Shown here piece by piece: positions 1 to 61,628 of a DNA stretch of 61,628 bases. The notes below the pieces were generated by a model that was not told where the DNA came from, did no database searches, and worked only from the letters and a program-made list of their open reading frames with translations. The stretch lies in assembly GCA_001767435.1 (NCBI GenBank), contig MEKT01000194.1:1-61628 (forward strand), read 5' to 3'. The position numbers and the translations under genes were made by a program. The number at the start of each line of letters is the position of its first letter. The stretch's first letter is position 1. The stretch is from Acidobacteria bacterium RIFCSPLOWO2_02_FULL_65_29 (GTDB lineage: Bacteria > Acidobacteriota > Vicinamibacteria > Vicinamibacterales > CAVVIG01).

Positions 1-39
1 TGAGATCTGAAATTCGCCATTCCGCGCTAAGCTTTCACT

Positions 40-1122
40 ATGGCGTTAGACCAGCACTCCGTCCTCGAGGCGCTGAAGGTCGTCACCGATCCCGATCTTC
101 ATCGGGACATCGTCAGCCTCGGGTTCGTGAAGAACGTGAAGATCTCGGGTGGCCAGGTGTCGTTCACCATCGAGCTGACGACGCCCGCCTGTCCCGTGAA
201 GGACCAGTTGCGCGATCAGGCCCGCACGGCGGTGCTGCACGTGCCTGGCGTCTCCGCCGTCGACGTCGAGATGACCGCCAACGTCCGCTCGGCGGTCAAC
301 GCCGACGGTGCACGGCAGAGCGTGCCGGGCGTGAAAAACGTCATCGCGGTCGGCGCCGGCAAGGGCGGCGTCGGCAAGACGACGGTCGCGGTCAACCTCG
401 CGATCGCGCTCTCGAAGGCTGGCGGCAAGGTCGGCATCATCGATGCCGACATCTACGGCCCGAACGTGCCGATCATGCTCGGCCTCAAGACCGAGCTCAC
501 GACCGACGGCAAGAAGATCGTTCCGGCGGAGAAATACGGCCTCCAGGTGATCTCGATGGGCTTCCTCACGAAGGACGATGCGCCGATCATCTGGCGAGGG
601 CCGATGCTCCATGGCGCGCTGCAGCAGTTCTTTCGAGAAGTGGCTTGGACCGATCTCGATTACCTCGTGGTCGATCTGCCGCCCGGCACGGGAGACATCG
701 CGCTCAGCCTGAGTCAGACGGTCCCCGTGGCCGGCGCCATCGTCGTGACGACGCCGCAGCAGGTGTCGCTTGCCGACAGCCGCCGCGCGATTGCGATGTA
801 CAAGAAGCTGAACATCCCGCCGCTCGGCATCATCGAGAACATGAGCCACTTCGAGTGCCCGCACTGCGGCCACGAGGCGGACATCTTCGGCCACGGCGGC
901 GGCGAGCAGATGGCGGCCGAGCTGGGCGTGCCGTTTATCGGCAGGATTCCGATCTACCAGCCGATTCGCGAAGGCAGCGACACCGGCGTGCCCCTGCTCA
1001 TCAGCGAGCCGGGCTCGCCCGCGGCCAAAGCCTTCATCTTCGCCGCGGAGCGGACGGCGGCGCAGGTGTCGATCGCCAGCTACAAGAAGATTCCCACGAT
1101 TCCTCTCACCGTCGTGCGATGA
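40..1122 (+). CDS. mrp: Mrp/ApbC-type P-loop iron-sulfur cluster carrier ATPase
   Basis: A 360-residue cytosolic NTPase of the Mrp/ApbC/NBP35 family, which carries Fe-S clusters to apo-proteins. Residues about 1-85 form a MIP18/DUF59 domain. The deviant Walker A motif GKGGVGKTT sits at residues 107-115, and the CPHC pair (Cys273, Cys276) that bridges a cluster in family dimers is present near the C-terminus. Length and domain order are normal for bacterial Mrp. The stop overlaps the ATG of the M16 peptidase gene (ATGA), so the two are probably co-translated. The start ATG at 40 is the first plausible start; the promoter lies outside the window or in the first 39 bases. Confidence 0.95.
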   Translation: MALDQHSVLEALKVVTDPDLHRDIVSLGFVKNVKISGGQVSFTIELTTPACPVKDQLRDQARTAVLHVPGVSAVDVEMTANVRSAVNADGARQSVPGVKNVIAVGAGKGGVGKTTVAVNLAIALSKAGGKVGIIDADIYGPNVPIMLGLKTELTTDGKKIVPAEKYGLQVISMGFLTKDDAPIIWRGPMLHGALQQFFREVAWTDLDYLVVDLPPGTGDIALSLSQTVPVAGAIVVTTPQQVSLADSRRAIAMYKKLNIPPLGIIENMSHFECPHCGHEADIFGHGGGEQMAAELGVPFIGRIPIYQPIREGSDTGVPLLISEPGSPAAKAFIFAAERTAAQVSIASYKKIPTIPLTVVR

Positions 1123-2426
1123 ACATCCCGTTCACCAAGCACACGCTGGCGAACGGGCTCGATGTGCTGCTGCACGAGGACCGCGACTGTCCGATCGTGG
1201 CGGTGAACGTCTGGTATCACGTCGGATCCAAGAACGAGCAGCCCGGACGCACTGGCTTCGCCCACCTCTTCGAGCACCTGATGTTCGAAGGGTCGGAGCA
1301 TCACGACAAAGGCTACTTTCCGCCGCTCCAGGGCGCGGGCGCGTCGCTCAACGGCTCGACCAACGCGGATCGCACCAACTACTGGGAAGTCGTGCCGTCG
1401 AATGCGCTCGAGCTGGCGCTCTGGATGGAGTCCGATCGCATGGGATTCCTGCTCCCCGCGCTGACCGACGCCAAGTTCACCAACCAGCGCGACGTGGTGC
1501 TCAACGAGCGGCGCCAGAACTACGAGAACCGTCCCTACGGGCTTGCGCCGATGGCGATGGTCGCGGCGCTCTTCCCTCCGGATCACCCGTATCATTGGAC
1601 GACCATCGGCGATGTCGCCGATCTGCGCGCGGCCAAACTGGACGATGTGCGACAGTTCTTCAGCACGTACTATCACCCGGCGAACGCGTCGCTGGCGCTG
1701 GCAGGCGACATCGACTCGGCCGAGGCCCTCGAGCTGGTGCGGGCCTATTTCGACGATCTGCCGCCGGGACCTCGCGTGGGCCCGGTGACACCGGCCAACC
1801 CCACGCTCTCGTCCGAGACGCGGCTGTTGCTCGAGGATCGAGTCGAGCTGCCACGCGTGTACGTGTCGTGGCTGACACCGCCCATGTTCGCCGACGGCGA
1901 CGCCGATCTCGATCTCGCGGCCGACATGCTGGCCAACGGCAAGACGTCGCGTCTGTATCGCCGTCTGGTGTTCGAGCAGCAGATCGCGACCGACGTGTCG
2001 GCGGCCCAGAACTCCCGCGAGATCGCCGGCTTCCTGCAGCTGGCGGCGACGGCGGCGCCGGGCCACGCGCTCTCGGAGCTCGAGCGCGCGATGGTCGAGG
2101 AGGTGGCGCGGCTCGCCGAGGAAGGGCCGACCGACGATGAGCTCGAGCGCGCCCGCGTGCAGGCCGAAACGCAGTTCGCGTTTCGGCTGCAAACCGTCGG
2201 CGGCTTCGGTGGCAAATCCGATCAGCTGAACGCCTACAACACGTTCGTGGGCGATCCGGCGTTCTTCGACCGCGATCTGGCGCGGTACCAGGAGGCGACC
2301 AGAGACTCGCTGATGGATCGGGTGCGGCGGTTCCTGAACCACAACAGACGGGTCGCGCTCTCGGTCGTGCCGCGAGGCCGCGTCGATCTCGCGCTCGCCG
2401 GCTCGGCTGGGGCCGTGGTGTCGTGA
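1119..2426 (+). CDS. M16 family zinc metallopeptidase, catalytic subunit
   Basis: A 435-residue pitrilysin-family (M16B) peptidase. The inverted zinc motif HxxEH is intact (His49, Glu52, His53) with a distal glutamate ligand near Glu130 in a VVLNERR context. Two M16 half domains follow. The ATG at 1119 overlaps the mrp stop; the open frame extends upstream only as a shadow inside mrp. The next gene overlaps it by GTGA and encodes a homologue lacking the zinc motif, the usual arrangement of heterodimeric bacterial M16B proteases. No signal peptide is evident, so it may act in the cytoplasm. Family assignment is firm; the substrate is unknown. Confidence 0.93.
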   Translation: MNIPFTKHTLANGLDVLLHEDRDCPIVAVNVWYHVGSKNEQPGRTGFAHLFEHLMFEGSEHHDKGYFPPLQGAGASLNGSTNADRTNYWEVVPSNALELALWMESDRMGFLLPALTDAKFTNQRDVVLNERRQNYENRPYGLAPMAMVAALFPPDHPYHWTTIGDVADLRAAKLDDVRQFFSTYYHPANASLALAGDIDSAEALELVRAYFDDLPPGPRVGPVTPANPTLSSETRLLLEDRVELPRVYVSWLTPPMFADGDADLDLAADMLANGKTSRLYRRLVFEQQIATDVSAAQNSREIAGFLQLAATAAPGHALSELERAMVEEVARLAEEGPTDDELERARVQAETQFAFRLQTVGGFGGKSDQLNAYNTFVGDPAFFDRDLARYQEATRDSLMDRVRRFLNHNRRVALSVVPRGRVDLALAGSAGAVVS

Positions 2427-3808
2427 CGCCACCGCGCGGCGCGCCGAACGTCAGCCGCTTGCGCCTGCCCGAGGTCGGCGCGGCTCGTCCCTTCCGGTTT
2501 CCCGCCATCGAGAAATCGTCGCTCGATAACGGCCTGCGTGTCTGGACCGTCCGCCACCCGGGGGTGCCCGTGGTGGCGATGATGCTGCTCGTTCGCCGCG
2601 GCTCGGCCGCCGATCCGCCTGGCAAGGAGGGGCTGGCGGCGATCGCCCTCGACATGCTCGACGAGGGCAGCGGCGGCCGGTCGGCCATTGAGATGCACGA
2701 AGCGCTCGCGCGCGTTGGCACGCGGCTCGACTCCGACATCGGTCCCGACGCGACGGTGCTGTCGGTGAGCGCGCTCAGCCGTTTCGTCGAGCCGGCGCTC
2801 GGCATCGTGGCCGACATGGCGGCCCGGCCAGCGCTCCTCGAATCCGACTTCCTCCGCGTGCGCCAGCTGCGGCTCCATCGCTTGAAACAGCTCCGCGACG
2901 TCGCCGGGGCCGTGGCCGATCGCGCGTTCGTCCGGCTCCTCTACGGCAGTCATCCCTACGGGCACACGCCGCTCGGCAATGAGCGGACGCTGTCGGCCCT
3001 GACGGTCGACGACGTGCGGGCCTTTCACGCGGAGACGCTTCGGCCTTCGGACGCGACGCTGGTCGCGGTGGGCGAGTGCGAGCACGACATGATGCGCCGC
3101 GTGGCCGCCGGCGCCTTTTCCGGATGGATCGGCGCGCCCGCCCGCGATGTGGCGCCACCCGCCGACATGCCGGTGCCGGCGCGCGTCAATGTCGTGGCCC
3201 GTGCCGGCGCGCCGCAGTCGGAGCTGCGCATCGGCCATGTCGCCGCGTCCCGACACACACCCGATTACCACGCCCTCCTCGTGGCGAACGCGGTGCTCGG
3301 CGGCCTGTTCGTGAGTCGCGTCAACCTGAATCTGCGCGAGGACAAAGGCTTCACGTACGGCGCATTCACGGGATTCGATTTCCGCCGGTTGCCTGGGCCC
3401 TTCGCGCTGTACGGCAGCGTGGACACGGCCGCGACCGCTCGTGCCGTCGAGGAATCGCTTGCGGAAATTGCCGCGATCCGCGGACCTCGTCCGCCGACGC
3501 CGGCCGAGATGTCGCTGGCCGTCGCAGGATTGACGCGCGGCTACGCGCGCAATTTCGAGACCGCCGAGCAGGTGGCACGGGCGCTGATGCAGCTGGCGCT
3601 CTACGATTTGCCGGACGACTACTTCGCCGAGTTCGTGCCGCGCGTCGAGTGCGTGACCGCCGACGAGGTCACGACGGTGGCCGCGCGGCATCTGGAGCCG
3701 GACCGGCTGACCACGCTCGTCGTCGGCGATTTCGAGCGAATCGGGGGCGACCTCGCACACCTTGGTCTTGGTGAACCGGTGCTCATCCCGCTCGAAGCCT
3801 TCTGTTAG
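2423..3808 (+). CDS. M16 family peptidase, non-catalytic partner subunit
   Basis: A 461-residue M16 homologue that lacks HxxEH: the equivalent N-terminal segment reads GKEGLAAIALDMLDEG, with no metal ligands. It keeps the C-terminal R/Y substrate-binding pair (Arg305 and Tyr312 in LREDKGFTYG), which in heterodimeric M16B enzymes is contributed by the inactive subunit. The GTG start at 2423 overlaps the stop of the catalytic subunit (GTGA), which fits stoichiometric translation of the pair. Known family logic suggests the two form one clamp-like protease; the peptide substrate cannot be read from the sequence. Confidence 0.92.
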   Translation: MTPPRGAPNVSRLRLPEVGAARPFRFPAIEKSSLDNGLRVWTVRHPGVPVVAMMLLVRRGSAADPPGKEGLAAIALDMLDEGSGGRSAIEMHEALARVGTRLDSDIGPDATVLSVSALSRFVEPALGIVADMAARPALLESDFLRVRQLRLHRLKQLRDVAGAVADRAFVRLLYGSHPYGHTPLGNERTLSALTVDDVRAFHAETLRPSDATLVAVGECEHDMMRRVAAGAFSGWIGAPARDVAPPADMPVPARVNVVARAGAPQSELRIGHVAASRHTPDYHALLVANAVLGGLFVSRVNLNLREDKGFTYGAFTGFDFRRLPGPFALYGSVDTAATARAVEESLAEIAAIRGPRPPTPAEMSLAVAGLTRGYARNFETAEQVARALMQLALYDLPDDYFAEFVPRVECVTADEVTTVAARHLEPDRLTTLVVGDFERIGGDLAHLGLGEPVLIPLEAFC

Positions 3809-3828
3809 TCTACGCCTGAAGGTCAGGA

Positions 3829-4854
3829 GTGAAGGCAGTCCGATTTCACCAACACGGCGGGCCGGAGGTGTTGCGCCTCGAGGACGCGCCCGAACCGCAG
3901 CTCGCCGAAGGCGAGGCGGTGGTTCGCGTGCGGGCGTGCGCGCTCAACCATCTCGATCTCTGGGCGCGGCGCGGGCTCGAGCGCGTGACGATTCCGATGC
4001 CGCACATCTCGGGCAGCGACGTCGCCGGTGAAGTGGTGTCGACGACCGCACGCGACATGTCGCCCGGCCGGCGCGTCATGCTGCAGCCCGGCGTGAGCTG
4101 CGGGCGGTGCGCGGCCTGTCTGTCGGCCAAGGACAACGAGTGCCCGCGCTACGAAGTGCTCGGCTACCGCAACCACGCGGGCGGCTACGCCGAGCTCGTC
4201 AAAGTGCCCATCCAGAACCTCGTGTCCATTCCAGACGAGATCGATTTCGTGCACGCGGCCGCTTTCCCTCTGACGTTTCTCACCGCGTGGCACATGCTGA
4301 TGACGCGCGCCGAGCTCGAGGCCGGAGAAGACGTGCTGGTGCTCGCGGCGGGCAGCGGCGTGGGGCAGGCCGCCGTACAGGTCGCGCGTCTGCGCGGCGC
4401 GCGTGTGTTTGCGACGGCCGGATCCGAGGAGAAGCTCGATCGCGCCCGGTCGCTCGGCGCAGTCGACGTGATCCATCATCACAAACAGAACATCTCCGAG
4501 GAGATCAAACGGCTCACGGACGGCCGCGGCGTCGACGTCGTCGTCGAGCACGTGGGCACCGCCACCTGGCCAGGAGCCGTTCGATCGCTGGCACGCGGCG
4601 GACGGCTCGTGACCTGCGGCGCGACAACCGGCTGGGACGCTGCACTGGACCTGCGTGCGGTGTTCGCCAGGCAGCTCACGATTATGGGATCCTATATGGG
4701 CACGAAGGGCGAGCTGTTGCGGGCCGCGAGGTTTTTCTTCACCGGCCAGCTGAAGCCGGTCGTCGACCGGACGTTCCCGCTGGCCGAGGCCGCCGCCGCC
4801 CAGCAGCGGCTCGAAGCCTCCCGTCACTTCGGCAAGATCGTGCTCGAGGTCTGA
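3829..4854 (+). CDS. Zinc-binding alcohol dehydrogenase / quinone oxidoreductase family protein
   Basis: A 341-residue medium-chain dehydrogenase/reductase. An N-terminal GroES-like domain is followed by a Rossmann domain with the AAGSGVGQAAVQVA dinucleotide loop. A structural-zinc lobe is present (Cys91, Cys94, Cys97, Cys105). The GTG start at 3829 follows a GGTCAGGA-like ribosome site and is 20 nt after the M16 pair. It resembles crotonyl-CoA-reductase- and quinone-reductase-like MDRs, but no substrate can be named. Its stop overlaps the next small gene (TGATG). Confidence 0.88.
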   Translation: MKAVRFHQHGGPEVLRLEDAPEPQLAEGEAVVRVRACALNHLDLWARRGLERVTIPMPHISGSDVAGEVVSTTARDMSPGRRVMLQPGVSCGRCAACLSAKDNECPRYEVLGYRNHAGGYAELVKVPIQNLVSIPDEIDFVHAAAFPLTFLTAWHMLMTRAELEAGEDVLVLAAGSGVGQAAVQVARLRGARVFATAGSEEKLDRARSLGAVDVIHHHKQNISEEIKRLTDGRGVDVVVEHVGTATWPGAVRSLARGGRLVTCGATTGWDAALDLRAVFARQLTIMGSYMGTKGELLRAARFFFTGQLKPVVDRTFPLAEAAAAQQRLEASRHFGKIVLEV

Positions 4855-5057
4855 TGCGTCTCCAGCGGGTCGGCTTGAGCGTGTTTGGCGCGGTCGTTGT
4901 CGTCAGCGTCGTGCTGGCGGTGGCGACGATCTGGCTGTTTCTCACCAACCCGGTCACCGTCGCCACGGCCGTGAACGACGGCAACGTGTCGCCATTCATT
5001 CGCAATCTTGCGCAGGTCCTGTTCGAAGCCCTCCAGGGTCTGCTGAAGTATCTGTAA
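4854..5057 (+). CDS. Small single-pass membrane protein (67 aa)
   Basis: Translation from the ATG at 4854, which overlaps the dehydrogenase stop, gives 67 residues: a basic N-terminus, one strongly hydrophobic helix (about residues 10-31) and a short amphipathic C-terminal tail ending in a leucine-rich helix. Its stop overlaps the ATG of the following gene (TAATG). The double overlap and the clean transmembrane segment argue that it is real. No family is recognised; a small membrane partner of the flanking proteins is only a guess. Confidence 0.65.
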   Translation: MRLQRVGLSVFGAVVVVSVVLAVATIWLFLTNPVTVATAVNDGNVSPFIRNLAQVLFEALQGLLKYL

Positions 5058-5575
5058 TGGACGAGACGTCTACCCCCGTGGATCCCGTGCTCGAGGACGT
5101 CCGGCGATCGCGCCGCGACACCCTGGACACGATCGAGCTTCTGCGCGTGTCCAGGCAGCAGGTCGAAGGGCAGTGGGCGCTCCTCGAAAGCCCGAAGGCG
5201 GTGGTCGAGTACATCGATTTCTTCCTCGATCTGTTCGAGCAGGTGGCCGCCAATCTCGAGCGCGTGGCCGACGAGCTCCCAGGGGGCCCTTCACGCGGGC
5301 ATCTGGACACCCTGCGCCAGATCGCCAGCAACGCGTCCGCCGAGCAGCGGCGGTGCCTGATGTTCCGCGACAAGTGGATCAACAAGCCGCTGCCGTACGA
5401 AGAGATGCGCCGTCTGCTGAATCAGATTTCGGTCGATTCACGCGATCAACTCACCGCGTACAGCAGTCTCGGCGTAGCCGCCGACCGGCTCGATCAGATG
5501 GCAGGCCCGGCGCCGAAGCCGCCCGACGGCAAGCTCGATCGGCGCGCGCTGTTCACGCGCTGGTTCGGGAAATAA
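5057..5575 (+). CDS. Hypothetical helical protein (172 aa)
   Basis: A 172-residue, acidic, probably all-helical soluble protein with no signal peptide or membrane segment. Long heptad-like stretches around residues 10-90 could form a coiled coil or helical bundle, and the C-terminus is basic (LDRRALFTRWFGK). I do not recognise a family. It is the last gene of the run starting at mrp and overlaps the small membrane gene upstream. Codon usage matches the neighbours. It ends 15 nt before the stop of the convergent hydrolase gene. Confidence 0.7.
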   Translation: MDETSTPVDPVLEDVRRSRRDTLDTIELLRVSRQQVEGQWALLESPKAVVEYIDFFLDLFEQVAANLERVADELPGGPSRGHLDTLRQIASNASAEQRRCLMFRDKWINKPLPYEEMRRLLNQISVDSRDQLTAYSSLGVAADRLDQMAGPAPKPPDGKLDRRALFTRWFGK

Positions 5576-5589
5576 GGAGCCGATTCGCG

Positions 5590-6639
5590 TCAGCGGGCCA
5601 GAAGCGCCCGCCGCAGAAACCGAGTCAGAATCCAGCCGTCGATGAACTTGAAGGGCGCCTTGCCCGAGCTGTAATGCCCGCAGCCGAGGACCGACACTTC
5701 GTGCGGAATACCGTGCTCGCGGAATTCGCGCACGAGATCCTCCGACAGATCGACCGGGAACGTCAGGTCGTAGCGCGCGTAGACCAGCAACGACTGCCGG
5801 TTGCGCACGCGCTCGAGATACCAGCGCGGGCTGATGGGTTTCCAAAGCGCGCGCAGCAGCTCGAGCTCGATGTGGCCGTCGAGGCCTTCGCGCACGTGGC
5901 GCGTGGACAGGCCGCGCCAGACGACGTCGGCGAAATACGGCGAAATGTGGTTCAGCGCCTGCGCGTTCAAGAGCGGTTCGTGCGCCGTCGTCAGGAGCGC
6001 GAGGCACGATCCCAGGCTCGTGCCGAGGATGCCGATGCGATCGTAGCCTTGGCCAGCCAGCCACGCGATCGCACGGCGTGCGTCGAGCACCGCCTGGCGG
6101 CACACCTGCAGGGTGCGCGCGACGTTTGCGCTCACGATGTAGTCGGCGCGGTGGAGATGGGGCGGCATCCGCCGATCGTGATACGGGAGGCTCATGCGCA
6201 ACGCCGCCATCCCATTCATCGCCAGCAGGCGGCTCAGGCCCACGTGCCCGCCTGGATCGGCGTTCCATTGAGGCAGGACGATGACCGCCGCTCTCGGACG
6301 GCGCCCGTTGGCGGTTCGAGCCGGGAACAGCCGGGCGTAGACGGTGTTGTTCTCGGGGTGCGGCGTGTCGAGCGCCGAGGGAAACGTCAGCAACCGATCG
6401 CGTCCGGCCGACGCGGGACCGAGTGTGTAGTCGGTCGTGGGCGGCGGCGTGAAGAACGCGTCGCTGTCGGCCATGACGCGCGCGACCCAATTGGAGATGA
6501 TGTCCTCGGGCCTTGCCGCTGTGGCGATGTTCGGCGAGTTGTCCAGCCACTCGAGGCCCCATTCAAAAGGGCGCACCACGCGATCGGTGGTGACGGACGC
6601 GAGCCGCCGTTCCCAGGCATGGAAGAAGGCTTGTAGCAT
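5590..6639 (-). CDS. Alpha/beta hydrolase, ABHD18-like
   Basis: A 349-residue alpha/beta hydrolase. The nucleophile elbow is GTSLGS with Ser208; an acid lies in the YARYDLTFPVDLS region, and the catalytic histidine is probably in GCGHYSSG near the C-terminus. The architecture resembles the DUF2048/ABHD18 group rather than classical esterases, which is a tentative impression. No signal peptide is present. The start at 6639 is supported by AGGA four bases upstream on the minus strand. It is transcribed divergently from the asd operon, and its start codon lies between the -35 and -10 of the predicted asd promoter. Confidence 0.85.
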   Translation of the reverse strand: MLQAFFHAWERRLASVTTDRVVRPFEWGLEWLDNSPNIATAARPEDIISNWVARVMADSDAFFTPPPTTDYTLGPASAGRDRLLTFPSALDTPHPENNTVYARLFPARTANGRRPRAAVIVLPQWNADPGGHVGLSRLLAMNGMAALRMSLPYHDRRMPPHLHRADYIVSANVARTLQVCRQAVLDARRAIAWLAGQGYDRIGILGTSLGSCLALLTTAHEPLLNAQALNHISPYFADVVWRGLSTRHVREGLDGHIELELLRALWKPISPRWYLERVRNRQSLLVYARYDLTFPVDLSEDLVREFREHGIPHEVSVLGCGHYSSGKAPFKFIDGWILTRFLRRALLAR

Positions 6640-6658
6640 TCCTGCTTCATGCTATACT
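6631..6658 (+). promoter_or_regulatory. Candidate promoter of the asd-dap operon
   Basis: TTGTAG (6631-6636) is followed after 16 bp by TATACT (6653-6658), preceded by TG to give an extended -10 (TGCTATACT). Transcription would begin near 6665 and leave about 200 nt of leader before asd. The element overlaps the first codons of the divergent hydrolase. The -35 is weak; the extended -10 carries the call. Confidence 0.55.
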
Positions 6659-6664
6659 CGGCGT

Positions 6665-6865
6665 CCGGCTCGTCCAAGTGGAGCGGCATCGAGCCACATG
6701 ATTCACATGACGTCCGACACTCGAAAGTGCACGCGAAAGCGGGTCACCGCTGCAAGAGGTGTCGGAGGAGTTGTGCGCGACCGCTAAGACGTCAAGATAT
6801 TTTTCGAGCGCGCTGACCTTGCCGACACGGTTCCCCCGCGTCGGCATTTTTTTTGGTATCTGTCT
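6665..6865 (+). ncRNA. Structured 5' leader of asd; candidate riboswitch or attenuator of unknown class
   Basis: The leader contains a hairpin (GGCTCG 6667-6672 with CGAGCC 6690-6695), then an 8-bp perfect helix TCCGACAC (6713-6720) with GTGTCGGA (6759-6766). That helix encloses 38 nt with a GCGG/CCGC hairpin and flanking TGCA/TGCA. The 3' strand GTGTCGG can instead pair with CCGACAC (6822-6828), the 5' arm of the intrinsic terminator that closes the leader. The two states are mutually exclusive, as in terminator/antiterminator switches. A short ORF (ATG 6698 to TAA 6787, 29 codons, four Thr, two Lys, two Met) is an alternative reading as a leader peptide. No known riboswitch consensus (lysine, c-di-GMP, SAM, cobalamin) fits convincingly. 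Confidence 0.55.
6820..6854 (+). terminator. Intrinsic terminator inside the asd leader
   Basis: GCCGAC (6821-6826) pairs with GTCGGC (6840-6845). After one A-C mismatch the helix continues as CGG/CCG. Eight consecutive T residues follow at 6847-6854, eleven bases before the asd ATG. The upstream gene is divergent, so this plus-strand terminator can only act on transcripts heading into asd. Confidence 0.85.
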
Positions 6866-7915
6866 ATGTCATCAATTCCCGTCGGCATTCTCGGCGCGAC
6901 CGGTATGGTCGGCCAACAGTTCATCGCCCTTCTCGCGAACCATCCGTGGTTCACGGTCGAATGGCTTGGCGCCAGCCAGCGATCCGAAGGCAAGGCGTTC
7001 AAGGACGCGGCCGCGTGGCGCCTGCCGAGCCACCTGCCGGACGCGGTGGCGACGAAGGTGGTCGAGACGGCGGCACCCGGCCACGCGCCCAAGCTGGTGT
7101 TTTCGGGACTCGACTCGTCGGTCGCCGGCGAGATCGAAGGCGCCTTCGCGCAGGCGGGCCACATCATCGTGAGCAACTCGCGCAATTACCGGATGGAGCC
7201 CGACGTGCCGCTGCTCATCCCCGAGGTGAACGCGGACCATCTGGCGCTCCTCGAGGCGCAGGGCGCCGAGCGCGGATGGAAAGGCCGCATCGTGACGAAC
7301 CCGAATTGCGCCACGGTGGTCATTGCCATGGCGCTGGCGCCGCTCAGGCAGTTTGGACTTCAGACCGCCATGGTGACGACGCTGCAGGCGATTTCGGGCG
7401 CCGGATATCCCGGCGTGCCGTCGTGGGACATTCTCGGCAACATCATTCCGCAGATCGGCGGCGAAGAAGAAAAGGTCGAAAGCGAGTCGAACAAGATTCT
7501 GGGATCGCTGTCGCGATCGAAGGCGCGCGTCGAGCTGCATCCCGTCAAGGTCAGCGCGACCACCACGCGGGTGCCGGTCCAGAACGGCCACACGGCGTCG
7601 ATGTCGGTCGGCCTGCACGAGAAGCCGCCGGCCGAGGCGGTGATCGACGCGTGGAGGTCGTTCACGGGCCGTCCCCAGGATCTGGGCCTGCCGTCCGCGC
7701 CGCCGCGTCCGATCGTGTACCTCACCGACGTGAACCGGCCGCAGCCGCTGCTCGACGCCAATCGCGACGGCGGCATGGTGGTGACCATCGGAAGGCTGCG
7801 GCCTTGTCCACTCTTCGACTACAAGTTCGTGGCGCTCGGGCACAACACGATTCGCGGAGCGGCTGGCGCCGCGATTCTGAACGCCGAGCTGATGCACCGC
7901 GAGGGCCTGCTGTGA
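6866..7915 (+). CDS. asd: Aspartate-semialdehyde dehydrogenase, fungal/archaeal type
   Basis: A 349-residue NADP-dependent enzyme converting aspartyl-phosphate to aspartate semialdehyde, the branch point to lysine/diaminopimelate, threonine and methionine. It has an N-terminal Rossmann loop GILGATGMVGQQF and active-site Cys148 in NPNCATVV. The QAISGAGYPGVPSWDIL and IIPQIGGEEEKV blocks are typical of the yeast Hom2/archaeal subfamily, not of the E. coli or Bacillus types. It starts at ATG 6866 just after the terminator T-tract, with only a weak ribosome site, so translation may also be controlled. The stop overlaps the lysC GTG. Confidence 0.96.
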   Translation: MSSIPVGILGATGMVGQQFIALLANHPWFTVEWLGASQRSEGKAFKDAAAWRLPSHLPDAVATKVVETAAPGHAPKLVFSGLDSSVAGEIEGAFAQAGHIIVSNSRNYRMEPDVPLLIPEVNADHLALLEAQGAERGWKGRIVTNPNCATVVIAMALAPLRQFGLQTAMVTTLQAISGAGYPGVPSWDILGNIIPQIGGEEEKVESESNKILGSLSRSKARVELHPVKVSATTTRVPVQNGHTASMSVGLHEKPPAEAVIDAWRSFTGRPQDLGLPSAPPRPIVYLTDVNRPQPLLDANRDGGMVVTIGRLRPCPLFDYKFVALGHNTIRGAAGAAILNAELMHREGLL

Positions 7916-9276
7916 ACGTCATCATGAAGTTTGGCGGGACCTCGGTGGCCGACGCCGAGGCGATGAACCGCGTGATCTCCATTGTCCGCCACCAAATCGC
8001 GGCCAATCCGAACGCCAGGCTGCCGGTGGTGGTCGTGTCGGCGATGTCGAAGGTCACCGACCGCCTGATCGAAACGGGACGGCTCGCCGGGATCGGTGAC
8101 GCGGACGGCGCCGCGAGAACGATGAATGACTTGCTCGAGCGCCACCTCGGCGTCGCGCGATCGCTCGTCGGCGGCGACGCGCTGGCGGCGCTGACCGCGC
8201 GGCTCACCGAGGACTTTTCCGCCGAGACCGCCGCCGTACGAAAGCACGCGGCGAAGGGCGAGGTGACGCCGCGCGCGCACGACGCGCTCGTGGCGATGGG
8301 CGAGCTCGCGAGCAGCCGGATGGTGGCCGCGGCGTTCGCGGCCCAGGGCGTGCCGGCGGTCTGGGTGGACGCGCGCCGCGTGCTGGTGACCGATGCCGAG
8401 CACACGGCAGCCGGGCCCGACATGGACGCGACGTGTGTTCGCGCGCGCGCGGAGCTTGGTGCACGAGTGGCCGCGGGACAGGTGCCAATCACCGCCGGAT
8501 TCATCGGCGCCACGTCGAGCGGGGTCACGACGACGCTCGGACGCGGCGGGTCGGACTACTCGGCCGCCATCTTCGGCGCGTGTCTGGACGTCGACGAGAT
8601 TCAGATCTGGACGGACGTCGACGGGATGCTCACCGCCGACCCGCGCGTGGTGGCCGAGGCCCGGCTGGTGCCGCAGTTGTCGTTCGCCGAAGCGTCCGAG
8701 CTCGCGTACTTCGGCGCGAAAGTTCTCCATCCGAGCACGATCCTGCCGGCGGTGGCCAAGAACATCCCCGTCCGGATTCTCAATTCGCGCCGGCCCGAGG
8801 TGGCCGGCACGATCATCACCGCCGAAGGCCGCACCGGCGGGCCGGCGCTGACGGCGCTCGCGTGCAAGCGCGGCGTGACGGTCGTCGACATCACGTCCAC
8901 GCGGATGCTGATGGCGCACGGCTTTCTGCGACGGTTGTTCGAGGTGTTCGAGCGCTTCAAGACGTCGGTGGATGTCGTCACCACGTCGGAGGTGAGCGTC
9001 TCGGTCACGGTCGACAACCCGCGCCGGCTCGATGATGTCGTGAGCAATCTCCGGAATTTCGCGGAGGTCAGCCGCGAGCCCGACATGGCGATCATCTGCG
9101 CCGTCGGCGAGAACCTGCGGGCCGATCCCGCGCTTTTCGCCCGAGCGGTGACGGCACTCGCGAACATTCCGCTGCGACTCGTGTCGCAGGCGGCGTCGAG
9201 GCGTAACATCACGTTTGTGCTGCGCAACGCGGACGTGCCGGAGGCGATGAACCGCTTGCATGCGGCGCTCTTTTGA
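7912..9276 (+). CDS. lysC: Aspartate kinase, LysC/ThrA-type catalytic plus ACT domains
   Basis: A 454-residue aspartokinase, the first committed step of the aspartate family. The kinase core starts with KFGGTSVADA near residue 6 and includes GRGGSDYSAAIFG and the WTDVDGMLTADPR loop. The C-terminal 160 residues form paired ACT domains, where end-product amino acids bind in feedback-regulated relatives. The GTG at 7912 overlaps the asd stop (GTGA); the ATG at 7924, four codons in, is an alternative. Length matches monofunctional E. coli LysC. No homoserine dehydrogenase is fused. Confidence 0.95.
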   Translation: MNVIMKFGGTSVADAEAMNRVISIVRHQIAANPNARLPVVVVSAMSKVTDRLIETGRLAGIGDADGAARTMNDLLERHLGVARSLVGGDALAALTARLTEDFSAETAAVRKHAAKGEVTPRAHDALVAMGELASSRMVAAAFAAQGVPAVWVDARRVLVTDAEHTAAGPDMDATCVRARAELGARVAAGQVPITAGFIGATSSGVTTTLGRGGSDYSAAIFGACLDVDEIQIWTDVDGMLTADPRVVAEARLVPQLSFAEASELAYFGAKVLHPSTILPAVAKNIPVRILNSRRPEVAGTIITAEGRTGGPALTALACKRGVTVVDITSTRMLMAHGFLRRLFEVFERFKTSVDVVTTSEVSVSVTVDNPRRLDDVVSNLRNFAEVSREPDMAIICAVGENLRADPALFARAVTALANIPLRLVSQAASRRNITFVLRNADVPEAMNRLHAALF

Positions 9277-9301
9277 CAAAAAGCACTAAGATTCCTAATT
9301 C
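9273..9301 (+). promoter_or_regulatory. Candidate internal promoter before dapB
   Basis: A perfect -35 TTGACA (9273-9278) overlaps the lysC stop and is followed after 17 bp by TAATTC (9296-9301). The region 9277-9338 is also the most AT-rich stretch in the operon. It could uncouple dapB-dapA-dapD from the leader-controlled transcript. The -10 match is poor. Confidence 0.4.
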
Positions 9302-9338
9302 GTATTTTCACGCTGAACGTCGTGGTAGCGATCGACTG

Positions 9339-10034
9339 ATGAAGATCCTGCTCGTCGGCTACGGTCGGATGGGACAGCTGGTGGGCCAGCTGGCGGGACA
9401 GTACGACTGCGAAGTCGCCGGCATCGTCGACCCGTTGTCGCCGTCGCACTCCGGCGATATCGACGATGCCCGTTGGAAGGGCGCCGCCGATGTCGCCATC
9501 GACTTCTCGCTGCCGGACGCGGTTGCCGTGAACCTGCCCGTGCTCGCGCGGCTCGGCCTGAACGTGGTCGTCGGGACGACCGGCTGGGCCTCGCAAGAGC
9601 CGGCGCTGCGGGCGGCGGCCGAGCAGGCGGGTATCGGCGTGGTGGCTGCCCCGAATTTCTCGGCGGGCGTCGTGATGTTCGAGGCCATCGTGGCTCGTGC
9701 GGCGGCCCTGGCCTCGTCGCAGGCCGACTTCGGGGCATGGCTTCACGAAGCGCATCACATCATGAAGAAGGACGCGCCGTCAGGTACCGCCTTGCTCCTG
9801 AAACGCGCCATGGAAGAGGCGGGCTATTCGCGGCCGATCGACGTCGCGTCGACGCGCGCCGGACACATGCCCGGCACCCATACGATAGGTTTCGATGGCC
9901 CGGCCGAATCGATTACGCTTTCGCATACCGCCCGCGATCGCAGCGTGTTCGCGCGGGGAGCGCTCCAGGCGGCCAGGTGGGTCAGGGGCCGGCGCGGCTG
10001 GTTCACCATGCACGATGTGCTGGGAATAGCCTGA
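9339..10034 (+). CDS. dapB: 4-hydroxy-tetrahydrodipicolinate reductase
   Basis: A 231-residue NAD(P)H-dependent reductase of the DAP pathway. The dinucleotide loop GYGRMG is at residues 7-12, and the DapB signature HEAHHIMKKDAPSGTAL is intact (His139, His140, Lys143/144). It is about 35 residues shorter than E. coli DapB but has the length of the compact DapB group. The ATG at 9339 was chosen because it begins the Rossmann strand directly; an upstream in-frame start at 9273 lies in the lysC stop region and has no support. The 62 nt before it include a putative internal promoter. Confidence 0.93.
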   Translation: MKILLVGYGRMGQLVGQLAGQYDCEVAGIVDPLSPSHSGDIDDARWKGAADVAIDFSLPDAVAVNLPVLARLGLNVVVGTTGWASQEPALRAAAEQAGIGVVAAPNFSAGVVMFEAIVARAAALASSQADFGAWLHEAHHIMKKDAPSGTALLLKRAMEEAGYSRPIDVASTRAGHMPGTHTIGFDGPAESITLSHTARDRSVFARGALQAARWVRGRRGWFTMHDVLGIA

Positions 10035-10042
10035 GAGGTCGA

Positions 10043-10126
10043 ATTTGAGGATTTGAGGATTTGAGGATCTGAGGACTTGAGGATCTGAGGATTTGAGGAT
10101 TTGAGGATCTGAGAATTTGAGGATTT
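10043..10126 (+). repeat. Degenerate 9-bp tandem repeat
   Basis: About nine head-to-tail copies of GAGGATTTG / GAGGATCTG fill the start of the dapB-dapA gap. The array is directional and differs in unit from the other intergenic arrays in the window. No coding potential is claimed. Confidence 0.9.
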
Positions 10127-10165
10127 GGAAACTGAGAGCGTGTCAAGAAATCGCAGGTTTGTAGT

Positions 10166-10210
10166 GTCCGGCTTCAGCCGGACCATGAAAGTCCACCTCT
10201 AAAGGCGGAC
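10166..10210. repeat. Two palindromic REP-like hairpins
   Basis: GTCCGGCT-TC-AGCCGGAC (10166-10183) is a perfect 8-bp inverted repeat. It is followed by GTCCACCT-CTAA-AGGCGGAC (10191-10210), the same design with one mismatch. The paired, related palindromes look like a dispersed REP-type element rather than a terminator, since neither has a T-tract. Confidence 0.7.
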
Positions 10211-10281
10211 ACGACAGCGATTGCTGAGCGGGCTCTGAGAGAGCTGACAGCTGAGATTCGATAGCTGATTGAGGTGCCGCG

Positions 10282-11181
10282 ATGAGGACGAGTTTCACCG
10301 GAGTCGGTACGGCGCTCGTGACGCCGTTTACCGCGTCTGGCGACCTCGATGAGCGGGCGGTCCGCCGGCTCGCGCGCCGGCAGATCGACGCGGGCATCCA
10401 CTTTCTCGCGCCGTGCGGAACGACGGGCGAGAACCCCACGCTATCGCTGGCCGAGCGCCTCCGCATCGTCGAGATCCTTGTCGACGAGGCCGCCGGAACG
10501 GCGCCGGTGCTTGCGGGCGCGGGCGGCTACGACACGAAGGCGATCATTCACCTCGCCGGCGAGATGCGAAAGGCGGGCGCGAGCGGCCTTCTGTCGGTCA
10601 CGCCCTATTACAACAAGCCGACGCAGGAGGGGCTGTACCAGCATTTCCGCGCGATTGCCGACAGCACGCCGCTGCCGATCATCGTCTACAACGTACCGGG
10701 CCGAACTGGGGTGAACGTCGAGCCAGCGACGCTCGCCAGGCTCGCCGCCATCCCGAATATCGCGGGCGTGAAGGAAGCCTCCGGCAACATCACGCAGATG
10801 TGCGAGGTGTGCAACGCGGTGCCCGACCGATTCCTCGTCTTGTCTGGGGACGATGCGATTACGTTGCCGCTGATGGCGATTGGCGGACGCGGCGTCATCT
10901 CGGTGGCGTCGAATGAGGTCCCCGCCGAGATGGTGCGGATGGTCGAGGCCGCCGAGCGCGGTGATTTCGCCGCTGCACGCGCCGTGCACCGGCGGATGCT
11001 GCCGCTCATGCAGGTGAACTTCATCGAGTCGAATCCCGTGCCGGTGAAGGCCGCGATGGCGGCCATGGGCCTGCTCGACGAGGCGTACCGGCTGCCGATG
11101 TGCCCGCCGAAGGCAGAATCGAGGGAGAAGATTCTGACGGTGTTGAAGAGTCTCGACTTGCTGACGGGAGCGTTTGTCTGA
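10282..11181 (+). CDS. dapA: 4-hydroxy-tetrahydrodipicolinate synthase
   Basis: A 299-residue TIM-barrel class I aldolase that condenses pyruvate with aspartate semialdehyde. Catalytic residues are intact with an offset of three from E. coli: Thr47/Thr48 in CGTTGEN, Tyr110 in YYNKP, Tyr136, Arg141, and the Schiff-base Lys164 in GVKEASG. It begins at ATG 10282 after a 247-bp gap filled with repeats. The stop overlaps the N-terminus of dapD. Confidence 0.96.
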   Translation: MRTSFTGVGTALVTPFTASGDLDERAVRRLARRQIDAGIHFLAPCGTTGENPTLSLAERLRIVEILVDEAAGTAPVLAGAGGYDTKAIIHLAGEMRKAGASGLLSVTPYYNKPTQEGLYQHFRAIADSTPLPIIVYNVPGRTGVNVEPATLARLAAIPNIAGVKEASGNITQMCEVCNAVPDRFLVLSGDDAITLPLMAIGGRGVISVASNEVPAEMVRMVEAAERGDFAAARAVHRRMLPLMQVNFIESNPVPVKAAMAAMGLLDEAYRLPMCPPKAESREKILTVLKSLDLLTGAFV

Positions 11182-12037
11182 GGAAATGAAGAATTTCATG
11201 CTCGAGGACGAGATCACTCAACTCGCAGCCGCCGGCGCCTCGGCCGACCGCGGCGCGGCGCGCGATGCGTTCACGCGGCTCCGGGCCGAGTTGTCGGCCG
11301 GAAGCGTTCGCGCGGCCGAACCGGATCCGGCGAGCCCGGCAGGCTGGCGCGTGAACACGTGGGTCAAGCAAGGCATTCTGCTCGGTTTCAGGTTCGGCGA
11401 CATCGTGGACGCGTCGATGGACCACGGCCGCGTGCCCTTCTACGACAAGGACACGCTTCCGCTCAAGAAGCCCGGTCTGGCGGCGGGCGTGCGCATCGTG
11501 CCCGGCGGTTCGGCGATTCGCGACGGCGCGTTCGTGGCGCGAGGCGTGATCTGCATGCCGCCGATGTACATCAACATCGGCGCGTATGTCGGCGAGCAGT
11601 CGCTCATCGACTCGCACGCGCTCGTCGGATCGTGCGCTCAGGTGGGCGCCCGCGTGCACGTGAGCGCCGGCGCGCAGATCGGTGGAGTGATCGAGCCGGT
11701 CGGCGCGCTTCCGGTCATCATCGAAGACGAAGCCCTGATCGGAGGCAACACCGGCATCTATGAAGGCGCCGTGATCAAAGCGCGGGCTGTTCTCGCGGCC
11801 GGCACGGTCCTGACCGGATCGACGCCGGTGTACGACCTGGTGCGCGGCGAAGTGATCAGGCCGACCGCCGAACGGCCGCTCGTCATCCCGGAAGGGGCCG
11901 TCGTCGTCCCCGGCGCGCGCGCGGTGACCGTCGGAAAGGGCCCCGAGTGGAGGCTTTCGCTCGCCACGCCCGTAATCATCAAATATCGCGACTCGCGCAC
12001 CGACACGCGCACGGAGCTCGAAGCGTGGATTCGGTAG
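11174..12037 (+). CDS. dapD: 2,3,4,5-tetrahydropyridine-2,6-dicarboxylate N-succinyltransferase
   Basis: A left-handed beta-helix acyltransferase that succinylates the DapB product, committing this cell to the succinylase branch. Hexapeptide turns run from about residue 115 to 215 (GVICMPPMYINIGAYVG, ISAGAQIGGV-like turns, EALIGGNTGIYEGAVI). The reading frame opens at TTG 11174 (287 aa), overlapping dapA. ATG codons at 11186 and 11198 are alternative starts, and a GGGAG just upstream slightly favours the TTG. The 3' end overlaps the start of the M20 peptidase gene. Confidence 0.93.
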   Translation: MSEEMKNFMLEDEITQLAAAGASADRGAARDAFTRLRAELSAGSVRAAEPDPASPAGWRVNTWVKQGILLGFRFGDIVDASMDHGRVPFYDKDTLPLKKPGLAAGVRIVPGGSAIRDGAFVARGVICMPPMYINIGAYVGEQSLIDSHALVGSCAQVGARVHVSAGAQIGGVIEPVGALPVIIEDEALIGGNTGIYEGAVIKARAVLAAGTVLTGSTPVYDLVRGEVIRPTAERPLVIPEGAVVVPGARAVTVGKGPEWRLSLATPVIIKYRDSRTDTRTELEAWIR

Positions 12038-13044
12038 CCTCGGCGCGCGTGGACCTGGTTGGCGTCACCAGGGCGCTCGTCGACATCGACTCGACGACGG
12101 GCCGCGAGGGCGAGGCTGGACGCTGGCTGTCGCGCTATCTGACCGACCTCGGCTTCTCCGTCACCGAGCAGCGGGTGGACGACTCGCGCTTCAACCTGAT
12201 CGTGTCGTCTGGCCAGCCGGCACGCGTCGTGCTCTCCACCCATTACGACTGTGTCCCGCCATTTTTCGCGAGCAGAATCGAGCGCGATCGCATTTACGGC
12301 CGTGGGTCGTGCGATGCGAAAGGCATTCTGGCCGCGCAAGTGGCGGCGGTCGATCGGCTCCGGCGCGAGGGCGAGACCCGCGTGGGCCTGTTGTTCGTCG
12401 TTGGCGAGGAGCGCGGCAGCGACGGCGCGCAGGCCGCGAATGTCGCCGCCAACGGTTGCCGGTTTCTCGTGGACGGTGAGCCGACCGACAATCGTCTGGG
12501 CATCGCCACACGCGGCGCGTACAGGCTCCGTCTGCGGGCCGCGGGGCGTGCCGCACACTCCTCGTTTCCGGAGCTCGGCGAGTCGGCGATCGACAAGCTG
12601 ATTGACGCCCTGGTCGAGTTGCGATCGATCGAGTTGCCGGTGGACGCGATTCTCGGCCGGACGCACTACTCCGTCGGCTTGATGAGCGGCGGTGTCGCAC
12701 CAAACGTCGTGTCGCCATCGGCTGAAGCCGAAGTCATGTTTCGCACCGTTGGTGACGCGGCTGACGTACGCCGCGCCATCCGCTCGATCGAGCGCCGCGT
12801 CGATATTGAGCATGTCCTCGAGGTGCCGCCGGTCAGCCTGGCGACGGTGCCTGGCATCGACGCGGCGGTGTTTCCGTACACCACCGACATCCCATTTCTC
12901 GATCGCTGGGGCCAGCCGCTGCTGTTTGGCCCTGGCTCGGTCCACGCGGCCCACACGGCGGATGAATTCATCGAGCTTGCGGAGCTTGGCCGCGCCGTCG
13001 ACGGCTACGTGGCCATCGCGCGAGAGCTGCTCGCGCGTGACTGA
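12025..13044 (+). CDS. dapE: M20 family peptidase, DapE/ArgE-like (probable succinyl-DAP desuccinylase)
   Basis: A 339-residue dinuclear-zinc amidohydrolase. Metal ligands and the catalytic glutamate are visible: His73-x-Asp75 in STHYDCVPP, Asp97 in GRGSCDAKG, Glu128-Glu129 in GEERGSDG. A dimerisation-domain insert follows. The GTG at 12025 overlaps dapD by 13 nt. Position directly after dapD supports desuccinylation of succinyl-DAP, although acetylornithine-deacetylase-like enzymes share the fold and the protein is shorter than E. coli DapE. The aminotransferase step (dapC) has no candidate in the window. Confidence 0.82.
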   Translation: MDSVASARVDLVGVTRALVDIDSTTGREGEAGRWLSRYLTDLGFSVTEQRVDDSRFNLIVSSGQPARVVLSTHYDCVPPFFASRIERDRIYGRGSCDAKGILAAQVAAVDRLRREGETRVGLLFVVGEERGSDGAQAANVAANGCRFLVDGEPTDNRLGIATRGAYRLRLRAAGRAAHSSFPELGESAIDKLIDALVELRSIELPVDAILGRTHYSVGLMSGGVAPNVVSPSAEAEVMFRTVGDAADVRRAIRSIERRVDIEHVLEVPPVSLATVPGIDAAVFPYTTDIPFLDRWGQPLLFGPGSVHAAHTADEFIELAELGRAVDGYVAIARELLARD

Positions 13045-14839
13045 TCCCGGTTCCGAGTACAGCCGTCGCATCAAGCGCGCGAGCGACGCCATCCGGCGTG
13101 GCGAACGCCGCCACGAGCTCATCGCCAACGCGCGGCTGGCCGTCGCGGCGGCAATGGCGGCGTGCCTCTGGCTGTCGTTGGGAAGCGGCGCCATCTCGCC
13201 AGCTTGGTTGATCGCGCCGGCCGCCGCGTTTCTCGTGCTCGTCGTCACTCACGCGCGTGTGCTCGGCGGTCACGAGCGCTTCGCGCGGGCGCGGCGTTTC
13301 TACGAGCGGGGTCTCGACCGGATTGGTGGACGATGGGCCGGATCGGGTCCCGACGGCGCCCGCTTTCTCGACGACCACAAATACGCGCGCGATCTGGATC
13401 TGTTTGGCCGGGGGTCGCTCTTCCAACTGCTGAGTATCGCGAGAACCGAGGCCGGCGAGGATGCACTTGCCGGCTGGCTGCTCGGTCCGGCGCCGATCGC
13501 GGAAGTCGGCGCGCGTCAGGCCGCCGTCAGGGAGCTGGCGGGGGAGATTGTCTTCCGCGAGACGCTGGCGTCGGTGGCCGCCGAAGCACATGTCGGCCGG
13601 ACGAGCGCGCTTGGTCAGTGGGCGGCACGTTCCTCGGTCGGCCTGCAGCGTGGGGCCGGGATCGCCTTTCTGGTGGTCGGCGTCCTCACGTCCGTCATGC
13701 TCATGCTGGCGTTCGTGGGGCGCGTGCCTGGATCGGCCGCGGCGGCTGCGATCGCGGTCGATGTCGCGGTCGCCTGGCACTGGCGGCGGCGGGTGGCCGA
13801 GGTCATCCACGGCGTCGATGCGGCCTCCGACGACCTCGCGATCTTCCGCGAGCTGCTCGAGAAGGTGGAAGGCGCCACGTTTGCCGCGCCCTGGCTCGCG
13901 CGAGTCCGCGAACGGCTCGTCGTGGACGGCGAGCCGCCGTCGAGGCGCATCTCACGGCTCGAGACGCTCGTCTCCCTGTTGAATCAGACACAGCACAACC
14001 CGTTCGTTCGTGTGATCGCGACGCCGCTGCTCGCCGACGGCCAGCTCGCCGTCGCCATCGATCGGTGGCATGCGGCACACGGCGGCCATCTGGCAGGCTG
14101 GCTCGAGGCCATCGGGGAGCTCGAGGCCGTCTCGTCGATCGCGACCTACGCGTACGAACATCCCGCGGATCCGTTTCCGACCGTGCGCGAACACGGCGCT
14201 CTCGGCGCTCTCGACGCTCTCATCTGGGCCGACGGCCTCGCGCATCCGCTGCTGCCCGACGCTTCTGCGGTCCGGAACGACCTACGGGTCGGCGGGGCAG
14301 CGCCGCATGTGTATCTGGTCAGCGGCTCCAACATGTCGGGCAAGAGCACACTGCTTCGCGCTGTCGGCGTCAACGTCGTGCTGGCGCTCGCCGGCGCGCC
14401 CGTGCGCGCCACCGCGATGACGTTGACGCCACTCGCCATCGGAGCGACCCTGCACGTCGTCGATTCGCTGCAGGAAGGCTATTCGAGGTTCTACGCGGAG
14501 ATCCTGCGAATCGGTTCGATCGTCGAGCTCTCGCGCGGTCGGACGCCCGTGTTGTTCCTGCTCGACGAGATTCTTCACGGCACCAATTCGTACGATCGGC
14601 GGATTGGGGCCGAGGCGATCGTCGGCGCACTCGTGGCCGCTGGAGCCATCGGATTGGTCACCACCCACGACCTGGCGCTCGCGGAGCTCGTCGCGGCGCT
14701 TGGCCCGCGAGCGGCAAACGTCCACTTCGAGGACCAACTCGTCGATCAGCACATCGTTTTCGACTATCGCCTGCGGGCCGGCGTGGTCGAGCGCAGCAAC
14801 GCGCTGGCGCTCATGCGGGCCATCGGCATCGATGTGTGA
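13037..14839 (+). CDS. MutS-family ATPase with N-terminal membrane helices
   Basis: A 600-residue protein from GTG 13037, overlapping the M20 gene. Residues about 30-70 hold two hydrophobic helices and another pair lies near 210-250. The C-terminal third is a MutS domain V ATPase with Walker A GSNMSGKST (residues 430-438), Walker B LFLLDEI, the GTNSYDR loop and a TTHD switch. The mismatch-reading N-terminal domain with its Phe-x-Glu motif is absent, so this is not MutS1/MutS2 but one of the uncharacterised MutS-like groups. Its function is unknown, and membrane attachment of a MutS ATPase is unusual. It probably shares the dap transcript. Confidence 0.85.
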   Translation: MTDPGSEYSRRIKRASDAIRRGERRHELIANARLAVAAAMAACLWLSLGSGAISPAWLIAPAAAFLVLVVTHARVLGGHERFARARRFYERGLDRIGGRWAGSGPDGARFLDDHKYARDLDLFGRGSLFQLLSIARTEAGEDALAGWLLGPAPIAEVGARQAAVRELAGEIVFRETLASVAAEAHVGRTSALGQWAARSSVGLQRGAGIAFLVVGVLTSVMLMLAFVGRVPGSAAAAAIAVDVAVAWHWRRRVAEVIHGVDAASDDLAIFRELLEKVEGATFAAPWLARVRERLVVDGEPPSRRISRLETLVSLLNQTQHNPFVRVIATPLLADGQLAVAIDRWHAAHGGHLAGWLEAIGELEAVSSIATYAYEHPADPFPTVREHGALGALDALIWADGLAHPLLPDASAVRNDLRVGGAAPHVYLVSGSNMSGKSTLLRAVGVNVVLALAGAPVRATAMTLTPLAIGATLHVVDSLQEGYSRFYAEILRIGSIVELSRGRTPVLFLLDEILHGTNSYDRRIGAEAIVGALVAAGAIGLVTTHDLALAELVAALGPRAANVHFEDQLVDQHIVFDYRLRAGVVERSNALALMRAIGIDV

Positions 14840-14924
14840 CGCCTTGGCGTCGTCCGCGTCCGAAAAGCGCTACCACTGGTAGAGGGTTGAACGCAGCACA
14901 CCTTGCGAAAATTCGTGGCACATC

Positions 14925-16253
14925 TCAGCAAATTGCGTGCTCGGCGGCCAGGGCGACGCTCAGCAGCGCATCGGTCTGACCCCGTGCGCCGGCCAGCTGC
15001 AGCCCGCACGGCAGGCCCGCCGGCGTGTTCCCGCACGGAAGCGACAGGGCCGGGTGTCCGGTGAGGTTGAACACCTGGGTGAGGCGCAGCATCAGGGTGC
15101 GCACCGGCTCCTCGCTCGATCCCGCGCGGACCACGCTCGCGCCCAACGGCGGCGCTGGAATCGGCAGCGTCGGCAGGACGATTGCGTCGCGCCCCAAGAG
15201 CGCCGCGTCGACTTCGCGCCGAAGCGTCTCGCGGCCCGACAGTGCGCGCACGTAGTCCTCGGCCAGGATGTAGCGGCCCATTTCCAACCGCAGACGCACC
15301 GGCTGCGTGTACCGTTCCGGCATGGATTCGAGCGTCGCGGCGTGGTACGCCGCCGCGTCGCTCAGCACAATGTGCAGGTAGGTCGGCGCGATCGCGTCGG
15401 CGTGTTGAATGCCGACCTCGTCGACCCGCGCTCCCGCGCGCCGCAGAGTCTCGATCGCTCTCTCGAAGCGCTCCCGTACATCGTCGTCGAGCACCTCGCA
15501 GAAGTACTTTCGAGGCACGCCGATCCGCAGACTCGAGGCTGGCGCGGCAGACAACGGACGCGTGGCCGGTCGTCCCACGAGCGCGTGATACATGTGCCAC
15601 GCGTCGGTCACGCTCGGGGCCAGCGGCCCGACATGGTCGAGCGTGCGCGAGAGCGGAAGGACGCCGTCGGTCGACACCTCGCCGAACGTGGGTTTCAGTC
15701 CGACGACGCCGCAGGCCGCCGCGGGAATGCGAATCGATCCGCCCGTGTCGGTGCCAAGCGCGGCGAGCGCCATGCCCGCAGCGACGCTGGCCGCCGAGCC
15801 TCCGCTCGAGCCGCCGGGCGACCGCGCGGGATCGTGCGGGTTGCGAGCCGGACCGAACGCCGAATCTTCGTTCGTCGTGCCAAAGGCGAACTCGTGCAGG
15901 TTGGTCTTGCCGATGAACACGGCGCCGGCGTGCCGCAAGTGCGTGATGGCCGGCGCGTCGGCCGTCGCGACGTGGCCGTCGCGTACGCGCGAGGCCGCGG
16001 TCGTGGCGGTGCCGCGAATGTCGAAGAGATCCTTGACCGATACGGGCACGCCGTGGAGCGGGCCGTGGTCTCGGCCGGCGGCCAGTTCGGCGTCCGCGTG
16101 TCGCGCCTGGCGTCGCGCCTCGTCGGCTGCGACCAAGATGAACGCGTTCAGTCGTGGGTTATCGGCCTCGATACGCCGCAGACACGCCTCGGTGACCTCG
16201 GCCGCGCTCGTCTCGCCTGCGCGCAGCTGCCGTCCGAACTCGGCGATGGTCAT
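14925..16253 (-). CDS. Amidase-signature family amidohydrolase (GatA/AtzE-like)
   Basis: A 442-residue amidase with a complete Ser-cisSer-Lys triad: Lys74 (VSVKDLFD), Ser149 (SPGGSSGGS) and Ser173 (GTDTGGSIRIP), spaced as in GatA (75 and 24 residues). It could be an amidotransferase A subunit, but no gatB is near. It is preceded with an ATGA overlap by a 58-codon gene that looks like the small AtzG/GatC-type partner of such amidases. The substrate is not inferable. Confidence 0.9.
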   Translation of the reverse strand: MTIAEFGRQLRAGETSAAEVTEACLRRIEADNPRLNAFILVAADEARRQARHADAELAAGRDHGPLHGVPVSVKDLFDIRGTATTAASRVRDGHVATADAPAITHLRHAGAVFIGKTNLHEFAFGTTNEDSAFGPARNPHDPARSPGGSSGGSAASVAAGMALAALGTDTGGSIRIPAAACGVVGLKPTFGEVSTDGVLPLSRTLDHVGPLAPSVTDAWHMYHALVGRPATRPLSAAPASSLRIGVPRKYFCEVLDDDVRERFERAIETLRRAGARVDEVGIQHADAIAPTYLHIVLSDAAAYHAATLESMPERYTQPVRLRLEMGRYILAEDYVRALSGRETLRREVDAALLGRDAIVLPTLPIPAPPLGASVVRAGSSEEPVRTLMLRLTQVFNLTGHPALSLPCGNTPAGLPCGLQLAGARGQTDALLSVALAAEHAIC

Positions 16254-16426
16254 TCTTTTCCAGGCCCTGACGCCGGCGGAGGTGGAACATCGGCCCGGTC
16301 GGCGAAATCCGCCCGCCGAAGCGCCGCGGTCGACCTGGCAAGACTTTCGAGGAGCGCGGCGAGATCGGGCAGGCCCCGCCGGTGCGCGTCGGCGACGACC
16401 GCCTGGAGCCAGACGTCGATGGTCAT
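16250..16426 (-). CDS. Small AtzG/GatC-like protein (58 aa)
   Basis: The minus-strand ATG at 16426 opens 58 codons ending at TGA 16252-16250. The start overlaps the stop of the O-methyltransferase gene and the stop overlaps the ATG of the amidase, both as ATGA. The protein begins MTIDVWLQAVV, has two short helices rich in Leu/Ala/Arg and a Pro-rich tail (DVPPPPASGPG). Size, position and helical N-terminus match the AtzG-like (DUF4089) and GatC partners of amidase-signature enzymes. The similarity is judged by eye and needs a profile search. Confidence 0.6.
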   Translation of the reverse strand: MTIDVWLQAVVADAHRRGLPDLAALLESLARSTAALRRADFADRADVPPPPASGPGKE

Positions 16427-17085
16427 AGGGCGGGTTTTCTCACCGAGATGGCAACGCCGTCGCGCAGCGGGACGATGGCCGTCATGAGCTGCGGGTGGGC
16501 GTTGAGCCGCTCATTGTAATCGGCGATGGCCGCCGTGTCGGCCGCATCGCGCGTCTTGCCGTGCACGAAGCCCGGCACGACCTCGCCGTCCCAGAGCACG
16601 TTGTCGGTCACCAGCAGACCGCCCGGCCGCAAGAGCTCGACCAGGCGATCGAGCAGCGGGACGTACATTTTCTTGTCGCCGTCCTGAAAGATGAGATCAA
16701 AGGGTCCCGCGACTTTCGCCAGCAGCCGCGAGGCATCCCCCACCATCACGTTCGCCCGGTCGGCAACGCCGGCCCTGGAAAAGTTCTCGCGCGCGACCGC
16801 GGCCCGATCCGCGTTCATCTCTATCGTCAGCAGCAAGCCGCCCCTTGGCAGCGCGCCGGCGAGCCAGATGCCCGAGTAGCCGATGGCGGTCCCGATTTCG
16901 AGGATCCGGACCGCGCCGATCGAAACGGCCAGTACGCGCAGGAGGGCACCAACCTCTGCATCGACGAGCGGCAGATCCTCCAGAGCGCCGTCCTCGGCAA
17001 TCTGCTTCAGCACCGGATCGGCAAGATGGTTGAGCGCGCTCAGATAGCGCTCAACAGCGTCAGGAACGATTTGGCCCATAATCAA
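16423..17085 (-). CDS. SAM-dependent O-methyltransferase (CCoAOMT-like, family 3)
   Basis: A 220-residue class I methyltransferase. SAM motif I is ILEIGTAIGYSG, motif II includes LTIEMNADRA, and FDLIFQDGDKKMY contains the metal/SAM-binding Asp characteristic of the cation-dependent catechol/caffeoyl-CoA O-methyltransferase family. The following small gene and amidase overlap it, forming a three-gene operon. The physiological acceptor is unknown. Confidence 0.88.
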   Translation of the reverse strand: MIMGQIVPDAVERYLSALNHLADPVLKQIAEDGALEDLPLVDAEVGALLRVLAVSIGAVRILEIGTAIGYSGIWLAGALPRGGLLLTIEMNADRAAVARENFSRAGVADRANVMVGDASRLLAKVAGPFDLIFQDGDKKMYVPLLDRLVELLRPGGLLVTDNVLWDGEVVPGFVHGKTRDAADTAAIADYNERLNAHPQLMTAIVPLRDGVAISVRKPAL

Positions 17086-17151
17086 CAGAGCGTCGCGAAA
17101 TTGACCGACGACGAAAACCGAGGAGCATGCAGAGATCGCAGAAACGTTCTC

Positions 17152-18762
17152 TTAGTAGTCAGCGATGTTCAGCTGCACGTCGGCGTGCACCCACGCGTCC
17201 GAGAATTGCCGTGCGGTGATGAGCGTATCGGGCTCGTCCCGCGAAAACGATCGGAACACCAGGAACAATCCGTACAGCGAGCGCGGGTTGCCTGGGTTGC
17301 GTTCGAGGTCGTCGCGGAAGACCCGACGCGCCTCGTTGGGGAGCCTCGCCTGGAAGAGCGTGGCCCCGAGCGACTCGCGCACGGGATAGAACCAGTCCGA
17401 CGGTTCGTCGTAGCTCAGGGCGTCCTCGGCGGCAACCGCGCGTCGCCACGCGGCGATCGCGCGGTTGATGTCGGTCGCGAGACGTGCGTCGAGCACGGCG
17501 TCCATCACGGCGGTCATCGTGCCGGCGGTGTTGTAGAGCCACGGTGTGTCGGCCGGAAGGGCCTTCTTGGCGGCGGTGTACGCCTGACGCTCCTTCATCG
17601 CTTCGGCTTGCGATCCCTTTTTTGCGAACGCCACCGTCCGGCCGAACCGTGCGACGACCGACAGGATCGTGAACTGTGGATCGGGCAGCGGCAGCGCCAG
17701 GGCCTCGTCCCACTTCGCGAACCGCAGGAACACCCACATTTTCTTTGCCGCGAAGGGCTCGAGCATCGGCATGTCGGCCAGCCCCTCGGTGACGTTCTTC
17801 ACCATGTCATCGGCCGCCTTGCTGGCCTCCGCGAACTGGCCCGTCATCATCGCCGCCGACGCCAGAAAATCCAGATTGTGGTTGTAGTACATCGCCGGAT
17901 ACACGCCGCTCGCGTTCGTGTCGGCGATGTACTGGCGATCGATCTCTGCCGCCTTGGCGTTGGCCGCGACGGCCCCGGCGTAGTTGCCGGTCCGCATGTG
18001 GATATGCGCCGGCATGTGGACGAGGTGACCCGCGGCCGGCACCAGCGTCTCGAGGCGTTTGGCGCTGGCGAGCGCCCGCTCCGGCGTGTACGACGCTTCG
18101 ACGGCGTGGATGTAGTAGTGGTTGGCGCCCACGTGGCTCGGGCTGCGCTTCAACACCGACTCGAGCACGTCCACGATCTCCAGCGTCCCTTCGGCCGCCG
18201 TACCGTCGTTCGACCAGAGCTGCCAGGGACGCAGGTCCATCAGGCTCTCGGCGTACAGCGTGGCGGCGTCGAGATCGTCCGGATACCGCCGGACGAGATC
18301 GCGCATCGCGTCCTTGTACTGGACCGCCAGCGCTTTCAGATCCGCCTGGGGATCGTTCGAATAACGCTTGACGATCGCCTCGACGTAGGCGCGCTCTGCC
18401 GCCGGCGCCGTCGCCGCGAGCGTCAGCGCCCGTTGCGCGGTGTCGTGCGCGTCCTTCTCCCGGGCCGGGTCGACGTCGAGGTTGATGTTTGGACCGAGCG
18501 CCAGCGCGATGCCCCAGAGAGGCATCGGCGAGGATGGATCGAGCAGAGCGGCGCGCCGGAACGAGCGGACGGCTTCGTCGTGGTTGAATGCATACACAAA
18601 CGTCAAGCCCTGATCGAAGAACTTCTGGGCGTCCTCGCTCTTGGTGGCGATCGCGTGATGCGTGTTGCCGAGACCGGCCATGAGCGTCGCGGGGCCGCGG
18701 GCGGCCTGATCGTGAGAGGCCTGGCCGGCGAGGAGTGCGAGCAGGAGGAGCAGAAACGGCAT
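17152..18762 (-). CDS. Secreted TPR-repeat protein (536 aa)
   Basis: Starting at ATG 18762 the protein has a classical signal peptide (MPFLLLLLALLAGQAS), then TPR-like helical repeats over most of its length, for example FDQGLTFVYAFNHDEAVRSF and the following AALLDPSSPM. An upstream extension to 18867 exists but would bury the signal peptide, so the internal start is preferred. Such proteins are common in Acidobacteriota; no enzymatic domain is seen. It follows an SRPBCC gene by 26 bp, probably in one operon. Confidence 0.8.
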   Translation of the reverse strand: MPFLLLLLALLAGQASHDQAARGPATLMAGLGNTHHAIATKSEDAQKFFDQGLTFVYAFNHDEAVRSFRRAALLDPSSPMPLWGIALALGPNINLDVDPAREKDAHDTAQRALTLAATAPAAERAYVEAIVKRYSNDPQADLKALAVQYKDAMRDLVRRYPDDLDAATLYAESLMDLRPWQLWSNDGTAAEGTLEIVDVLESVLKRSPSHVGANHYYIHAVEASYTPERALASAKRLETLVPAAGHLVHMPAHIHMRTGNYAGAVAANAKAAEIDRQYIADTNASGVYPAMYYNHNLDFLASAAMMTGQFAEASKAADDMVKNVTEGLADMPMLEPFAAKKMWVFLRFAKWDEALALPLPDPQFTILSVVARFGRTVAFAKKGSQAEAMKERQAYTAAKKALPADTPWLYNTAGTMTAVMDAVLDARLATDINRAIAAWRRAVAAEDALSYDEPSDWFYPVRESLGATLFQARLPNEARRVFRDDLERNPGNPRSLYGLFLVFRSFSRDEPDTLITARQFSDAWVHADVQLNIADY

Positions 18763-18788
18763 GATTGTTCTCCGAGGACCAGTCCGGC

Positions 18789-19295
18789 CTACTTTTCGAG
18801 CAGCATCTTCAGGGAATGAAGTGCACGCTCGAGCCCGGTACCCACCACTTCGTAATAGCGCCGCCACCGTGCGCCTTCTTCGAAGCCGGTCTGCACCATC
18901 CGCACTTCGACTGGGCCGTCACCCGTCACCGCCCCATCGGCGGCCGGGGCCGTGGCGACGGGCGTGAGGATGACCTCGAGCGCCATCGGCCCGATCGGCT
19001 CGCCGTCTGGCGGCAGATAGAACACGTCGGCCAGGAAAAACCCCCGGCCAGGGTCGAACTGCACGACGGTGCCGCGAAACACCCCGCCGAGACGCCCGAT
19101 CACCGCATCGTGAAAGTCGGTCGGTGCCCACTCGATGGCGTACGGCCCGAGCGCGCGCGGCGTCGTCACCGAGTGCGCGGCCTGCCACCAGGCGCCCAGC
19201 GCATCGGCGTCGAAGAACGCTTTCAGAATGCGGCCCGGCGCGCACTTGATCACCACCGAAACGTTGACCTCTGGCGCCGTCGTCGAAGATCGCAT
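18789..19295 (-). CDS. SRPBCC/AHSA1-like domain protein (168 aa)
   Basis: A 168-residue protein with the helix-grip (START/AHSA1) pattern: N-terminal strand VNVSVVIKCAPGRILKAFFD, a Trp-rich ALGAWWQAAH segment, a central sheet, and a long C-terminal amphipathic helix ending SLKMLLEK. Proteins of this fold bind hydrophobic ligands or assist chaperones; the ligand is unknown. It is upstream of the TPR gene on the same strand and preceded by a repeat-filled gap. Confidence 0.75.
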   Translation of the reverse strand: MRSSTTAPEVNVSVVIKCAPGRILKAFFDADALGAWWQAAHSVTTPRALGPYAIEWAPTDFHDAVIGRLGGVFRGTVVQFDPGRGFFLADVFYLPPDGEPIGPMALEVILTPVATAPAADGAVTGDGPVEVRMVQTGFEEGARWRRYYEVVGTGLERALHSLKMLLEK

Positions 19296-19297
19296 AG

Positions 19298-19405
19298 TCG
19301 GCTATCAGCTCTCAGCTTTCCGCATCGGTTATCAGTTCACAGTCAACGGTTGACAGTTGACCGCCGCGCGAACGATCGACTGTTGACTGTCGACTGTTGA
19401 CTTGG
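19298..19405. repeat. Degenerate short repeats, GTTGACTG-type
   Basis: The gap between the SRPBCC and amidohydrolase genes is made of reiterated 7-14 bp units such as TCGACTGTTGACTG and AGTCAACGGTTGAC, plus ATCAGCTCTCAGC-like words. Many units are self-complementary, so the tract could fold extensively. Confidence 0.8.
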
Positions 19406-19417
19406 AGGAAATCTGCA

Positions 19418-21004
19418 CTACGGTGTCGTCGATCGGGCCCGGCGCACTGCGGCCACCATATCGCGGACTTCCCTGAGCAGCGTGGGCACGTGGTACGGAA
19501 TGCCGTCCTTGATGGTCCACTCGATGCCTCCTGCGTGCGACACCCGCACGCGGTCGTCGGGTCCTAGCTGCGTGACGTTTGGCACGGTCCTGCCGTTCAC
19601 CTCCATGACGTCGGCGCCGTAAGGGTTGAGCAGCCTGAGGTTCTCGAGCGGGTTGCCGTTGACGACGAGCAGATCCGCGATGAAGCCTTCGCGAACTTTT
19701 CCGAGCCGGTCGTCCATGCCGATCATCCGTGCACCATTCCAGGTCGCGTGTTCGATCACTTCCAGCGGCTGGAAGCCCGCTTCCTCGTGCAGCTCGAGCT
19801 CGCGTGCGATCCCAAAGCCATAGAGCGAGTAGATATAGCCCGCATCGTCGCCCGTCGTGATGAGGCCGCCTTTCGCGCCAAACTCGTGCAGCGTGTCCAT
19901 CCAGATCCGGTAGTTCTGCCTCCACCGGGCTTCTTGCGTGCTGGTCCAGCCGAAGAAAAACGATCCGTGGTTGTCGACCGACGGCCTGAAGAACGCCTCC
20001 ATCGACGGGTGCAGATAGTCCTTGAACCAGGGCAGGTTCTGCGCGCGCGTGACGTCACGGCTCGCCTCGTAGATCGAGAGGGTCGGGCTCCAGCCGACGT
20101 GGCGTTCGACCATCAGGTCGATCATCTGACTGAGCTTCCGGCGGTCGGCCTGCGCCCACAACTGTCCTGCGTACGCAAAACGCTGGACCTCGTTGCTGTA
20201 GTTCGTGTCGGGCGGCAGCTTCTGCCTGCCGTCCAGCGCCGCCTCGGCAATGCCGTAGAAATGCTCGACAGCGTCGACACCGAGCTCGACGTAGTCCTTC
20301 GCCGTCGTCTCTTCGACGCCGATGTGCGCGGTGGTCCGCAGGCCGAGGGCGTGCGCTTCGGCGAGCGTCGCTTCCAGCTGGTCGCGATCCATCGCGATGA
20401 TCTTCAATCCGTCGGCGCCCCGCCCCTTGACGTCGCGGATCCAGGCGCGGATTTCGGCCGCGCTGCCCGTGCGGCCCTTGCTCACGACGGGGTACACGAG
20501 GATCCTGGGCGACACAATCGTGTGCGCGTCGCTTTCGAGCTGCCACCGCTTGGACTTGTCGAACTCACCACCCAGTTCGCGCGCCGTGGTGACGCCGGCC
20601 GCAAGATAGAGGTTGCGCTCGTACTGAATCGGCTGGGGCACGCCGGGCTGGCGCTCCTCGTGCCAGTGCATGTGCGTGTTCACGATGCCGGGCATGACGT
20701 ACTTGCCGGTGCCATCGATGACGGCATCGACGGCATCGGCCGGGCGCGCCGTTGGCGAGCTCGGCACGCCGATGTACGCGATGCGGCCGTCCTCGACGAC
20801 GACGTCGGCCGGACCGAACGGGGGGCGCCCGCTGCCGTAGATCACCATGACATTTCGTACGAGTAGCCGGCGAAGTGCCTGCGCATGGATGGCTGGCGTC
20901 GCCGGCGTCACCAGCGTCTGCTGAGCGCCGACGCCGAGCGTTGTCGTCGCGGCGGCGAGGCACGCCAGGCCGATCGTGGCTGCGAGCGGGCGGGGGATGG
21001 TCAC
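19418..21004 (-). CDS. Secreted amidohydrolase (imidazolonepropionase-like)
   Basis: A 528-residue metal-dependent hydrolase of the amidohydrolase superfamily. An N-terminal signal sequence is followed by a small beta-sandwich. The HxH metal motif is His111-Met-His113 in NTHMHWH; a further His lies in TTAHIGVEE and an Asp in ITTGDDAGYIY. This matches the secreted dipeptidase/prolidase-like amidohydrolases abundant in Acidobacteriota. It is divergent from the LOG-family gene with a 50-bp gap. The substrate cannot be assigned. Confidence 0.88.
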   Translation of the reverse strand: MTIPRPLAATIGLACLAAATTTLGVGAQQTLVTPATPAIHAQALRRLLVRNVMVIYGSGRPPFGPADVVVEDGRIAYIGVPSSPTARPADAVDAVIDGTGKYVMPGIVNTHMHWHEERQPGVPQPIQYERNLYLAAGVTTARELGGEFDKSKRWQLESDAHTIVSPRILVYPVVSKGRTGSAAEIRAWIRDVKGRGADGLKIIAMDRDQLEATLAEAHALGLRTTAHIGVEETTAKDYVELGVDAVEHFYGIAEAALDGRQKLPPDTNYSNEVQRFAYAGQLWAQADRRKLSQMIDLMVERHVGWSPTLSIYEASRDVTRAQNLPWFKDYLHPSMEAFFRPSVDNHGSFFFGWTSTQEARWRQNYRIWMDTLHEFGAKGGLITTGDDAGYIYSLYGFGIARELELHEEAGFQPLEVIEHATWNGARMIGMDDRLGKVREGFIADLLVVNGNPLENLRLLNPYGADVMEVNGRTVPNVTQLGPDDRVRVSHAGGIEWTIKDGIPYHVPTLLREVRDMVAAVRRARSTTP

Positions 21005-21054
21005 TTCGGCTCCAATCGGCTGCCATCATAACATCTGATAAAGTGGCGTTCGTC

Positions 21055-21918
21055 ATGACGCAGCAGCCGCTGGCATACTTGTTCCCAGAATTTCTCGAGA
21101 GCGGCGAAGCGCGCCCAATCCGCATTCTCGCTGAGTATCTCGAGCCGCTTCGCAGGTTCAAGGACCAACGGATCCAGGACACCGTCGTGTTCTTCGGGTC
21201 GGCGCGCGTGGACAGCCGCGAACGCGCGACGCGCGCGCTCCGGACCCTGCGCGCCCGAGGCATCCAGACCGCCGACGAGCATTACCAGGAGGAATTGAAC
21301 CGATCGCGCAAGGCGGTCGAGTGGGCGCGGTACTACGAAGAGGCGCGCGAGCTGGCCCGTCTGCTCACGACCTGGAGCCGGACGCTGCCGGGGGAGAACC
21401 ATCGGTTCGTGGTGACATCGGGCGGCGGCCCCGGCATCATGGAGGCCGCCAATCGCGGGGCGCGGGAAGCCGGCGGCAAGACCATCGGACTCAACATCCG
21501 GTTGCCCTTCGAGCAAGGCGCCAATCCCTACATCACCGATGGGCTCCACTTCGAGTTCCATTATTTCTTCATGCGCAAGTTCTGGTTCGCCTACCTCGCC
21601 AAAGCGCTCGTCATCTTTCCGGGCGGCTTCGGTACGCTCGACGAGCTGTTCGAGATCCTCACGCTCGTGCAGACCGACAAGCTGTCGAAAAAGATCGAGA
21701 TCGTGCTGTACGGACGCGATTACTGGAACGACGTGTTCGATCTGAAGCCGATGGTCGAGTGGGGCGCCATCGCCGAGGAGGATCTTGCGCTCCTGACCTA
21801 CGCCGACACGCCAACCGACGCCTTCGAGCTGCTCAGAACGCACCTCGTGAACCACCACGTCGATCCGTCGATCGCGCAGGAAGCGGCCACGCCCGGGATT
21901 GCCAAGACCCGGGGATAA
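21055..21918 (+). CDS. LOG family (TIGR00730-like) nucleotide-processing protein
   Basis: A 287-residue Rossmann-fold protein with both LOG signatures: TSGGGPGIMEAANRGA and the catalytic FPGGFGTLDELFE loop. LOG proteins hydrolyse nucleoside monophosphates such as AMP or cytokinin ribotides; bacterial versions with a longer N-terminus like this one are often uncharacterised purine/pyrimidine nucleotidases. ATG 21055 was chosen over the longer frame opening at 20875, which runs through the divergent amidohydrolase. Confidence 0.9.
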   Translation: MTQQPLAYLFPEFLESGEARPIRILAEYLEPLRRFKDQRIQDTVVFFGSARVDSRERATRALRTLRARGIQTADEHYQEELNRSRKAVEWARYYEEARELARLLTTWSRTLPGENHRFVVTSGGGPGIMEAANRGAREAGGKTIGLNIRLPFEQGANPYITDGLHFEFHYFFMRKFWFAYLAKALVIFPGGFGTLDELFEILTLVQTDKLSKKIEIVLYGRDYWNDVFDLKPMVEWGAIAEEDLALLTYADTPTDAFELLRTHLVNHHVDPSIAQEAATPGIAKTRG

Positions 21919-21951
21919 GTGGCGTCGGGAAATCGGGATTATCCAATGCCG

Positions 21952-23115
21952 TCATCGATACATCAGGAATCTCGACCGCAGTGCATTGAACTCCCTGACG
22001 CCCGGCTCCCACGACTTTGCGATCTCGGTTGCCGCCACGCCCGCTTCGATCTGCTCCCGCACCTCCGACGACCCGGCCAGGATGTCGATGGGTGGCTTCA
22101 CCGTCTCGTACTCGTAGGGCGGCTCGCGCCAGCGGAACGCCGCGTCGGCGGCTCGGAATGCCGCCACGAGCGCCACGCCCGTGAGGACCGGACGGAACGC
22201 TGCCCGCTCGGTCACGTGAATTTGGCAGCCGCCGCAGTCCGTGTTCGCGTGTTTGTGGAACGTCGGCTCGAACACCGCCGGACGAAACACGACCCCAGGG
22301 AGCCGGCGCGCGTTCAGATCGGCCGCGAAGGGTTCCGAAACGATACCGGGCGCGCCCACGAGCTCGAACGGCCTCGTCGTGCCTCGACCTTCGGAAACGC
22401 TCGTGCCTTCGAAAAGGACCGTGCCGGGGTACGCGATCGCCGAATCGAGCGTCGGGATGTTGGGCGACGGCATGACCCAACTCGCGCCGGAGTCGTCGTG
22501 GTACATCTCGCGGCGCCACCCCTCCATGGTGACGACGTCCAATGTCGCGCCGATACCGAAGTGCTCGTTGAACAGGCGCGCCAGCTCACCAATCGTCATG
22601 CCGTGGCGCATCGGCAGCGGATAGAGGCCGACAAACGACTCGAAACCCTTCACGAGCATCGGTCCTTCAACCTCGATCCCGCCGATCGGATTGGGTCGAT
22701 CGCACACGATGACCCTCACCTTGTGCCGGCGGGCCGCCGTCAGGCAGTACGCCATCGTGTAAATGTAGGTGTAGATGCGCGTGCCGACGTCCTGCAGGTC
22801 GATCACGAGCAGGTCGAGGCCGTCGAGCATGTCGGATGTCGGCTCGCGGGTTTCGCTGTAGAGCGAGTACACGGGCACGCGGCGCCGCTCGTCGGTCGTG
22901 TGCCCGGTTTCGATCATGTTTTCCTGCACATCGGACCGAAAACCGTGCTGCGGGCCGAAGATCGCGGCAAGCCGGGTCCCAGGGCGGTCGGCCAATCGGT
23001 CGACAATGTGCGCGAAGCTGTGGTCGACGGAGGCGGGGTTGGCGACCACCCCGACGCGGGCGCCGTCCAGCCGGGACGAGGCCAGCAGCCGCTCGGAACC
23101 GAGGCGTAGGGGCAT
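21952..23115 (-). CDS. DUF1343 / NamZ-like exo-N-acetylmuramidase family protein
   Basis: From ATG 23115 the protein has 387 residues and the layout of DUF1343: LDGARVGVVANPASVD near the N-terminus, FGPQHGFRSDVQ, the DLLVIDLQDVGTRIYTYIYT block and VIVCDRPNPIGG. Characterised members (NamZ) release terminal MurNAc from peptidoglycan fragments, so a role in cell-wall recycling is plausible. A longer N-terminus to 23190 is possible but has no family match. No signal peptide is obvious with this start. Confidence 0.88.
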   Translation of the reverse strand: MPLRLGSERLLASSRLDGARVGVVANPASVDHSFAHIVDRLADRPGTRLAAIFGPQHGFRSDVQENMIETGHTTDERRRVPVYSLYSETREPTSDMLDGLDLLVIDLQDVGTRIYTYIYTMAYCLTAARRHKVRVIVCDRPNPIGGIEVEGPMLVKGFESFVGLYPLPMRHGMTIGELARLFNEHFGIGATLDVVTMEGWRREMYHDDSGASWVMPSPNIPTLDSAIAYPGTVLFEGTSVSEGRGTTRPFELVGAPGIVSEPFAADLNARRLPGVVFRPAVFEPTFHKHANTDCGGCQIHVTERAAFRPVLTGVALVAAFRAADAAFRWREPPYEYETVKPPIDILAGSSEVREQIEAGVAATEIAKSWEPGVREFNALRSRFLMYR

Positions 23116-23230
23116 ACCTGTGCGAATTATTTCACAAGGAGTCAGCGCGCGTCGGGCGTCCGGCGGCCGTTGACTTGCTTCCCGTTTCAATAGGTTGATA
23201 GACTACGCCCCTTTGGAAAGAGGAGAGATT

Positions 23231-23563
23231 ATGGGTCGAAGGCTGTACGTCGGGAACCTTCCGTACACCACGGGCGAAGCCGAGTTGCAGGAGCTCTTCA
23301 GCAAAGCGGGCAACGTCGAGTCGGTGCGCGTCATGCGCGACGCCGCGACGGGCCGGGCCCGCGGCTTCGCGTTTGTCGAAATGGCCACAGACGAGGAAGC
23401 GCAGAAAGCGGCCTCGGAGCTCAATCAATACCAGATGGGCGGCCGCAGCCTGACCGTGAACGAAGCGAGACCCAAGCCGGAGGGCGGGTTTGGCGGGGGC
23501 GGCGGCTTCGGCGGCAACCGCGGTGGCGGCGGCGGCGGCGGACGCCGCGAACCCCGCTGGTAA
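23231..23563 (+). CDS. RNA-binding protein, single RRM with glycine-rich tail
   Basis: A 110-residue protein with one RNA-recognition motif: RNP2 LYVGNLPY at residues 5-12 and RNP1 RGFAFVEM about 40 residues later, followed by a Gly/Arg/Phe-rich tail. This is the cold-inducible Rbp type seen in cyanobacteria and Acidobacteriota; it binds single-stranded RNA and is often cold-induced. The strong AGGAGAG ribosome site at 23221 fixes the ATG at 23231. An upstream TTGACT (23170-23175) could be its -35, but no convincing -10 was found. Confidence 0.92.
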   Translation: MGRRLYVGNLPYTTGEAELQELFSKAGNVESVRVMRDAATGRARGFAFVEMATDEEAQKAASELNQYQMGGRSLTVNEARPKPEGGFGGGGGFGGNRGGGGGGGRREPRW

Positions 23564-23590
23564 CCTATCGGACTCGTTCGGGAATCCTCA

Positions 23591-23812
23591 ATGAAAAACT
23601 GGACCAAGGGCGACCGCGTCGTGCAACCCACCTATGGGGCGGGTACGCTCGTCGAAGTCAACGAACACCATACCGTCATCGACTTCGACGAGCACGGGCG
23701 GCGCACGTTCTCGACCCGGCTCGTTGCCCTGCAGGCGACCAGCGAGCCGGCGCCCGCCAAGGCATCTCGCAAACGCGGCACGAAGGCCAAGGCAAAGGAA
23801 TCAAAGTCCTAG
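23591..23812 (+). CDS. Small Tudor/KOW-like protein with basic tail (73 aa)
   Basis: A 73-residue protein. The N-terminal 45 residues (GDRVVQPTYGAGTLVEVNE, VIDFDEHG) match the short beta-barrel found at UvrD/PcrA C-termini and in CarD/DUF3553-like domains. The tail is Lys/Ala/Ser-rich (KASRKRGTKAKAKESKS) and should bind nucleic acid. It lies 27 bp after the RRM gene and is likely co-transcribed. A nucleic-acid or polymerase-binding role is inference. Confidence 0.7.
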   Translation: MKNWTKGDRVVQPTYGAGTLVEVNEHHTVIDFDEHGRRTFSTRLVALQATSEPAPAKASRKRGTKAKAKESKS

Positions 23813-25110
23813 AGACGACGGTCGGTTGAAAGTCCGCGCGCTGCGACGAAGGCGCTCGACCACGCCCACTGGAAGTTGAATCCGCCGACTCGCCCGTCCA
23901 CGTCGAGAATCTCGCCCACCAGATACAGGCCAGGACAGATGCGCGACCGCATGGTGGACGGGTCGATGTCGGTCAGCGCCACGCCTCCGGCCGTGACCTC
24001 GGCGTAGTTGTACCCGCGTGTATCCGACACCTCCAGCGTCCACTCGGTGAGTGCGTGGACGATCCGGCGTCGGTGGTCGCGAGAAAGATGCGAGAGCTCA
24101 CCCGACGGCTCGACGCCAACTTCGCGGAGGAGGAGCGTCGCCACGGACGCCGGGACCAGCGTCGCGATCGTGCCGTGAATCGATCCCTTCGGTCGATCGT
24201 GGGGGAGCCGTGCCAACCGTCGATCCAGATCGTCGAAGGACTGACCAGGACAGAAATTCACGGTCACGCGAGTGTCGTGTCCCAGCAGGCGCGCGCGTGC
24301 CCAGTGGCGCGATGCATCGAGCGCCACGGGACCGCTGATGCCGAAATGCGTCCAGAGGAGCGCGCCACGAAGGCGGATGGCCACCGCATCCTGCGCCCAG
24401 ATGGTCAGCTCCACGTCGTGCGAGACTCCAGCCAGATCTTGATGGTATGGGTTGCTTCCGCCCAACGTGAAGGGCACCAGTCCGGGAGTGGTGGCGACGA
24501 TCCCGTGCCCAAGGTGTTCGGCGACGGCGTAGCCCGCGCCGTCGCTTCCCGACTTGGGCAATGAGCGTCCTCCCGTCGCGAGAACCAGCACCCGGGCATC
24601 GAGCGTGCCTCGAGAGGTTGTCACGCGGAAGCCGCCTGCCTCGCGCACCGCCTCGAGCACTCGACAGTTGGCGACGATCGGCACGCCGGCTGCGGCCACG
24701 CCGGCGACGAGCGCATCGACCACATCGCGCGCGCGGTTGGTATTGGGAAACAGCTTGCCGCCGGCTTCTTCGTGCAGTGGGACGCCCATTTCACGGAACC
24801 ACGCGATTGTTTCGGCCGCGGGAAGCGCTCGCAGGATCTGGCGCACAATCGTTCGGCGCCCACCCCAGAAATCAGCGTCCGTCACCTCGCTGTTCGTGAC
24901 GTTGCACCGCCCGCCGCCGCTGATGAGGATCTTGGCGCCGGGTTTCTTCGCGCCCTCGAGGACGACGATCGAGTGAGATGGAAGAACACGACGAGCGAAG
25001 ATTGCCGTCGCCAGGCCGGCTGCACCGGCCCCAACGACGGCGACGTCACAGGAATCGGGTAATCGGGTAATTGGGGAATCGGGTAATCGATTGGATGATT
25101 GACTGCTCAA
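23809..25110 (-). CDS. NAD(P)/FAD-dependent oxidoreductase, HI0933/YhiN family
   Basis: A 433-residue flavoprotein with FAD-binding VAVVGAGAAGLATAIFA, the family-specific ISGGGRCNVTN block and the C-terminal GEILDVDGRVGGFNFQWAW signature of HI0933-like proteins, whose biochemical role is still unsettled. The only in-frame start before the FAD motif is a TTG at 25110, so residues 2-20 (NRLPDSPITRLPDS) are encoded by the intergenic repeat array. The ancestral start was probably overwritten or displaced by that repeat. Confidence 0.88.
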   Translation of the reverse strand: MSSQSSNRLPDSPITRLPDSCDVAVVGAGAAGLATAIFARRVLPSHSIVVLEGAKKPGAKILISGGGRCNVTNSEVTDADFWGGRRTIVRQILRALPAAETIAWFREMGVPLHEEAGGKLFPNTNRARDVVDALVAGVAAAGVPIVANCRVLEAVREAGGFRVTTSRGTLDARVLVLATGGRSLPKSGSDGAGYAVAEHLGHGIVATTPGLVPFTLGGSNPYHQDLAGVSHDVELTIWAQDAVAIRLRGALLWTHFGISGPVALDASRHWARARLLGHDTRVTVNFCPGQSFDDLDRRLARLPHDRPKGSIHGTIATLVPASVATLLLREVGVEPSGELSHLSRDHRRRIVHALTEWTLEVSDTRGYNYAEVTAGGVALTDIDPSTMRSRICPGLYLVGEILDVDGRVGGFNFQWAWSSAFVAARGLSTDRRL

Positions 25111-25155
25111 TCAAGCGATCCAATGACCAGATTACCCGATTACTCGAATACCCGA
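25050..25155. repeat. Degenerate inverted/tandem repeat, AATCGGGTAATC type
   Basis: Units AATCGGGT, AATTGGGG and AATCGATTGG run toward a central palindrome (GATTGACTGCTCAATC). They return as the reverse complement (GATCCAATG, GATTACCCGATTACTCG), so the whole tract can fold into one long imperfect hairpin. It overlaps the 5' end of the HI0933-type gene. Confidence 0.8.
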
Positions 25156-25233
25156 TGCTTGCGCCCATCGAGGCGATGCGACGGTCCGTTTCGCTCGAGG
25201 ACGCTGAAGCGTGAGGGGCGTGGGCAGCGTTTG

Positions 25234-25476
25234 TCAGCGAAACAGGTCTTCGGTGCCCGTCTCTGAGTCCGCCGCTCCGACCACCGGCGCGTGGCCGCTG
25301 CTTGTCGAGTCCTCGCCAACGACGACCGACGATCGTTCGCCACACGCGCTACAACGGATGATGACGGTTCGAGAGTCGTTGGACCGGCCGACCACTTGCG
25401 TCCGATGGCTCCCGCACTTGGGGCAGGTCGGAGGCAGCGGTTGGACCGGAAAGCAGTCCTGTCCGTAGTGAACCAT
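25234..25476 (-). CDS. Small zinc-ribbon protein (80 aa)
   Basis: An 80-residue protein with two CxxC knuckles, CPKC and CSAC, 24 residues apart in a beta-rich context (HRTQVVGRSND, TVIIRCSACG), giving a compact zinc ribbon, and an acidic C-terminal tail. It could be a transcription-factor- or RNA-polymerase-like ribbon, or an independent redox/zinc module. The start ATG at 25476 lies just downstream of an unusually AT-rich region with a good minus-strand promoter. No named family is recognised. Confidence 0.65.
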   Translation of the reverse strand: MVHYGQDCFPVQPLPPTCPKCGSHRTQVVGRSNDSRTVIIRCSACGERSSVVVGEDSTSSGHAPVVGAADSETGTEDLFR

Positions 25477-25544
25477 AATGTCATATATAGTCGCAATAAG
25501 ATTGCCACGCGGTAATAATCATATAAGACAATATATATCAATAG

Positions 25545-25573
25545 TTTATAGGTACATAACCTGCGCCGATCAA
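25545..25573 (-). promoter_or_regulatory. Candidate promoter of the zinc-ribbon gene
   Basis: On the minus strand TTGATC (25573-25568) and TATAAA (25550-25545) are separated by exactly 17 bp. They lie in an AT-rich island (25477-25600) that stands out in this GC-rich DNA. Transcription would start about 60 nt before the zinc-ribbon ATG. Confidence 0.5.
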
Positions 25574-25620
25574 ATCCATAGTGTGCTATATAAGGACACG
25601 AAATTACGTCAGCGTGGGCG

Positions 25621-25646
25621 GGTAGTGGTCAAGTTTGACCACTACC
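25621..25646. repeat. 12-bp perfect inverted repeat over the GcvT-like stop codon
   Basis: GGTAGTGGTCAA (25621-25632) and TTGACCACTACC (25635-25646) are perfectly complementary with a 2-nt spacer. The minus-strand stop codon of the GcvT-like gene (25644-25642) lies in one arm. There is no T-tract, so termination would need Rho or another mechanism; it may also protect the mRNA 3' end. Confidence 0.7.
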
Positions 25647-26853
25647 TGGGCGGCGGCACGTCGGTCTTCCGCGGGGGCGAGAAGAACGGGGTCTTCACCA
25701 CGGCGGCAGGCACTCGATGGCGGACGGCCTCGACCGTGATTTCAAAGTCCAGCACCGTGCCTTCCGCGGTGTATGGCCGATCGATGGTGGCCAGGGCGAG
25801 AAGTTTTTTCAGCACGGGGGACCAGGTGGTCGTCGTCGCGCGGCCAACCTGGCGATCTCGTGAGTAGACGGGCACCGCCACGCGCGAGGCCGCGGTGGGA
25901 ATCTGGGGGGCCATTCCGAGCGCCTCGTACACACGCTCGACGGCGGGCCAGCCGATGTCGAGGCCGACGATCCGTCGCGGCGATCCGCGGCGCTGCTCAT
26001 CGGCCAGCGCCTGGCGGCCGACAAACGAACGTTTGTCGAGTTGCACGAGCCGACCGAGCCCCATCTCGAAGGGCGAGTAGGTCTGTGACGCCACGAGCGC
26101 CCTGCGGCAGCCGTGAAAATCCACGTCGATGAGCAGGAGCCCGGCCTCGACGCGCGCGACGTCGAGCGCGAGCATGCCCACGGGGCGGATGCCGAACGCG
26201 CGGCCGCCGGCCATCAGGCCGTCCCACACGTCGACCGCGCGATCCCAGGGCATCCAGATTTCGTAGCCGAGGTCACCGGTGTACCCGGTTCTCGAGATCT
26301 CGACGGGCACGCCGGCAATCGTGCCGCGGGCCATGCGGAAGTACTTCAAGGCCTGCAGGATCCCGCCGCCGCCCTCCAGCGCCGCGGCGAGCGCGCCGGC
26401 CGACGTCGGGCCCTGCAACGCGAGTGCGGCGACGCGCTCGGAGATGTCCTCGATGCGCACGTTCAGCCCGAGCCCGTTGTCGGTGAACCAGCGCAGGCTC
26501 GGGTCGGCGGCGGTCCAGCGGAATGTGTCCTCCGTCAGCCGCGTCACCGTGCCATCGTCGATGACCTTGCCTCGCTCGTCGCACCACGGCGTGTAGTACA
26601 CCTGGCCGACAGCCATCGCGCGGGCATTTCTGGTGATGACGCGGTCGACGAGCGACACGGCGTCGGGTCCTGCGATCAGGTACTTGAAGAGCGGCGACAC
26701 GTCGATGAGCGCCGCGGCGTTTCGGATCGCGTTGTACTCGTGTTCGTGGTGCGCTTCGTAGGCGCTGACGGCGTAGTAGCCAGACCACTCGCGGAAGTTC
26801 AGGCTTTCGCAGAGCGGCAGCGTGCGTGCGTGAACGGCGGAGCCGATAGGCAT
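25642..26853 (-). CDS. GcvT/aminomethyltransferase family protein
   Basis: A 403-residue folate-binding GcvT-superfamily protein. The N-terminus contains NAAALIDVSPLFKYLIAGPD, followed by YYTPWCDERGKVIDDGTV, LALQGPTSAGALA and ISRTGYTGDLGYEIW, all standard GcvT blocks, then the C-terminal barrel. It could be the glycine-cleavage T protein, but gcvH and gcvP are absent here. Demethylases acting on other methylated amines share this fold, so the substrate is open. Confidence 0.85.
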   Translation of the reverse strand: MPIGSAVHARTLPLCESLNFREWSGYYAVSAYEAHHEHEYNAIRNAAALIDVSPLFKYLIAGPDAVSLVDRVITRNARAMAVGQVYYTPWCDERGKVIDDGTVTRLTEDTFRWTAADPSLRWFTDNGLGLNVRIEDISERVAALALQGPTSAGALAAALEGGGGILQALKYFRMARGTIAGVPVEISRTGYTGDLGYEIWMPWDRAVDVWDGLMAGGRAFGIRPVGMLALDVARVEAGLLLIDVDFHGCRRALVASQTYSPFEMGLGRLVQLDKRSFVGRQALADEQRRGSPRRIVGLDIGWPAVERVYEALGMAPQIPTAASRVAVPVYSRDRQVGRATTTTWSPVLKKLLALATIDRPYTAEGTVLDFEITVEAVRHRVPAAVVKTPFFSPPRKTDVPPPR

Positions 26854-26876
26854 CGGGGTGCTTGCCAGGATTATAG

Positions 26877-27335
26877 TTACCGAGGCGCGCCGGTTGCCAT
26901 CGGCCAGGGCGCGGCGTAATGAAAGCCCTTAGCGAAGGGCGAGAGGCGTTTGAAATCGCCGTCCTTCGTGATGAGCGTGATCCCCTGCTCGCGGCAGGAC
27001 GCGGCTATCAGCGCATCATTGAGCAGCGAGGGGTTTTCGTCGAAAGTCTGCCATCCCTCCCCAGCGGCGATAGCCGCGAGCGCGCGCCCGCTCTCGACGA
27101 AAGCGGTTGGGGAGGGCGCGAAAACGCGCCGGCGCCGTTCGAATGGGTCGAATACTCCTCGCTGCAGGTCGCGAGCCGCTTCAGTCGTCCGCGCACCAGC
27201 GGCGAGTTCCTGCATCACGACTGCGCTCAAGTACGTGAAGGGAAGGGCTCGATTCAGAAAGGCGAAAATCTCAGCCTGAGCGTCCTCGCTGCGAAAGCCA
27301 TCGATGAAGATGTTCGTGTCGAGCGCGTACTTCAC
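26877..27335 (-). CDS. vapC: PIN-domain ribonuclease toxin (VapC family)
   Basis: A 152-residue PIN domain. The acidic metal-binding residues are visible: Asp6 in YALDTNIFIDG, Glu in VVMQELAAG, Asp in LLNDALIAA and Asp in ITKDGDF. VapC toxins cleave specific tRNA or rRNA sites. The start overlaps the antitoxin stop (ATGA, 27332-27335), the standard order antitoxin then toxin. It sits upstream of the GcvT-like gene on the same strand, 23 bp away. Confidence 0.9.
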   Translation of the reverse strand: MKYALDTNIFIDGFRSEDAQAEIFAFLNRALPFTYLSAVVMQELAAGARTTEAARDLQRGVFDPFERRRRVFAPSPTAFVESGRALAAIAAGEGWQTFDENPSLLNDALIAASCREQGITLITKDGDFKRLSPFAKGFHYAAPWPMATGAPR

Positions 27336-27601
27336 GCTCTCCGCCGGCTCTCGAGGACATCGTCGACACCGCCGCTTCGGCGAACAGCCGCGAACCCTTT
27401 CGCGAGCTCCTCACCGAATGCCACGAAGTCGAGTGCCTGGTCGATTGCCTCTGTCTCTGTGTCAACACCCAACGCGCGCCGAGCGACGTCGAGCTTTCGC
27501 TGATCCATGAGCACGTTCTTGCGGACCCAGCCTGCTCGCCTGATCGACCCGCGCTGCCGGGCGCCGGTCGCGGGTCGTTTTGTCTCAATTGCCTTGGCCA
27601 T
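27332..27601 (-). CDS. VapB-like antitoxin (89 aa)
   Basis: An 89-residue protein with a basic N-terminal third, then a central segment MDQRKLDVARRALGVDTETEAIDQ typical of ribbon-helix-helix antitoxins whose TETEAIDQAL helix binds DNA, and a C-terminal tail (LAKGFAAVRRSGG) suited to wrapping the PIN toxin. GGAG five bases upstream supports ATG 27601. Two 9-bp direct repeats just upstream are the likely operator for autoregulation. Confidence 0.85.
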   Translation of the reverse strand: MAKAIETKRPATGARQRGSIRRAGWVRKNVLMDQRKLDVARRALGVDTETEAIDQALDFVAFGEELAKGFAAVRRSGGVDDVLESRRRA

Positions 27602-27609
27602 TTACTCTC

Positions 27610-27640
27610 CGTCTGTATAAACAATAGCATACGTCTGTAT
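27610..27640 (-). promoter_or_regulatory. Direct-repeat operator upstream of vapBC
   Basis: CGTCTGTAT occurs at 27610-27618 and again at 27632-27640, spaced 22 bp start to start, about two helical turns, ending nine bases before the antitoxin ATG. This is the geometry for cooperative binding of two antitoxin dimers. Confidence 0.55.
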
Positions 27641-27641
27641 G

Positions 27642-27809
27642 GCGCAGCACTTTCGATGGAGATCGCGGAGGACAGGCCGTCGATCAGATCGACGCCGGCT
27701 TCTCCATCTGCTCGAGGAACTGACGCGCGTAGGCCGGCAGCGATTCGACGTGGCGTCGCTGCCCTTCCGCGTAAATCGTGTCGAAGGCCAGCGAGGATTT
27801 GCCTGGGCC
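27642..27809 (-). pseudogene. uvrA: uvrA fragment (N-terminal Walker A region), frameshifted
   Basis: On the minus strand 27809-27642 reads [19 protein letters not shown] and then [19 protein letters not shown], an unmistakable UvrA N-terminal segment. A one-base deletion throws the frame into a TGA. One base over, the homology resumes as [15 protein letters not shown]. Both ends are truncated: the residues before Walker A and everything after ISIE are missing. It lies between the toxin-antitoxin operator and the cusA gene. Confidence 0.85.
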
Positions 27810-27840
27810 ATCGCGCGGGCGTTCCTACGGGTCCGCGTCG

Positions 27841-30800
27841 CTATACCGCCATGCCGGATACCTTCAACCGCCCCTTGCGCAGTGCCCGCACCTTCATGAT
27901 GTAGAAGATCACGGGCGTAATGATCAGGACGTGAATCGTCGACGTGATCATTCCGCCGATGATGGGCGCCGCAATCGGCTTCATCACGTCCGAACCCACG
28001 CCTGCGCTCCACATGATCGGCACCAGGCTCGCCATCACGACCGTCACGGTCATCAGCTTCGGTCGAAGCCGCAGCACGGAACCGTGGATCGTCGCCTGCA
28101 ACACATCGCGTTCAGTAATCTCGCCACCTTTCCGCAGCCGCTTGTCGAGCGCTTCATGCAGATATACGACCATCACGACACCGGTCTGCACGGCCACGCC
28201 GTACAGCGCGATGTAGCCGACCCACACGGCGACGGAGAAGTTGTAGCCGAGCAGCCACTGCAGGATGACGCCGCCGGTCATCGCATAGACGACCGAGAGC
28301 ATCACGATCGTGGCTTCCGAGGCAGAGTGAAACGTCATGTACAGCAGCATGAAGATGATGAAGAAGACAAGCGGGACCAGCACCTTCAGCCGCTCGCGCG
28401 CGCGCACTTGGAACTCATATTGCCCGGTCCATTGCAGGGTGTATCCCGTCGGCAGCTGCAAGTCGCGGGCAATGGCCGCTTTCGCGGCGTCCACGTATCC
28501 GCCGATGTCGGTGGTAACCGTATCGACGTACACGTAGCCGGCGAGCTGCGCGTCTTCGTCTCGCACCATCGCCGGTCCCGTCGTCATGGAAATCTCCGCC
28601 AGCTGACCGAGCGGAATGCTCGCGCCCATCGGTGTTTTCACGAGCATGCGCTGCAGCGCCGGGACACTCTCGCGAAACGCACGCGCGTAGCGGACGTTGA
28701 CGGGATAACGTTCACGTCCCTCGACCGTCTGCGTGATGTTCTCCCCGCCGAGGCCAGACTGAATGACATCCTGGACATCCTCGATTGTCAGCCCGTGTCT
28801 GGCGATGGCCTGACGATTGATGCGGATGTCGGTGAAATAGCCCTGCGAGACCCGTTCCGCGTACACGCTCCTCGTGCCGGGCACCTGCTGGAGGATGCGT
28901 TCCACCTGTTGCCCGAGCCCTTGGATGACATTGAGGTCCGCACCGAAGATCTTGATGCCGACCGGTGTCTTGATCCCGGTGAGCAGCATGTCCAGGCGGT
29001 TGCGAATGGGCTGCGTCCAGACGTTGGGGAAGCCTGGGAACTGCAGCGACGCATCCATTTCCGCTTGGAGCTTCTCGAACGTCATGCCATCTCGCCATTG
29101 GTCTCGCGGCTTCAGCATGACTGTCGTGTTCACCATGCCCATCGGCGTGTTGTCTGTCGGTGTCGTCCCTCGGCCGACGGTTCCAAATACCTGCTCCACC
29201 TCAGGCACCTGCTTCAGCAGCTTGTCCTGCACCTGGAGCAACCGCGTGGCTTCCGTGATCGACATCCCGGGTGGCGATGTCGGCATGTACAGCATCGACC
29301 CCTCGTACAGTGGGGGCATGAACTCGCTGCCGATCACGAACAGCAGAGGAATCGTCAGGGGCACAACCGCGAAATTCAGCAGGAGCGCGGTCCATTTGAA
29401 GCGCAGCGCTGCACGGAGGATCGGTTCATACAGCCAGGCGAAGACGCGCGATATGGGATTCCCGGACTCCGGCTTCAACCGACGACCGCGGATGAACATG
29501 GTCATCAGCACCGGCACCAGCGTGATCGACAGGAGCGAGGCGAGCACCATCGCCGAGGTCTTGGTAAACGCCAGCGGCCTGAACATCCGGCCTTCCTGCG
29601 CCTCGAGCAGGAACACCGGCACGAACGAGACGATGATGATGGTCAGTGAAAAGAAGATGGCTCTGGCGACCTGCTTCGCGGCACCGATAATCACGCGCGG
29701 CTGGTCCTCGAACGCGATCGGTTCATCCGGCTCCGAGACATGCCGGTATGCGTTTTCCACCATCACGATCGAGGCGTCGACCAGTACGCCGATGGCGAGT
29801 GCCAGGCCTCCGAGCGACATGATGTTGGAATTGACGTCGAGGTAGTACATCGGGATGAACGACGCCACGACGGCGATCGGCAGCGCGAGAATCGGCACGA
29901 GTGCCGAGCGGACGTGAAAGAGGAACACGAGGATGACGAGCGACACGACGATCGCTTCCTCGATCAGCGTGCGCCGGAGCGTCCCGATGGACTCGTTGAT
30001 GAGACCTGATCGGTCGTACGTCGGCACGACCCGTACGCCCTCCGGCAACGAGCGCTGTACTTCCTGCAGCTTGGCCTTCACGCGGTCGATGACCCGGAGC
30101 GCGTTTTCACCGAACCGCATGACCACGATCCCGCCGACCACCTCGCCTTTGCCGTCCAGCTCCGCGACACCCCGCCGAATATCCGGTCCCACTTGAACGT
30201 CGGCGACGTCTCCAACTCGAACCGGCGTGCCTCGTGCGTTGGCGCCGAGCGACACGCCGGCAATGTCCTCGAGCGACGTGAGATAGCCCCGACCTCTAAC
30301 CATGTACTCCCGGCCGGAAAACTCCAGCAGTCTTCCCTCGACCTCGTTATTGCTTGCGCGAATGGCGTGCACGACGTCTTTGATGGACTTGTCGTAGGCG
30401 GCGAGCTTGTTGGGATCCAGGTTTACCTGGTACTGCTTCACGAACCCGCCGATGCTGGCCACCTCCGCGACGCCGTCGACCGAGGCGAGCGCGTACCGCA
30501 GAAACCAGTCCTGCACCCCGCGGAGATCCGCGAGGTTGTGGTTGCCGGTCTCGTCAACCACCGCGTACTGGAAGACCCAGCCGACGCCGGTGGCATCCGG
30601 ACCAATCGTCGGATTGCTACCCTCCGGCAATCGGCCCCGGATGCCCTGCAGATACTCGACCACACGACTGCGCGCCCAATAGATATCCGTACCGTCTTCG
30701 AAAATGACGTAGACGTACGAGATGCCGAAGTCCGTGAAGCCTCGAACCGTCCGCACGCGCGGCGCCGAGAGGAGAGCCGTGACGATGGGATACGTGATCT

Positions 30801-30990
30801 GGTCCTCGATGATGTCGGGACTCCGGCCCATCCACTCGGTCGAGACGATCACCTGCACATCGGAGATGTCCGGCACCGCGTCGAGCGGCGTCGCGGCCAT
30901 CGCCCAGATGCCCCACAGCGTGAGCACCACGGTGCCGGTGAACACCAGGAACCGATTCCCCGCACACCAGTCGATGATTCGGCTGATCAT
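27841..30990 (-). CDS. cusA: CusA/CzcA-type heavy-metal RND efflux transporter
   Basis: A 1049-residue inner-membrane RND pump (HME family) with twelve predicted helices, starting MISRIIDWCAGNRFLVF. Family blocks include PDISDVQVIVSTEWMGRSP, DFGISYVYVIFEDGTDIYWA and LAIGVLVDASIVMVEN. Met-rich stretches around residues 585-680 (GMSITEA, TPMGMVNTT, RNRLDMLLTGIKTP) align by eye with the copper/silver-binding methionines of CusA, favouring Cu(I)/Ag(I) over Zn/Co/Cd. The adaptor and outer-membrane genes lie upstream on the same strand. The 5' end overlaps a truncated 86-codon gene by ATGA. Confidence 0.92.
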   Translation of the reverse strand: MISRIIDWCAGNRFLVFTGTVVLTLWGIWAMAATPLDAVPDISDVQVIVSTEWMGRSPDIIEDQITYPIVTALLSAPRVRTVRGFTDFGISYVYVIFEDGTDIYWARSRVVEYLQGIRGRLPEGSNPTIGPDATGVGWVFQYAVVDETGNHNLADLRGVQDWFLRYALASVDGVAEVASIGGFVKQYQVNLDPNKLAAYDKSIKDVVHAIRASNNEVEGRLLEFSGREYMVRGRGYLTSLEDIAGVSLGANARGTPVRVGDVADVQVGPDIRRGVAELDGKGEVVGGIVVMRFGENALRVIDRVKAKLQEVQRSLPEGVRVVPTYDRSGLINESIGTLRRTLIEEAIVVSLVILVFLFHVRSALVPILALPIAVVASFIPMYYLDVNSNIMSLGGLALAIGVLVDASIVMVENAYRHVSEPDEPIAFEDQPRVIIGAAKQVARAIFFSLTIIIVSFVPVFLLEAQEGRMFRPLAFTKTSAMVLASLLSITLVPVLMTMFIRGRRLKPESGNPISRVFAWLYEPILRAALRFKWTALLLNFAVVPLTIPLLFVIGSEFMPPLYEGSMLYMPTSPPGMSITEATRLLQVQDKLLKQVPEVEQVFGTVGRGTTPTDNTPMGMVNTTVMLKPRDQWRDGMTFEKLQAEMDASLQFPGFPNVWTQPIRNRLDMLLTGIKTPVGIKIFGADLNVIQGLGQQVERILQQVPGTRSVYAERVSQGYFTDIRINRQAIARHGLTIEDVQDVIQSGLGGENITQTVEGRERYPVNVRYARAFRESVPALQRMLVKTPMGASIPLGQLAEISMTTGPAMVRDEDAQLAGYVYVDTVTTDIGGYVDAAKAAIARDLQLPTGYTLQWTGQYEFQVRARERLKVLVPLVFFIIFMLLYMTFHSASEATIVMLSVVYAMTGGVILQWLLGYNFSVAVWVGYIALYGVAVQTGVVMVVYLHEALDKRLRKGGEITERDVLQATIHGSVLRLRPKLMTVTVVMASLVPIMWSAGVGSDVMKPIAAPIIGGMITSTIHVLIITPVIFYIMKVRALRKGRLKVSGMAV

Positions 30991-31247
30991 GTCGTGCCTC
31001 TCGTCAGCAGCTCTCCTTCAAAACAAATCACCTCGAACGTGTTGTCGCCCGTCTTGGGCGGGCTCGGCTTGCTGGTGAGCCTGATGTCGACGGTCGGCGT
31101 CTGACCTGCCGCCGGCTGCTGCGCGGTTGCAGCGACGTGAAGCGGCGCGGCCATCGCGATCACGATCGCGAACGCGGCGCCGGCTGCCGCGAGACTGAAC
31201 GTGCCCTTTCTGTCGACACTCTGCGTGTTGGCGTGCATCGTCGTCAT
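30987..31247 (-). CDS. Truncated periplasmic FixH/YtkA-like domain protein (86 aa)
   Basis: Signal-anchored N-terminus (FSLAAAGAAFAIVIAMAA) followed by VDIRLTSKPSPPKTGDNTFEV, which closely repeats the CusB C-terminal extension LDIVFRTQPDPPKTGESVFEV. In CusB the YtkA-like domain continues for about 80 residues; here the homology stops after FEV and ends CFEGELLTRGTT. The gene therefore looks 3'-truncated by a deletion that fused it to cusA with an ATGA overlap. It may still be translated and help couple cusB to cusA. Confidence 0.65.
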   Translation of the reverse strand: MTTMHANTQSVDRKGTFSLAAAGAAFAIVIAMAAPLHVAATAQQPAAGQTPTVDIRLTSKPSPPKTGDNTFEVICFEGELLTRGTT

Positions 31248-31269
31248 CTCCTTTGCGTCCTGTGTCCTG

Positions 31270-32817
31270 TTATCTCGCCGCCACGGCGAGCTGCTTCCGC
31301 CCGAGTTGTTGTCCGCCCTTCACGACCGTAACCGTCACGTCCCATCGGCCGGCCATCATCACTTGCCCTGGCCCTCGATAGACACCGCCGCCGGCGTGTG
31401 GCAGCTTCGTCTCGTTCCGCATCGCCGGCATGTTCATCGTCGGCATCGCCGGCATGAACAGTTGGACCGACACCTCGGCATCGGTGACAGGTTGTCCGCT
31501 CGCGTCCTTCACGGCGACTTCGAAGACGCTCTCACCGGTCTTCGGCGGATCCGGTTGCGTGCGGAAGACGATGTCGAGCGCGGGACCGCCAGCCGCGGGG
31601 GCGCCTTGGGTGCCTTTCGCGGCCTCGTAGTTCTGCAGCCCCGCGCGCAGTTGACTTTCCGAATCCAGGAAGAACGTGGCGCCGGTCGCCACGTGTTCGC
31701 CCTCCTTCACGCCGTCCACGATCTCGACGCGGTCGCCGAGGTTCCTGCCGACCTTCACGGTTCGAGGCGTGAAGTAGCCGTCGCCCTGTGCCACGAACAC
31801 GACCTTGTCGGTGCCAGAATCCAGGAGCGCATTCGCGGGCACCGTCAGGCCCATGGCGTCCCTGCCTTCGATCTCGACGTTCGCGTACATCCCTGGCTTC
31901 AAGCGGCCGCGCGGGTTTGCAAACTGAAACCGCACCTTGACGGTGCGCGTGTTCTCTTCTACGAAGGGGTAGATGTAGATCGCGCGCCCGTTAAACGACT
32001 CGCCCGGATACGCGTCGAGCGTAACCGTCGCGCGCTGCCCCACCCGCGCCAGCGCCATCTCCTGCTCGTACACGTCCGCTTCGACCCAGACAACCGAGAG
32101 GTTGGCGACCGTGTAGAGCATCTGCCCCGGCATGACGTGCATGCCCTGGAGCGCCTGCTTCTCGATGACAAAGCCCGAGACGGGCGAGCGAAACACGACG
32201 ACGTCAGGCGCCTGGCGCTTCTCCTCGAGCACGCGGATCTCGTCTTCGGGGAGATTCCACAGCACGAGACGCCGCCGTGCCGATGCGACCAACTGCTCGG
32301 CGCGTTCACGCGCCTCGGCGATGACCGAGCCCTGCATCTGATCGCGCGTCTTCAACGCCAGGAGGTACTCCTGCTGTGTCGCCAGGAGGTCCGGACTGTA
32401 CACAGTGAAGAGGGGCTGTCCCTTCTGAACGGGCTGTCCGGTGTAGTCGACATGGAGATCGCGAATCCAGCCCTCGAGTCGCAGGTTGATGTCGACAAGG
32501 CTCGTCTCGTCGTACCGGACGATGCCGACGGTGCGGAGCGTGTGCTGCATCGGCTCGCGCGTTGCGGGCACGGTTCTGACGCCGATCAACTGCTGGCGGC
32601 GAGAATCGATCGTGACGTCGCCTCGCGGCGTCGCGGCCGGCGTGCCGGCTGGGGTCGACGTTTGGCCCGGTTGCATCTCGGGCATCGGCTGCTGGCCCGG
32701 CGCATCACTGTGTGCCGCCGGTTTCTGGCCGCTTCGTGCGCGAATGGCGTACACGGCGGCAGCGACCACGAGCAGGACGATAGCGACGGCGGCGGATGCC
32801 AGTAGAACGCGTCTCAT
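31270..32817 (-). CDS. cusB: CusB/CzcB-type periplasmic adaptor with C-terminal YtkA-like domain
   Basis: A membrane-fusion protein of 515 residues from ATG 32817, chosen for its AAGGA eight bases upstream and because it begins the signal anchor MRRVLLASAAVAIVLLVV. Lipoyl/barrel-sandwich and alpha-hairpin regions span about 110-300 (DLHVDYTGQPVQKGQPLF, SPDLLATQQEYLLA). A beta-barrel follows, then a C-terminal extension of about 120 residues with Met-rich MPAMPTMNMPAM that resembles FixH/YtkA domains and could bind copper. One nucleotide separates it from the cusC stop. Confidence 0.9.
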   Translation of the reverse strand: MRRVLLASAAVAIVLLVVAAAVYAIRARSGQKPAAHSDAPGQQPMPEMQPGQTSTPAGTPAATPRGDVTIDSRRQQLIGVRTVPATREPMQHTLRTVGIVRYDETSLVDINLRLEGWIRDLHVDYTGQPVQKGQPLFTVYSPDLLATQQEYLLALKTRDQMQGSVIAEARERAEQLVASARRRLVLWNLPEDEIRVLEEKRQAPDVVVFRSPVSGFVIEKQALQGMHVMPGQMLYTVANLSVVWVEADVYEQEMALARVGQRATVTLDAYPGESFNGRAIYIYPFVEENTRTVKVRFQFANPRGRLKPGMYANVEIEGRDAMGLTVPANALLDSGTDKVVFVAQGDGYFTPRTVKVGRNLGDRVEIVDGVKEGEHVATGATFFLDSESQLRAGLQNYEAAKGTQGAPAAGGPALDIVFRTQPDPPKTGESVFEVAVKDASGQPVTDAEVSVQLFMPAMPTMNMPAMRNETKLPHAGGGVYRGPGQVMMAGRWDVTVTVVKGGQQLGRKQLAVAAR

Positions 32818-32818
32818 G

Positions 32819-34174
32819 TCACTGTCCTTCCTTGGCAATCACGGTGGCGGTCGTCCCGGCTGGCAGGTCGTCTCCAACGGCGCGTTCGAGATCTGCGACC
32901 GCCTGGGCGAAGTCGCTGAGCGCGCGGAAGTAGTTCAAGTTGACGTCGAGCAAGACGCGCTGGTTGTCGATCAGCGCTTGAAAGTCCACGCGACCGGTCT
33001 GGTACCCGACCCGCGACACCTCAAGCGTCTGTTGCGACTGCGGCAGAATCGTCGTGCGCAGCAGAGCAGCGCGGTCCTGCGCCGATTTGGCCCGCACGTA
33101 CGCTTCCTGCACCGCCAGACGTACCATGTTTTCCATCGCTTGCGTCCGAGCCTTCGCCGCCTGAATGGCCGCCGTGTGTTCGGCCACGCGCGCGTCAATC
33201 TTGCCGCGCGACCACGGCGCCTTTGGCCACGTGATGCCGATGCGAGCGGTCCAGGCATCGGTCATTCGAGGCATCAGCATGTAGCCGCCCTGGACGGAGA
33301 AGTCCGGCTTGTAGTCGCCTCGAACGGACGCGAGCTCCGCTTCCGCGCGCTCGACTTCGACGTGGGCACGTTGCAATTCCGGCTGACGGTCGAGCGCGAG
33401 TCGCTGGAGGTCCGCCGTCGCCGGCAGCATCGTCTGCTCTTGCGGTTCGACGAGCGGGCCAATCGGCGTTTCTGGTGCGCGATTGAGGAGGACATTCAGG
33501 CGCGCCGTCGCAAGCTTCGCCTGCTCGTCGAACATGATGATGTCGGTGTGCCGTCTCGAAAGCTCCACGACGGGCTTGAGCACGTCCTGTTGTGAAATCC
33601 GTCCCGTGGTGTATTTCGCCTGGGAGACGTCGGCGATCTGACGTAACAGCTCGACGCTGTCCAGGTACACCGAGATCGCCTTGCGCGCGATGTACAGCGA
33701 GGCGTACGCCTGCTTGATCTGGTTGACCACGTCGCGTGCGCGGATGGCGATGTCGCTTTCCGCCAGCGTGATGTCCTTTTCGGCGACCGCGGCCCGAAGC
33801 TGGCGCTTGCCGCGGCCCGGCAGATCCTGCGTCACCATGAACATGTACATGTTCGTGTCCCCGGGATTGATCGAGTTGAACGGCCACTGCCAGACCTGCG
33901 CCTCGGCCATCGGCGCGTCGAGAAAGCGCTCTTGGGCCGGACGCTGCCGCACGACGCCAACCTGCGCGCGGAGTGCAATCAGCTCGGGGTTTTTCTCGAG
34001 CGCCTCCTGCAGTAGCTCGGCAAGCATGACGGGTGGTCCCGTCGGATGCGCCTCAGTGTGCGTAATGGCAGGCGGCTGCTGGCTCTGGTCCGATGTTGGG
34101 CGCGCCTGTGCTGCGCCTGCAACAGGCACAGAGAGACCAATCGACAGCAGAGACACGACGACCGTCGTACGCAT
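32819..34174 (-). CDS. cusC: TolC-like outer-membrane channel of the Cus efflux system
   Basis: A 451-residue outer-membrane efflux protein from ATG 34174, which has AAGG upstream and starts the signal peptide MRTTVVVSLLSIGLSVP. Two tandem TolC-type repeats are visible (ALEKNPELIALRAQVGVVRQ early; LDRQPELQRAHVEVERAEAE later). The segment MYMFMVTQDLPGRGKR is typical of CzcC/CusC relatives. It is the first gene of the minus-strand cusC-cusB-fragment-cusA operon. Confidence 0.88.
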   Translation of the reverse strand: MRTTVVVSLLSIGLSVPVAGAAQARPTSDQSQQPPAITHTEAHPTGPPVMLAELLQEALEKNPELIALRAQVGVVRQRPAQERFLDAPMAEAQVWQWPFNSINPGDTNMYMFMVTQDLPGRGKRQLRAAVAEKDITLAESDIAIRARDVVNQIKQAYASLYIARKAISVYLDSVELLRQIADVSQAKYTTGRISQQDVLKPVVELSRRHTDIIMFDEQAKLATARLNVLLNRAPETPIGPLVEPQEQTMLPATADLQRLALDRQPELQRAHVEVERAEAELASVRGDYKPDFSVQGGYMLMPRMTDAWTARIGITWPKAPWSRGKIDARVAEHTAAIQAAKARTQAMENMVRLAVQEAYVRAKSAQDRAALLRTTILPQSQQTLEVSRVGYQTGRVDFQALIDNQRVLLDVNLNYFRALSDFAQAVADLERAVGDDLPAGTTATVIAKEGQ

Positions 34175-34302
34175 GCGTAGTACCTTTCGCGTCTGAATTC
34201 GAGCTGCTCGGATCATGGGCACCAACACGTGTCATGGGTGCACGTACGCGCACCTTCGTTGCCCGCAGTACATGCGGGCAGACACACGACGAGTGTTAAT
34301 GG

Positions 34303-34707
34303 CTAGACGAGGAAGACGGAAAGCAGGACGTGCTTGGGAACGTGCGCCGTGGGAATTGGTGAGACCGTCCGCCAGCCGTCGCTTAGCACGAGAGCAGGCA
34401 CAGTCGCCGGCAGAGCGATTCCAGCTCCGAGAACTGCACTGGAGATTGCGGCGGCGAACGTCGGGCTCGATTGGCTGGAGGTTTCGTGTTCGGAGGATGC
34501 GCAGCAGTTGTCCGCTTGCGCCTGTGTGATGACGCGTTCCGATCCGGACCTCTGCGAGTCTCCTTTGTGCATGGGGCACGCACTGTCGGAGCAGCACGCC
34601 ATGCGCGCTTCAGGTGTCGGCGCCCAGCCGGCGCAGACCACCCCACTGCCCCCCGAAATCAGAACGGCGAGCGCAAGCGCGAACAACCGCCTGCTGAGAG
34701 TCAGCAC
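34303..34707 (-). CDS. Cys-rich secreted protein upstream of cusCBA (134 aa)
   Basis: A 134-residue exported protein with a signal peptide (LFALALAVLISGGSGVVCAG), a Cys/Met/His cluster (MACCSDSACPMHKGD, then NCCASSEHE), and a C-terminal hydrophobic stretch. Small cluster-rich proteins of this form commonly precede copper efflux operons and may sequester or deliver Cu(I). It starts at GTG 34707 with a weak ribosome site. It is on the same strand as cusC, 128 bp upstream. No family name is claimed. Confidence 0.65.
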   Translation of the reverse strand: MLTLSRRLFALALAVLISGGSGVVCAGWAPTPEARMACCSDSACPMHKGDSQRSGSERVITQAQADNCCASSEHETSSQSSPTFAAAISSAVLGAGIALPATVPALVLSDGWRTVSPIPTAHVPKHVLLSVFLV

Positions 34708-34906
34708 ACCCTTAGGATGCAGGACCAGGCGCCGAGTGTCAAATCGCCTCTAGCCGGGGCTATGCCGGACTGAGCCGAAGAATTGCAGCCTAGCACGGCG
34801 GCCCTTGGCGCTTGAACAAGCCTTCGGCCGGCGCCATAATCGGCGCGTAACGGGCGGTCTAATCTGCGCTGTGTCAGGGGGGCGGGTCTGAGAGCGGGCA
34901 ACACGG

Positions 34907-35104
34907 TTCGACAACCCCGACACCGACAACTTTTCGCCCATCGTGCAGCCGTCAGGGATCACCAGCTACTCGGATGGTGAGCCCTACCATTCTTTCTCGA
35001 TGCTGGCGAACGTGTGCGAGGCGCTCGGTCTTCATGCCGAGCGGCTGGACGATCGGTCACATCCACGCGGAGAGTCAGTACTGGTGATCACAGCCCGGCG
35101 ATGA
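34907..35104 (+). pseudogene. C-terminal remnant of a gene upstream of the glycosyltransferase
   Basis: An open stretch from a stop at 34889 to TGA 35102-35104 encodes FDNPDTDNFSPIVQPSGITS, then a GEPYHSFSMLANVCEALG segment and ERLDDRSHPRGESVLVITA. It reads like the last 65 residues of a SAM methyltransferase or similar polysaccharide-cluster enzyme. It has no start codon, yet its TGA overlaps the glycosyltransferase ATG (ATGA), so it was once a coupled upstream gene. The promoter and N-terminal part are gone. Confidence 0.6.
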
Positions 35105-36969
35105 CAGACGCGTTGCGCTCCGTCTCCACGTTGATCCGCGCAGCGTACCAACGTCTGCGAGGCCGGCCGGCACGTGAAGCGTGGCGATCGATCCGCGCGT
35201 TCGCCGGCGAAGTGCGCCGGCGTGGCGTCAGATCGGCCGTCGCGCGGGTGCGCGCCGTCACGACTCCCGACGATCCGCCGCCGGTCTACGCGCGCTGGGT
35301 GGCCAGGCATTCGCCGACGGCGAAGGACCTGGCGCGCATGTCGGTGGACCAGGCAGACCTGCCCTACCGGCCTCGCCTGAGCATTATCACTCCCTGTTAC
35401 AACACCGAAGCCAGATGGCTGCGTCCATTTTTCGAATCGGTGCGCCGCCAGGTCTATCCGAATTGGGAGCTGTGCATCGGCGATGATGCCTCAACCGACG
35501 AGGACACGAGATCGACACTGGGAGCGTATGCCGCCGAGTATGCGAACGACCCGCGTCTCAAAATCACTCGCCTGCCGGTGAACCGAGGCATTTCGGCCGC
35601 CTCGAACGCAGCACTCGCGCTGGCCACCGGCGACTTCGTGGTGATGATGGACTCAGACGACGAGCTTCCGCCCGACGCGCTGTACGAGGTCGCCCGCTAT
35701 CTCAACGAGCACTCCGATGCCGACTTCATATACAGCGACGAGGACAAGTTGGATCTGGATGGACACCGGTGCGAGCCGTACTTCAAGCCAGACTGGTCGC
35801 CCGAGTTGTTCCTCTCGTACATGTACACGAACCACCTTATGGTCGTTCGCCGCAGCCTGGTCGAGGAGATTGGCGGATTCAAGGACGAGTACACCGGTTC
35901 CCAGGATTACGACCTCGTCCTCCAGGTCGTGTCCAGAACCTCTCATATTCACCACATTCCAAAAGTGCTGTACCACTGGCGCAAGATCCCCGGATCGGCC
36001 GCAGCGGAAGCCGGTGCGAAGCCCTATCCAGAGCAAGCGGGACGCCGCGCCATCGAGCATTATCTTTGCCGGCGTGGCGTGGACGCCGAGGTGCTGTCCG
36101 GTCCGGTGTCTGGTCTGTATCGGGTGCGACATCGAATTCTGGGGCAACCTCTCCTATCGATCATCATCCCGACGGCCGATCGCCGTGGCCAAATTGGCGA
36201 ACGCTCCGTATCTCTTGTTCAACACGCGGTCCGCTGTATCCTGGAGAAAACAGACTACCGTCACTACGAGATCCTCGTAGCTGATGACGGACAGCTCTCG
36301 GATGCGACGCGCGAGTTTCTCGCCGGCGTACCGCACCGCCGCGTGGCGTCCCCGAGGGGCGGTCAATTCAACTTCTCGCGCACGATGAATGCAGCCGTTA
36401 GCCAGGCTCGTGGCGACCATCTGGTGTTTTTCAACGAGGACCTCGAGGTGATTGCTCCCGAGTGGCTCGGCGCGATGCTCGAGTACTCGCAACAGCCGGA
36501 GATCGGCGCGGTGGGCGCAAAGCTGCTGTTTCCTGACGGCCGGCTGCAGCACATCGGAATAGTGACCGGTGTCTGCGGCATCGCCGCGCACGGGTACCAG
36601 GGCCATCCAGGGGCATCATCCGGGTATGCCGGCAGCGCGATCGTGGCGCGGAATTACTCTGCCGTCAGCGGGGCGTGCATGATGACCAGGCGGGACGTGT
36701 TCGACGAGGCAGGAGGGCTGGATGAGCGCTTCCCCGCCGATTTCAACGATGTCGATTACTGCCTGCGTCTACGGCGCGCAGGCTATCGAATCGTGTACAC
36801 CCCGTACGCACAGCTCTATCACCTCGAGTCGGGATCGCTTGGCTGGCGTGTGAGGACGTCCTCAGAGACGCACCTGATGAAGCAGCTCTGGGGCGAGGTC
36901 GTCGAACGCGATCCGTATTACAACCCGAATCTCTCCAAGGACTTCGCCGACTATCGCCTTCAATCGTAG
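35101..36969 (+). CDS. Two-domain family 2 glycosyltransferase
   Basis: A 622-residue cytosolic glycosyltransferase with two GT-A domains. Domain 1 (about 95-330) has LSIITPCYN, GDDAST and the DSDDE metal motif. Domain 2 (about 360-610) has LSIIIPTADRRGQ, VADDGQ, FFNEDLEV instead of a canonical DxD, and NDVDYCLRLRRAGYR. Such bifunctional enzymes extend O-antigen or capsule chains, often adding rhamnose. ATG 35101 overlaps the upstream remnant. Convergent rfbC/rfbD, which make dTDP-rhamnose, support a rhamnosyltransferase role (inference). Confidence 0.88.
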   Translation: MTDALRSVSTLIRAAYQRLRGRPAREAWRSIRAFAGEVRRRGVRSAVARVRAVTTPDDPPPVYARWVARHSPTAKDLARMSVDQADLPYRPRLSIITPCYNTEARWLRPFFESVRRQVYPNWELCIGDDASTDEDTRSTLGAYAAEYANDPRLKITRLPVNRGISAASNAALALATGDFVVMMDSDDELPPDALYEVARYLNEHSDADFIYSDEDKLDLDGHRCEPYFKPDWSPELFLSYMYTNHLMVVRRSLVEEIGGFKDEYTGSQDYDLVLQVVSRTSHIHHIPKVLYHWRKIPGSAAAEAGAKPYPEQAGRRAIEHYLCRRGVDAEVLSGPVSGLYRVRHRILGQPLLSIIIPTADRRGQIGERSVSLVQHAVRCILEKTDYRHYEILVADDGQLSDATREFLAGVPHRRVASPRGGQFNFSRTMNAAVSQARGDHLVFFNEDLEVIAPEWLGAMLEYSQQPEIGAVGAKLLFPDGRLQHIGIVTGVCGIAAHGYQGHPGASSGYAGSAIVARNYSAVSGACMMTRRDVFDEAGGLDERFPADFNDVDYCLRLRRAGYRIVYTPYAQLYHLESGSLGWRVRTSSETHLMKQLWGEVVERDPYYNPNLSKDFADYRLQS

Positions 36970-36970
36970 G

Positions 36971-37528
36971 CTACGGAAACGCCGGCTTCCTGGCGTACTC
37001 CCGCAGCGTGATGCCCTGTTGGTCCCGCGCCGACAGAATCGGATCGGCCAGCGGCCAGACGATTCCGATCTCCGGGTCGTTCCACGCGATCGTGCCTTCA
37101 GCCGGCGGCGTATAGAACCCCGTCTGTTTGTACTGTACCTCGACGACTGCGGCGAGTGTCTGAAAGCCATGCGCAAACCCCGGCGGAACATAAATCTGCC
37201 GCTTGTTCTCGGCGGTCAACTCCACGCCGAACCAGCGGCCGAACGTCGGCGAGCTCACACGGAGATCGACAGCCACGTCGAAGATCGACCCGAGCGTACA
37301 GCGCACCAGTTTGCCCATCGGCGCGGTTCGGTCCTGGTAATGAAGACCGCGCAATACGCCCTGCCCGGAGCGCGAGTGCCCTTCCTGCACGAATCGCAGG
37401 CTCAATCCGGCCTCGGCGAAATCGCGCTCATGCCACGGCTCGATGAAGGAGCCGCGATCGTCCTTGAAATAATCAATGTCGATGATGACCAGTCCAGCCA
37501 GTGGCGTCTCGGTGAGTCGCAGCTTCAT
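36971..37528 (-). CDS. rfbC: dTDP-4-dehydrorhamnose 3,5-epimerase
   Basis: A 185-residue cupin-fold epimerase. The catalytic His lies in LRGLHYQ, the Asp in VDLRVSSPTFG, and the catalytic Tyr region is YKQTGFYTPPAEGTIAWND. The ATG at 37528 begins MKLRLTETPLAGL; an upstream extension into rfbD is unsupported. It is eight nucleotides after rfbD and makes dTDP-L-rhamnose together with it. rfbA and rfbB are not in the window. Confidence 0.94.
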   Translation of the reverse strand: MKLRLTETPLAGLVIIDIDYFKDDRGSFIEPWHERDFAEAGLSLRFVQEGHSRSGQGVLRGLHYQDRTAPMGKLVRCTLGSIFDVAVDLRVSSPTFGRWFGVELTAENKRQIYVPPGFAHGFQTLAAVVEVQYKQTGFYTPPAEGTIAWNDPEIGIVWPLADPILSARDQQGITLREYARKPAFP

Positions 37529-37536
37529 GCCAGCCC

Positions 37537-38385
37537 TTACCTCATCCCCTTCTGGCTGAGATAATCCGCCAGCGCTTCCGACCATGGCCGGAGCGGCGCG
37601 TTCAATCGCGTCGACGCGAGCGCCGAATAGGGCGGGCGTGGCGCACGCCGGTTTGCCGCAGCTGTTGACTGCGGCTCGAGCCGAACCTGTGTCTTGGTGA
37701 GTTCGAACGTTGCCTTGGCAAACTCATACCATGAACACTCGCCATCGTTCACGACGTGAAACAGCCCCGAGGCGTCGTCGTTCATGAGCCGGCGCACTGC
37801 GGCCGCCAGGTCGGTCGTGAACGTCGGCGAGAGCACCTGATCGTCGACGACGCGCACGACCTCCTGCGCTGACGCCAGGCGTAACATCAATTCCGGGAAC
37901 GTCCATCCCTTACGACTGGTGGCGGTGCCATAGAGCCCTGACGACCGGATGACCAGGGCGCGAGGATCGCCATGCATGACGAGTTGCTCTCCGGCCACCT
38001 TCGAGATGCCGTAGACATTGAGCGGCTTGGGAGCGTCGGCCTCGGTATGTGGGTTGCGCCGGCCCCGCGGCTCGCCGCCAAACACGTAATCCGTCGAAAA
38101 AAACAGACTGCGTGCCCCGACGCTCGCCGCCGCCCGAGCCACGTTGAACGCGCCATACGCGTTGACCGCCAGCGCCAGATGCGGGTTCGCTTCGCAGTCG
38201 TCGACGCGGTGAAACGCCGTGGTGTTGATGACCCAGACGGGTTTGTGCGCTTGCGCAGCCTGAAGAACGGCGACTCCATCGGTCACGTCGAGATCCTGGT
38301 GAGTCAAGCCCACTGCCGCGCCGTCCACCACGCGCATCAAATCCTGCCCAAGCTGCCCCTGAGCCCCAATGACGAGGACCTTCAT
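37537..38385 (-). CDS. rfbD: dTDP-4-dehydrorhamnose reductase
   Basis: A 282-residue short-chain dehydrogenase with N-terminal GAQGQLGQDLM, the RmlD block TTAFHRVDDCE, FFSTDYVFGG and the catalytic YGISKVAGE (YxxxK). It produces dTDP-L-rhamnose. It starts at ATG 38385, eight bases after the upstream epimerase gene ends at 38394, so the three minus-strand genes form one operon. Confidence 0.94.
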   Translation of the reverse strand: MKVLVIGAQGQLGQDLMRVVDGAAVGLTHQDLDVTDGVAVLQAAQAHKPVWVINTTAFHRVDDCEANPHLALAVNAYGAFNVARAAASVGARSLFFSTDYVFGGEPRGRRNPHTEADAPKPLNVYGISKVAGEQLVMHGDPRALVIRSSGLYGTATSRKGWTFPELMLRLASAQEVVRVVDDQVLSPTFTTDLAAAVRRLMNDDASGLFHVVNDGECSWYEFAKATFELTKTQVRLEPQSTAAANRRAPRPPYSALASTRLNAPLRPWSEALADYLSQKGMR

Positions 38386-38393
38386 CGCGGGGG

Positions 38394-39440
38394 TTACTTG
38401 GCGAGCTCTGGCTGAAGCACGGATTGTTCCTTGAACCAGCGAATATTGAAGAATGCGGGATTGTCGTACGGCCGCTCGCCGAACTCCCCCGCTTCCAGGC
38501 CATCCCAAATCTCGAGCACCGCCTTCGTCGTCCCACGCTCGGCGCGGAACCCCAGCTGCTTCTCGATCTTGTCGGCGAGCACGTAGTAGCTGCGCCCGCC
38601 GCTCTCATTCGACCGATCGCGCTTGACGCTGATGGAAACGCCACGATGCTGCTCCAGGATCTCAGCCACCCAATGGGCCAGTTCCAGCGCGCGATAATTC
38701 TTGCGGAGCACGTTGAACCCCTGTGCTCGAACCTTCTCGATTGGCGCGGCCAGGCAGTAGAGGTAGGCGTCGACCGCGTCGCGAATGTGCAGCAGGGGGC
38801 GCCAGGCTTCGCCGCTTCCATGGACGGTCAGCTTGCGCGTGTGCCACGCGTGCAGCGTGAACGTGTTGACGACCAGGTCGAAACGCATGCGCGGCGCCCG
38901 CCCGAAGATGGTTCCCTTCCGGAGCAGCACCGGACAGAAGCGGGGCGCCTGCTCGGCGACACGAAGCAATTCGATCTCAGCCAGCCGCTTGGTCTTGCTG
39001 TAGTTCGCCGTCGGCGCCGCCAGCGAATCCTCACGTTTCGGCTGAACGTCGGCCTCCGTGCTCTGCGCGTTCGTGTGGTACACGGAGCAGGTCGACGCGA
39101 AAAGAAAACGCACGTCCATCGCTTCTCGCTCAGCCTTGCGCGCCACCAAGTCGGCGAGCGTGCGCGTGGCCTGCACGTTGGCCTCCGCGTTGAGCCCAGG
39201 CGCAAAATCGGCCGTCGGGTCGTTGGACAATCCGGCGAGGTGAATGACGGCTTGCACACCGTCAAGCCAGGCAGCCTCGAAGTGCCTGATATCCCCTACA
39301 ATCAGCTCGAGCTTGTTGTGTTCCGGAGGCCGATGAGGGAACCAACACGTGTCGACCACTCGAACGGACTCTCCGAGCGCCAGCAGCTCCGGTACAAGGA
39401 CGCTGCCGACGTAGCCCGCACCACCAGTGACGAGAATCAT
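38394..39440 (-). CDS. NAD-dependent nucleotide-sugar epimerase/dehydratase (extended SDR)
   Basis: A 348-residue extended SDR with VTGGAGYVGSVLVPELL, IHLAGLSNDP, FASTCSVY and catalytic YSKTK. A conserved RPLLHIRDAVDA segment is typical of epimerases on sugar nucleotides. Location directly upstream of rfbD and rfbC places it in surface-sugar synthesis; the exact sugar (galactose, paratose or other) cannot be read from sequence. First gene of the operon as far as the window shows. Confidence 0.88.
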   Translation of the reverse strand: MILVTGGAGYVGSVLVPELLALGESVRVVDTCWFPHRPPEHNKLELIVGDIRHFEAAWLDGVQAVIHLAGLSNDPTADFAPGLNAEANVQATRTLADLVARKAEREAMDVRFLFASTCSVYHTNAQSTEADVQPKREDSLAAPTANYSKTKRLAEIELLRVAEQAPRFCPVLLRKGTIFGRAPRMRFDLVVNTFTLHAWHTRKLTVHGSGEAWRPLLHIRDAVDAYLYCLAAPIEKVRAQGFNVLRKNYRALELAHWVAEILEQHRGVSISVKRDRSNESGGRSYYVLADKIEKQLGFRAERGTTKAVLEIWDGLEAGEFGERPYDNPAFFNIRWFKEQSVLQPELAK

Positions 39441-39512
39441 CGGGGCGAGATGTTAGCACAAGCGATCGAATTCATCGCCTTGACACAGCTCCTGTAGAAG
39501 ACGCTCGCAATC

Positions 39513-39665
39513 ATGAACGCAATCACGCTTGTCGCCTCGCGAATCGCGATTGCTGCCGTCGTGTTGGGATTGTTCGTTGCCTCGGTTTGGATCAGAATGA
39601 ACCGGTGTACGGCACGCTCCGAGGTCACGACACTCGATCGCGCGAAGCTCGTCCGACTCACGTGA
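39513..39665 (+). CDS. Possible small membrane protein (50 aa)
   Basis: ATG 39513 opens 50 codons ending at TGA 39663. It has one clear hydrophobic helix (LVASRIAIAAVVLGLFVAS) and a basic, Cys-containing tail. No good ribosome site is seen. It lies in the 225-bp gap between two minus-strand genes. The helix is the only evidence; it may be chance. Confidence 0.3.
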   Translation: MNAITLVASRIAIAAVVLGLFVASVWIRMNRCTARSEVTTLDRAKLVRLT

Positions 39666-39666
39666 G

Positions 39667-40485
39667 TCAGTTGGCCGCGCGCGCCGCTCTCCACGGTGTG
39701 GTGCCGCTGCTCGCGCGAAGGGTTCCCTCGATCGCATTGCCGCGCACGACGCCCGAGTACTCCTGCGTGCCGGCCGTCAGTGTGAGCTGATCGCCGCGAA
39801 GTTTCCCCGTGACCGACGTCGACTGGCCTCCGGCTGTCAATGTTCCGGACACCATCTGATAATTCTGCGTCAGCCTCAGCTCGCCCTGCGGCAGCCGCCA
39901 CGTGCCGTTGACGTTCGCCGGCACGACATACAACAGAACGGTGCACCAGTTCGAGCAGTCCTCGACCTGAACGGTCTCGTCGGGAGTCCAGTCCTCGATC
40001 GAAAACGTGTTCAAGACGATGCGCGAGCCCGGGCGCAGCTCGAGGAACTTCGACCGCAGCTGCACCAGGTTGCCGGGCAGCAGGAACAGCGCGAGAACGT
40101 TGGCCTTGGAGATGTCGGCCGTGTACATGTCGCCCTGGACGAACTGTGCATTGCCCGCCACGCCCGCTTCGGCGGCCGCACGCTGGGACAGCTCCACCAT
40201 GTCCGGGTTGTATTCGACGCCGAGCGCCTGCGCACCGCGTTTGGCTGCCGCGATGATGTTGCGCCCGTCGCCGGAGCCCAGGTCCATGACGAAGTCCTGC
40301 GAGGTCACCTGTGCCAGATCGAGCATCTTCTCGACCGTCTCGGCCGGCGTCGGCACCCACACGACATCTTTGCCCGGCTGCCCAACCTCGGGCTGAAACG
40401 GTTTCTGCTGGGCGTCGCCGGAGCTCGCGGTGATCACGACGCCGAGGGTCAGGACCCACGTTCGCGAGCGGCGCAGAAGGTTCAT
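39667..40485 (-). CDS. SAM-dependent methyltransferase with N-terminal signal sequence
   Basis: From ATG 40485 the 272-residue protein begins MNLLRRSRTWVLTLGVVITA, a cleavable signal or anchor, then VWVPTPAETVEKMLDLA and a class I methyltransferase core with motif I VMDLGSGDGRNIIAAA, motif II LGVEYNPDMV and QGDMYTADI. The C-terminal 90 residues are a beta-rich module (GTWRLPQGELRLTQNY). SAM is cytosolic, so export of a methyltransferase is odd; either it is membrane-tethered facing inward or the fold has another role. A second start at 40563 would only lengthen the N-terminus. Confidence 0.8.
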   Translation of the reverse strand: MNLLRRSRTWVLTLGVVITASSGDAQQKPFQPEVGQPGKDVVWVPTPAETVEKMLDLAQVTSQDFVMDLGSGDGRNIIAAAKRGAQALGVEYNPDMVELSQRAAAEAGVAGNAQFVQGDMYTADISKANVLALFLLPGNLVQLRSKFLELRPGSRIVLNTFSIEDWTPDETVQVEDCSNWCTVLLYVVPANVNGTWRLPQGELRLTQNYQMVSGTLTAGGQSTSVTGKLRGDQLTLTAGTQEYSGVVRGNAIEGTLRASSGTTPWRAARAAN

Positions 40486-40519
40486 CGTCACAGGTCCTCG
40501 TTTCACCGGGCGAGTCTTA

Positions 40520-40679
40520 GCAGCCCGTGTTGAAAGTCTGGCTGCATTCGACGGGCGATGCATCCCCTCCGGCTGCGTTGCTCCTCGCTCAAATACTCCC
40601 GGTATTCTCGGTCGTCGCGCCTTGCCGGCGGGGCGCCTCGCCCGTCTCGGTGCGACGCCAGACTTTCACCACGGGCTGC
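40520..40679. mobile_element. 160-bp MITE-like element with 23-bp terminal inverted repeats
   Basis: The left end GCAGCCCGTGTTGAAAGTCT(GGC) at 40520-40542 and the right end 40657-40679 are complementary at 22 of 23 positions. Internal segments (GACGGGCGA near the left, TCGCCCGTC near the right) continue the pairing, so the element could form a long imperfect hairpin. It contains no ORF of its own and sits in the gap upstream of the methyltransferase gene. Target-site duplications are not clear. Confidence 0.65.
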
Positions 40680-40761
40680 CAGGCTCTTGGCCCGTGTGGG
40701 GCGACATTTGCAAATCGTGATCTTACGCCATTCGCGGGGACACGACTCTTCGGCGTCTCCG

Positions 40762-41922
40762 CTACCGCGTGCTTCGGCCCTTCGTCACGAGCTTCTGCAC
40801 ACGCCAGTTGAGCAGCTCGCCGACCCAAATCTCGTCCTCGGAAGGGCAGGCGATGGCGTGAATCCAGGCAAACTCTCCGAGATTCTTGCCCCCACGTCCG
40901 TACACGCCGAGCACCTTGCCGTCGAGCGACACCTTGTACACTCGGCTCGGGTACAGATCGCCCACGAACAGGACCGGATTGGGTCCAGGCGTCATGCAGA
41001 GGGCGTCTGGGGCGCCGGGCGCAATGCTTCCCGTCGTGAGGTTGGTCGGCGCCGGCCCGATCGGTGACTTGAAGTCAGAGGGAACCGGAACGTCAATCGT
41101 GAACTGACGAATGAACTTCCCGGACGTGTCGAAGACTTGAATGCGGCGGTTGCCGCGATCGGCGACGAACACTTCGTCTCTCGGACCAACAGCGATTCCA
41201 TGCGGCGTGTCGAACTGACCGGGACCGCTGCCGAGCGATCCCCAGCTCGCCACCCATTCACCGCGGGCATTCGCCTTGGCGACGCGAGAATTGATGTAGC
41301 CATCGCTGAAATACGAATTGCCCTGTGAGTCCCAGGCGACGTCGGTCGGCTGGTTGAAGTAACCGTCTCGATGCTGAGGCACTGGGTTACGAGGGTTGTT
41401 GTTGGGCGGCGGGGTCACCGCGACGCCGGCGCGGCTGAGCAGCCCGGTGAGCGTGACCGCCGTATCGGGTGGCATCTGATAATGCGACGCTTCACCTTTG
41501 CGTCCGAACACCCACACGACGCGTCCTTGCGGGTTGAGCTTCAGGATCATGTCCGAGCCCTTGTCCACGACCCAGATGTTGTCGTCCTGATCGATGCGCA
41601 CGGCGTGGGCGTAAGACCAGGCATACAGGTTCTTGCCGATCTCACGGATGAACCTGCCGTTGGCATCGAACTCGAGAAGCTGCGCGGCCGTGGCCATGTA
41701 GGCCGGTCCGCTCGAGTTCCCGCGGGAGAACACGAACACGTGGCCCTTGGAATTGACCGCCACACCGCCGATCTCACCGAAATGCACGTCGTCTGGCATC
41801 GTGAGCGGATCGGGCACCGATTCGAAGGGCAGCTGAGGAACCGTCGACTGGGCCAGGATGGGAGCGGCCACCACAACCAGAACGAGCAACGACAGGCATA
41901 GACGTCTCACGGACACCTCCAC
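40762..41922 (-). CDS. Secreted NHL-repeat six-bladed beta-propeller protein
   Basis: A 386-residue exported protein: signal peptide MEVSVRRLCLSLLVLVVVAA, then NHL-type blades such as IGGVAVNSKGHVFVFSRG, AVRIDQDDNIWVVDKGSD, FDTPHGIAVGPRDEVFVADR and CPSEDEIWVGELLNWRVQKL. Relatives include peptidyl-alpha-hydroxyglycine amidating lyase-like propellers, but catalytic residues were not verified. Probably periplasmic or surface-exposed. Confidence 0.85.
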   Translation of the reverse strand: MEVSVRRLCLSLLVLVVVAAPILAQSTVPQLPFESVPDPLTMPDDVHFGEIGGVAVNSKGHVFVFSRGNSSGPAYMATAAQLLEFDANGRFIREIGKNLYAWSYAHAVRIDQDDNIWVVDKGSDMILKLNPQGRVVWVFGRKGEASHYQMPPDTAVTLTGLLSRAGVAVTPPPNNNPRNPVPQHRDGYFNQPTDVAWDSQGNSYFSDGYINSRVAKANARGEWVASWGSLGSGPGQFDTPHGIAVGPRDEVFVADRGNRRIQVFDTSGKFIRQFTIDVPVPSDFKSPIGPAPTNLTTGSIAPGAPDALCMTPGPNPVLFVGDLYPSRVYKVSLDGKVLGVYGRGGKNLGEFAWIHAIACPSEDEIWVGELLNWRVQKLVTKGRSTR

Positions 41923-42108
41923 GGTTCTGAATTATGGGCCAGTCTCAATCTGCCACGCGTCCGGGTCATCCGGCATCGCGCAGTCTCAGCAGGATGAGAT
42001 GGCCGCCCTGACCGGTCGCGTTCATCAGCGCCCGCGTTCGTGGCGCTGCCGGAGGGGAAAGCCTGTTCTCATAGGGACCAAGAATGTTATTATTGTCCTA
42101 TTATACAC

Positions 42109-42131
42109 CATTATGACGTATAAAGTCATAA
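42109..42131. promoter_or_regulatory. Palindromic operator-like site over a TATAAA in an AT-rich island
   Basis: ATTATGAC (42109-42116) and GTCATAAT (42124-42131) form an 8-bp perfect inverted repeat around GTATAAA. The surrounding 42080-42140 is strikingly AT-rich, and TATAAA could act as a -10 for the gspE-like gene 100 bp downstream. Otherwise the 301-bp gap 41923-42223 shows no gene. Confidence 0.45.
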
Positions 42132-42223
42132 TTACATGGGTTGGCTAAGTCCCTTTTTCTGTGTGTGATAGCCACGCTTACGCCGGGCGGCGCCTTCGTT
42201 GCTGGTGATAGGTCGAGATCTTT

Positions 42224-43963
42224 GTGGCAGTTTCACTGACCCGCGCAGTATTTCCGGCCTCTCGCCCGAACGACGCTCGGCTGGGACCAAACAAACCAGA
42301 ACGTCTTGGGCAGATCCTTCTGCAGCACTCTCTGATTACCTCGGCGCAGCTGACCAAAGCGCTCGACCGCCATCGACGCACGCGCACGCCCCTCGGACAA
42401 GTGCTCGTGGACATGGGGTTTGTGACCCCGGACCTCATTCTTGAAACCCTGAGCGCCCAAGTCGGCTTTCCGTCGACTCGGGTAAACGCCTACACGGTCG
42501 ATCCCCGCGCGGCCAGCGTGCTCCCGGAAAAAGTCGCCCGGCAACACTTCGCTTTTCCGCTCATCAAGGTCGGCAACACCTTGATGCTCGCCGTTTCTGG
42601 CCCAAAGGATTTCAAAGCGCTGGACGACCTGCGGTTTGCCGCCGGATGCCGGATTCAACTGATCCTGGCCCTGGAAGAGGAGATTGAGGCGGCTCTCGAC
42701 CGGTACTACGGAGAGGTCACGTGGATGCCGCAGGAGACCTCCTCGCCTGTCGATGCCGTAGTGCTCGAGGCGGCCACTGTTCAGGTGCCGGTCACCAATG
42801 AGGAAGTCGAGCGGTCGGCGATTCACATCGTGGAGAGCTTGATCGCTCGGGCGGTCGGCGATGGCGCGAGCGACATTCACATCGAACCGATGGCCAGCGG
42901 CACTCGCGTGCGGTTCCGAGTGGACGGCGCGATCACCCAGATGGCCGGATTACCGGGTGACTCAGCGCCCGCCGTCACCAGCCGAATCAAGGTCCTTGCC
43001 GGAATGGACATCGCGGAACATCGGCAGCCACAGGACGGACGATTCAGCGCGACCATTGGGAACCGTCATCTGGATCTGCGAACCTCCACCTACCCGGGGA
43101 TGTATGGAGAGAAGGTCGTATTGCGCCTGCTCGATCAGTCGGCGCTGCGGCTCCAGCTCGACAGCTTGGGCCTGCATGCGGACATTCTGGGGCAGTTCCG
43201 CGAGGTCACGCACCATAACGAAGGCATCATCCTCATTACCGGACCGACTGGAAGCGGCAAGACGTCGACGTTGTACGCGGCGCTGAGCGAAATCGTCGAG
43301 ACCGGCAAGAACATCATGACGGTCGAAGATCCGGTCGAGTACTCGATTCCGGGAATCACCCAAGGGCAGACCAACAACAGAGCCGGATTCACGTTTGCAA
43401 AGGGGCTGCGCGCAATCCTGCGACAGGATCCGGACGTGATCATGGTCGGCGAAATCCGCGATTCGGAAACCCTGGAGACAGCCATTGAGGCCTCGCTGAC
43501 CGGACATCTGGTGCTGTCGACCGCGCATACCAACAGTGCGATCAGCACCATCACGCGCTTTCAAGAAATGGGCACCGAGGCGTATGTCCTCGCCTCGAGC
43601 GTCATCAGCATTCTTTCGCAGCGTCTGGTCCGCCGCATCTGTGCCACCTGCAAGAAGGCCGTCGCCGCGCCACCCGGCGCACAAGAGCTGTTCGGCGATG
43701 CGGCGCCGACCGTCCTCTATCGCGGCGCGGGCTGCAAAGATTGCCGGGGAACCGGCTTCAGGGGACGGACCGGGATCTATGAGATGGTTCGGATGAACGA
43801 CGAGCTCCGCCAGCTGATCATCGAACATGCTCCAGAAATCAAGATGCTCGAAGCCGCGCGGCGCAGTGGCATGCGCTCGCTGCGCGAGGAATGCCTCGTG
43901 AAGGTCGCCGCTGGAGACACCACGATCGAAGAAGCGGTGCGCATCACGCACGAGCGAAGCTGA
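42224..43963 (+). CDS. PilB/GspE-type secretion ATPase
   Basis: A 579-residue hexameric ATPase of the type IV pilus/type II secretion family. An N-terminal MshEN domain (RLGQILLQHSLITSAQLTKA) is followed by Walker A TGPTGSGKTSTLY, the Asp box DPVEY, Walker B LRQDPDVIMVGEIRD, His box STAHTN, and the tetracysteine zinc site CATC...CKDC. All catalytic motifs are intact. It starts at GTG 42224. No pilC, pilT or pilin genes lie beside it, so it is a solitary paralogue here. Confidence 0.93.
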   Translation: MAVSLTRAVFPASRPNDARLGPNKPERLGQILLQHSLITSAQLTKALDRHRRTRTPLGQVLVDMGFVTPDLILETLSAQVGFPSTRVNAYTVDPRAASVLPEKVARQHFAFPLIKVGNTLMLAVSGPKDFKALDDLRFAAGCRIQLILALEEEIEAALDRYYGEVTWMPQETSSPVDAVVLEAATVQVPVTNEEVERSAIHIVESLIARAVGDGASDIHIEPMASGTRVRFRVDGAITQMAGLPGDSAPAVTSRIKVLAGMDIAEHRQPQDGRFSATIGNRHLDLRTSTYPGMYGEKVVLRLLDQSALRLQLDSLGLHADILGQFREVTHHNEGIILITGPTGSGKTSTLYAALSEIVETGKNIMTVEDPVEYSIPGITQGQTNNRAGFTFAKGLRAILRQDPDVIMVGEIRDSETLETAIEASLTGHLVLSTAHTNSAISTITRFQEMGTEAYVLASSVISILSQRLVRRICATCKKAVAAPPGAQELFGDAAPTVLYRGAGCKDCRGTGFRGRTGIYEMVRMNDELRQLIIEHAPEIKMLEAARRSGMRSLREECLVKVAAGDTTIEEAVRITHERS

Positions 43964-43990
43964 CGGCTGGAAGCTCCGAAGGCGAGGAAG

Positions 43991-44124
43991 CGCCCAACTT
44001 CGTCGAGGGCGGCGACCAGGTTCACCTGTTGCTCCCCGATGTGATCATGCCAGGGATGACCCCCACAAACCTGGCCGCCGCCGGCTCGAGCGGGTGTAGC
44101 ATCGGCCCCGTGAGGAGCGTGTGA
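43991..44124 (+). pseudogene. Remnant of a response-regulator receiver domain
   Basis: The frame after the secretion ATPase reads DQVHLLLPDVIMPGM, the phosphoacceptor strand of a receiver domain (usually DLLLTDVVMPGM). Sequence on both sides is not receiver-like, and there is no start codon with a ribosome site. It is a scar about 20 codons long, ending at TGA 44124, just before the metallo-beta-lactamase remnant. Confidence 0.55.
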
Positions 44125-44130
44125 GGCCCT

Positions 44131-44457
44131 ATGTCCAAGTCAATCGCACGGTCGATGTGGCTCGTGGCACTACTACTCGTTCAAGGAGGAACGGCGCAGG
44201 CGCAGCCCGGACACCTCGATATCTATTGGGTTGACGTCGAGGGCGGCGCCGCCACGCTGGTGGTGTCGCCGTCCGGGGAATCCCTGCTGTACGACGCTGG
44301 CTGGGAGGTCGGCGACAGGGACGCGAAGCGGATCGCAAATCTCGAGGAGACAGCCGACTGCAAGGGCCAGTGGATCCGCGCGTCGGTCCGGCAGGACGGA
44401 ACGTTCACGATCACAAACAGCCGGAACGGGTTCAGCAAGTCGTACACGGCTCGCTAG
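44131..44457 (+). pseudogene. Metallo-beta-lactamase-fold protein with large in-frame internal deletion
   Basis: The 108-codon ORF has a signal peptide (WLVALLLVQGGTAQAQ), then HLDIYWVDVEGGAATLVVSP and GESLLYDAGW, the start of a ComEC-like MBL-fold secreted hydrolase. After DAKRIANLEET it jumps to KGQWIRASVRQDGTFTITNS plus RNGFSKSYTAR, which is the usual C-terminus of the same family. Roughly 200 residues carrying all HxHxDH metal ligands are missing, yet the frame is kept. It may still yield a small exported beta-rich protein. Confidence 0.7.
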
Positions 44458-44473
44458 GTTCGCCCACGCGTCG

Positions 44474-46045
44474 ATGCGCTACCACGCGATTGTCATCGGC
44501 GGGGGGCACAACGGCCTGACGGCCGCGGCCTACCTGGCTCGCGCGGGCCGGCGCGTGCTCGTGCTCGAGCGGCGCCACCTCGTCGGGGGCGCGGCGGTGA
44601 CCGAAGAGGTGTTCCCCGGGTTCCACTTCTCGGTGTGCTCGTACGTGGTCTCGCTCCTCAGACCGGAGATCATCCGCGAGCTGGATCTGCCCCGGCACGG
44701 CCTCGAGATTCTTCCGCTCGACGGCACGTTCACGCCCATGCCGGACGGCGACTATCTCTGGCGCGTGAACGACCACGCGAAGACGCGTCGCGAGATCGCG
44801 CGGCACTCGCGGCTCGATGCCGACGCGTACGACGAGTACGGCAAGGCGATGGTCGACATCGCGCGCGCCGTGAAGCCGATTCTCGGCATGACGCCGCCAG
44901 ATCCGCTGTCGCTCCATCCACGGGAGCTCGGCAAGCTCTTGTTCCTCGGCAATCGATTCCGCGGCCTCACCGAAACCGATCGAGTCAACCAGCTGCAGCT
45001 GATGACCATGAGCGCGGTGGATTTCCTCGATCAATGGTTCGAGACCGACGTGCTCAAAGCCACCATGTCGGCGTCCGGCATCATCGGCACGTTTCTCGGC
45101 GTGCGGTCGCCGGGGACGGCCTACGTGCTGCTGCACCACTACATGGGGGAGATCGACGGCGCGTTTCGCTCCTGGGGCTTCGCGCGCGGGGGCACGGGCG
45201 CCATCTCGAACGCCATCGCGAGTGCGGCGCGCGAGGCCGGCGCCGAGATCCGCACCGAGACCGCGGTGGCCCGCATCACGACCGCCCACGGCCATGCCAC
45301 GGGCGTGGCTCTGGCGAACGGCGACGAGATCGAGGCGGATCTCGTCGTGTCGAGCGTGGATCCGAGACTCACGTTCTTGCGCTTCCTCGATGAGAAGGAG
45401 CTTCCCGGTGAGTTTCTGGACGATGTGCGGAGGTACAGGTTTCGAGGATCGTCGGGAAAGGTGAACCTCGCGCTCGACGCGCTGCCCGACTTCCGGTGTC
45501 TGCCGGGGCCTGGCGCCCACCTGCGCGGCGCGATCTCGATTTCTCCGAGCGTGGAGTACATGGAACGCGCGTACGACCAGGCGAAATACGGTGAGTTCTC
45601 GCGCCGGCCGTACATCGACATGGTCATCCCGACGCTCACCGACCCATCGGTGGCGCCGCCAGGCAAGCACATTCTGTCGTGCTTCGTGCAGTACGCGCCC
45701 TACCTGCTTCGTTCGGGCACCTGGGACGAGCAGCGCGAGGCGTTCGGCGACGCGGTGGTCGACACGGTGGCCGAGCACGCGCCGAACATCCGCAACATCA
45801 TTCGCCATCGTCAGGTGCTGACGCCGCTCGATCTCGAGCGCGAGTTCGGGCTGAGCGAGGGCAACATCTTTCAGGGGGAGCTCACGCTCGAGCAGCTGTT
45901 TTTTCTGCGTCCGGCGCCTGGCTGGGCGCAGTACACGACGCCCATCCGGCACCTGTGGATGTGCGGATCGGCTGCGCACCCGGGTGGCGGCATCATGGGC
46001 GCGCCTGGGCGGAACGCGGCCAGACGCATACTGGGACAATCATGA
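44474..46045 (+). CDS. Phytoene desaturase-like FAD-dependent oxidoreductase (PYROXD2-like), copy 1
   Basis: A 523-residue flavoprotein with FAD motif IVIGGGHNGLTAAAYLARAG and the GRRVLVLERRHLVGG loop, GFARGGTGAISNAIASAARE, and a C-terminal FAD segment (MCGSAAHPGGGIMGAPGRNA). This is the carotenoid-dehydrogenase-like group that includes PYROXD2; no crt genes accompany it, so carotenoid desaturation is not implied. A paralogue follows at 46603, separated by a repeat-flanked insertion. Confidence 0.88.
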   Translation: MRYHAIVIGGGHNGLTAAAYLARAGRRVLVLERRHLVGGAAVTEEVFPGFHFSVCSYVVSLLRPEIIRELDLPRHGLEILPLDGTFTPMPDGDYLWRVNDHAKTRREIARHSRLDADAYDEYGKAMVDIARAVKPILGMTPPDPLSLHPRELGKLLFLGNRFRGLTETDRVNQLQLMTMSAVDFLDQWFETDVLKATMSASGIIGTFLGVRSPGTAYVLLHHYMGEIDGAFRSWGFARGGTGAISNAIASAAREAGAEIRTETAVARITTAHGHATGVALANGDEIEADLVVSSVDPRLTFLRFLDEKELPGEFLDDVRRYRFRGSSGKVNLALDALPDFRCLPGPGAHLRGAISISPSVEYMERAYDQAKYGEFSRRPYIDMVIPTLTDPSVAPPGKHILSCFVQYAPYLLRSGTWDEQREAFGDAVVDTVAEHAPNIRNIIRHRQVLTPLDLEREFGLSEGNIFQGELTLEQLFFLRPAPGWAQYTTPIRHLWMCGSAAHPGGGIMGAPGRNAARRILGQS

Positions 46046-46122
46046 TCGTTCTGCGTTCTACGTGCTTCGTGCGACGTTCTCTTTCGTTCGGCGTTCGGCG
46101 TTCGCCGTTCGCCGTTCGCCGT
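46045..46122. repeat. Left flanking repeat, GTTCGCCGTTCGC type
   Basis: Degenerate copies of a 7-8 bp word (GTTCGGC, GTTCGCC, GTTCTACGTGC) fill the gap between oxidoreductase copy 1 and the four-helix-bundle gene. The order of words (TTCTACGTGC, CGTTCTCTTTCGTTC) recurs in reverse complement on the other side at 46515-46602. Confidence 0.8.
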
Positions 46123-46494
46123 TCAGTGATCGCGACAACCTTTGAGGTATTTCAGTAGCTTCGTGGACACTTGCAGCGATCGTTCCGCCAGAGATCGAGC
46201 TCGGGACGTCTGGTCGCGCGTGAAGTGATGGCGGTCCACGCCGTCCTGAATGGAAACTTGAGTTTCCATCGTCGACGCGATCGCGATTTCCATGAACTGG
46301 GCAAACGGTGCTGGCCTGAAGCGTCCGAAGCCCTCGGCGATGTTACGAGGCGCGGAAGCCGCCGCTTCGCGCAGCTGACTGCAGAATTTGAAATCTTTAG
46401 ACGCGGTCTGTGTGGCAAGAAGTGCGTACACTTCTCGCTTCAGTTCGTCGGCACGCTGATACGCCTCGAGGTCTTCGAATCGCTTGGCGGTCAT
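46123..46494 (-). CDS. Four-helix-bundle protein (S23/Avd-like, 123 aa)
   Basis: A 123-residue helical protein of the 23S rRNA intervening-sequence/Avd-like family: FEDLEAYQRADELKREVYAL, FCSQLREAAASAPRNIAEGF and QFMEIAIASTMETQV are the family signatures. It starts at ATG 46494. It is on the opposite strand to the two paralogous oxidoreductases it separates and is bounded by inverted degenerate repeats, as if inserted as a cassette. These proteins form pentameric barrels that bind nucleic acid; the standalone function is unknown. Confidence 0.88.
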   Translation of the reverse strand: MTAKRFEDLEAYQRADELKREVYALLATQTASKDFKFCSQLREAAASAPRNIAEGFGRFRPAPFAQFMEIAIASTMETQVSIQDGVDRHHFTRDQTSRARSLAERSLQVSTKLLKYLKGCRDH

Positions 46495-46514
46495 GACTCG
46501 GCAGCTAGCAAGAA

Positions 46515-46602
46515 CCAGGCCGAACGTCGAACGTCGAACGCCGGACGTAGAACGTAGAACGAATGAGAACGACGCACGTAGAACGGAGCACGTAGAACGG
46601 CC
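46515..46602. repeat. Right flanking repeat, inverted relative to the left copy
   Basis: CGAACGTCGAACGCCGG, ACGTAGAACGTAGAACG and GCACGTAGAACGG words. Read as reverse complement it matches the left tract in word order (CGTTCTACGTGC, CGTTCTCATTCGTTC). It runs right up to the GTG start of the second oxidoreductase. Confidence 0.8.
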
Positions 46603-48189
46603 GTGGCGAAGCGAGACGTCGTCGTGGTTGGTGGCGGTCACAACGGGCTCGTGTGTGCGGCCTTCCTGGCGAAGGGCGGCCTCGAGCCGCTTGTCCTCGA
46701 GCGTGCGGAGCGCGTGGGCGGCTGCGCGCAGACAACGGAGATCGCACCGGGCTTTCGGGTGTCCACGCTCGCGCACCGGGCGGCGATCGATCCGGCCATC
46801 GTGCGTGCGCTCGATCTCGAGCGCCACGGCCTTCGTCCGATTCGGCCTGCGGCGCTGGCGTCGGCGCCGTCCTCGGACGGACGAGCGCTGACGCTTTGGA
46901 CCGATGCGGCCCGTGCGGCGCGCGACGTCGCGGCGTTTTCCGCCCGGGACGCGGAGCGGTTTCCGGAGTTCCTGAGGAGCGTGGCCGCGGTCAGCGGTGT
47001 GCTTCGCGGCGTGCTTTCGGCGGTTCCGCCATCGATCGATCGGCCCGGCGCCGGCGATCTCCTGCACCTGGTCAGGACCGGCCGCCGGTTCCGCGCGCTC
47101 GGCCGCGCCGACGCGTACCGCCTGCTTCGATGGCTGCCGATGTCGGTCGGGGACTTCACGCGCGAGTGGTTCGACAGCGAGCCGCTGTGTGCGACGGTGG
47201 CCGCGGGCGGCGTGCTCGGGTCGCTGCTCGGGCCGCGATCGGCCGGGAGCGCGGCGATCCTGCTCCTGCTGGCCGCGGGCAACGGGCAACCGGTGGCGCC
47301 CGGCTTCGGCGTCGTCGGCGGCATGGGCGCGCTCGCCGACGCGCTGGCGAGCGCGGCGCGCGAAGCCGGCGCCGAGATCCGGACCGGCGCCGAGGTGCGT
47401 CAGATCATCGTCCGCGACGGCGTCGCGTCGGGCGTCGTCTTGAGCACGGGCGAGGAAATCATCTCGCCGCTGGTGGTGTCGAACGCGGATCCGCGGCGCA
47501 CGCTCCTTGGGCTCGTGGATCCGATTCATCTGTCCCCGGAATTCCTGCGCCGCGTGCGGCACATCCGGATGCGCGGCGCGCTCGCGAAGGTCAACTACGC
47601 CGTGTCGTCGTTGCCCGCCTTCACCGGTCTGGCGGCGATGGGTCCGGACGAACGGCGCGCGGCGATGTCGGGGTGCATCCGGCTTGGTCCCTCCCTCGAC
47701 GCCATGGAGCGGGCGTTCGACGCCGCGAAGTACGGCGGTTTGTCGGACGAGCCATGGGTCGAGCTCACGATTCCGTCGATTGGCGATTCCACGCTCGCGC
47801 CCGACGGCCAGCACGTCGCGTCTGCGTACGTCCAGTTCGCCCCGTATCAGCTGCGCGGCACCACGTGGGATGCCGAGCGCGACCGGCTCGGCGACGTGGC
47901 CACGCGGACGATCGCGCGATACGCGCCGGGCTTCGAGCGTTCACTCGTTGCGCGGCAGGTCATCACGCCGCTCGATCTCGAGCGCGTCCACGGCCTGACG
48001 GGCGGACACATATTTCACGGCGAGCTTGCGCTCGATCAGCTGTTCGTCGCCCGGCCGTTGGCGGGATGGTCGCGCTACGAGACGCCGATTCGCCACTTAT
48101 ATCTTTGTGGCGCCGGCACACATCCGGGGACCGGTCTCGACGGACGATCGGGGCGGCTGGCGGCGAAGGAAATCCTGAGGCGGACGTGA
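46603..48189 (+). CDS. Phytoene desaturase-like FAD-dependent oxidoreductase, copy 2
   Basis: A 528-residue paralogue of the protein at 44474: FAD motif VVVGGGHNGLVCAAFLAKGG, FGVVGGMGALADALASAARE and C-terminal LCGAGTHPGTGLDGRSGRLA. The core order is the same and both contain a HGL-type segment near the dimer interface. The GTG start at 46603 abuts the repeat tract, with no clear ribosome site. The two copies probably arose by tandem duplication and may act together. Confidence 0.87.
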   Translation: MAKRDVVVVGGGHNGLVCAAFLAKGGLEPLVLERAERVGGCAQTTEIAPGFRVSTLAHRAAIDPAIVRALDLERHGLRPIRPAALASAPSSDGRALTLWTDAARAARDVAAFSARDAERFPEFLRSVAAVSGVLRGVLSAVPPSIDRPGAGDLLHLVRTGRRFRALGRADAYRLLRWLPMSVGDFTREWFDSEPLCATVAAGGVLGSLLGPRSAGSAAILLLLAAGNGQPVAPGFGVVGGMGALADALASAAREAGAEIRTGAEVRQIIVRDGVASGVVLSTGEEIISPLVVSNADPRRTLLGLVDPIHLSPEFLRRVRHIRMRGALAKVNYAVSSLPAFTGLAAMGPDERRAAMSGCIRLGPSLDAMERAFDAAKYGGLSDEPWVELTIPSIGDSTLAPDGQHVASAYVQFAPYQLRGTTWDAERDRLGDVATRTIARYAPGFERSLVARQVITPLDLERVHGLTGGHIFHGELALDQLFVARPLAGWSRYETPIRHLYLCGAGTHPGTGLDGRSGRLAAKEILRRT

Positions 48190-48202
48190 AACGAAGGGGT
48201 GG

Positions 48203-49462
48203 TTACACCGACGCCACCGCCCACTCCCCGCGGCGCATGAGCGGCTCGACCGTTCCATTCCTGCCGACGCCATCCACGTCGAGCTCGCCCGACCCAATCA
48301 TGAAGTCGACATGGACGGCGCTGCGGTTGCCGCCCGCGCCCTCGAACTGGGCGTCGTCCATGGCATCGCCCCCGCTGATCGTGAACTTGTAGGCGGCGCC
48401 CAGCGCGACGTGGCTCGCCGCGTTTTCGTCGAACAGGGTGTTGTAGAACAGCAGTCCTGACTGCGACACGGGCGAGCTGTGCGGAACGAGCGCCACTTCG
48501 CCGAGCCGCGCGGCGCCCTCGTCGGTGTCGACGAGCTGGCGCAGCACGGATTCACCCCGCTCGGCGGCCAGAGAGACGACGCGGCCGCGCTCGAAGCGGA
48601 GGCCAAAGCCCTCGATGAGCGTGCCGCCGTAGCTCAACGGCTTGGTCGAGCGGACCGTGCCTTCGACCACCTCCCTGTGCGCGATCGTGAAGACCTCTTC
48701 GGTCGGAAGATTCGCCGTGAATGGCTCGCCGGCGCGGCTTGCCGTGCGCCCGCTGACCCAGACGTGGCCGGCCGGCAGCCCGAGGGTCAGATCGGTGCCC
48801 GGCCCCGAATACTTGAGCGTCGTGTACTGCTTCGCGTTCAAGTACGCCGCGCGCGCGGCGAGACTCTCGAGATGAACGTTCCACGCCGCGATCGGGTCCG
48901 GTCGATCGAGCCGGCACAGCCTGCTGATTTCGTCCCAGAGGCGCGCCATCCGCGCGTCTGGTGGAAGCGCCGGAAACATCTTCGCGGCCCAGCCCGCCGC
49001 CGGCGCCGCCACGACCGCCCAGTTCGTCCGGTTGGACGAAATCAGCTCTCTGAACGGCCGCACGGCGAACGATACCGCCTGCTGCAAGGCGCCGACGTCT
49101 TCGGGCGGCTCGTGCTCGAGCAGATCGGGATCGTTGGCGTAGATCGAGAGCATCGCGTGTCCGGCGTCGACGTGTTCGACGAGCGCCTTCGGCAGCCACG
49201 TCGAGTACTGTGTCAGGGTCTCGCGCCTGGCGCTCGCAAACCTGGTGAGCTGCATCGGCTCGTCTCCCCAGATCGCCTCGACGAGCGGCGCGCCCGCCTG
49301 GTACGCGCTTGCCGCGACGTGGCGCACGAGCGGCGCCGCCTCGAGCGACACACCGCCGTTTGCGAGCGGGCCGATGATGAGCAGCCGCTGGCCTGGCTGG
49401 AGGTTCAGACCGACCTTGACCGTCAGGTCGGCGTAGGAGGCGTAGGACTCGTTGCGCGTCAC
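48203..49462 (-). CDS. M29 family metallo-aminopeptidase
   Basis: A 419-residue thermophilic-type aminopeptidase (AmpS/AmpT). The C-terminal catalytic domain shows GRTASRAGEPFTANLPTEEV, the EVVEGTVRSTKPLSYGG block, EVALVPHSSPVSQSGLLFYN and HVDFMIGSGELDVDG, carrying the conserved Glu, His and Asp metal ligands. It removes N-terminal residues from peptides in the cytoplasm. Its start overlaps the stop of the cupin gene (ATGA). Confidence 0.93.
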   Translation of the reverse strand: MTRNESYASYADLTVKVGLNLQPGQRLLIIGPLANGGVSLEAAPLVRHVAASAYQAGAPLVEAIWGDEPMQLTRFASARRETLTQYSTWLPKALVEHVDAGHAMLSIYANDPDLLEHEPPEDVGALQQAVSFAVRPFRELISSNRTNWAVVAAPAAGWAAKMFPALPPDARMARLWDEISRLCRLDRPDPIAAWNVHLESLAARAAYLNAKQYTTLKYSGPGTDLTLGLPAGHVWVSGRTASRAGEPFTANLPTEEVFTIAHREVVEGTVRSTKPLSYGGTLIEGFGLRFERGRVVSLAAERGESVLRQLVDTDEGAARLGEVALVPHSSPVSQSGLLFYNTLFDENAASHVALGAAYKFTISGGDAMDDAQFEGAGGNRSAVHVDFMIGSGELDVDGVGRNGTVEPLMRRGEWAVASV

Positions 49463-49857
49463 GGAACCGGCGTCGCGACGGGCTTGCCCTTCTCGATGAC
49501 GTAGGTGGCCAGTACTTTGGCCAGTGTGGCACCGGTGTTCCTGGCGTTGTGCACCGTCCCGGCCGGAATGATGAAGACGTCGCCGGCCTTTTTCATGGCG
49601 CCGGGCTTGCCTTGTATTTCCAGCGTGACCGTGCCTTCGAGAATGTAGGCGATTTCCTCTCCCGGATGGGTGTGCTTGCCGGCTTCCGCGCCCGGCTGGA
49701 TTTCAGCCAGCACCTGTACGACCTCTCGCCCCGGCGCCGACAGGTCACCCTGTTGCAGGACCGTACGCTTGAAGCCGGTCTGCTGCGCGCCAAGAGCGAT
49801 CACGGCCGCCATCGCCGCGACGATCGCTATCCCCCCCACTCGATCGTTTCGTTTCAT
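49459..49857 (-). CDS. Exported cupin-domain protein
   Basis: From ATG 49857 the protein has 132 residues: a hydrophobic signal (IAIVAAMAAVIALGAQQ) and one cupin domain with motif 1 GKHTHPGEEIAYILEGTVTL (His, His, Glu) and motif 2 PAGTVHNARNTG. All metal ligands are present. Cupins of this size bind or oxidise small molecules; the substrate is unknown. It overlaps the M29 gene by ATGA, so the two form an operon although one product is exported. Confidence 0.85.
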   Translation of the reverse strand: MKRNDRVGGIAIVAAMAAVIALGAQQTGFKRTVLQQGDLSAPGREVVQVLAEIQPGAEAGKHTHPGEEIAYILEGTVTLEIQGKPGAMKKAGDVFIIPAGTVHNARNTGATLAKVLATYVIEKGKPVATPVP

Positions 49858-49879
49858 GCCTGCGCTCCTCAATGAAAGG

Positions 49880-49970
49880 CGAAAGTTCAGAGTTCAGATT
49901 CGGGCTTCAGCGTGAATTCTGGGCTCTTCAATCTGAAGTCTGAATCTGAAGTCTGAACTCTGAAATCTCA
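49880..49970. repeat. Degenerate TCTGAAGTC repeats
   Basis: Repeated words TCTGAAGTCTGAATCTGAAG, TTCAGAGTTCAGATT and GAACTCTGAAATCT fill the gap between the DUF4390-like and cupin genes, with both strands represented. Same style as, but unrelated in sequence to, the arrays at 10043, 19298, 25050 and 46045. Confidence 0.8.
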
Positions 49971-50510
49971 CTATGGAATGAAGGTGAACTTCGCCTGCCC
50001 GGTGACCGCCGGACCCCAGCCGAGCAGCGATGCGCCGCGGGGCCGCTCGCGTGTGCTGATGCGCACGTAGTAATCACGGTTCGGATCGAGCCTCGAGGTG
50101 GCGTAGAGCGGCACACTCTTCAGCGTCGTGAGCCACTTGTGCGCTTGCGCTTCGTCGGTGGTGACGCTGGTTTCGGCGACGCGGCCGTCGATGGTCTTCG
50201 TCAGCCGATGCTGCCGTGTGAGGTTGTCGTACTGATCCGAGATCGCGATGACCGATGTGGCGATGGTTCGATCCACCCACGCCGGCACGACGATCCTGAG
50301 ATCGATGTTGTAGGTGAACGTCGTGCGAAGTCCGCTCGCGATGACTTCGCGGACCTCGGCGACATCCACATCGTTCAATTCGACCGAGACCAGGACTTGG
50401 CCCTCGTGCACCGTCGGCACGATCCGAAGCGTTTCGGCCGCGCGTAGGATGGCGGCTGCCGCGACGAGCGCGACGGCCGCGGCCGACCAGAGAAAAAGAC
50501 GACGATTCAT
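49971..50510 (-). CDS. DUF4390-like exported protein
   Basis: A 179-residue protein with an N-terminal membrane anchor (LFLWSAAAVALVAAAAILRA) and a beta-rich periplasmic domain: GQVLVSVELNDVDVAEVREV, RTTFTYNIDLRIVVPAWVD, SDQYDNLTRQHRLTKTIDG. This pattern resembles DUF4390, whose function is unknown. ATG 50510 has GAGGGTG upstream on the minus strand. It lies just after an outer-membrane barrel gene and may be co-transcribed with it. Confidence 0.7.
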   Translation of the reverse strand: MNRRLFLWSAAAVALVAAAAILRAAETLRIVPTVHEGQVLVSVELNDVDVAEVREVIASGLRTTFTYNIDLRIVVPAWVDRTIATSVIAISDQYDNLTRQHRLTKTIDGRVAETSVTTDEAQAHKWLTTLKSVPLYATSRLDPNRDYYVRISTRERPRGASLLGWGPAVTGQAKFTFIP

Positions 50511-50521
50511 CGAGTGCACCC

Positions 50522-51142
50522 TCACAGCCTGATTACCACCGCCATGTTGGCTCGCCAGAAAGACAGCCGCTCGAGGCCGACGCCAAGCGGGTCGACCTTG
50601 CCGCGGAAGCTCCTGAAGTATCGCAGCTCCCAGCTGAGTCCCGTCCGATTCGACAACGCGCCGCCGAGCCCGCCGCCGAGATCGAACGCTGGCCGCGTCA
50701 TGTCCACAGGCACCGCGTCGCCGAGCGAGTCCACGGCGTGTGCGCGCATCACGCCGAGCCCGCCGACGAAATAGGGCCGCAGCGAGTACTCGGTCGCGCG
50801 CCGTGGCAACCCCACGATCACATTGCCGGTGAACGTCGTCACGCGGCTGCTCGACACCAGGGTTCCATCACCGGTCTGAAAAAACCCTGGCGCGTGCCCG
50901 ACGTCCGCCTCAATCCCCACAATGTCGCCCAGCAGCCCGCCGCTGACGCCGAGGACGAGGTTCGGCTTGCCTACGGCCAGGTCCGGATCGTTCAGCGTCG
51001 TGCCCCCTCCAAAGGTCACCCCCGCAAACGGCCGAATTTGCCACTCCGTGGCGCCCAGCGCCGGCGGGGGCGCAACGAGCGCCGCCGCCAGCAGGCCGAA
51101 CGCCGCCCGACACTCGGGCTTCCTACCGCGCGAACGTACCAA
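50522..51142 (-). CDS. Outer-membrane beta-barrel protein (206 aa)
   Basis: A 206-residue exported protein with amphipathic beta strands of the OmpA/OMPb-brl type: IRPFAGVTFGGGTTLND, TGNVIVGLPRRATEYSLRPY, FDLGGGLGGALSNRTGLSWE, and a C-terminal strand ending in hydrophobic residues (MAVVIRL). The signal peptide is AFGLLAAALVAPPPALGA. It overlaps the C-terminus of the upstream hydrolase homologue by 20 bp. Confidence 0.75.
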   Translation of the reverse strand: MVRSRGRKPECRAAFGLLAAALVAPPPALGATEWQIRPFAGVTFGGGTTLNDPDLAVGKPNLVLGVSGGLLGDIVGIEADVGHAPGFFQTGDGTLVSSSRVTTFTGNVIVGLPRRATEYSLRPYFVGGLGVMRAHAVDSLGDAVPVDMTRPAFDLGGGLGGALSNRTGLSWELRYFRSFRGKVDPLGVGLERLSFWRANMAVVIRL

Positions 51143-52178
51143 GGATCAGCCGTCCAAACGGCGACACCGTGAGATCGCCCGACGCCAGCGAGGACGGCTT
51201 GGCCAGCCCAGTACTGTTGGCGAGCAGGACCACCGTCAGCTCGCGCGCGGGAAGCGTCACGACCAGAGACGACGACCCGTTCTCGCCTGCGCCGAACTGC
51301 CACACGATAGGCGCGCCGTTGTAATTCTGTACGAACCAGCCATACCCGTGCGGCAGCCGGCCCCTGCCGCCGAGCGGCGCCTCCCAGGCCCCGGTCAGTG
51401 TGGCGAGCCGCACGATCGCGCCCTTTCTCAACGCCAGGTCGAACCGCGCGATGTCCCGAACCGTGGAAATCATGCCCGACCCCGGCGTCAAGGTCGTCGC
51501 CGTGTACTGCGTGGGCGAAGGGCGTCCCTGTCCATCAACCGCGTATGGAGTGGCGAGGCGTCTGAGCGTGCGCGTGTAGCGCTCGACCGCTTCGGCGGTC
51601 GGTATGCCTTCGGCCGGCGGCACCAGGCTCACGATATCCGGGCCGGGCACCGAATCAAAGAGCGCCAGCCGCTCGAGCATGTTCGCGAGCGTCTTTCTGA
51701 ACGAGCCGCCTTCGCATGCCCTGACCGCGGGCCACAGGGGCTCGAGGCGCTCGGGGCGGTAGCTGAACACGAGCCCGTCCGGCGAGTCCGACACGTGCGC
51801 CAGGAGTTGTCCGAGCGTCGCGTCCGCGTCGGGACTGTTCGCCTTGAACTTGCCGACGCGGTCGTCGAGCGAAAGGCGCCCTTCCTCGACGCAGCGCAGG
51901 ACCATCGCGGCCGTGAAGATCTGCGTGACGCCGTCGACGTGAAACGGCGTGTCGGGCCGGGCCGCGACCAACGAGTTGAGATCCTGCCGTCCGAACCCGC
52001 GCTCCCAGAGAATGTCGCTCGTCCCGACGATCGCAGCCGCCATTCCCGGAATGCCCGTCTGCACGCGGAGCGACTCGAGATAGTCGCCGAACCGGTCGAG
52101 CACGAAATCGTCGCCGCGCAGGCTCACGCCCAGGAGCAGCGACAGGGCGACGGTCGTTGTCAGACACGCACGGCGCAT
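51123..52178 (-). CDS. Class C beta-lactamase-like serine hydrolase homologue, catalytic residues lost
   Basis: A 351-residue exported protein with the penicillin-binding/esterase fold: signal MRRACLTTTVALSLLLGVSL, GIPGMAAAIVGTSDILWERG, FTAAMVLRCVEEGRLSLDDR, then LGQLLAHVSD. The SxxK motif is replaced by GVTQ (Ser to Gly, Lys to Gln), the Tyr-x-Asn region reads SYRPE, and the HxG-like segment reads QFGAGENGSSS. All three catalytic motifs are therefore missing in an otherwise intact protein, implying a pseudoenzyme with a binding role. Confidence 0.8.
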   Translation of the reverse strand: MRRACLTTTVALSLLLGVSLRGDDFVLDRFGDYLESLRVQTGIPGMAAAIVGTSDILWERGFGRQDLNSLVAARPDTPFHVDGVTQIFTAAMVLRCVEEGRLSLDDRVGKFKANSPDADATLGQLLAHVSDSPDGLVFSYRPERLEPLWPAVRACEGGSFRKTLANMLERLALFDSVPGPDIVSLVPPAEGIPTAEAVERYTRTLRRLATPYAVDGQGRPSPTQYTATTLTPGSGMISTVRDIARFDLALRKGAIVRLATLTGAWEAPLGGRGRLPHGYGWFVQNYNGAPIVWQFGAGENGSSSLVVTLPARELTVVLLANSTGLAKPSSLASGDLTVSPFGRLILGTFAR

Positions 52179-52191
52179 CGTCGGTTTATCC

Positions 52192-53316
52192 CTACTTCTT
52201 CGCCGCCGCGGCCGCTTCCGCCTCGAGGAGGCGGGCGCCTTTCAGCACGCCGCTGAGCGCGTAGTTGCCCTCGTGGCAGGCGTACTCGTACATCGGCTCG
52301 CTGCTGGCGACCCACGGATATTCCCCGGTCCACGCACGATCCCACGTCGACGCGTCCTCGACGGTGAACCGGTAGAGCAGGTTCCCGTCGGCGGTTCGTG
52401 TGAAGCGCTCGACCACGCGCAGGTTCTCACCAGATCCGCGGAACTGCGTCTTGCCGGTGAAGTTGGTCGTCTCGACCACCAGCGTGTCGCCTTCCCAGCG
52501 GCCCACCGAGTCGCCCATCCATTTTTTGATGTGCGCGGGCGGATGGGTGCCGCCGATGCGAACGATGCGCGCGTCGTGGACCATCTCGTTCAGGATCATC
52601 ACGGTGTCGCGCGTCTGGACTATTTGTTTAAGGTTGTTATAGAAATAGTTGGGCAGCGTCGGCGGTCCCGACGTCGAGCTGAATCCCAGCAGACAGCGCT
52701 CGGCGAGCGGACGAGCTTCGGGGCCGTCGTAGGCGCCGGCTGGTCCAGCGGCCGCGCCTTCGGCGGCATCGGGGCTCACCTGGCGGGCCAGGAACGCCGC
52801 GTTTCGCTGGCGCGCGTCGGCCTTCATCGCAGGAACGCGGCCGTCAATCGGATCCACGACGAGCGACGTCCGCTTCTGGCCGTCCACTTCAACGACCCGA
52901 TCCCCGGGGTTGATCCAAATGAGGTTGTAGCCCCCGACTACGCCGCCGCCCGCTCTGAAGAGGCCTTCGAGGAACGATTTGGTCGGCGACCGGTCGCCGC
53001 CAACCGGCGGGGCCTGCCTGTCGGGACTGCTGGGCTCGAGGTCTTTGGCGTTTCGCTGCCGCTCGTACTGCTCGAGCGCCGAGGCTTCTTCGTCGGTCAA
53101 CACCAGCCTGTTGCCGATGGCGGCAGGTCGCTCCACGGGCGTAATCGTGGCGACGTTGTAAATGCCCTGGAGGTCCGGCCGGCCGTCAGCCGTGCGGGGG
53201 CCGCTGGACGCCTTGGCGGCGCCTGGGGTCTGGGCCATGAGCGACCACGAGGCCATCCAAGCCACTGCCGCCCCGGCGGCGAGGGATCCAATACGGCTCA
53301 GCAGTCGATCACGCAT
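52192..53316 (-). CDS. Secreted protein of unknown function (374 aa), Acidobacteriota-type
   Basis: Exported protein (signal LAAGAAVAWMASWSLMAQ) followed by RTADGRPDLQGIYNVATITP. Later blocks are VMILNEMVHDARIVRIGGTH, GDSVGRWEGDTLVVETTNF and a C-terminal YEYACHEGNYALSGVL. These blocks recur in a large paralogous family of acidobacterial secreted proteins with no known activity. The Cys and His in EYACHEGNY are conserved in that family as I recall it. A 13-bp gap separates it from the hydrolase homologue. Confidence 0.8.
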   Translation of the reverse strand: MRDRLLSRIGSLAAGAAVAWMASWSLMAQTPGAAKASSGPRTADGRPDLQGIYNVATITPVERPAAIGNRLVLTDEEASALEQYERQRNAKDLEPSSPDRQAPPVGGDRSPTKSFLEGLFRAGGGVVGGYNLIWINPGDRVVEVDGQKRTSLVVDPIDGRVPAMKADARQRNAAFLARQVSPDAAEGAAAGPAGAYDGPEARPLAERCLLGFSSTSGPPTLPNYFYNNLKQIVQTRDTVMILNEMVHDARIVRIGGTHPPAHIKKWMGDSVGRWEGDTLVVETTNFTGKTQFRGSGENLRVVERFTRTADGNLLYRFTVEDASTWDRAWTGEYPWVASSEPMYEYACHEGNYALSGVLKGARLLEAEAAAAAKK

Positions 53317-53489
53317 GGGGCCAATCTCCGCCCCATAGTGTAGCGTGAGTTTTCACTTCAGGCTGCGTTCTTCGGCGGCCGGTAGTGGCCCGATCGACCG
53401 GGACCGATCCGGATCGGCGATGCCCACGGTGATCGTCATTGGCGCCCTGGCCGTCGTGTTTGCGGTTTACGGCCTCCTGGCGCGGGCCC

Positions 53490-53873
53490 TTACATGATCT
53501 CCCCGTCTCGAGCCGGGAGTACGGAGATCGTGCGCACGCGCGTTGTGATGACCGGCAGATCGTCAGCCGCCAGTTCCATCTGAAACCCGGCGTAGACGCC
53601 GTGCAGCTTGAGGAAGCCGCCGCCAAGCGAGCTGCCGGCCACGTGCGCCGGGGTGAAGTTGGGAAAGAACGACCCGCCGCGGACCATGACCGACGCGGTG
53701 TGGGGCACCGTGACGATGATCTCGTAGGTGCTGTTGCGGGTGCGGACGATGAGCCGATCGTGCGGCGCCAGATTGGGGAGTTGCACCCCATGGCTCCAGT
53801 CGTGCGCCGTCCAGGTGTCGAGCGTGGCGGCGGCTGGCACCCGCGCCGGCGATCCAGAAAGCGTCGTGTTCAT
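53490..53873 (-). CDS. Hypothetical protein (127 aa)
   Basis: A 127-residue protein without a signal peptide, predicted mostly beta: LDTWTAHDWSHGVQLPNL, RLIVRTRNSTYEIIVTVPHT, VMVRGGSFFPNF and LKLHGVYAGFQMELAADDL. The alternation of hydrophobic strands suggests a small sandwich or barrel. I do not recognise a family. It ends next to a 25-codon hydrophobic plus-strand ORF that is not annotated. Confidence 0.6.
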   Translation of the reverse strand: MNTTLSGSPARVPAAATLDTWTAHDWSHGVQLPNLAPHDRLIVRTRNSTYEIIVTVPHTASVMVRGGSFFPNFTPAHVAGSSLGGGFLKLHGVYAGFQMELAADDLPVITTRVRTISVLPARDGEIM

Positions 53874-54202
53874 CGAGCCTGCTCACCCACTGCGGTGACT
53901 CCATGCCAAGGATAACCCGTCTCGCCCCCTCGCGTCACGCAGGAGTCATCCAGCCCTCATCGACGCTGATTTGCCACCATTCGCCTCACATCCGGTGGCG
54001 CTCACCCCAGTCGGAGGGAGCCACCCCTCTCTGTGGCACGACCACCACCGAGCGGCCCCTCGGCTGTCGGGAGAAACCGCGCGGGCGCGTCGTCCAGCGT
54101 GCAGTTCAGGTCGCGGAATCCCCTTGCCGCGCACCGCGAGATCACCGCAGAAGTCATCGGAGGGTGGATCGACGTTGGAAAGGCAGACATCGGCCAGCTG
54201 CA
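53874..54202. other. Non-coding or decayed stretch upstream of the HipA tail
   Basis: No ORF in this 329-bp stretch resembles a protein, no terminator or repeat is evident, and codon-like periodicity is lost. It probably contains the eroded body of the HipA-type gene whose C-terminus follows. Confidence 0.4.
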
Positions 54203-54391
54203 ATGGCGATGGAGGTTGCCGGATATTTCGAACTGGATGCCGACAAAGCCCGCGCGATCGCGGCACAGGTCGGGAAGCCCGTCTCGAAGTGGCGCGGCGA
54301 AGCCGCGCGGCAGGGTCTCACGAAGCCGGAAATCGACCGCATGGCGTCAGCCTTCGAACATCGCGATCTGGAGATGGCGCGCAAGGTATAG
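54203..54391 (+). pseudogene. HipA-type kinase toxin, C-terminal remnant
   Basis: ATG 54203 opens 62 codons reading AMEVAGYFELDADKARAIAA, VGKPVSKWRGEAARQG and EIDRMASAFEHRDLEMARKV, the C-terminal helices of HipA-family serine/threonine kinase toxins. The kinase domain and the HipB antitoxin are absent. It lies 120 bp upstream of the HpcH/HpaI gene. Confidence 0.7.
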
Positions 54392-54510
54392 CGCCTCGCC
54401 GCCCGCGCCGGAAACACAGGCTGTTCATGACCCGGTTTTGCTAGTAACCTGTGCTCACCCGGAAGACGCAAACGCCGTCAACAGACCAAACAATTCACGA
54501 GGAGAATTCC

Positions 54511-55515
54511 ATGAAGGCGAAAACCATCTTGCTGGCCGGCATGGCCGCCGCCATGCTGACCGGGATGTCGGCCAGCGCCCAGCAACCGGTGCCGCCCGTC
54601 AATGCGATGCTGCCGGAAATGCCGAAACAGACCACCCGCACCGGCAAGCACGTCAACCGCGTGATCGACATGTGGCTCAAGGGCCAGCCCGTCTATTACG
54701 CGCAGATCAGCGGCGGCGGCTATGAGAAGGGCAAGGAGATGGCGGCCACCAAGGCCGACTACATCACCTATGAAATGGAGCACGGCCCGCTCGACTTCAA
54801 GGAACTGCAGGAATTCATGCGCGGCCTGGTGGAAGCCGGCACGACCCGCACCGGCCACAAGACCCCGGCTGTGATCGTCACCTTGCCCATTTCCGGCACC
54901 ACCGACGCCTTGCGCGCCAATGCCTGGATGATCCAGCAGGCCCTGGCCGCCGGCGTGCACGGCATCCTGCTGTGCAACGCCGAAAGCGCGGAAGCCGCCC
55001 GCCTGATGATCGAAGCCGCGCGCTATCCTTTCGCCCCGCGCGTCGAGGGCCTGGCTCAGGGCACCCGGGGCAACGGCTCGCAGGGCTACGCTTCGCGGAT
55101 GTGGGGCGTGACCGCGCAGGAATATATGCGCATCGCCGATCCCTGGCCGATGAACCCGGATGGCGAATTGCTGTTCGGCCTGAAGATCGAGAATCCGCGC
55201 GCTGACGCCAATGTCGAGACCTCGGTCCGCGTGCCCGGTATCGCCTTCGCGGAATGGGGTCCGGGCGATCATGGCTTCTACATCATGGGCCGCCCCGGCA
55301 CCTATCAGGGCGGCGGCGAAGCGTCACCCCAGATGGCGGCCGTTCGGCGCCGTGTTCTCGATGCCACGAAGGCGGCGGGGATCAAGTTCCTCAATGCCTG
55401 CAACGAGAACACCGTGATCGACCAGATCAAGGACGGTGCGATGATATGCACGGGCGGGGACTCGCCGGCCGCGGACAAAGGCCGCGCCTTTACCAAGCGC
55501 ACCGATCCCTGGTAA
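54511..55515 (+). CDS. Secreted HpcH/HpaI aldolase/citrate lyase family protein
   Basis: A 334-residue protein from ATG 54511, preceded by a good AGGAG site. A signal peptide (ILLAGMAAAMLTGMSASAQ) is followed by a class II-type HpcH/HpaI TIM barrel: DYITYEMEHGPLDFKELQ, AGVHGILLCNAESAEAARLM, the RGNGSQGYASRMWG loop and LLFGLKIENPRAD with candidate metal-binding Glu/Asp. Export of such an aldolase is unusual but recurrent in this subfamily. Codon choice and its position between two toxin-gene remnants hint at horizontal acquisition. Confidence 0.85.
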   Translation: MKAKTILLAGMAAAMLTGMSASAQQPVPPVNAMLPEMPKQTTRTGKHVNRVIDMWLKGQPVYYAQISGGGYEKGKEMAATKADYITYEMEHGPLDFKELQEFMRGLVEAGTTRTGHKTPAVIVTLPISGTTDALRANAWMIQQALAAGVHGILLCNAESAEAARLMIEAARYPFAPRVEGLAQGTRGNGSQGYASRMWGVTAQEYMRIADPWPMNPDGELLFGLKIENPRADANVETSVRVPGIAFAEWGPGDHGFYIMGRPGTYQGGGEASPQMAAVRRRVLDATKAAGIKFLNACNENTVIDQIKDGAMICTGGDSPAADKGRAFTKRTDPW

Positions 55516-55531
55516 ATCTGACACGAACAGG

Positions 55532-55566
55532 CCCCGCGCGCGCAAACGCGTGGGGGGAGCTTCCTT
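55532..55566 (+). terminator. Terminator-like hairpin after the HpcH/HpaI gene
   Basis: CCCCGCGCG (55532-55540) pairs with CGCGTGGGG (55547-55555), nine base pairs including one G-U, with a CGCAAA loop. The following CTTCCTTCTT is only moderately T-rich, so intrinsic termination may be weak. Confidence 0.5.
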
Positions 55567-55567
55567 C

Positions 55568-55813
55568 TTAGCAGACGTTGGAGAGCATCTTCTCGACGTC
55601 CTGATCCGACAGCTTGCTGCCCTCGATGCGCGTCGACGACCCGATGCTCTCGATCGTGGCCACACGCCGCAAGGCGGACAAACGCTCCGGCGCCAGCGTG
55701 CTCAGCGCGCGCCAGGCACCTTTGAACTCGTCGAGCTCTGCGATGATGTCGAGCATCTCGGGCTCGATGACCAGGGCCTTGGTGTGAAGGGTGTCCGCCA
55801 TAAATTCAGCCAT
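55568..55813 (-). pseudogene. Fic-family protein truncated to its N-terminal inhibitory segment (81 aa)
   Basis: The product MAEFMADTLHTKALVIEPEM continues with IIAELDEFKGAWRALSTLAP and VATIESIGSSTRIEGSKLSD, the N-terminus of class II Fic AMP-transferases. It includes the inhibitory helix motif S/TxxxEG (STRIEG). The HPFxDGNGR catalytic domain that should follow is absent; the frame ends in TAA soon after LSNVC. Several candidate ATGs arise from a tandem repeat at the 5' end. Most likely a truncated remnant; a free inhibitory peptide acting on another Fic protein cannot be excluded. Confidence 0.75.
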
Positions 55814-55885
55814 ATCCAGCTATAAATTCAGATTCCTTCATAGCTGGTATCCAGCCATAAATCCAGCCATATCCGGCCATATATA
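55799..55885. repeat. 12-bp tandem repeat at the Fic remnant 5' end
   Basis: On the minus strand, units ATGGCTGGATTT, ATGGCTGAATTT, ATAGCTGGAT and ATGGCCGGAT recur about six times, making a ladder of ATG codons in front of and within the Fic remnant. The plus strand reads ATCCAGCCATAAATCCAGCC. Confidence 0.75.
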
Positions 55886-55957
55886 AGGTGAGCTGTCAGG
55901 GCCAGAGAGGTGACAGGATTCTGCTCCTCCGCAGGCACCACGCGCGAACTTTAGGGC

Positions 55958-55986
55958 TTGAGAATCATAAAGTGGTAGTTCATAAT
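55958..55986 (+). promoter_or_regulatory. Promoter for a probably leaderless DUF4143 ATPase mRNA
   Basis: TTGAGA (55958-55963) and CATAAT (55981-55986) are separated by exactly 17 bp. The expected start of transcription is about 55993, two bases before the ATG at 55995, and there is no Shine-Dalgarno sequence, so the mRNA is likely leaderless. Confidence 0.5.
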
Positions 55987-55994
55987 TCTCACCA

Positions 55995-57188
55995 ATGTTC
56001 ATCCATCGGGCGCTCACCGACGAGTTACTGAAGGCGGCCCGGTCGTTTGCCGCGGTGATTGTCACCGGACCACGCCGGTCCGGCAAAACCACCCTCCTGC
56101 GGCGCGTCTTTCCGAAGGCTTCTTACCACCTCCTCGAAGATCCCGACACCGTGGCCCGGCTGCGCGCCGATCCGCGCTCATTCTTGGAGGAGGTTCGGCT
56201 TCCGGTGATCCTCGACGAAATCCAGAACGTGCCGGAGATCCTCAACTACGTACGCGCCCGAATCGACCAGGCGCCGAGAAAGACGGGACAGTGGCTGCTG
56301 ACGGGCTCGCAGGAGGCGCCGTTGATGGAGGGCGTCACCGAATCCATGGCCGGTCGTGCCGCTGTCCTCCAACTCCTGCCCTTCTCATCGGTGGAACACC
56401 CGAAAGTCTCCGTCGTGCGAGGCGGCTTCCCGGAAGTGATCGCACGTCCGTCGGCCGCGTCGCTGTGGTTCCGGTCGTACATCCAAACGTATCTCGAGCG
56501 GGATGTGCGGGCGATCAGCGACATTCGCGATCTGGCGACGTTCCGCCGCTTTCTCTCGCTTGTCGCCAGTCGCTGCGGACAGATGCTGAACAAAACGGAC
56601 CTCGCGGCACCGCTCGGCGTGTCGGTCCCCACCATCTCGCAATGGCTGAGCATCCTCGAAACGACCGCACAGATCCTGCTGGTCCCGCCGTTCTACGAGA
56701 ACTTCGGCAAACGGCTCGTCAAATCGCCGAAACTGCACTTCGTCGACTCCGGGCTCGCGTGCCATCTGCTCAACATCAATTCCGAGCGCGAACTCAGCCG
56801 CTCGCCCTTTCTCGGGCCGCTCTTCGAAGGGTTCGTCGCGTCGGAGATCGTCAAACACCAGCTCAATCAGGGTCGCCGCAAGGAGGTCTACTACTTCAGA
56901 GATCATCAGGGACTCGAGATCGACTTGGTGGTCCCCACCAGCGATCGCGTGCTGACCCTCATTGAGGCCAAAGCCTCACGGACGGTCACGCCCGCGATGG
57001 CCGATCCGCTCGTACGCCTGAGACACGCCGTCAGTCGGTACGACGTGACGAGCCTCGTCGTGCACCGCGGCACCTCCGGCGACGCGGCGCTCGCCGCCGT
57101 CCGGCCAGGTGTCAAAGCCGTCCCCGTCGATCGGTTCCTTTCAGCCCTGGCCACGCCTGTGCGGCGTCGAGCGCACCGCGCGCGTTGA
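55995..57188 (+). CDS. AAA-type ATPase with DUF4143 nuclease-like domain
   Basis: A 397-residue protein: Walker A GPRRSGKTTLLRRVF (from residue 25), Walker B LPVILDEIQNVPEIL, sensor LLTGSQEAPLMEG, a central winged-helix (LGVSVPTISQWLSIL), then DUF4143 with FLGPLFEGFVASEIVKH and the PD-D/EXK-like GLEIDLVVPTSDR...LIEAKAS. Members of this family are widespread in prokaryotes with no settled function; defence or toxin-related roles are proposed. It is flanked by Fic and HipA remnants. Confidence 0.9.
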   Translation: MFIHRALTDELLKAARSFAAVIVTGPRRSGKTTLLRRVFPKASYHLLEDPDTVARLRADPRSFLEEVRLPVILDEIQNVPEILNYVRARIDQAPRKTGQWLLTGSQEAPLMEGVTESMAGRAAVLQLLPFSSVEHPKVSVVRGGFPEVIARPSAASLWFRSYIQTYLERDVRAISDIRDLATFRRFLSLVASRCGQMLNKTDLAAPLGVSVPTISQWLSILETTAQILLVPPFYENFGKRLVKSPKLHFVDSGLACHLLNINSERELSRSPFLGPLFEGFVASEIVKHQLNQGRRKEVYYFRDHQGLEIDLVVPTSDRVLTLIEAKASRTVTPAMADPLVRLRHAVSRYDVTSLVVHRGTSGDAALAAVRPGVKAVPVDRFLSALATPVRRRAHRAR

Positions 57189-57401
57189 TCGCCAGAGCGC
57201 AGCAATGCGCACGCACCTCGCGAGCCTGATCGCTCACGCGACGCCGCCTCGTTGCCGGACGTGTTCCGGCAAAGTACATCGCCAAACGTGCCCGATGGGA
57301 TTTTTGGTACCGTTGGGGGCGCGCCACTTTGCGGGAACTTGCGGGAGCGACCGACAGTCATCGAAAAAGCAGCCCACTCGCCTCGGTGCTCAAAACGTGG
57401 G

Positions 57402-57575
57402 TTAAACTGATTGGATGGTCGTCTTCAGTAACAACGCCCGACAATTCGGGACGAAGTACGGTGGGCGCCGCCGGAGCCGTGGGCGCAACGGACTCGCGGA
57501 CACCAACGGCTCGTTCCGGCCGCACGCCGCAACGAGCAGTGCTAGACAAACGGCGAGAACGACGAGGGCACGGTG
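57402..57575 (-). CDS. Short lipoprotein-like ORF, probably truncated (57 aa)
   Basis: From ATG 57575, with a good AAGGGAG ribosome site, the product begins MHRALVVLAVCLALLVAAC, a lipoprotein signal with lipobox LVAAC. It continues GRNEPLVSASPLRPRLRRRP and ends KTTIQSV. The Arg/Pro-rich tail does not resemble a folded domain, so the body of the lipoprotein has probably been lost. The 213-bp gap 57189-57401 before it contains only an 8-bp hairpin (57252-57272). Confidence 0.45.
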   Translation of the reverse strand, partial: HRALVVLAVCLALLVAACGRNEPLVSASPLRPRLRRRPPYFVPNCRALLLKTTIQSV

Positions 57576-57613
57576 CATGAGGCGCTCCCTTCTTTCCGTC
57601 GAGATCGTCCCGA

Positions 57614-57874
57614 TCATGGCTCGATGGTCAGGTGGAAGCGTTCCGTCGCAGCCAGCGTTTGCGGCGCGCCGTTGCGCGGCCCCACGCCCACAAGCACCGT
57701 GTCCAGCCTTCCCGGAACGTCGAGAACAAGCTCCGATTCGCCCGCACCCGCGCCGTGCGAAGTGGCACCCGAGTAGTACTCACCCGCCCAGAGGTCGAGT
57801 GGCGTCGATCCGACCCAGCGGAGACGCAGCCTGCTCCCCCCTGAAACGCGGGCCGAACCGCGATCTCCTTGCAA
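57614..57874 (-). pseudogene. C-terminal beta-rich fragment of an unknown protein (86 codons)
   Basis: The frame ends in LRLRWVGSTPLDLWAGEYYS, then ESELVLDVPGRLDTVLVGVG and TLAATERFHLTIEP, which reads as the last two or three strands of a beta-sandwich domain. The N-terminal part, MQGDRGSARVSG, shows no fold. Its TGA overlaps an upstream in-frame ATG of the next ORF. Fragment of an exported protein is the best reading. Confidence 0.4.
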
Positions 57875-57916
57875 GGTGCGCAGAAATATGTCTCCTTTCC
57901 TTCCCAGAAGGAGTCC

Positions 57917-58177
57917 TCATGCTCCGACGAGTAGGTGAGATCGTCGGCGGAGATCACGCTCGACACACCAGACGCCACAGACGAGAGCGGCGATGTAAAT
58001 CGTCCCCGAGGCAGGATCGACGGCCACCGGTGCTTCGACTGCAGGCGGGCTGGGGCCGATGCTCTGCCAGCCAAGCGCGGGCGTCGGACGGCGGTTGGCG
58101 ACAGCCTCACCGCTGTTCTCGGTGATCGCGAAGAACGACGCCAGCGCAAGCGTTCCAACGATTCGGTGAGCTTTCAT
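57917..58177 (-). pseudogene. N-terminal fragment of a secreted BNR/VPS10-type propeller protein
   Basis: ATG 58177, with GGAGG six bases upstream, starts MKAHRIVGTLALASFFAITE (signal), then LGWQSIGPSPPAVEAPVAVD and ASGTIYIAALVCGVW. This is the opening of acidobacterial BNR-repeat proteins (usually IYIASLGGGVWKSTDGG), but after one strand the frame becomes arginine-rich and stops at 57917. The remaining propeller blades are absent. Confidence 0.6.
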
Positions 58178-58420
58178 GAGATTCCCTCCAGCGTCGAGCG
58201 GGAAGCGCGACGCATTTTTCGCCATCCTAGAGTGGCAACCGGCCAGAGCGTGACGACGGTAGTGGCGGCGCAGGTGCGACGGTCCAGAAATCTGGTCGCG
58301 ACGATATTCACGACAATGCAGATGCCGCGTACCGCAGCGTGATGTGTCCGCCCGCATCGGTGACGTAGTCGCCCACGGAGACGCCGCGGTCGACGGATCT
58401 CGGACGGAGGGTGGCGCCTC

Positions 58421-58657
58421 ATGTCTGTGCCCTTCCGGTCGGCCCGCGACCACCAGGCTCCATTGATCGGAGCCCCCACGGCGCTGTTCAGCTCGCGGCT
58501 TTACTTCAGTGGTGAGGCACCCGATCTCGGCGCTCCGTACGATGTCGGCGACGGCGGTCGGCGTTTCTTGATTCTCGAGACGTCGCGTGATGTCGTGGAA
58601 CCGCTGACTATCGTGCTGAACTGGTCAAGACTACTTGACTCGATGGTGTCGCGTTAA
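58421..58657 (+). pseudogene. C-terminal fragment of a PD40/TolB-like propeller protein
   Basis: YFSGEAPDLGAPYDVGDGGR and FLILETSRDVVEPLTIVLNW are the final blade and terminal strand common to PD40-propeller serine/threonine kinases or winged-helix proteins of Acidobacteriota (usually YDVAPDGQRFLM...PITVVLNW). The upstream 75 codons do not continue the homology and there is no credible start. Confidence 0.55.
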
Positions 58658-58659
58658 GA

Positions 58660-58893
58660 CGGTCGATGCTGCCGGCCGCTCGCGCGGCGCGCGTGGACGT
58701 CATGCAGGCGCTGCGATCGGAATCGCGGCCTTCGACCCGGCGGAAGGTGACGGCCGGGGGCGCGGCCTACTCATGGCCGCGGTTCGATGTGTTCGGATCC
58801 TATGTGGCCTTCGTCGCCGGGACCGAGGCCCACGCCGGACGGGTCTTCACCGTCGGGATCAGCTGGCCGTTCGAGCGCGCGCGCACCCCGTAA
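58660..58893 (+). pseudogene. Fused tails of an ADOP/MacB permease and an outer-membrane barrel
   Basis: One short frame reads LPAARAARVDVMQALRSE, the C-terminus of MacB/ADOP-type ABC permeases (usually PARRAARVDPMVALRAE). It then runs into RFDVFGSYVAFVAGTEAHAG and RVFTVGISWPFE, the last strand of an outer-membrane barrel. Two unrelated gene ends have been joined by deletion. Confidence 0.55.
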
Positions 58894-59273
58894 AAGGATT
58901 ATGAGGCCCGGCAGCGGGTTGGCCCCAGGAACCATGACGCCAGAACACGCCTGATGACGACCGGATCGGTTGGCTTAAATTAACGTCACCGCCCTCGACC
59001 CCGCCAGGTTCCCGCTCGTCTCGACGACCCACGTCCAACCCCCGGACGGTCTGCTGTCTTCGCTTGCCTTCGGACGGCGCGCGCCGGCGCCGCTTGAGAA
59101 CGCGGCCAGCGTCAGTGCGGCACAGCCGCGCCCAGCGGAACAGCATGCTGTCACGCCCGCGCCAACGGCCCGCCGCTTCGCCGCCGCGCCCCGTCCTCAT
59201 GTCCTTTCGCCCGGTGATGGTGGGTTCCTCTGGTTGCGAAGGAACCACACATCACGGTTCCGAGGAGGACAGA
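58894..59273. other. Unassigned stretch in the fragment zone
   Basis: This 380-bp stretch contains no recognisable protein-coding sequence, RNA or repeat array. A GAGGAGGACAG ribosome-site-like sequence near its right end belongs to the following small ORF. Confidence 0.4.
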
Positions 59274-59438
59274 ATGGCTACGACAGCAACGACCACCGCG
59301 AACCTGACCGTCAAGATCACCATGGGTCAGGGTCCAAATCACCAAGAGCGGCGCCGGTCCAATGACCGGGGTCGTGAGCGTCTTGGAAAAAGCGAGACGT
59401 ACTCGTCAGATAGGCGCTGGGAAGACGAACGTGAGTGA
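59274..59438 (+). CDS. Short ORF cut by the group II intron remnant (54 aa)
   Basis: ATG 59274 has a strong GAGGAGGACAG site upstream. The product begins MATTATTTANLTVKITMGQG and then becomes highly charged (NHQERRRSNDRGRERLGK). The start region looks like a genuine gene; the tail probably runs into intron sequence, which seems to begin near 59430 (GTGAGTG). No family is recognised. Confidence 0.35.
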   Translation: MATTATTTANLTVKITMGQGPNHQERRRSNDRGRERLGKSETYSSDRRWEDERE

Positions 59439-59559
59439 ACCGTTGCTGACGTGTCGAAAATCAGTTGGACGCCATCGAAACCAGACTCGTGAAACTGGTC
59501 TGGGACTGAGCTCGGAGGACAACCTGCGGACTGTCCGAGCGGTGGCCGGCATGGAGACG

Positions 59560-60138
59560 GCGTGAGCCCAGTGCAGGCGCGTGTGCGGAACGTGGGAACC
59601 TTTCCCCCGGGCGGTGTTGGCCGCGATTCGTGGTCGGTTCGAGCAGTGCGGTCTGGCGCTTCATCCGACGAAGACGCGGATTGTCTACTGCAAGGACGAC
59701 ATCCGGCCCGGTCAGTAGGAACACGTCTCGTTCGACTTTCTGGGTTTCACCTTCCAACCTCGACGCGCGCAGAATCGCTGGGGGAAGAATTTCTCCGCCT
59801 TCCTGCCGGCGATGAGCACCAAGGCCGCCAAACACATTCGGCGCACCATCCGCGAATGGCGGCTGGCGTCTACCAAGAATCACTACGCCTTGGAGGACTT
59901 GCCTCGAATCGTGGACCCGGTGGTGCGTGGGTGGATGAACTACTACGGCCGGTACTACCGGACGCGGTGTGTCCTGACGCTCCAGCATCTCAACGAGGCG
60001 CTGGCCGCCTGGGTGCGACGGAAGCACAAGCGGTTTCGCTATCGGCGACGGGCGTCGCGGTACTGGCTGCGATGGGGGCCGGAAAAACGGGGGAGGGGAT
60101 GGGGTGGAGAGAGCCTGGAAAGCCTGGGCCTCACTTGA
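59560..60138 (+). pseudogene. Group II intron reverse transcriptase/maturase, C-terminal remnant
   Basis: A continuous frame reads RAVLAAIRGRFEQCGLALHP, TKTRIVYCKDD, then a TAG at 59716-59718, then HVSFDFLGFTFQPRRAQ, SAFLPAMSTKAAKHIRRTIR, DPVVRGWMNYYGRYYRT and ALAAWVRRKHKRFRYRRRAS. These are the RT thumb and maturase X-domain of bacterial group II intron proteins. Fingers and palm (including YADD) are missing and the TAG breaks the rest, so it is inactive. The flanking 59430-59570 and 60139-60175 may be residual intron RNA. Confidence 0.85.
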
Positions 60139-60195
60139 CCAAATACTTGACCAGTTGACCACGTACGGCTGTCATAAATCTCCGTAAATTGTTGG

Positions 60196-60279
60196 TGCGG
60201 AAGAGGGGATTCGAACCCCTACGGTATTGCTACCGCCAGCCCCTCAAGCTGGTGCGTCTGCCAGTTTCGCCACTTCCGC
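60196..60279 (-). tRNA. tRNA-Leu (anticodon GAG)
   Basis: The minus strand folds as an 84-nt class II tRNA. Acceptor GCGGAAG (from 60279) pairs with CTTCCGC before discriminator A. The D-arm region is TGGCGAAACTGGCAGACGCA. Anticodon stem CCAGC/GCTGG encloses loop TTGAGGG (anticodon GAG). A long variable arm and T-arm GGGGTTCGAATCCCC follow. CCA is encoded (60193-60195). It borders the intron remnant and fragment zone, consistent with use as an integration hotspot. Confidence 0.96.
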
Positions 60280-60380
60280 GTTCGCAGGGTGATTGGACTG
60301 TTTACTTGGGCGACGTGCCGTCCGTGCCGGTGGTGACTTGACAACACTTGACAACAGGCCGTTACCCGAAGCTCACGGCC

Positions 60381-60386
60381 AGTATA
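60381..60386 (-). promoter_or_regulatory. Possible -10 of the tRNA-Leu promoter
   Basis: The minus strand carries TATACT (60386-60381) about 100 bp upstream of the tRNA. No clear -35 is seen. The 210-bp gap 60286-60495 otherwise holds only two direct copies of CTTGACAACA. Confidence 0.3.
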
Positions 60387-60495
60387 GAACAACGCGTCTA
60401 CTTTCGCAGGGTTGGTCCCAGAACACGGGCGACAGCCCGGCACCATCGCCTGCACCGCGACCCGCCTCAGAGGAGGCGATTCGCATCGTGGAAAC

Positions 60496-61293
60496 CTACG
60501 CGAGGACCCTGAGCTCCGCCTTCCTGGCTCGGAAGTTGATGCCAACCGTACCGAACTCTGCCGCACTCGACTGGTGGGGCGCCCCAGCAAACACGTCCGC
60601 GCGCCATGTGATGGCGAAGTCCGTGAACCCGGCCTCCCCGACCAGCGCGTCAAGCTCTGCTTCCAGCAGAGCACCGGCGATTCAACCCGTCCACAGATCA
60701 ATCTTCTGCTTCGCCGCAGCGGGCACCTCCTTCTGCACGAGGATGTCCGCGATCTGGAGGCAGCCGCCCGGCCTCAGCACGCGCGCCATTTCGCGAAGGG
60801 CGGTTCGCTTGTCCGGCATCAAGTTGAGGACGCCGTTAGAGATGACCACGTCGGCCCAGCCGTCCTGCACGGGCAGTGCTTCGCCGTAACCTTCGCGAAA
60901 CTCCACGTTGGTGAGCCCGGCTTCGGCGGCGGCGGTGCGGGCCTTCTCGAGCATGGAGGGTGTCATGTCCACGCCCACTACCTGGCCACCGGGCCCCACC
61001 ATGCGTGCCGCAATGAGACTGTCGATACCAGCGCCGGCCCCAACGTCCACCACCCGCTTGCCGGGCTGCAACGGACTCAGAGAAAACGGATTGCCGGTGC
61101 CGGCAAACGATTCGATGGACGCCTCGGGCACTCCCTCCAGCCACTCGTCCGCGTAGCCGAGGAGCGCAGCCAAGGGGCGTCCGGTGTGAAAGTGAAATCC
61201 ACGGTGCGGGTCGCGCGCCACGACGTCGTACTCGTCACGGATGGCGCTGCGCAGCACGTCACGATCGAGCTGTGGGGGCGTGAAGGTCGACAT
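60496..61293 (-). CDS. SAM-dependent methyltransferase (ArsM-like), candidate selenoprotein with in-frame TGA
   Basis: ATG 61293 begins a class I methyltransferase: VVDVGAGAGIDSLIAARMVG (motif I), VVGVDMTPSMLEKAR, WADVVISNGVLNLMPDK, LREMARVLRPGG. After KQKIDLWTG comes TGA (60684-60682). The frame then continues IAGALLEAELDALVGEAGFT, ITWRADVFAGAPHQSSAAEF and TVGINFRARKAEL to TAG 60498-60496. In related ArsM-like methyltransferases the interrupted position is a conserved Cys (WT-x-C-IAGA). A SECIS-like hairpin follows the TGA, so full length would be 265 residues with selenocysteine. The alternative is a simple nonsense mutation giving a 203-residue protein. Confidence 0.72.
60654..60672 (-). 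promoter_or_regulatory. SECIS-like stem-loop downstream of the in-frame TGA
   Basis: On the minus strand GCTCTGC (60672-60666), loop TGGAA (60665-60661), GCAGAGC (60660-60654) form a perfect 7-bp stem. The stem starts 9 nt and the loop 16 nt after the TGA, and a G is the second loop base. These match the known bacterial SECIS layout, in which SelB binds a hairpin just 3' of UGA with G in the first two apical-loop positions. Confidence 0.6.
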
Positions 61294-61341
61294 GGTATCC
61301 AATCTTACACTGGCTTGTGGCGCGGCAGAGCGGCCCTGGTG

Positions 61342-61628
61342 CTAGAACCAGTGATGCAGCCACCACTGCTCGAACGCGACCTTGCCCCAGTGCCACAGAC
61401 GCCCGGGCCGACGCATCCGGACCTGCGGATCCGGCTCGGCGTAAAAGCGGCCGGTGGCGAAACCGGCCTTACCGTCGCCGAGCTCGATCCAGCAGGAGCC
61501 GTTCCCATCGAACGACGCTCGAGGCTGATGCCCACGGACCTCGGACGCGATCTGTGCAGCGACCACCTTGGCCTCGGCGTGGGCGAAGACGCCTGCCTTC
61601 GGGAGCATCTTGCCGTTGGGCAGCCGGA
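61342..61628 (-). CDS. Sulfide:quinone oxidoreductase-like FAD/NAD flavoprotein, 3' part only
   Basis: The frame enters from the right edge of the window (no start in view) and ends at TAG 61342. Visible residues are LPNGKMLPKAGVFAHAEAKV, VAAQIASEVRG, the SCWIELGDGKAGFATGRFYA block and the C-terminal RLWHWGKVAFEQWWLHHWF. This is the C-terminal end of SQR/FCSD-like or NDH-2-like flavoproteins, where aromatic C-terminal helices dock on the membrane. It lies 48 bp upstream of the methyltransferase ATG, likely in one operon. Confidence 0.75.
   Translation of the reverse strand, partial: RLPNGKMLPKAGVFAHAEAKVVAAQIASEVRGHQPRASFDGNGSCWIELGDGKAGFATGRFYAEPDPQVRMRRPGRLWHWGKVAFEQWWLHHWF

What the first reader, a model, noticed from the sequence alone, without database searches (positions are those of the whole stretch)
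60496..61293. Candidate selenoprotein: ArsM-like methyltransferase with UGA at a conserved cysteine
Seen: an otherwise intact methyltransferase frame is interrupted by one TGA (60684-60682), and coding similarity resumes immediately (IAGALLEAELDALVGEAGF) for 62 more codons to a TAG. Known: ArsM-like and related methyltransferases carry Cys at this place, a residue that binds arsenic or selenium species. Seen: a perfect 7-bp hairpin with UGGAA loop starts 9 nt after the TGA, its loop 16 nt away, within the roughly 16-37 nt range described for bacterial SECIS. Inference: Sec-containing methyltransferase, mis-annotated as truncated. The short downstream fragment would be lost in standard gene calling.
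Basis: partly seen in the sequence, partly recalled or inferred. Interest (0 to 1): 0.9.

Follow-up and report, generated by a model that had tools for sequence, protein, structure and literature searches.

The report
Selenocysteine methyltransferase related to ArsM
The apparent stop codon inside this bacterial methyltransferase gene is almost certainly read as selenocysteine: the same codon and RNA hairpin recur in relatives from many phyla, but the enzyme has lost the other cysteines that arsenic methylation normally needs, so its real substrate is open.

Summary
The window gene (61293-60496, minus strand) has one in-frame TGA (60684-60682) at the place of Cys224 in the arsenite methyltransferase CmArsM. 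Of 58 homologous loci read, 32 (the window's own included) have the TGA there, from several phyla. Protein similarity runs through it. One close homologue has TGC instead. A 7-8 bp hairpin 9 nt downstream keeps its register in the TGA loci, with compensatory changes, and is not kept at 20 Cys homologues. The genome carries selB, selD (itself with an in-frame TGA), selA (cut by a contig end), and a formate dehydrogenase fragment with TGA. selC was not found in this 97%-complete draft; 15 of 18 genomes with the TGA form have it.

Refinement: the Sec clade lacks the other arsenic-binding cysteines of ArsM (Cys72 column 0 of 33 rows with a letter, Cys174 column 0 of 34; canonical ArsMs 22 of 22 at both) and has a nearly invariant His pair near the N terminus. 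It is a stand-alone, lone-Sec member of a known kind (ArsM-type selenoproteins are in print); 'arsenite' is unproven as substrate. A close relative carries a decayed copy.

The parts
60496..61293 (-). Complete selenoprotein gene: ATG 61293 to TAG 60498-60496, 265 residues with Sec204; ArsM-like SAM methyltransferase
   Evidence: Translation with TGA as U; NCBIfam and Pfam hits; AlphaFold2 model, mean pLDDT 94.1, top four solved structures are ArsM
60682..60684 (-). In-frame TGA read as selenocysteine 204 (position of CmArsM Cys224)
   Evidence: TGA in 32 of 58 homologous loci read, own included; aligned to Cys of 5eg5 and 5evj
60654..60672 (-). Bacterial SECIS-type hairpin GCUCUGC-UGGAA-GCAGAGC, 9 nt after the UGA, loop 16 nt after
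   Evidence: Coordinates; covariation on 32 loci (30 distinct); synonymous null and Cys control
60499..60681 (-). 61 codons after the TGA, C-terminal part of the methyltransferase domain
   Evidence: Identity to ten close TGA relatives 66-76% after the TGA against 58-73% before it
61183..61197 (-). FHFHT segment with His34 and His36, nearly invariant in the Sec clade (candidate metal/substrate ligands, inferred)
   Evidence: H34 in 31 of 32 rows with a letter, H36 in 27 of 32; of 22 canonical ArsMs 16 have a gap there and 6 another residue
60193..60279 (-). tRNA-Leu(gag), next feature downstream; not part of the mechanism
   Evidence: ARAGORN, Rfam

Best explanation
A stand-alone selenoprotein of the ArsM-like SAM-dependent methyltransferase family. 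Shown from sequence: a UGA and a downstream hairpin of the bacterial SECIS kind, conserved across phyla, stand exactly where ArsM enzymes have the substrate-binding Cys224. Inferred: SelB with Sec-tRNA inserts Sec204, giving a 265-residue enzyme; without selenium a 203-residue product lacking the catalytic residue would be made. Also inferred: the selenolate, possibly with His34/His36, holds a soft metalloid or other electron-rich substrate next to SAM while the methyl group is transferred. Trivalent arsenic stays the default guess, but the Cys174 and Cys72 partners of Cys224 are gone, so the substrate is unknown.
For: In-frame TGA at the same column in 32 of 58 loci read, own included, among them records named Actinobacteria, Acidobacteria, Gemmatimonadetes, Myxococcota, SAR324, Thermomicrobiaceae and Betaproteobacteria. 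Cys there in all 22 canonical ArsMs aligned and in L059, 71% identical to the window protein and beside a TGA form in the tree (support 99/61), where the hairpin has only 5 of 7 pairs. Hairpin: 97.1% of cells paired against at most 50.4% in slid versions; covariation score reached by 0 of 500 shuffles; 4 of 8 pairs with changes on both sides (20 of 500 shuffles reach 4). Own genome: selB 362 bits, selA 462 bits, truncated by a contig end, selD 365 bits with one TGA in AGUAAKLG, formate dehydrogenase fragment with RIUHGP. Among 100 genomes (own included) 18 of 18 with the TGA form have selA or selC, and 0 of 17 lacking both have it (tallied). In L063 the gene lies just downstream of selB. Fold: ArsM 4fr0 Z 27.0, 6cx6 Z 26.6.
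Against: No tRNA-Sec gene was found: the only hit of the Rfam model over its cut-off (48.9 bits) is tRNA-Ser(tga) (150 of 777 first-look candidates were scored); a pattern search gave 41 matches, judged by eye, 11 of their loci without any tRNA by ARAGORN; BLAST with a relative's tRNA-Sec gave nothing under E 0.46. The energy-based hairpin test is only moderate: 12 of 32 TGA loci at 10 or fewer of 1000 synonymous draws, median z -1.97, window itself 63 of 1000. The nearest relative (88% DNA identity, L071) is decayed, so the gene is dispensable in that lineage. No peptide, 75Se or activity data.
Confidence: 0.94

Rival explanations
1. Pseudogene or sequencing error: the TGA is a chance nonsense mutation in a dying methyltransferase gene.
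For: The nearest relative L071 is indeed decayed: two one-base indels, a stop at Trp146, changes at residues otherwise invariant in the Sec clade, a mismatched hairpin arm.
Against: The TGA is shared by 32 loci with a covarying hairpin. The window frame is otherwise intact; of 35 amino-acid differences from L071, 25 lie on the L071 side, 6 on the window side, 4 undecided. Identity to ten close TGA relatives continues after the TGA.
Confidence: 0.02
2. UGA recoded as another amino acid (Trp or Cys by a changed genetic code) rather than Sec.
For: The frame would be equally open.
Against: The residue is Cys in all 22 canonical relatives aligned, not Trp. Sec machinery is present and the hairpin lies at the bSECIS distance. 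The two other in-frame TGAs I read in this genome stand in SelD and formate dehydrogenase at what I recall as their Sec sites.
Confidence: 0.02
3. It is an ordinary arsenite methyltransferase in function, the Sec and the His pair replacing the lost cysteines, much as in the single-Cys ArsM of Thermus thermophilus.
For: The four nearest folds are ArsM. TtArsM works with one Cys and, as proposed there, two His (passages of PMC8649762). The review files a UxxG selenoprotein as arsenite methyltransferase (passages of PMC13188914).
Against: The Cys174 and Cys72 positions are lost in the whole Sec clade; in CmArsM Cys174 and Cys224 are reported as needed for both methylation steps and Cys72 for the first (passage of PMC6950371). 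Six Sec proteins score 202 to 240 bits, below the curated ArsM cut-off of 263, against 347-361 for three canonical ArsMs. No conserved neighbour was apparent in the 20 loci listed, but only 8 neighbouring ORFs from 7 of them were searched for families.
Confidence: 0.45

Closest known systems
ArsM-type arsenite methyltransferase selenoprotein (NF008823, UxxG motif, WP_011987699.1 in PMC13188914, which cites Fomenko et al. 2007)
   Same: Homologous methyltransferase; Sec followed by xxG (UIAG here), one Sec.
   Different: The window protein scores 223.2 bits, below the NF008823 cut-off of 263. I could not read the sequence of WP_011987699.1 or the 2007 paper, so whether it shares the loss of Cys72/Cys174 is unknown.
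NF041537 ArsM_AhpD_UU, NF041536 ArsM_DUF2284_UU, NF047649 MTase_UXPK_star (attributed in PMC13188914 to its reference 64, Haft and Tolstoy 2025)
   Same: Among the four best matches of the window protein, covering the methyltransferase part: 241.5, 215.1 and 218.8 bits; UxxG motif.
   Different: No fused second domain and one Sec only; far below the cut-offs 510, 575 and 460.
Canonical ArsM / CmArsM (PDB 4fr0, 6cx6, 5eg5)
   Same: Same fold: Z 27.0, 26.6 and 20.9; other methyltransferases such as AtmM follow from Z 21.4, so the fold alone does not show function.
   Different: Cys72, Cys174 and Cys224 become Thr, Gly and Sec; an extra His pair; shorter C terminus.
Thermus thermophilus TtArsM
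   Same: Single chalcogen residue, with His proposed as replacement ligands.
   Different: Cys not Sec; the paper calls it evolutionarily distant from other ArsMs (passages only); I did not align it.

Membership tests
Bacterial selenoprotein (SelB/SECIS decoding) | In-frame UGA aligned with conserved Cys in homologues, and TGA-bearing homologues elsewhere | tested here: met
Bacterial selenoprotein (SelB/SECIS decoding) | bSECIS: stem 4-16 bp, loop 3-9 nt, G in the first two loop positions, 16-37 nt from UGA (model as given in a passage of PMC13188914; its energy condition was cut off and not tested) | tested here: met
   7 bp stem, UGGAA loop with G second, 16 nt; covariation
Bacterial selenoprotein (SelB/SECIS decoding) | selA, selB, selD in the genome | tested here: met
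   all three over the curated cut-offs, selA truncated by a contig end
Bacterial selenoprotein (SelB/SECIS decoding) | selC (tRNA-Sec) in the genome | tested here: inconclusive
   Not found in a 97.12%-complete draft; in 74 of 99 relatives a hit of 56.7-77.2 bits stands apart, and 8 of 8 such loci checked are tRNA-SeC(tca)
Arsenite methyltransferase (ArsM) | At least 3 of the 4 Cys at CmArsM 44, 72, 174, 224 (criterion of PMC5552862, passage) | tested here: not met
   Cys72 is Thr66, Cys174 is Gly154, Cys224 is Sec204; Cys44 was not located in the alignment, but the only Cys of the window protein is residue 178
Arsenite methyltransferase (ArsM) | Curated model NF008823 at or over its cut-off | tested here: not met
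   223.2 against 263 bits
Arsenite methyltransferase (ArsM) | ArsM fold | tested here: met
   4fr0 Z 27.0, rmsd 2.3, 218 aligned
Arsenite methyltransferase (ArsM) | Methylates As(III) | not testable with these tools
   Needs an enzyme assay
NF041536 / NF041537 / NF047649 fusion selenoproteins | Second domain with further Sec, full score | tested here: not met
   Gene ends at residue 265 with one Sec; scores below the cut-offs

The most novel reading that the evidence does not exclude
The Sec clade is not an arsenite methyltransferase at all, but a family spanning many phyla in which a single selenolate, perhaps with a His pair, serves as the substrate ligand of a SAM methyltransferase for a different soft element or thiol/selenol substrate.
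Probability: 0.4. Interest if true: 0.7.

Novelty: new member of a known kind. Interest (0 to 1): 0.5.

Why it matters
Standard gene calling would cut this protein before its catalytic residue and leave a 61-codon tail unannotated. The window protein falls under the cut-off of every NCBIfam model in the list shown (25 of 55 matches), so the stand-alone clade is probably under-annotated. The loss of two other arsenic-binding cysteines together with a Sec and a His pair makes it a natural test of what selenium contributes in a methyltransferase, as opposed to a redox enzyme.

Tried and rejected
Rejected: nonsense mutation/pseudogene and changed code (see rivals). The 405-aa antisense ORF 60412-61626 (+) was set aside as a mechanical high-GC frame because the homology found lies on the minus strand; I did not search it against families.

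Led nowhere: viral contigs hold no stretch matching the patterns used. A conserved gene neighbourhood was not apparent: one search listed ORFs of 20 loci, searched 9 ORFs (8 neighbours from 7 loci, and the ORF upstream in the window, which gave no Pfam match). Among those searched, L023 and L058 have an MFS transporter upstream (L058 also a metallo-beta-lactamase-fold protein), L059 a DsrE protein, L062 an OsmC protein, L051 and L052 FAD proteins, L063 selB. A search for the AhpD-fusion model in 396 genomes of the phylum gave none over its cut-off (E limit 1e-70). The sigma-70 promoter scan found none in 60150-61628. selC by family, pattern and BLAST: not found.

Rows and limits: the genome-contig scan used six short peptide patterns and one search gave loci for its best matches only, so the 58 loci are a sample. 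Four weak hits (L078-L081) were not read; L071 and L077 were left out of the protein alignment A2, L042 also out of the tree. L034 and L035 are long branches that meet, so their place is unsure; L034, counted in the Sec clade although it has Cys, falls to 26% identity after the site. In one search the tRNA-Sec threshold of 56 bits and the inclusion of four selA fragments under the cut-off were my choices. My first idea that the Sec equals CmArsM Cys174 was wrong: counting along the 5eg5 alignment puts it at Cys224.

Papers: PMC13188914 passages and part 2 of its reference section; PMC9312934, PMC1242214, PMC5552862, PMC6950371, PMC8649762 passages; other titles from search listings only. Haft and Tolstoy 2025 is not held; Fomenko 2007 seen only as a reference. 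Recalled, from no call: that 5eg5 and 4fr0 are CmArsM, the usual Sec sites of SelD and formate dehydrogenase.

Full report
What is there. The minus-strand gene 61293-60496 reads 203 codons, a TGA at 60684-60682, and 61 more codons to a TAG. Read with TGA as Sec it is a 265-residue SAM methyltransferase (Methyltransf_31, E 6.9e-33), nearest by NCBIfam to the methyltransferase part of known ArsM-type selenoproteins and to ArsM, but under the cut-off of each of the 25 models shown of 55. The AlphaFold2 model (mean pLDDT 94.1) has four ArsM structures as its top rows (4fr0, Z 27.0, to 4kw7, Z 21.6); other methyltransferases follow from Z 21.4.

The TGA is a conserved codon. A search of 100 genomes, the window's own and 99 relatives, and of public genome contigs gave 58 loci that I translated. 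Four of these six align a Cys there (L039, L067, L073, L076), L071 is decayed, and L077 ends before the site. Identity to ten close TGA relatives is 58-73% before and 66-76% after the TGA. L059 (a Chloroflexi record) has TGC, is 71% identical to the window protein and sits beside the TGA form L050 (99/61) in a tree built without that column. The Sec-type group (31 TGA, 2 Cys rows) is separated from 22 canonical ArsMs with support 100/100, and the tree needs three Sec/Cys changes.

The hairpin is a conserved RNA. In fixed register it has 7 of 7 pairs in 29 and 6 of 7 in 3 of 32 TGA loci, and at most 5 of 7 in the 20 Cys loci. On 30 distinct rows 97.1% of cells pair, against at most 50.4% when slid. 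Four of eight pairs change on both sides (20 of 500 shuffles reach four); the covariation score is reached by 0 of 500 shuffles. Loci L063 and L066 encode GGLPCEGW where the window has GALLEAEL, yet keep a 7-bp hairpin in the same place. Weaker tests: folding energy against synonymous recodings is only moderate (median z -1.97, 12 of 32 at 10 or fewer of 1000; Cys loci median 0.0, 2 of 20 at 5 or fewer of 500), a perfect legal hairpin follows 30 of 1527 TGAs of the window, and dinucleotide shuffles give z -1.18. The case rests on conservation, not on energy.

The genome can decode it. selB, selA cut by the end of contig C60 and selD lie together on C60. SelD carries its own TGA (AGUAAKLG) and a formate dehydrogenase fragment on C179 reads RIUHGP; that these are the usual Sec places is recalled. 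selC was not found: the best hit of the tRNA-Sec model is tRNA-Ser(tga) at 48.9 bits, while in 74 of the 99 relatives a hit of 56.7-77.2 bits stands apart, and 8 of 8 such loci checked are tRNA-SeC(tca). Two other drafts with the TGA form (G037, G047) also lack it. I infer an assembly gap; the draft is 97.12% complete in 239 contigs. Over 100 genomes, own included, 18 of 18 with the TGA form have selA or selC, 15 of 18 have selC, and none of 17 genomes lacking both has the TGA form (Fisher p 0.037; the match list was cut at its weak end).

What differs from ArsM. In the alignment to 5eg5 (C72A mutant) window Thr66, Gly154 and Sec204 stand at positions 72, 174 and 224. In the Sec clade (34 rows: 32 TGA rows, L034 and L059) the Cys72 column is V19, T12, I2, gap 1 and the Cys174 column Gly 34 of 34; the 22 other ArsMs have Cys 22 of 22 at both. 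His34 is kept in 31 of 32 rows with a letter and His36 in 27 of 32. The published criterion of three of four Cys (passage of PMC5552862) is not met. A single-Cys ArsM with two proposed His ligands is known from Thermus (passages of PMC8649762), so arsenite methylation is not excluded. Mechanism (inferred): selenolate 204, perhaps with the His pair, binds the substrate beside SAM.

A natural control. L071, 88% identical in DNA over 695 positions, has two one-base indels, a stop at Trp146 and a mismatched hairpin arm; 25 of 35 amino-acid differences are on its side, 6 on the window's, 4 undecided. So the window copy has been held intact while its neighbour's decays.

What is known. PMC13188914 (passages) lists arsenite methyltransferase (NF008823, UxxG, citing Fomenko 2007) just above its heading 'Predicted with high confidence'; I did not see the heading of the upper part. 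It also lists three fusion families with UxxG. The window gene is therefore a new member of a known kind, in a stand-alone lone-Sec form. I saw no description of this form in the listings, but the key 2025 paper is not held.

Noticed in passing
window 59284-60138 (+): Remains of a group II intron: an Rfam D1-D4 match at 59284-59410 and a maturase-specific domain ORF at 59812-60138 (PF08388), just beside tRNA-Leu(gag) 60193-60279.
   Followed up: partly
L071:1992-2682: Closest relative of the gene (Acidobacteria groundwater MAG) is decayed, with a mismatched hairpin arm but the TGA still present.
   Followed up: yes
L130:418-1185 (G000:C179): Formate dehydrogenase alpha fragment in the window's own genome with an in-frame TGA in RIUHGP.
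   Followed up: partly
L018 (G000:C60:7132-8055): selD of this genome has an in-frame TGA near its N terminus (AGUAAKLG), so SelD is probably a selenoprotein too.
   Followed up: partly
L063:1-1827 and 1983-2762: In a betaproteobacterial MAG the Sec methyltransferase gene lies directly downstream of selB.
   Followed up: no
L059:1-906: The Cys form carries a C-terminal extension that looks like a TusA/SirA-type domain by eye (recalled, not named by a search) and is followed by a DsrE-family gene.
   Followed up: no
window 55995-57188 (+): AAA_14/DUF4143 ATPase gene.
   Followed up: no
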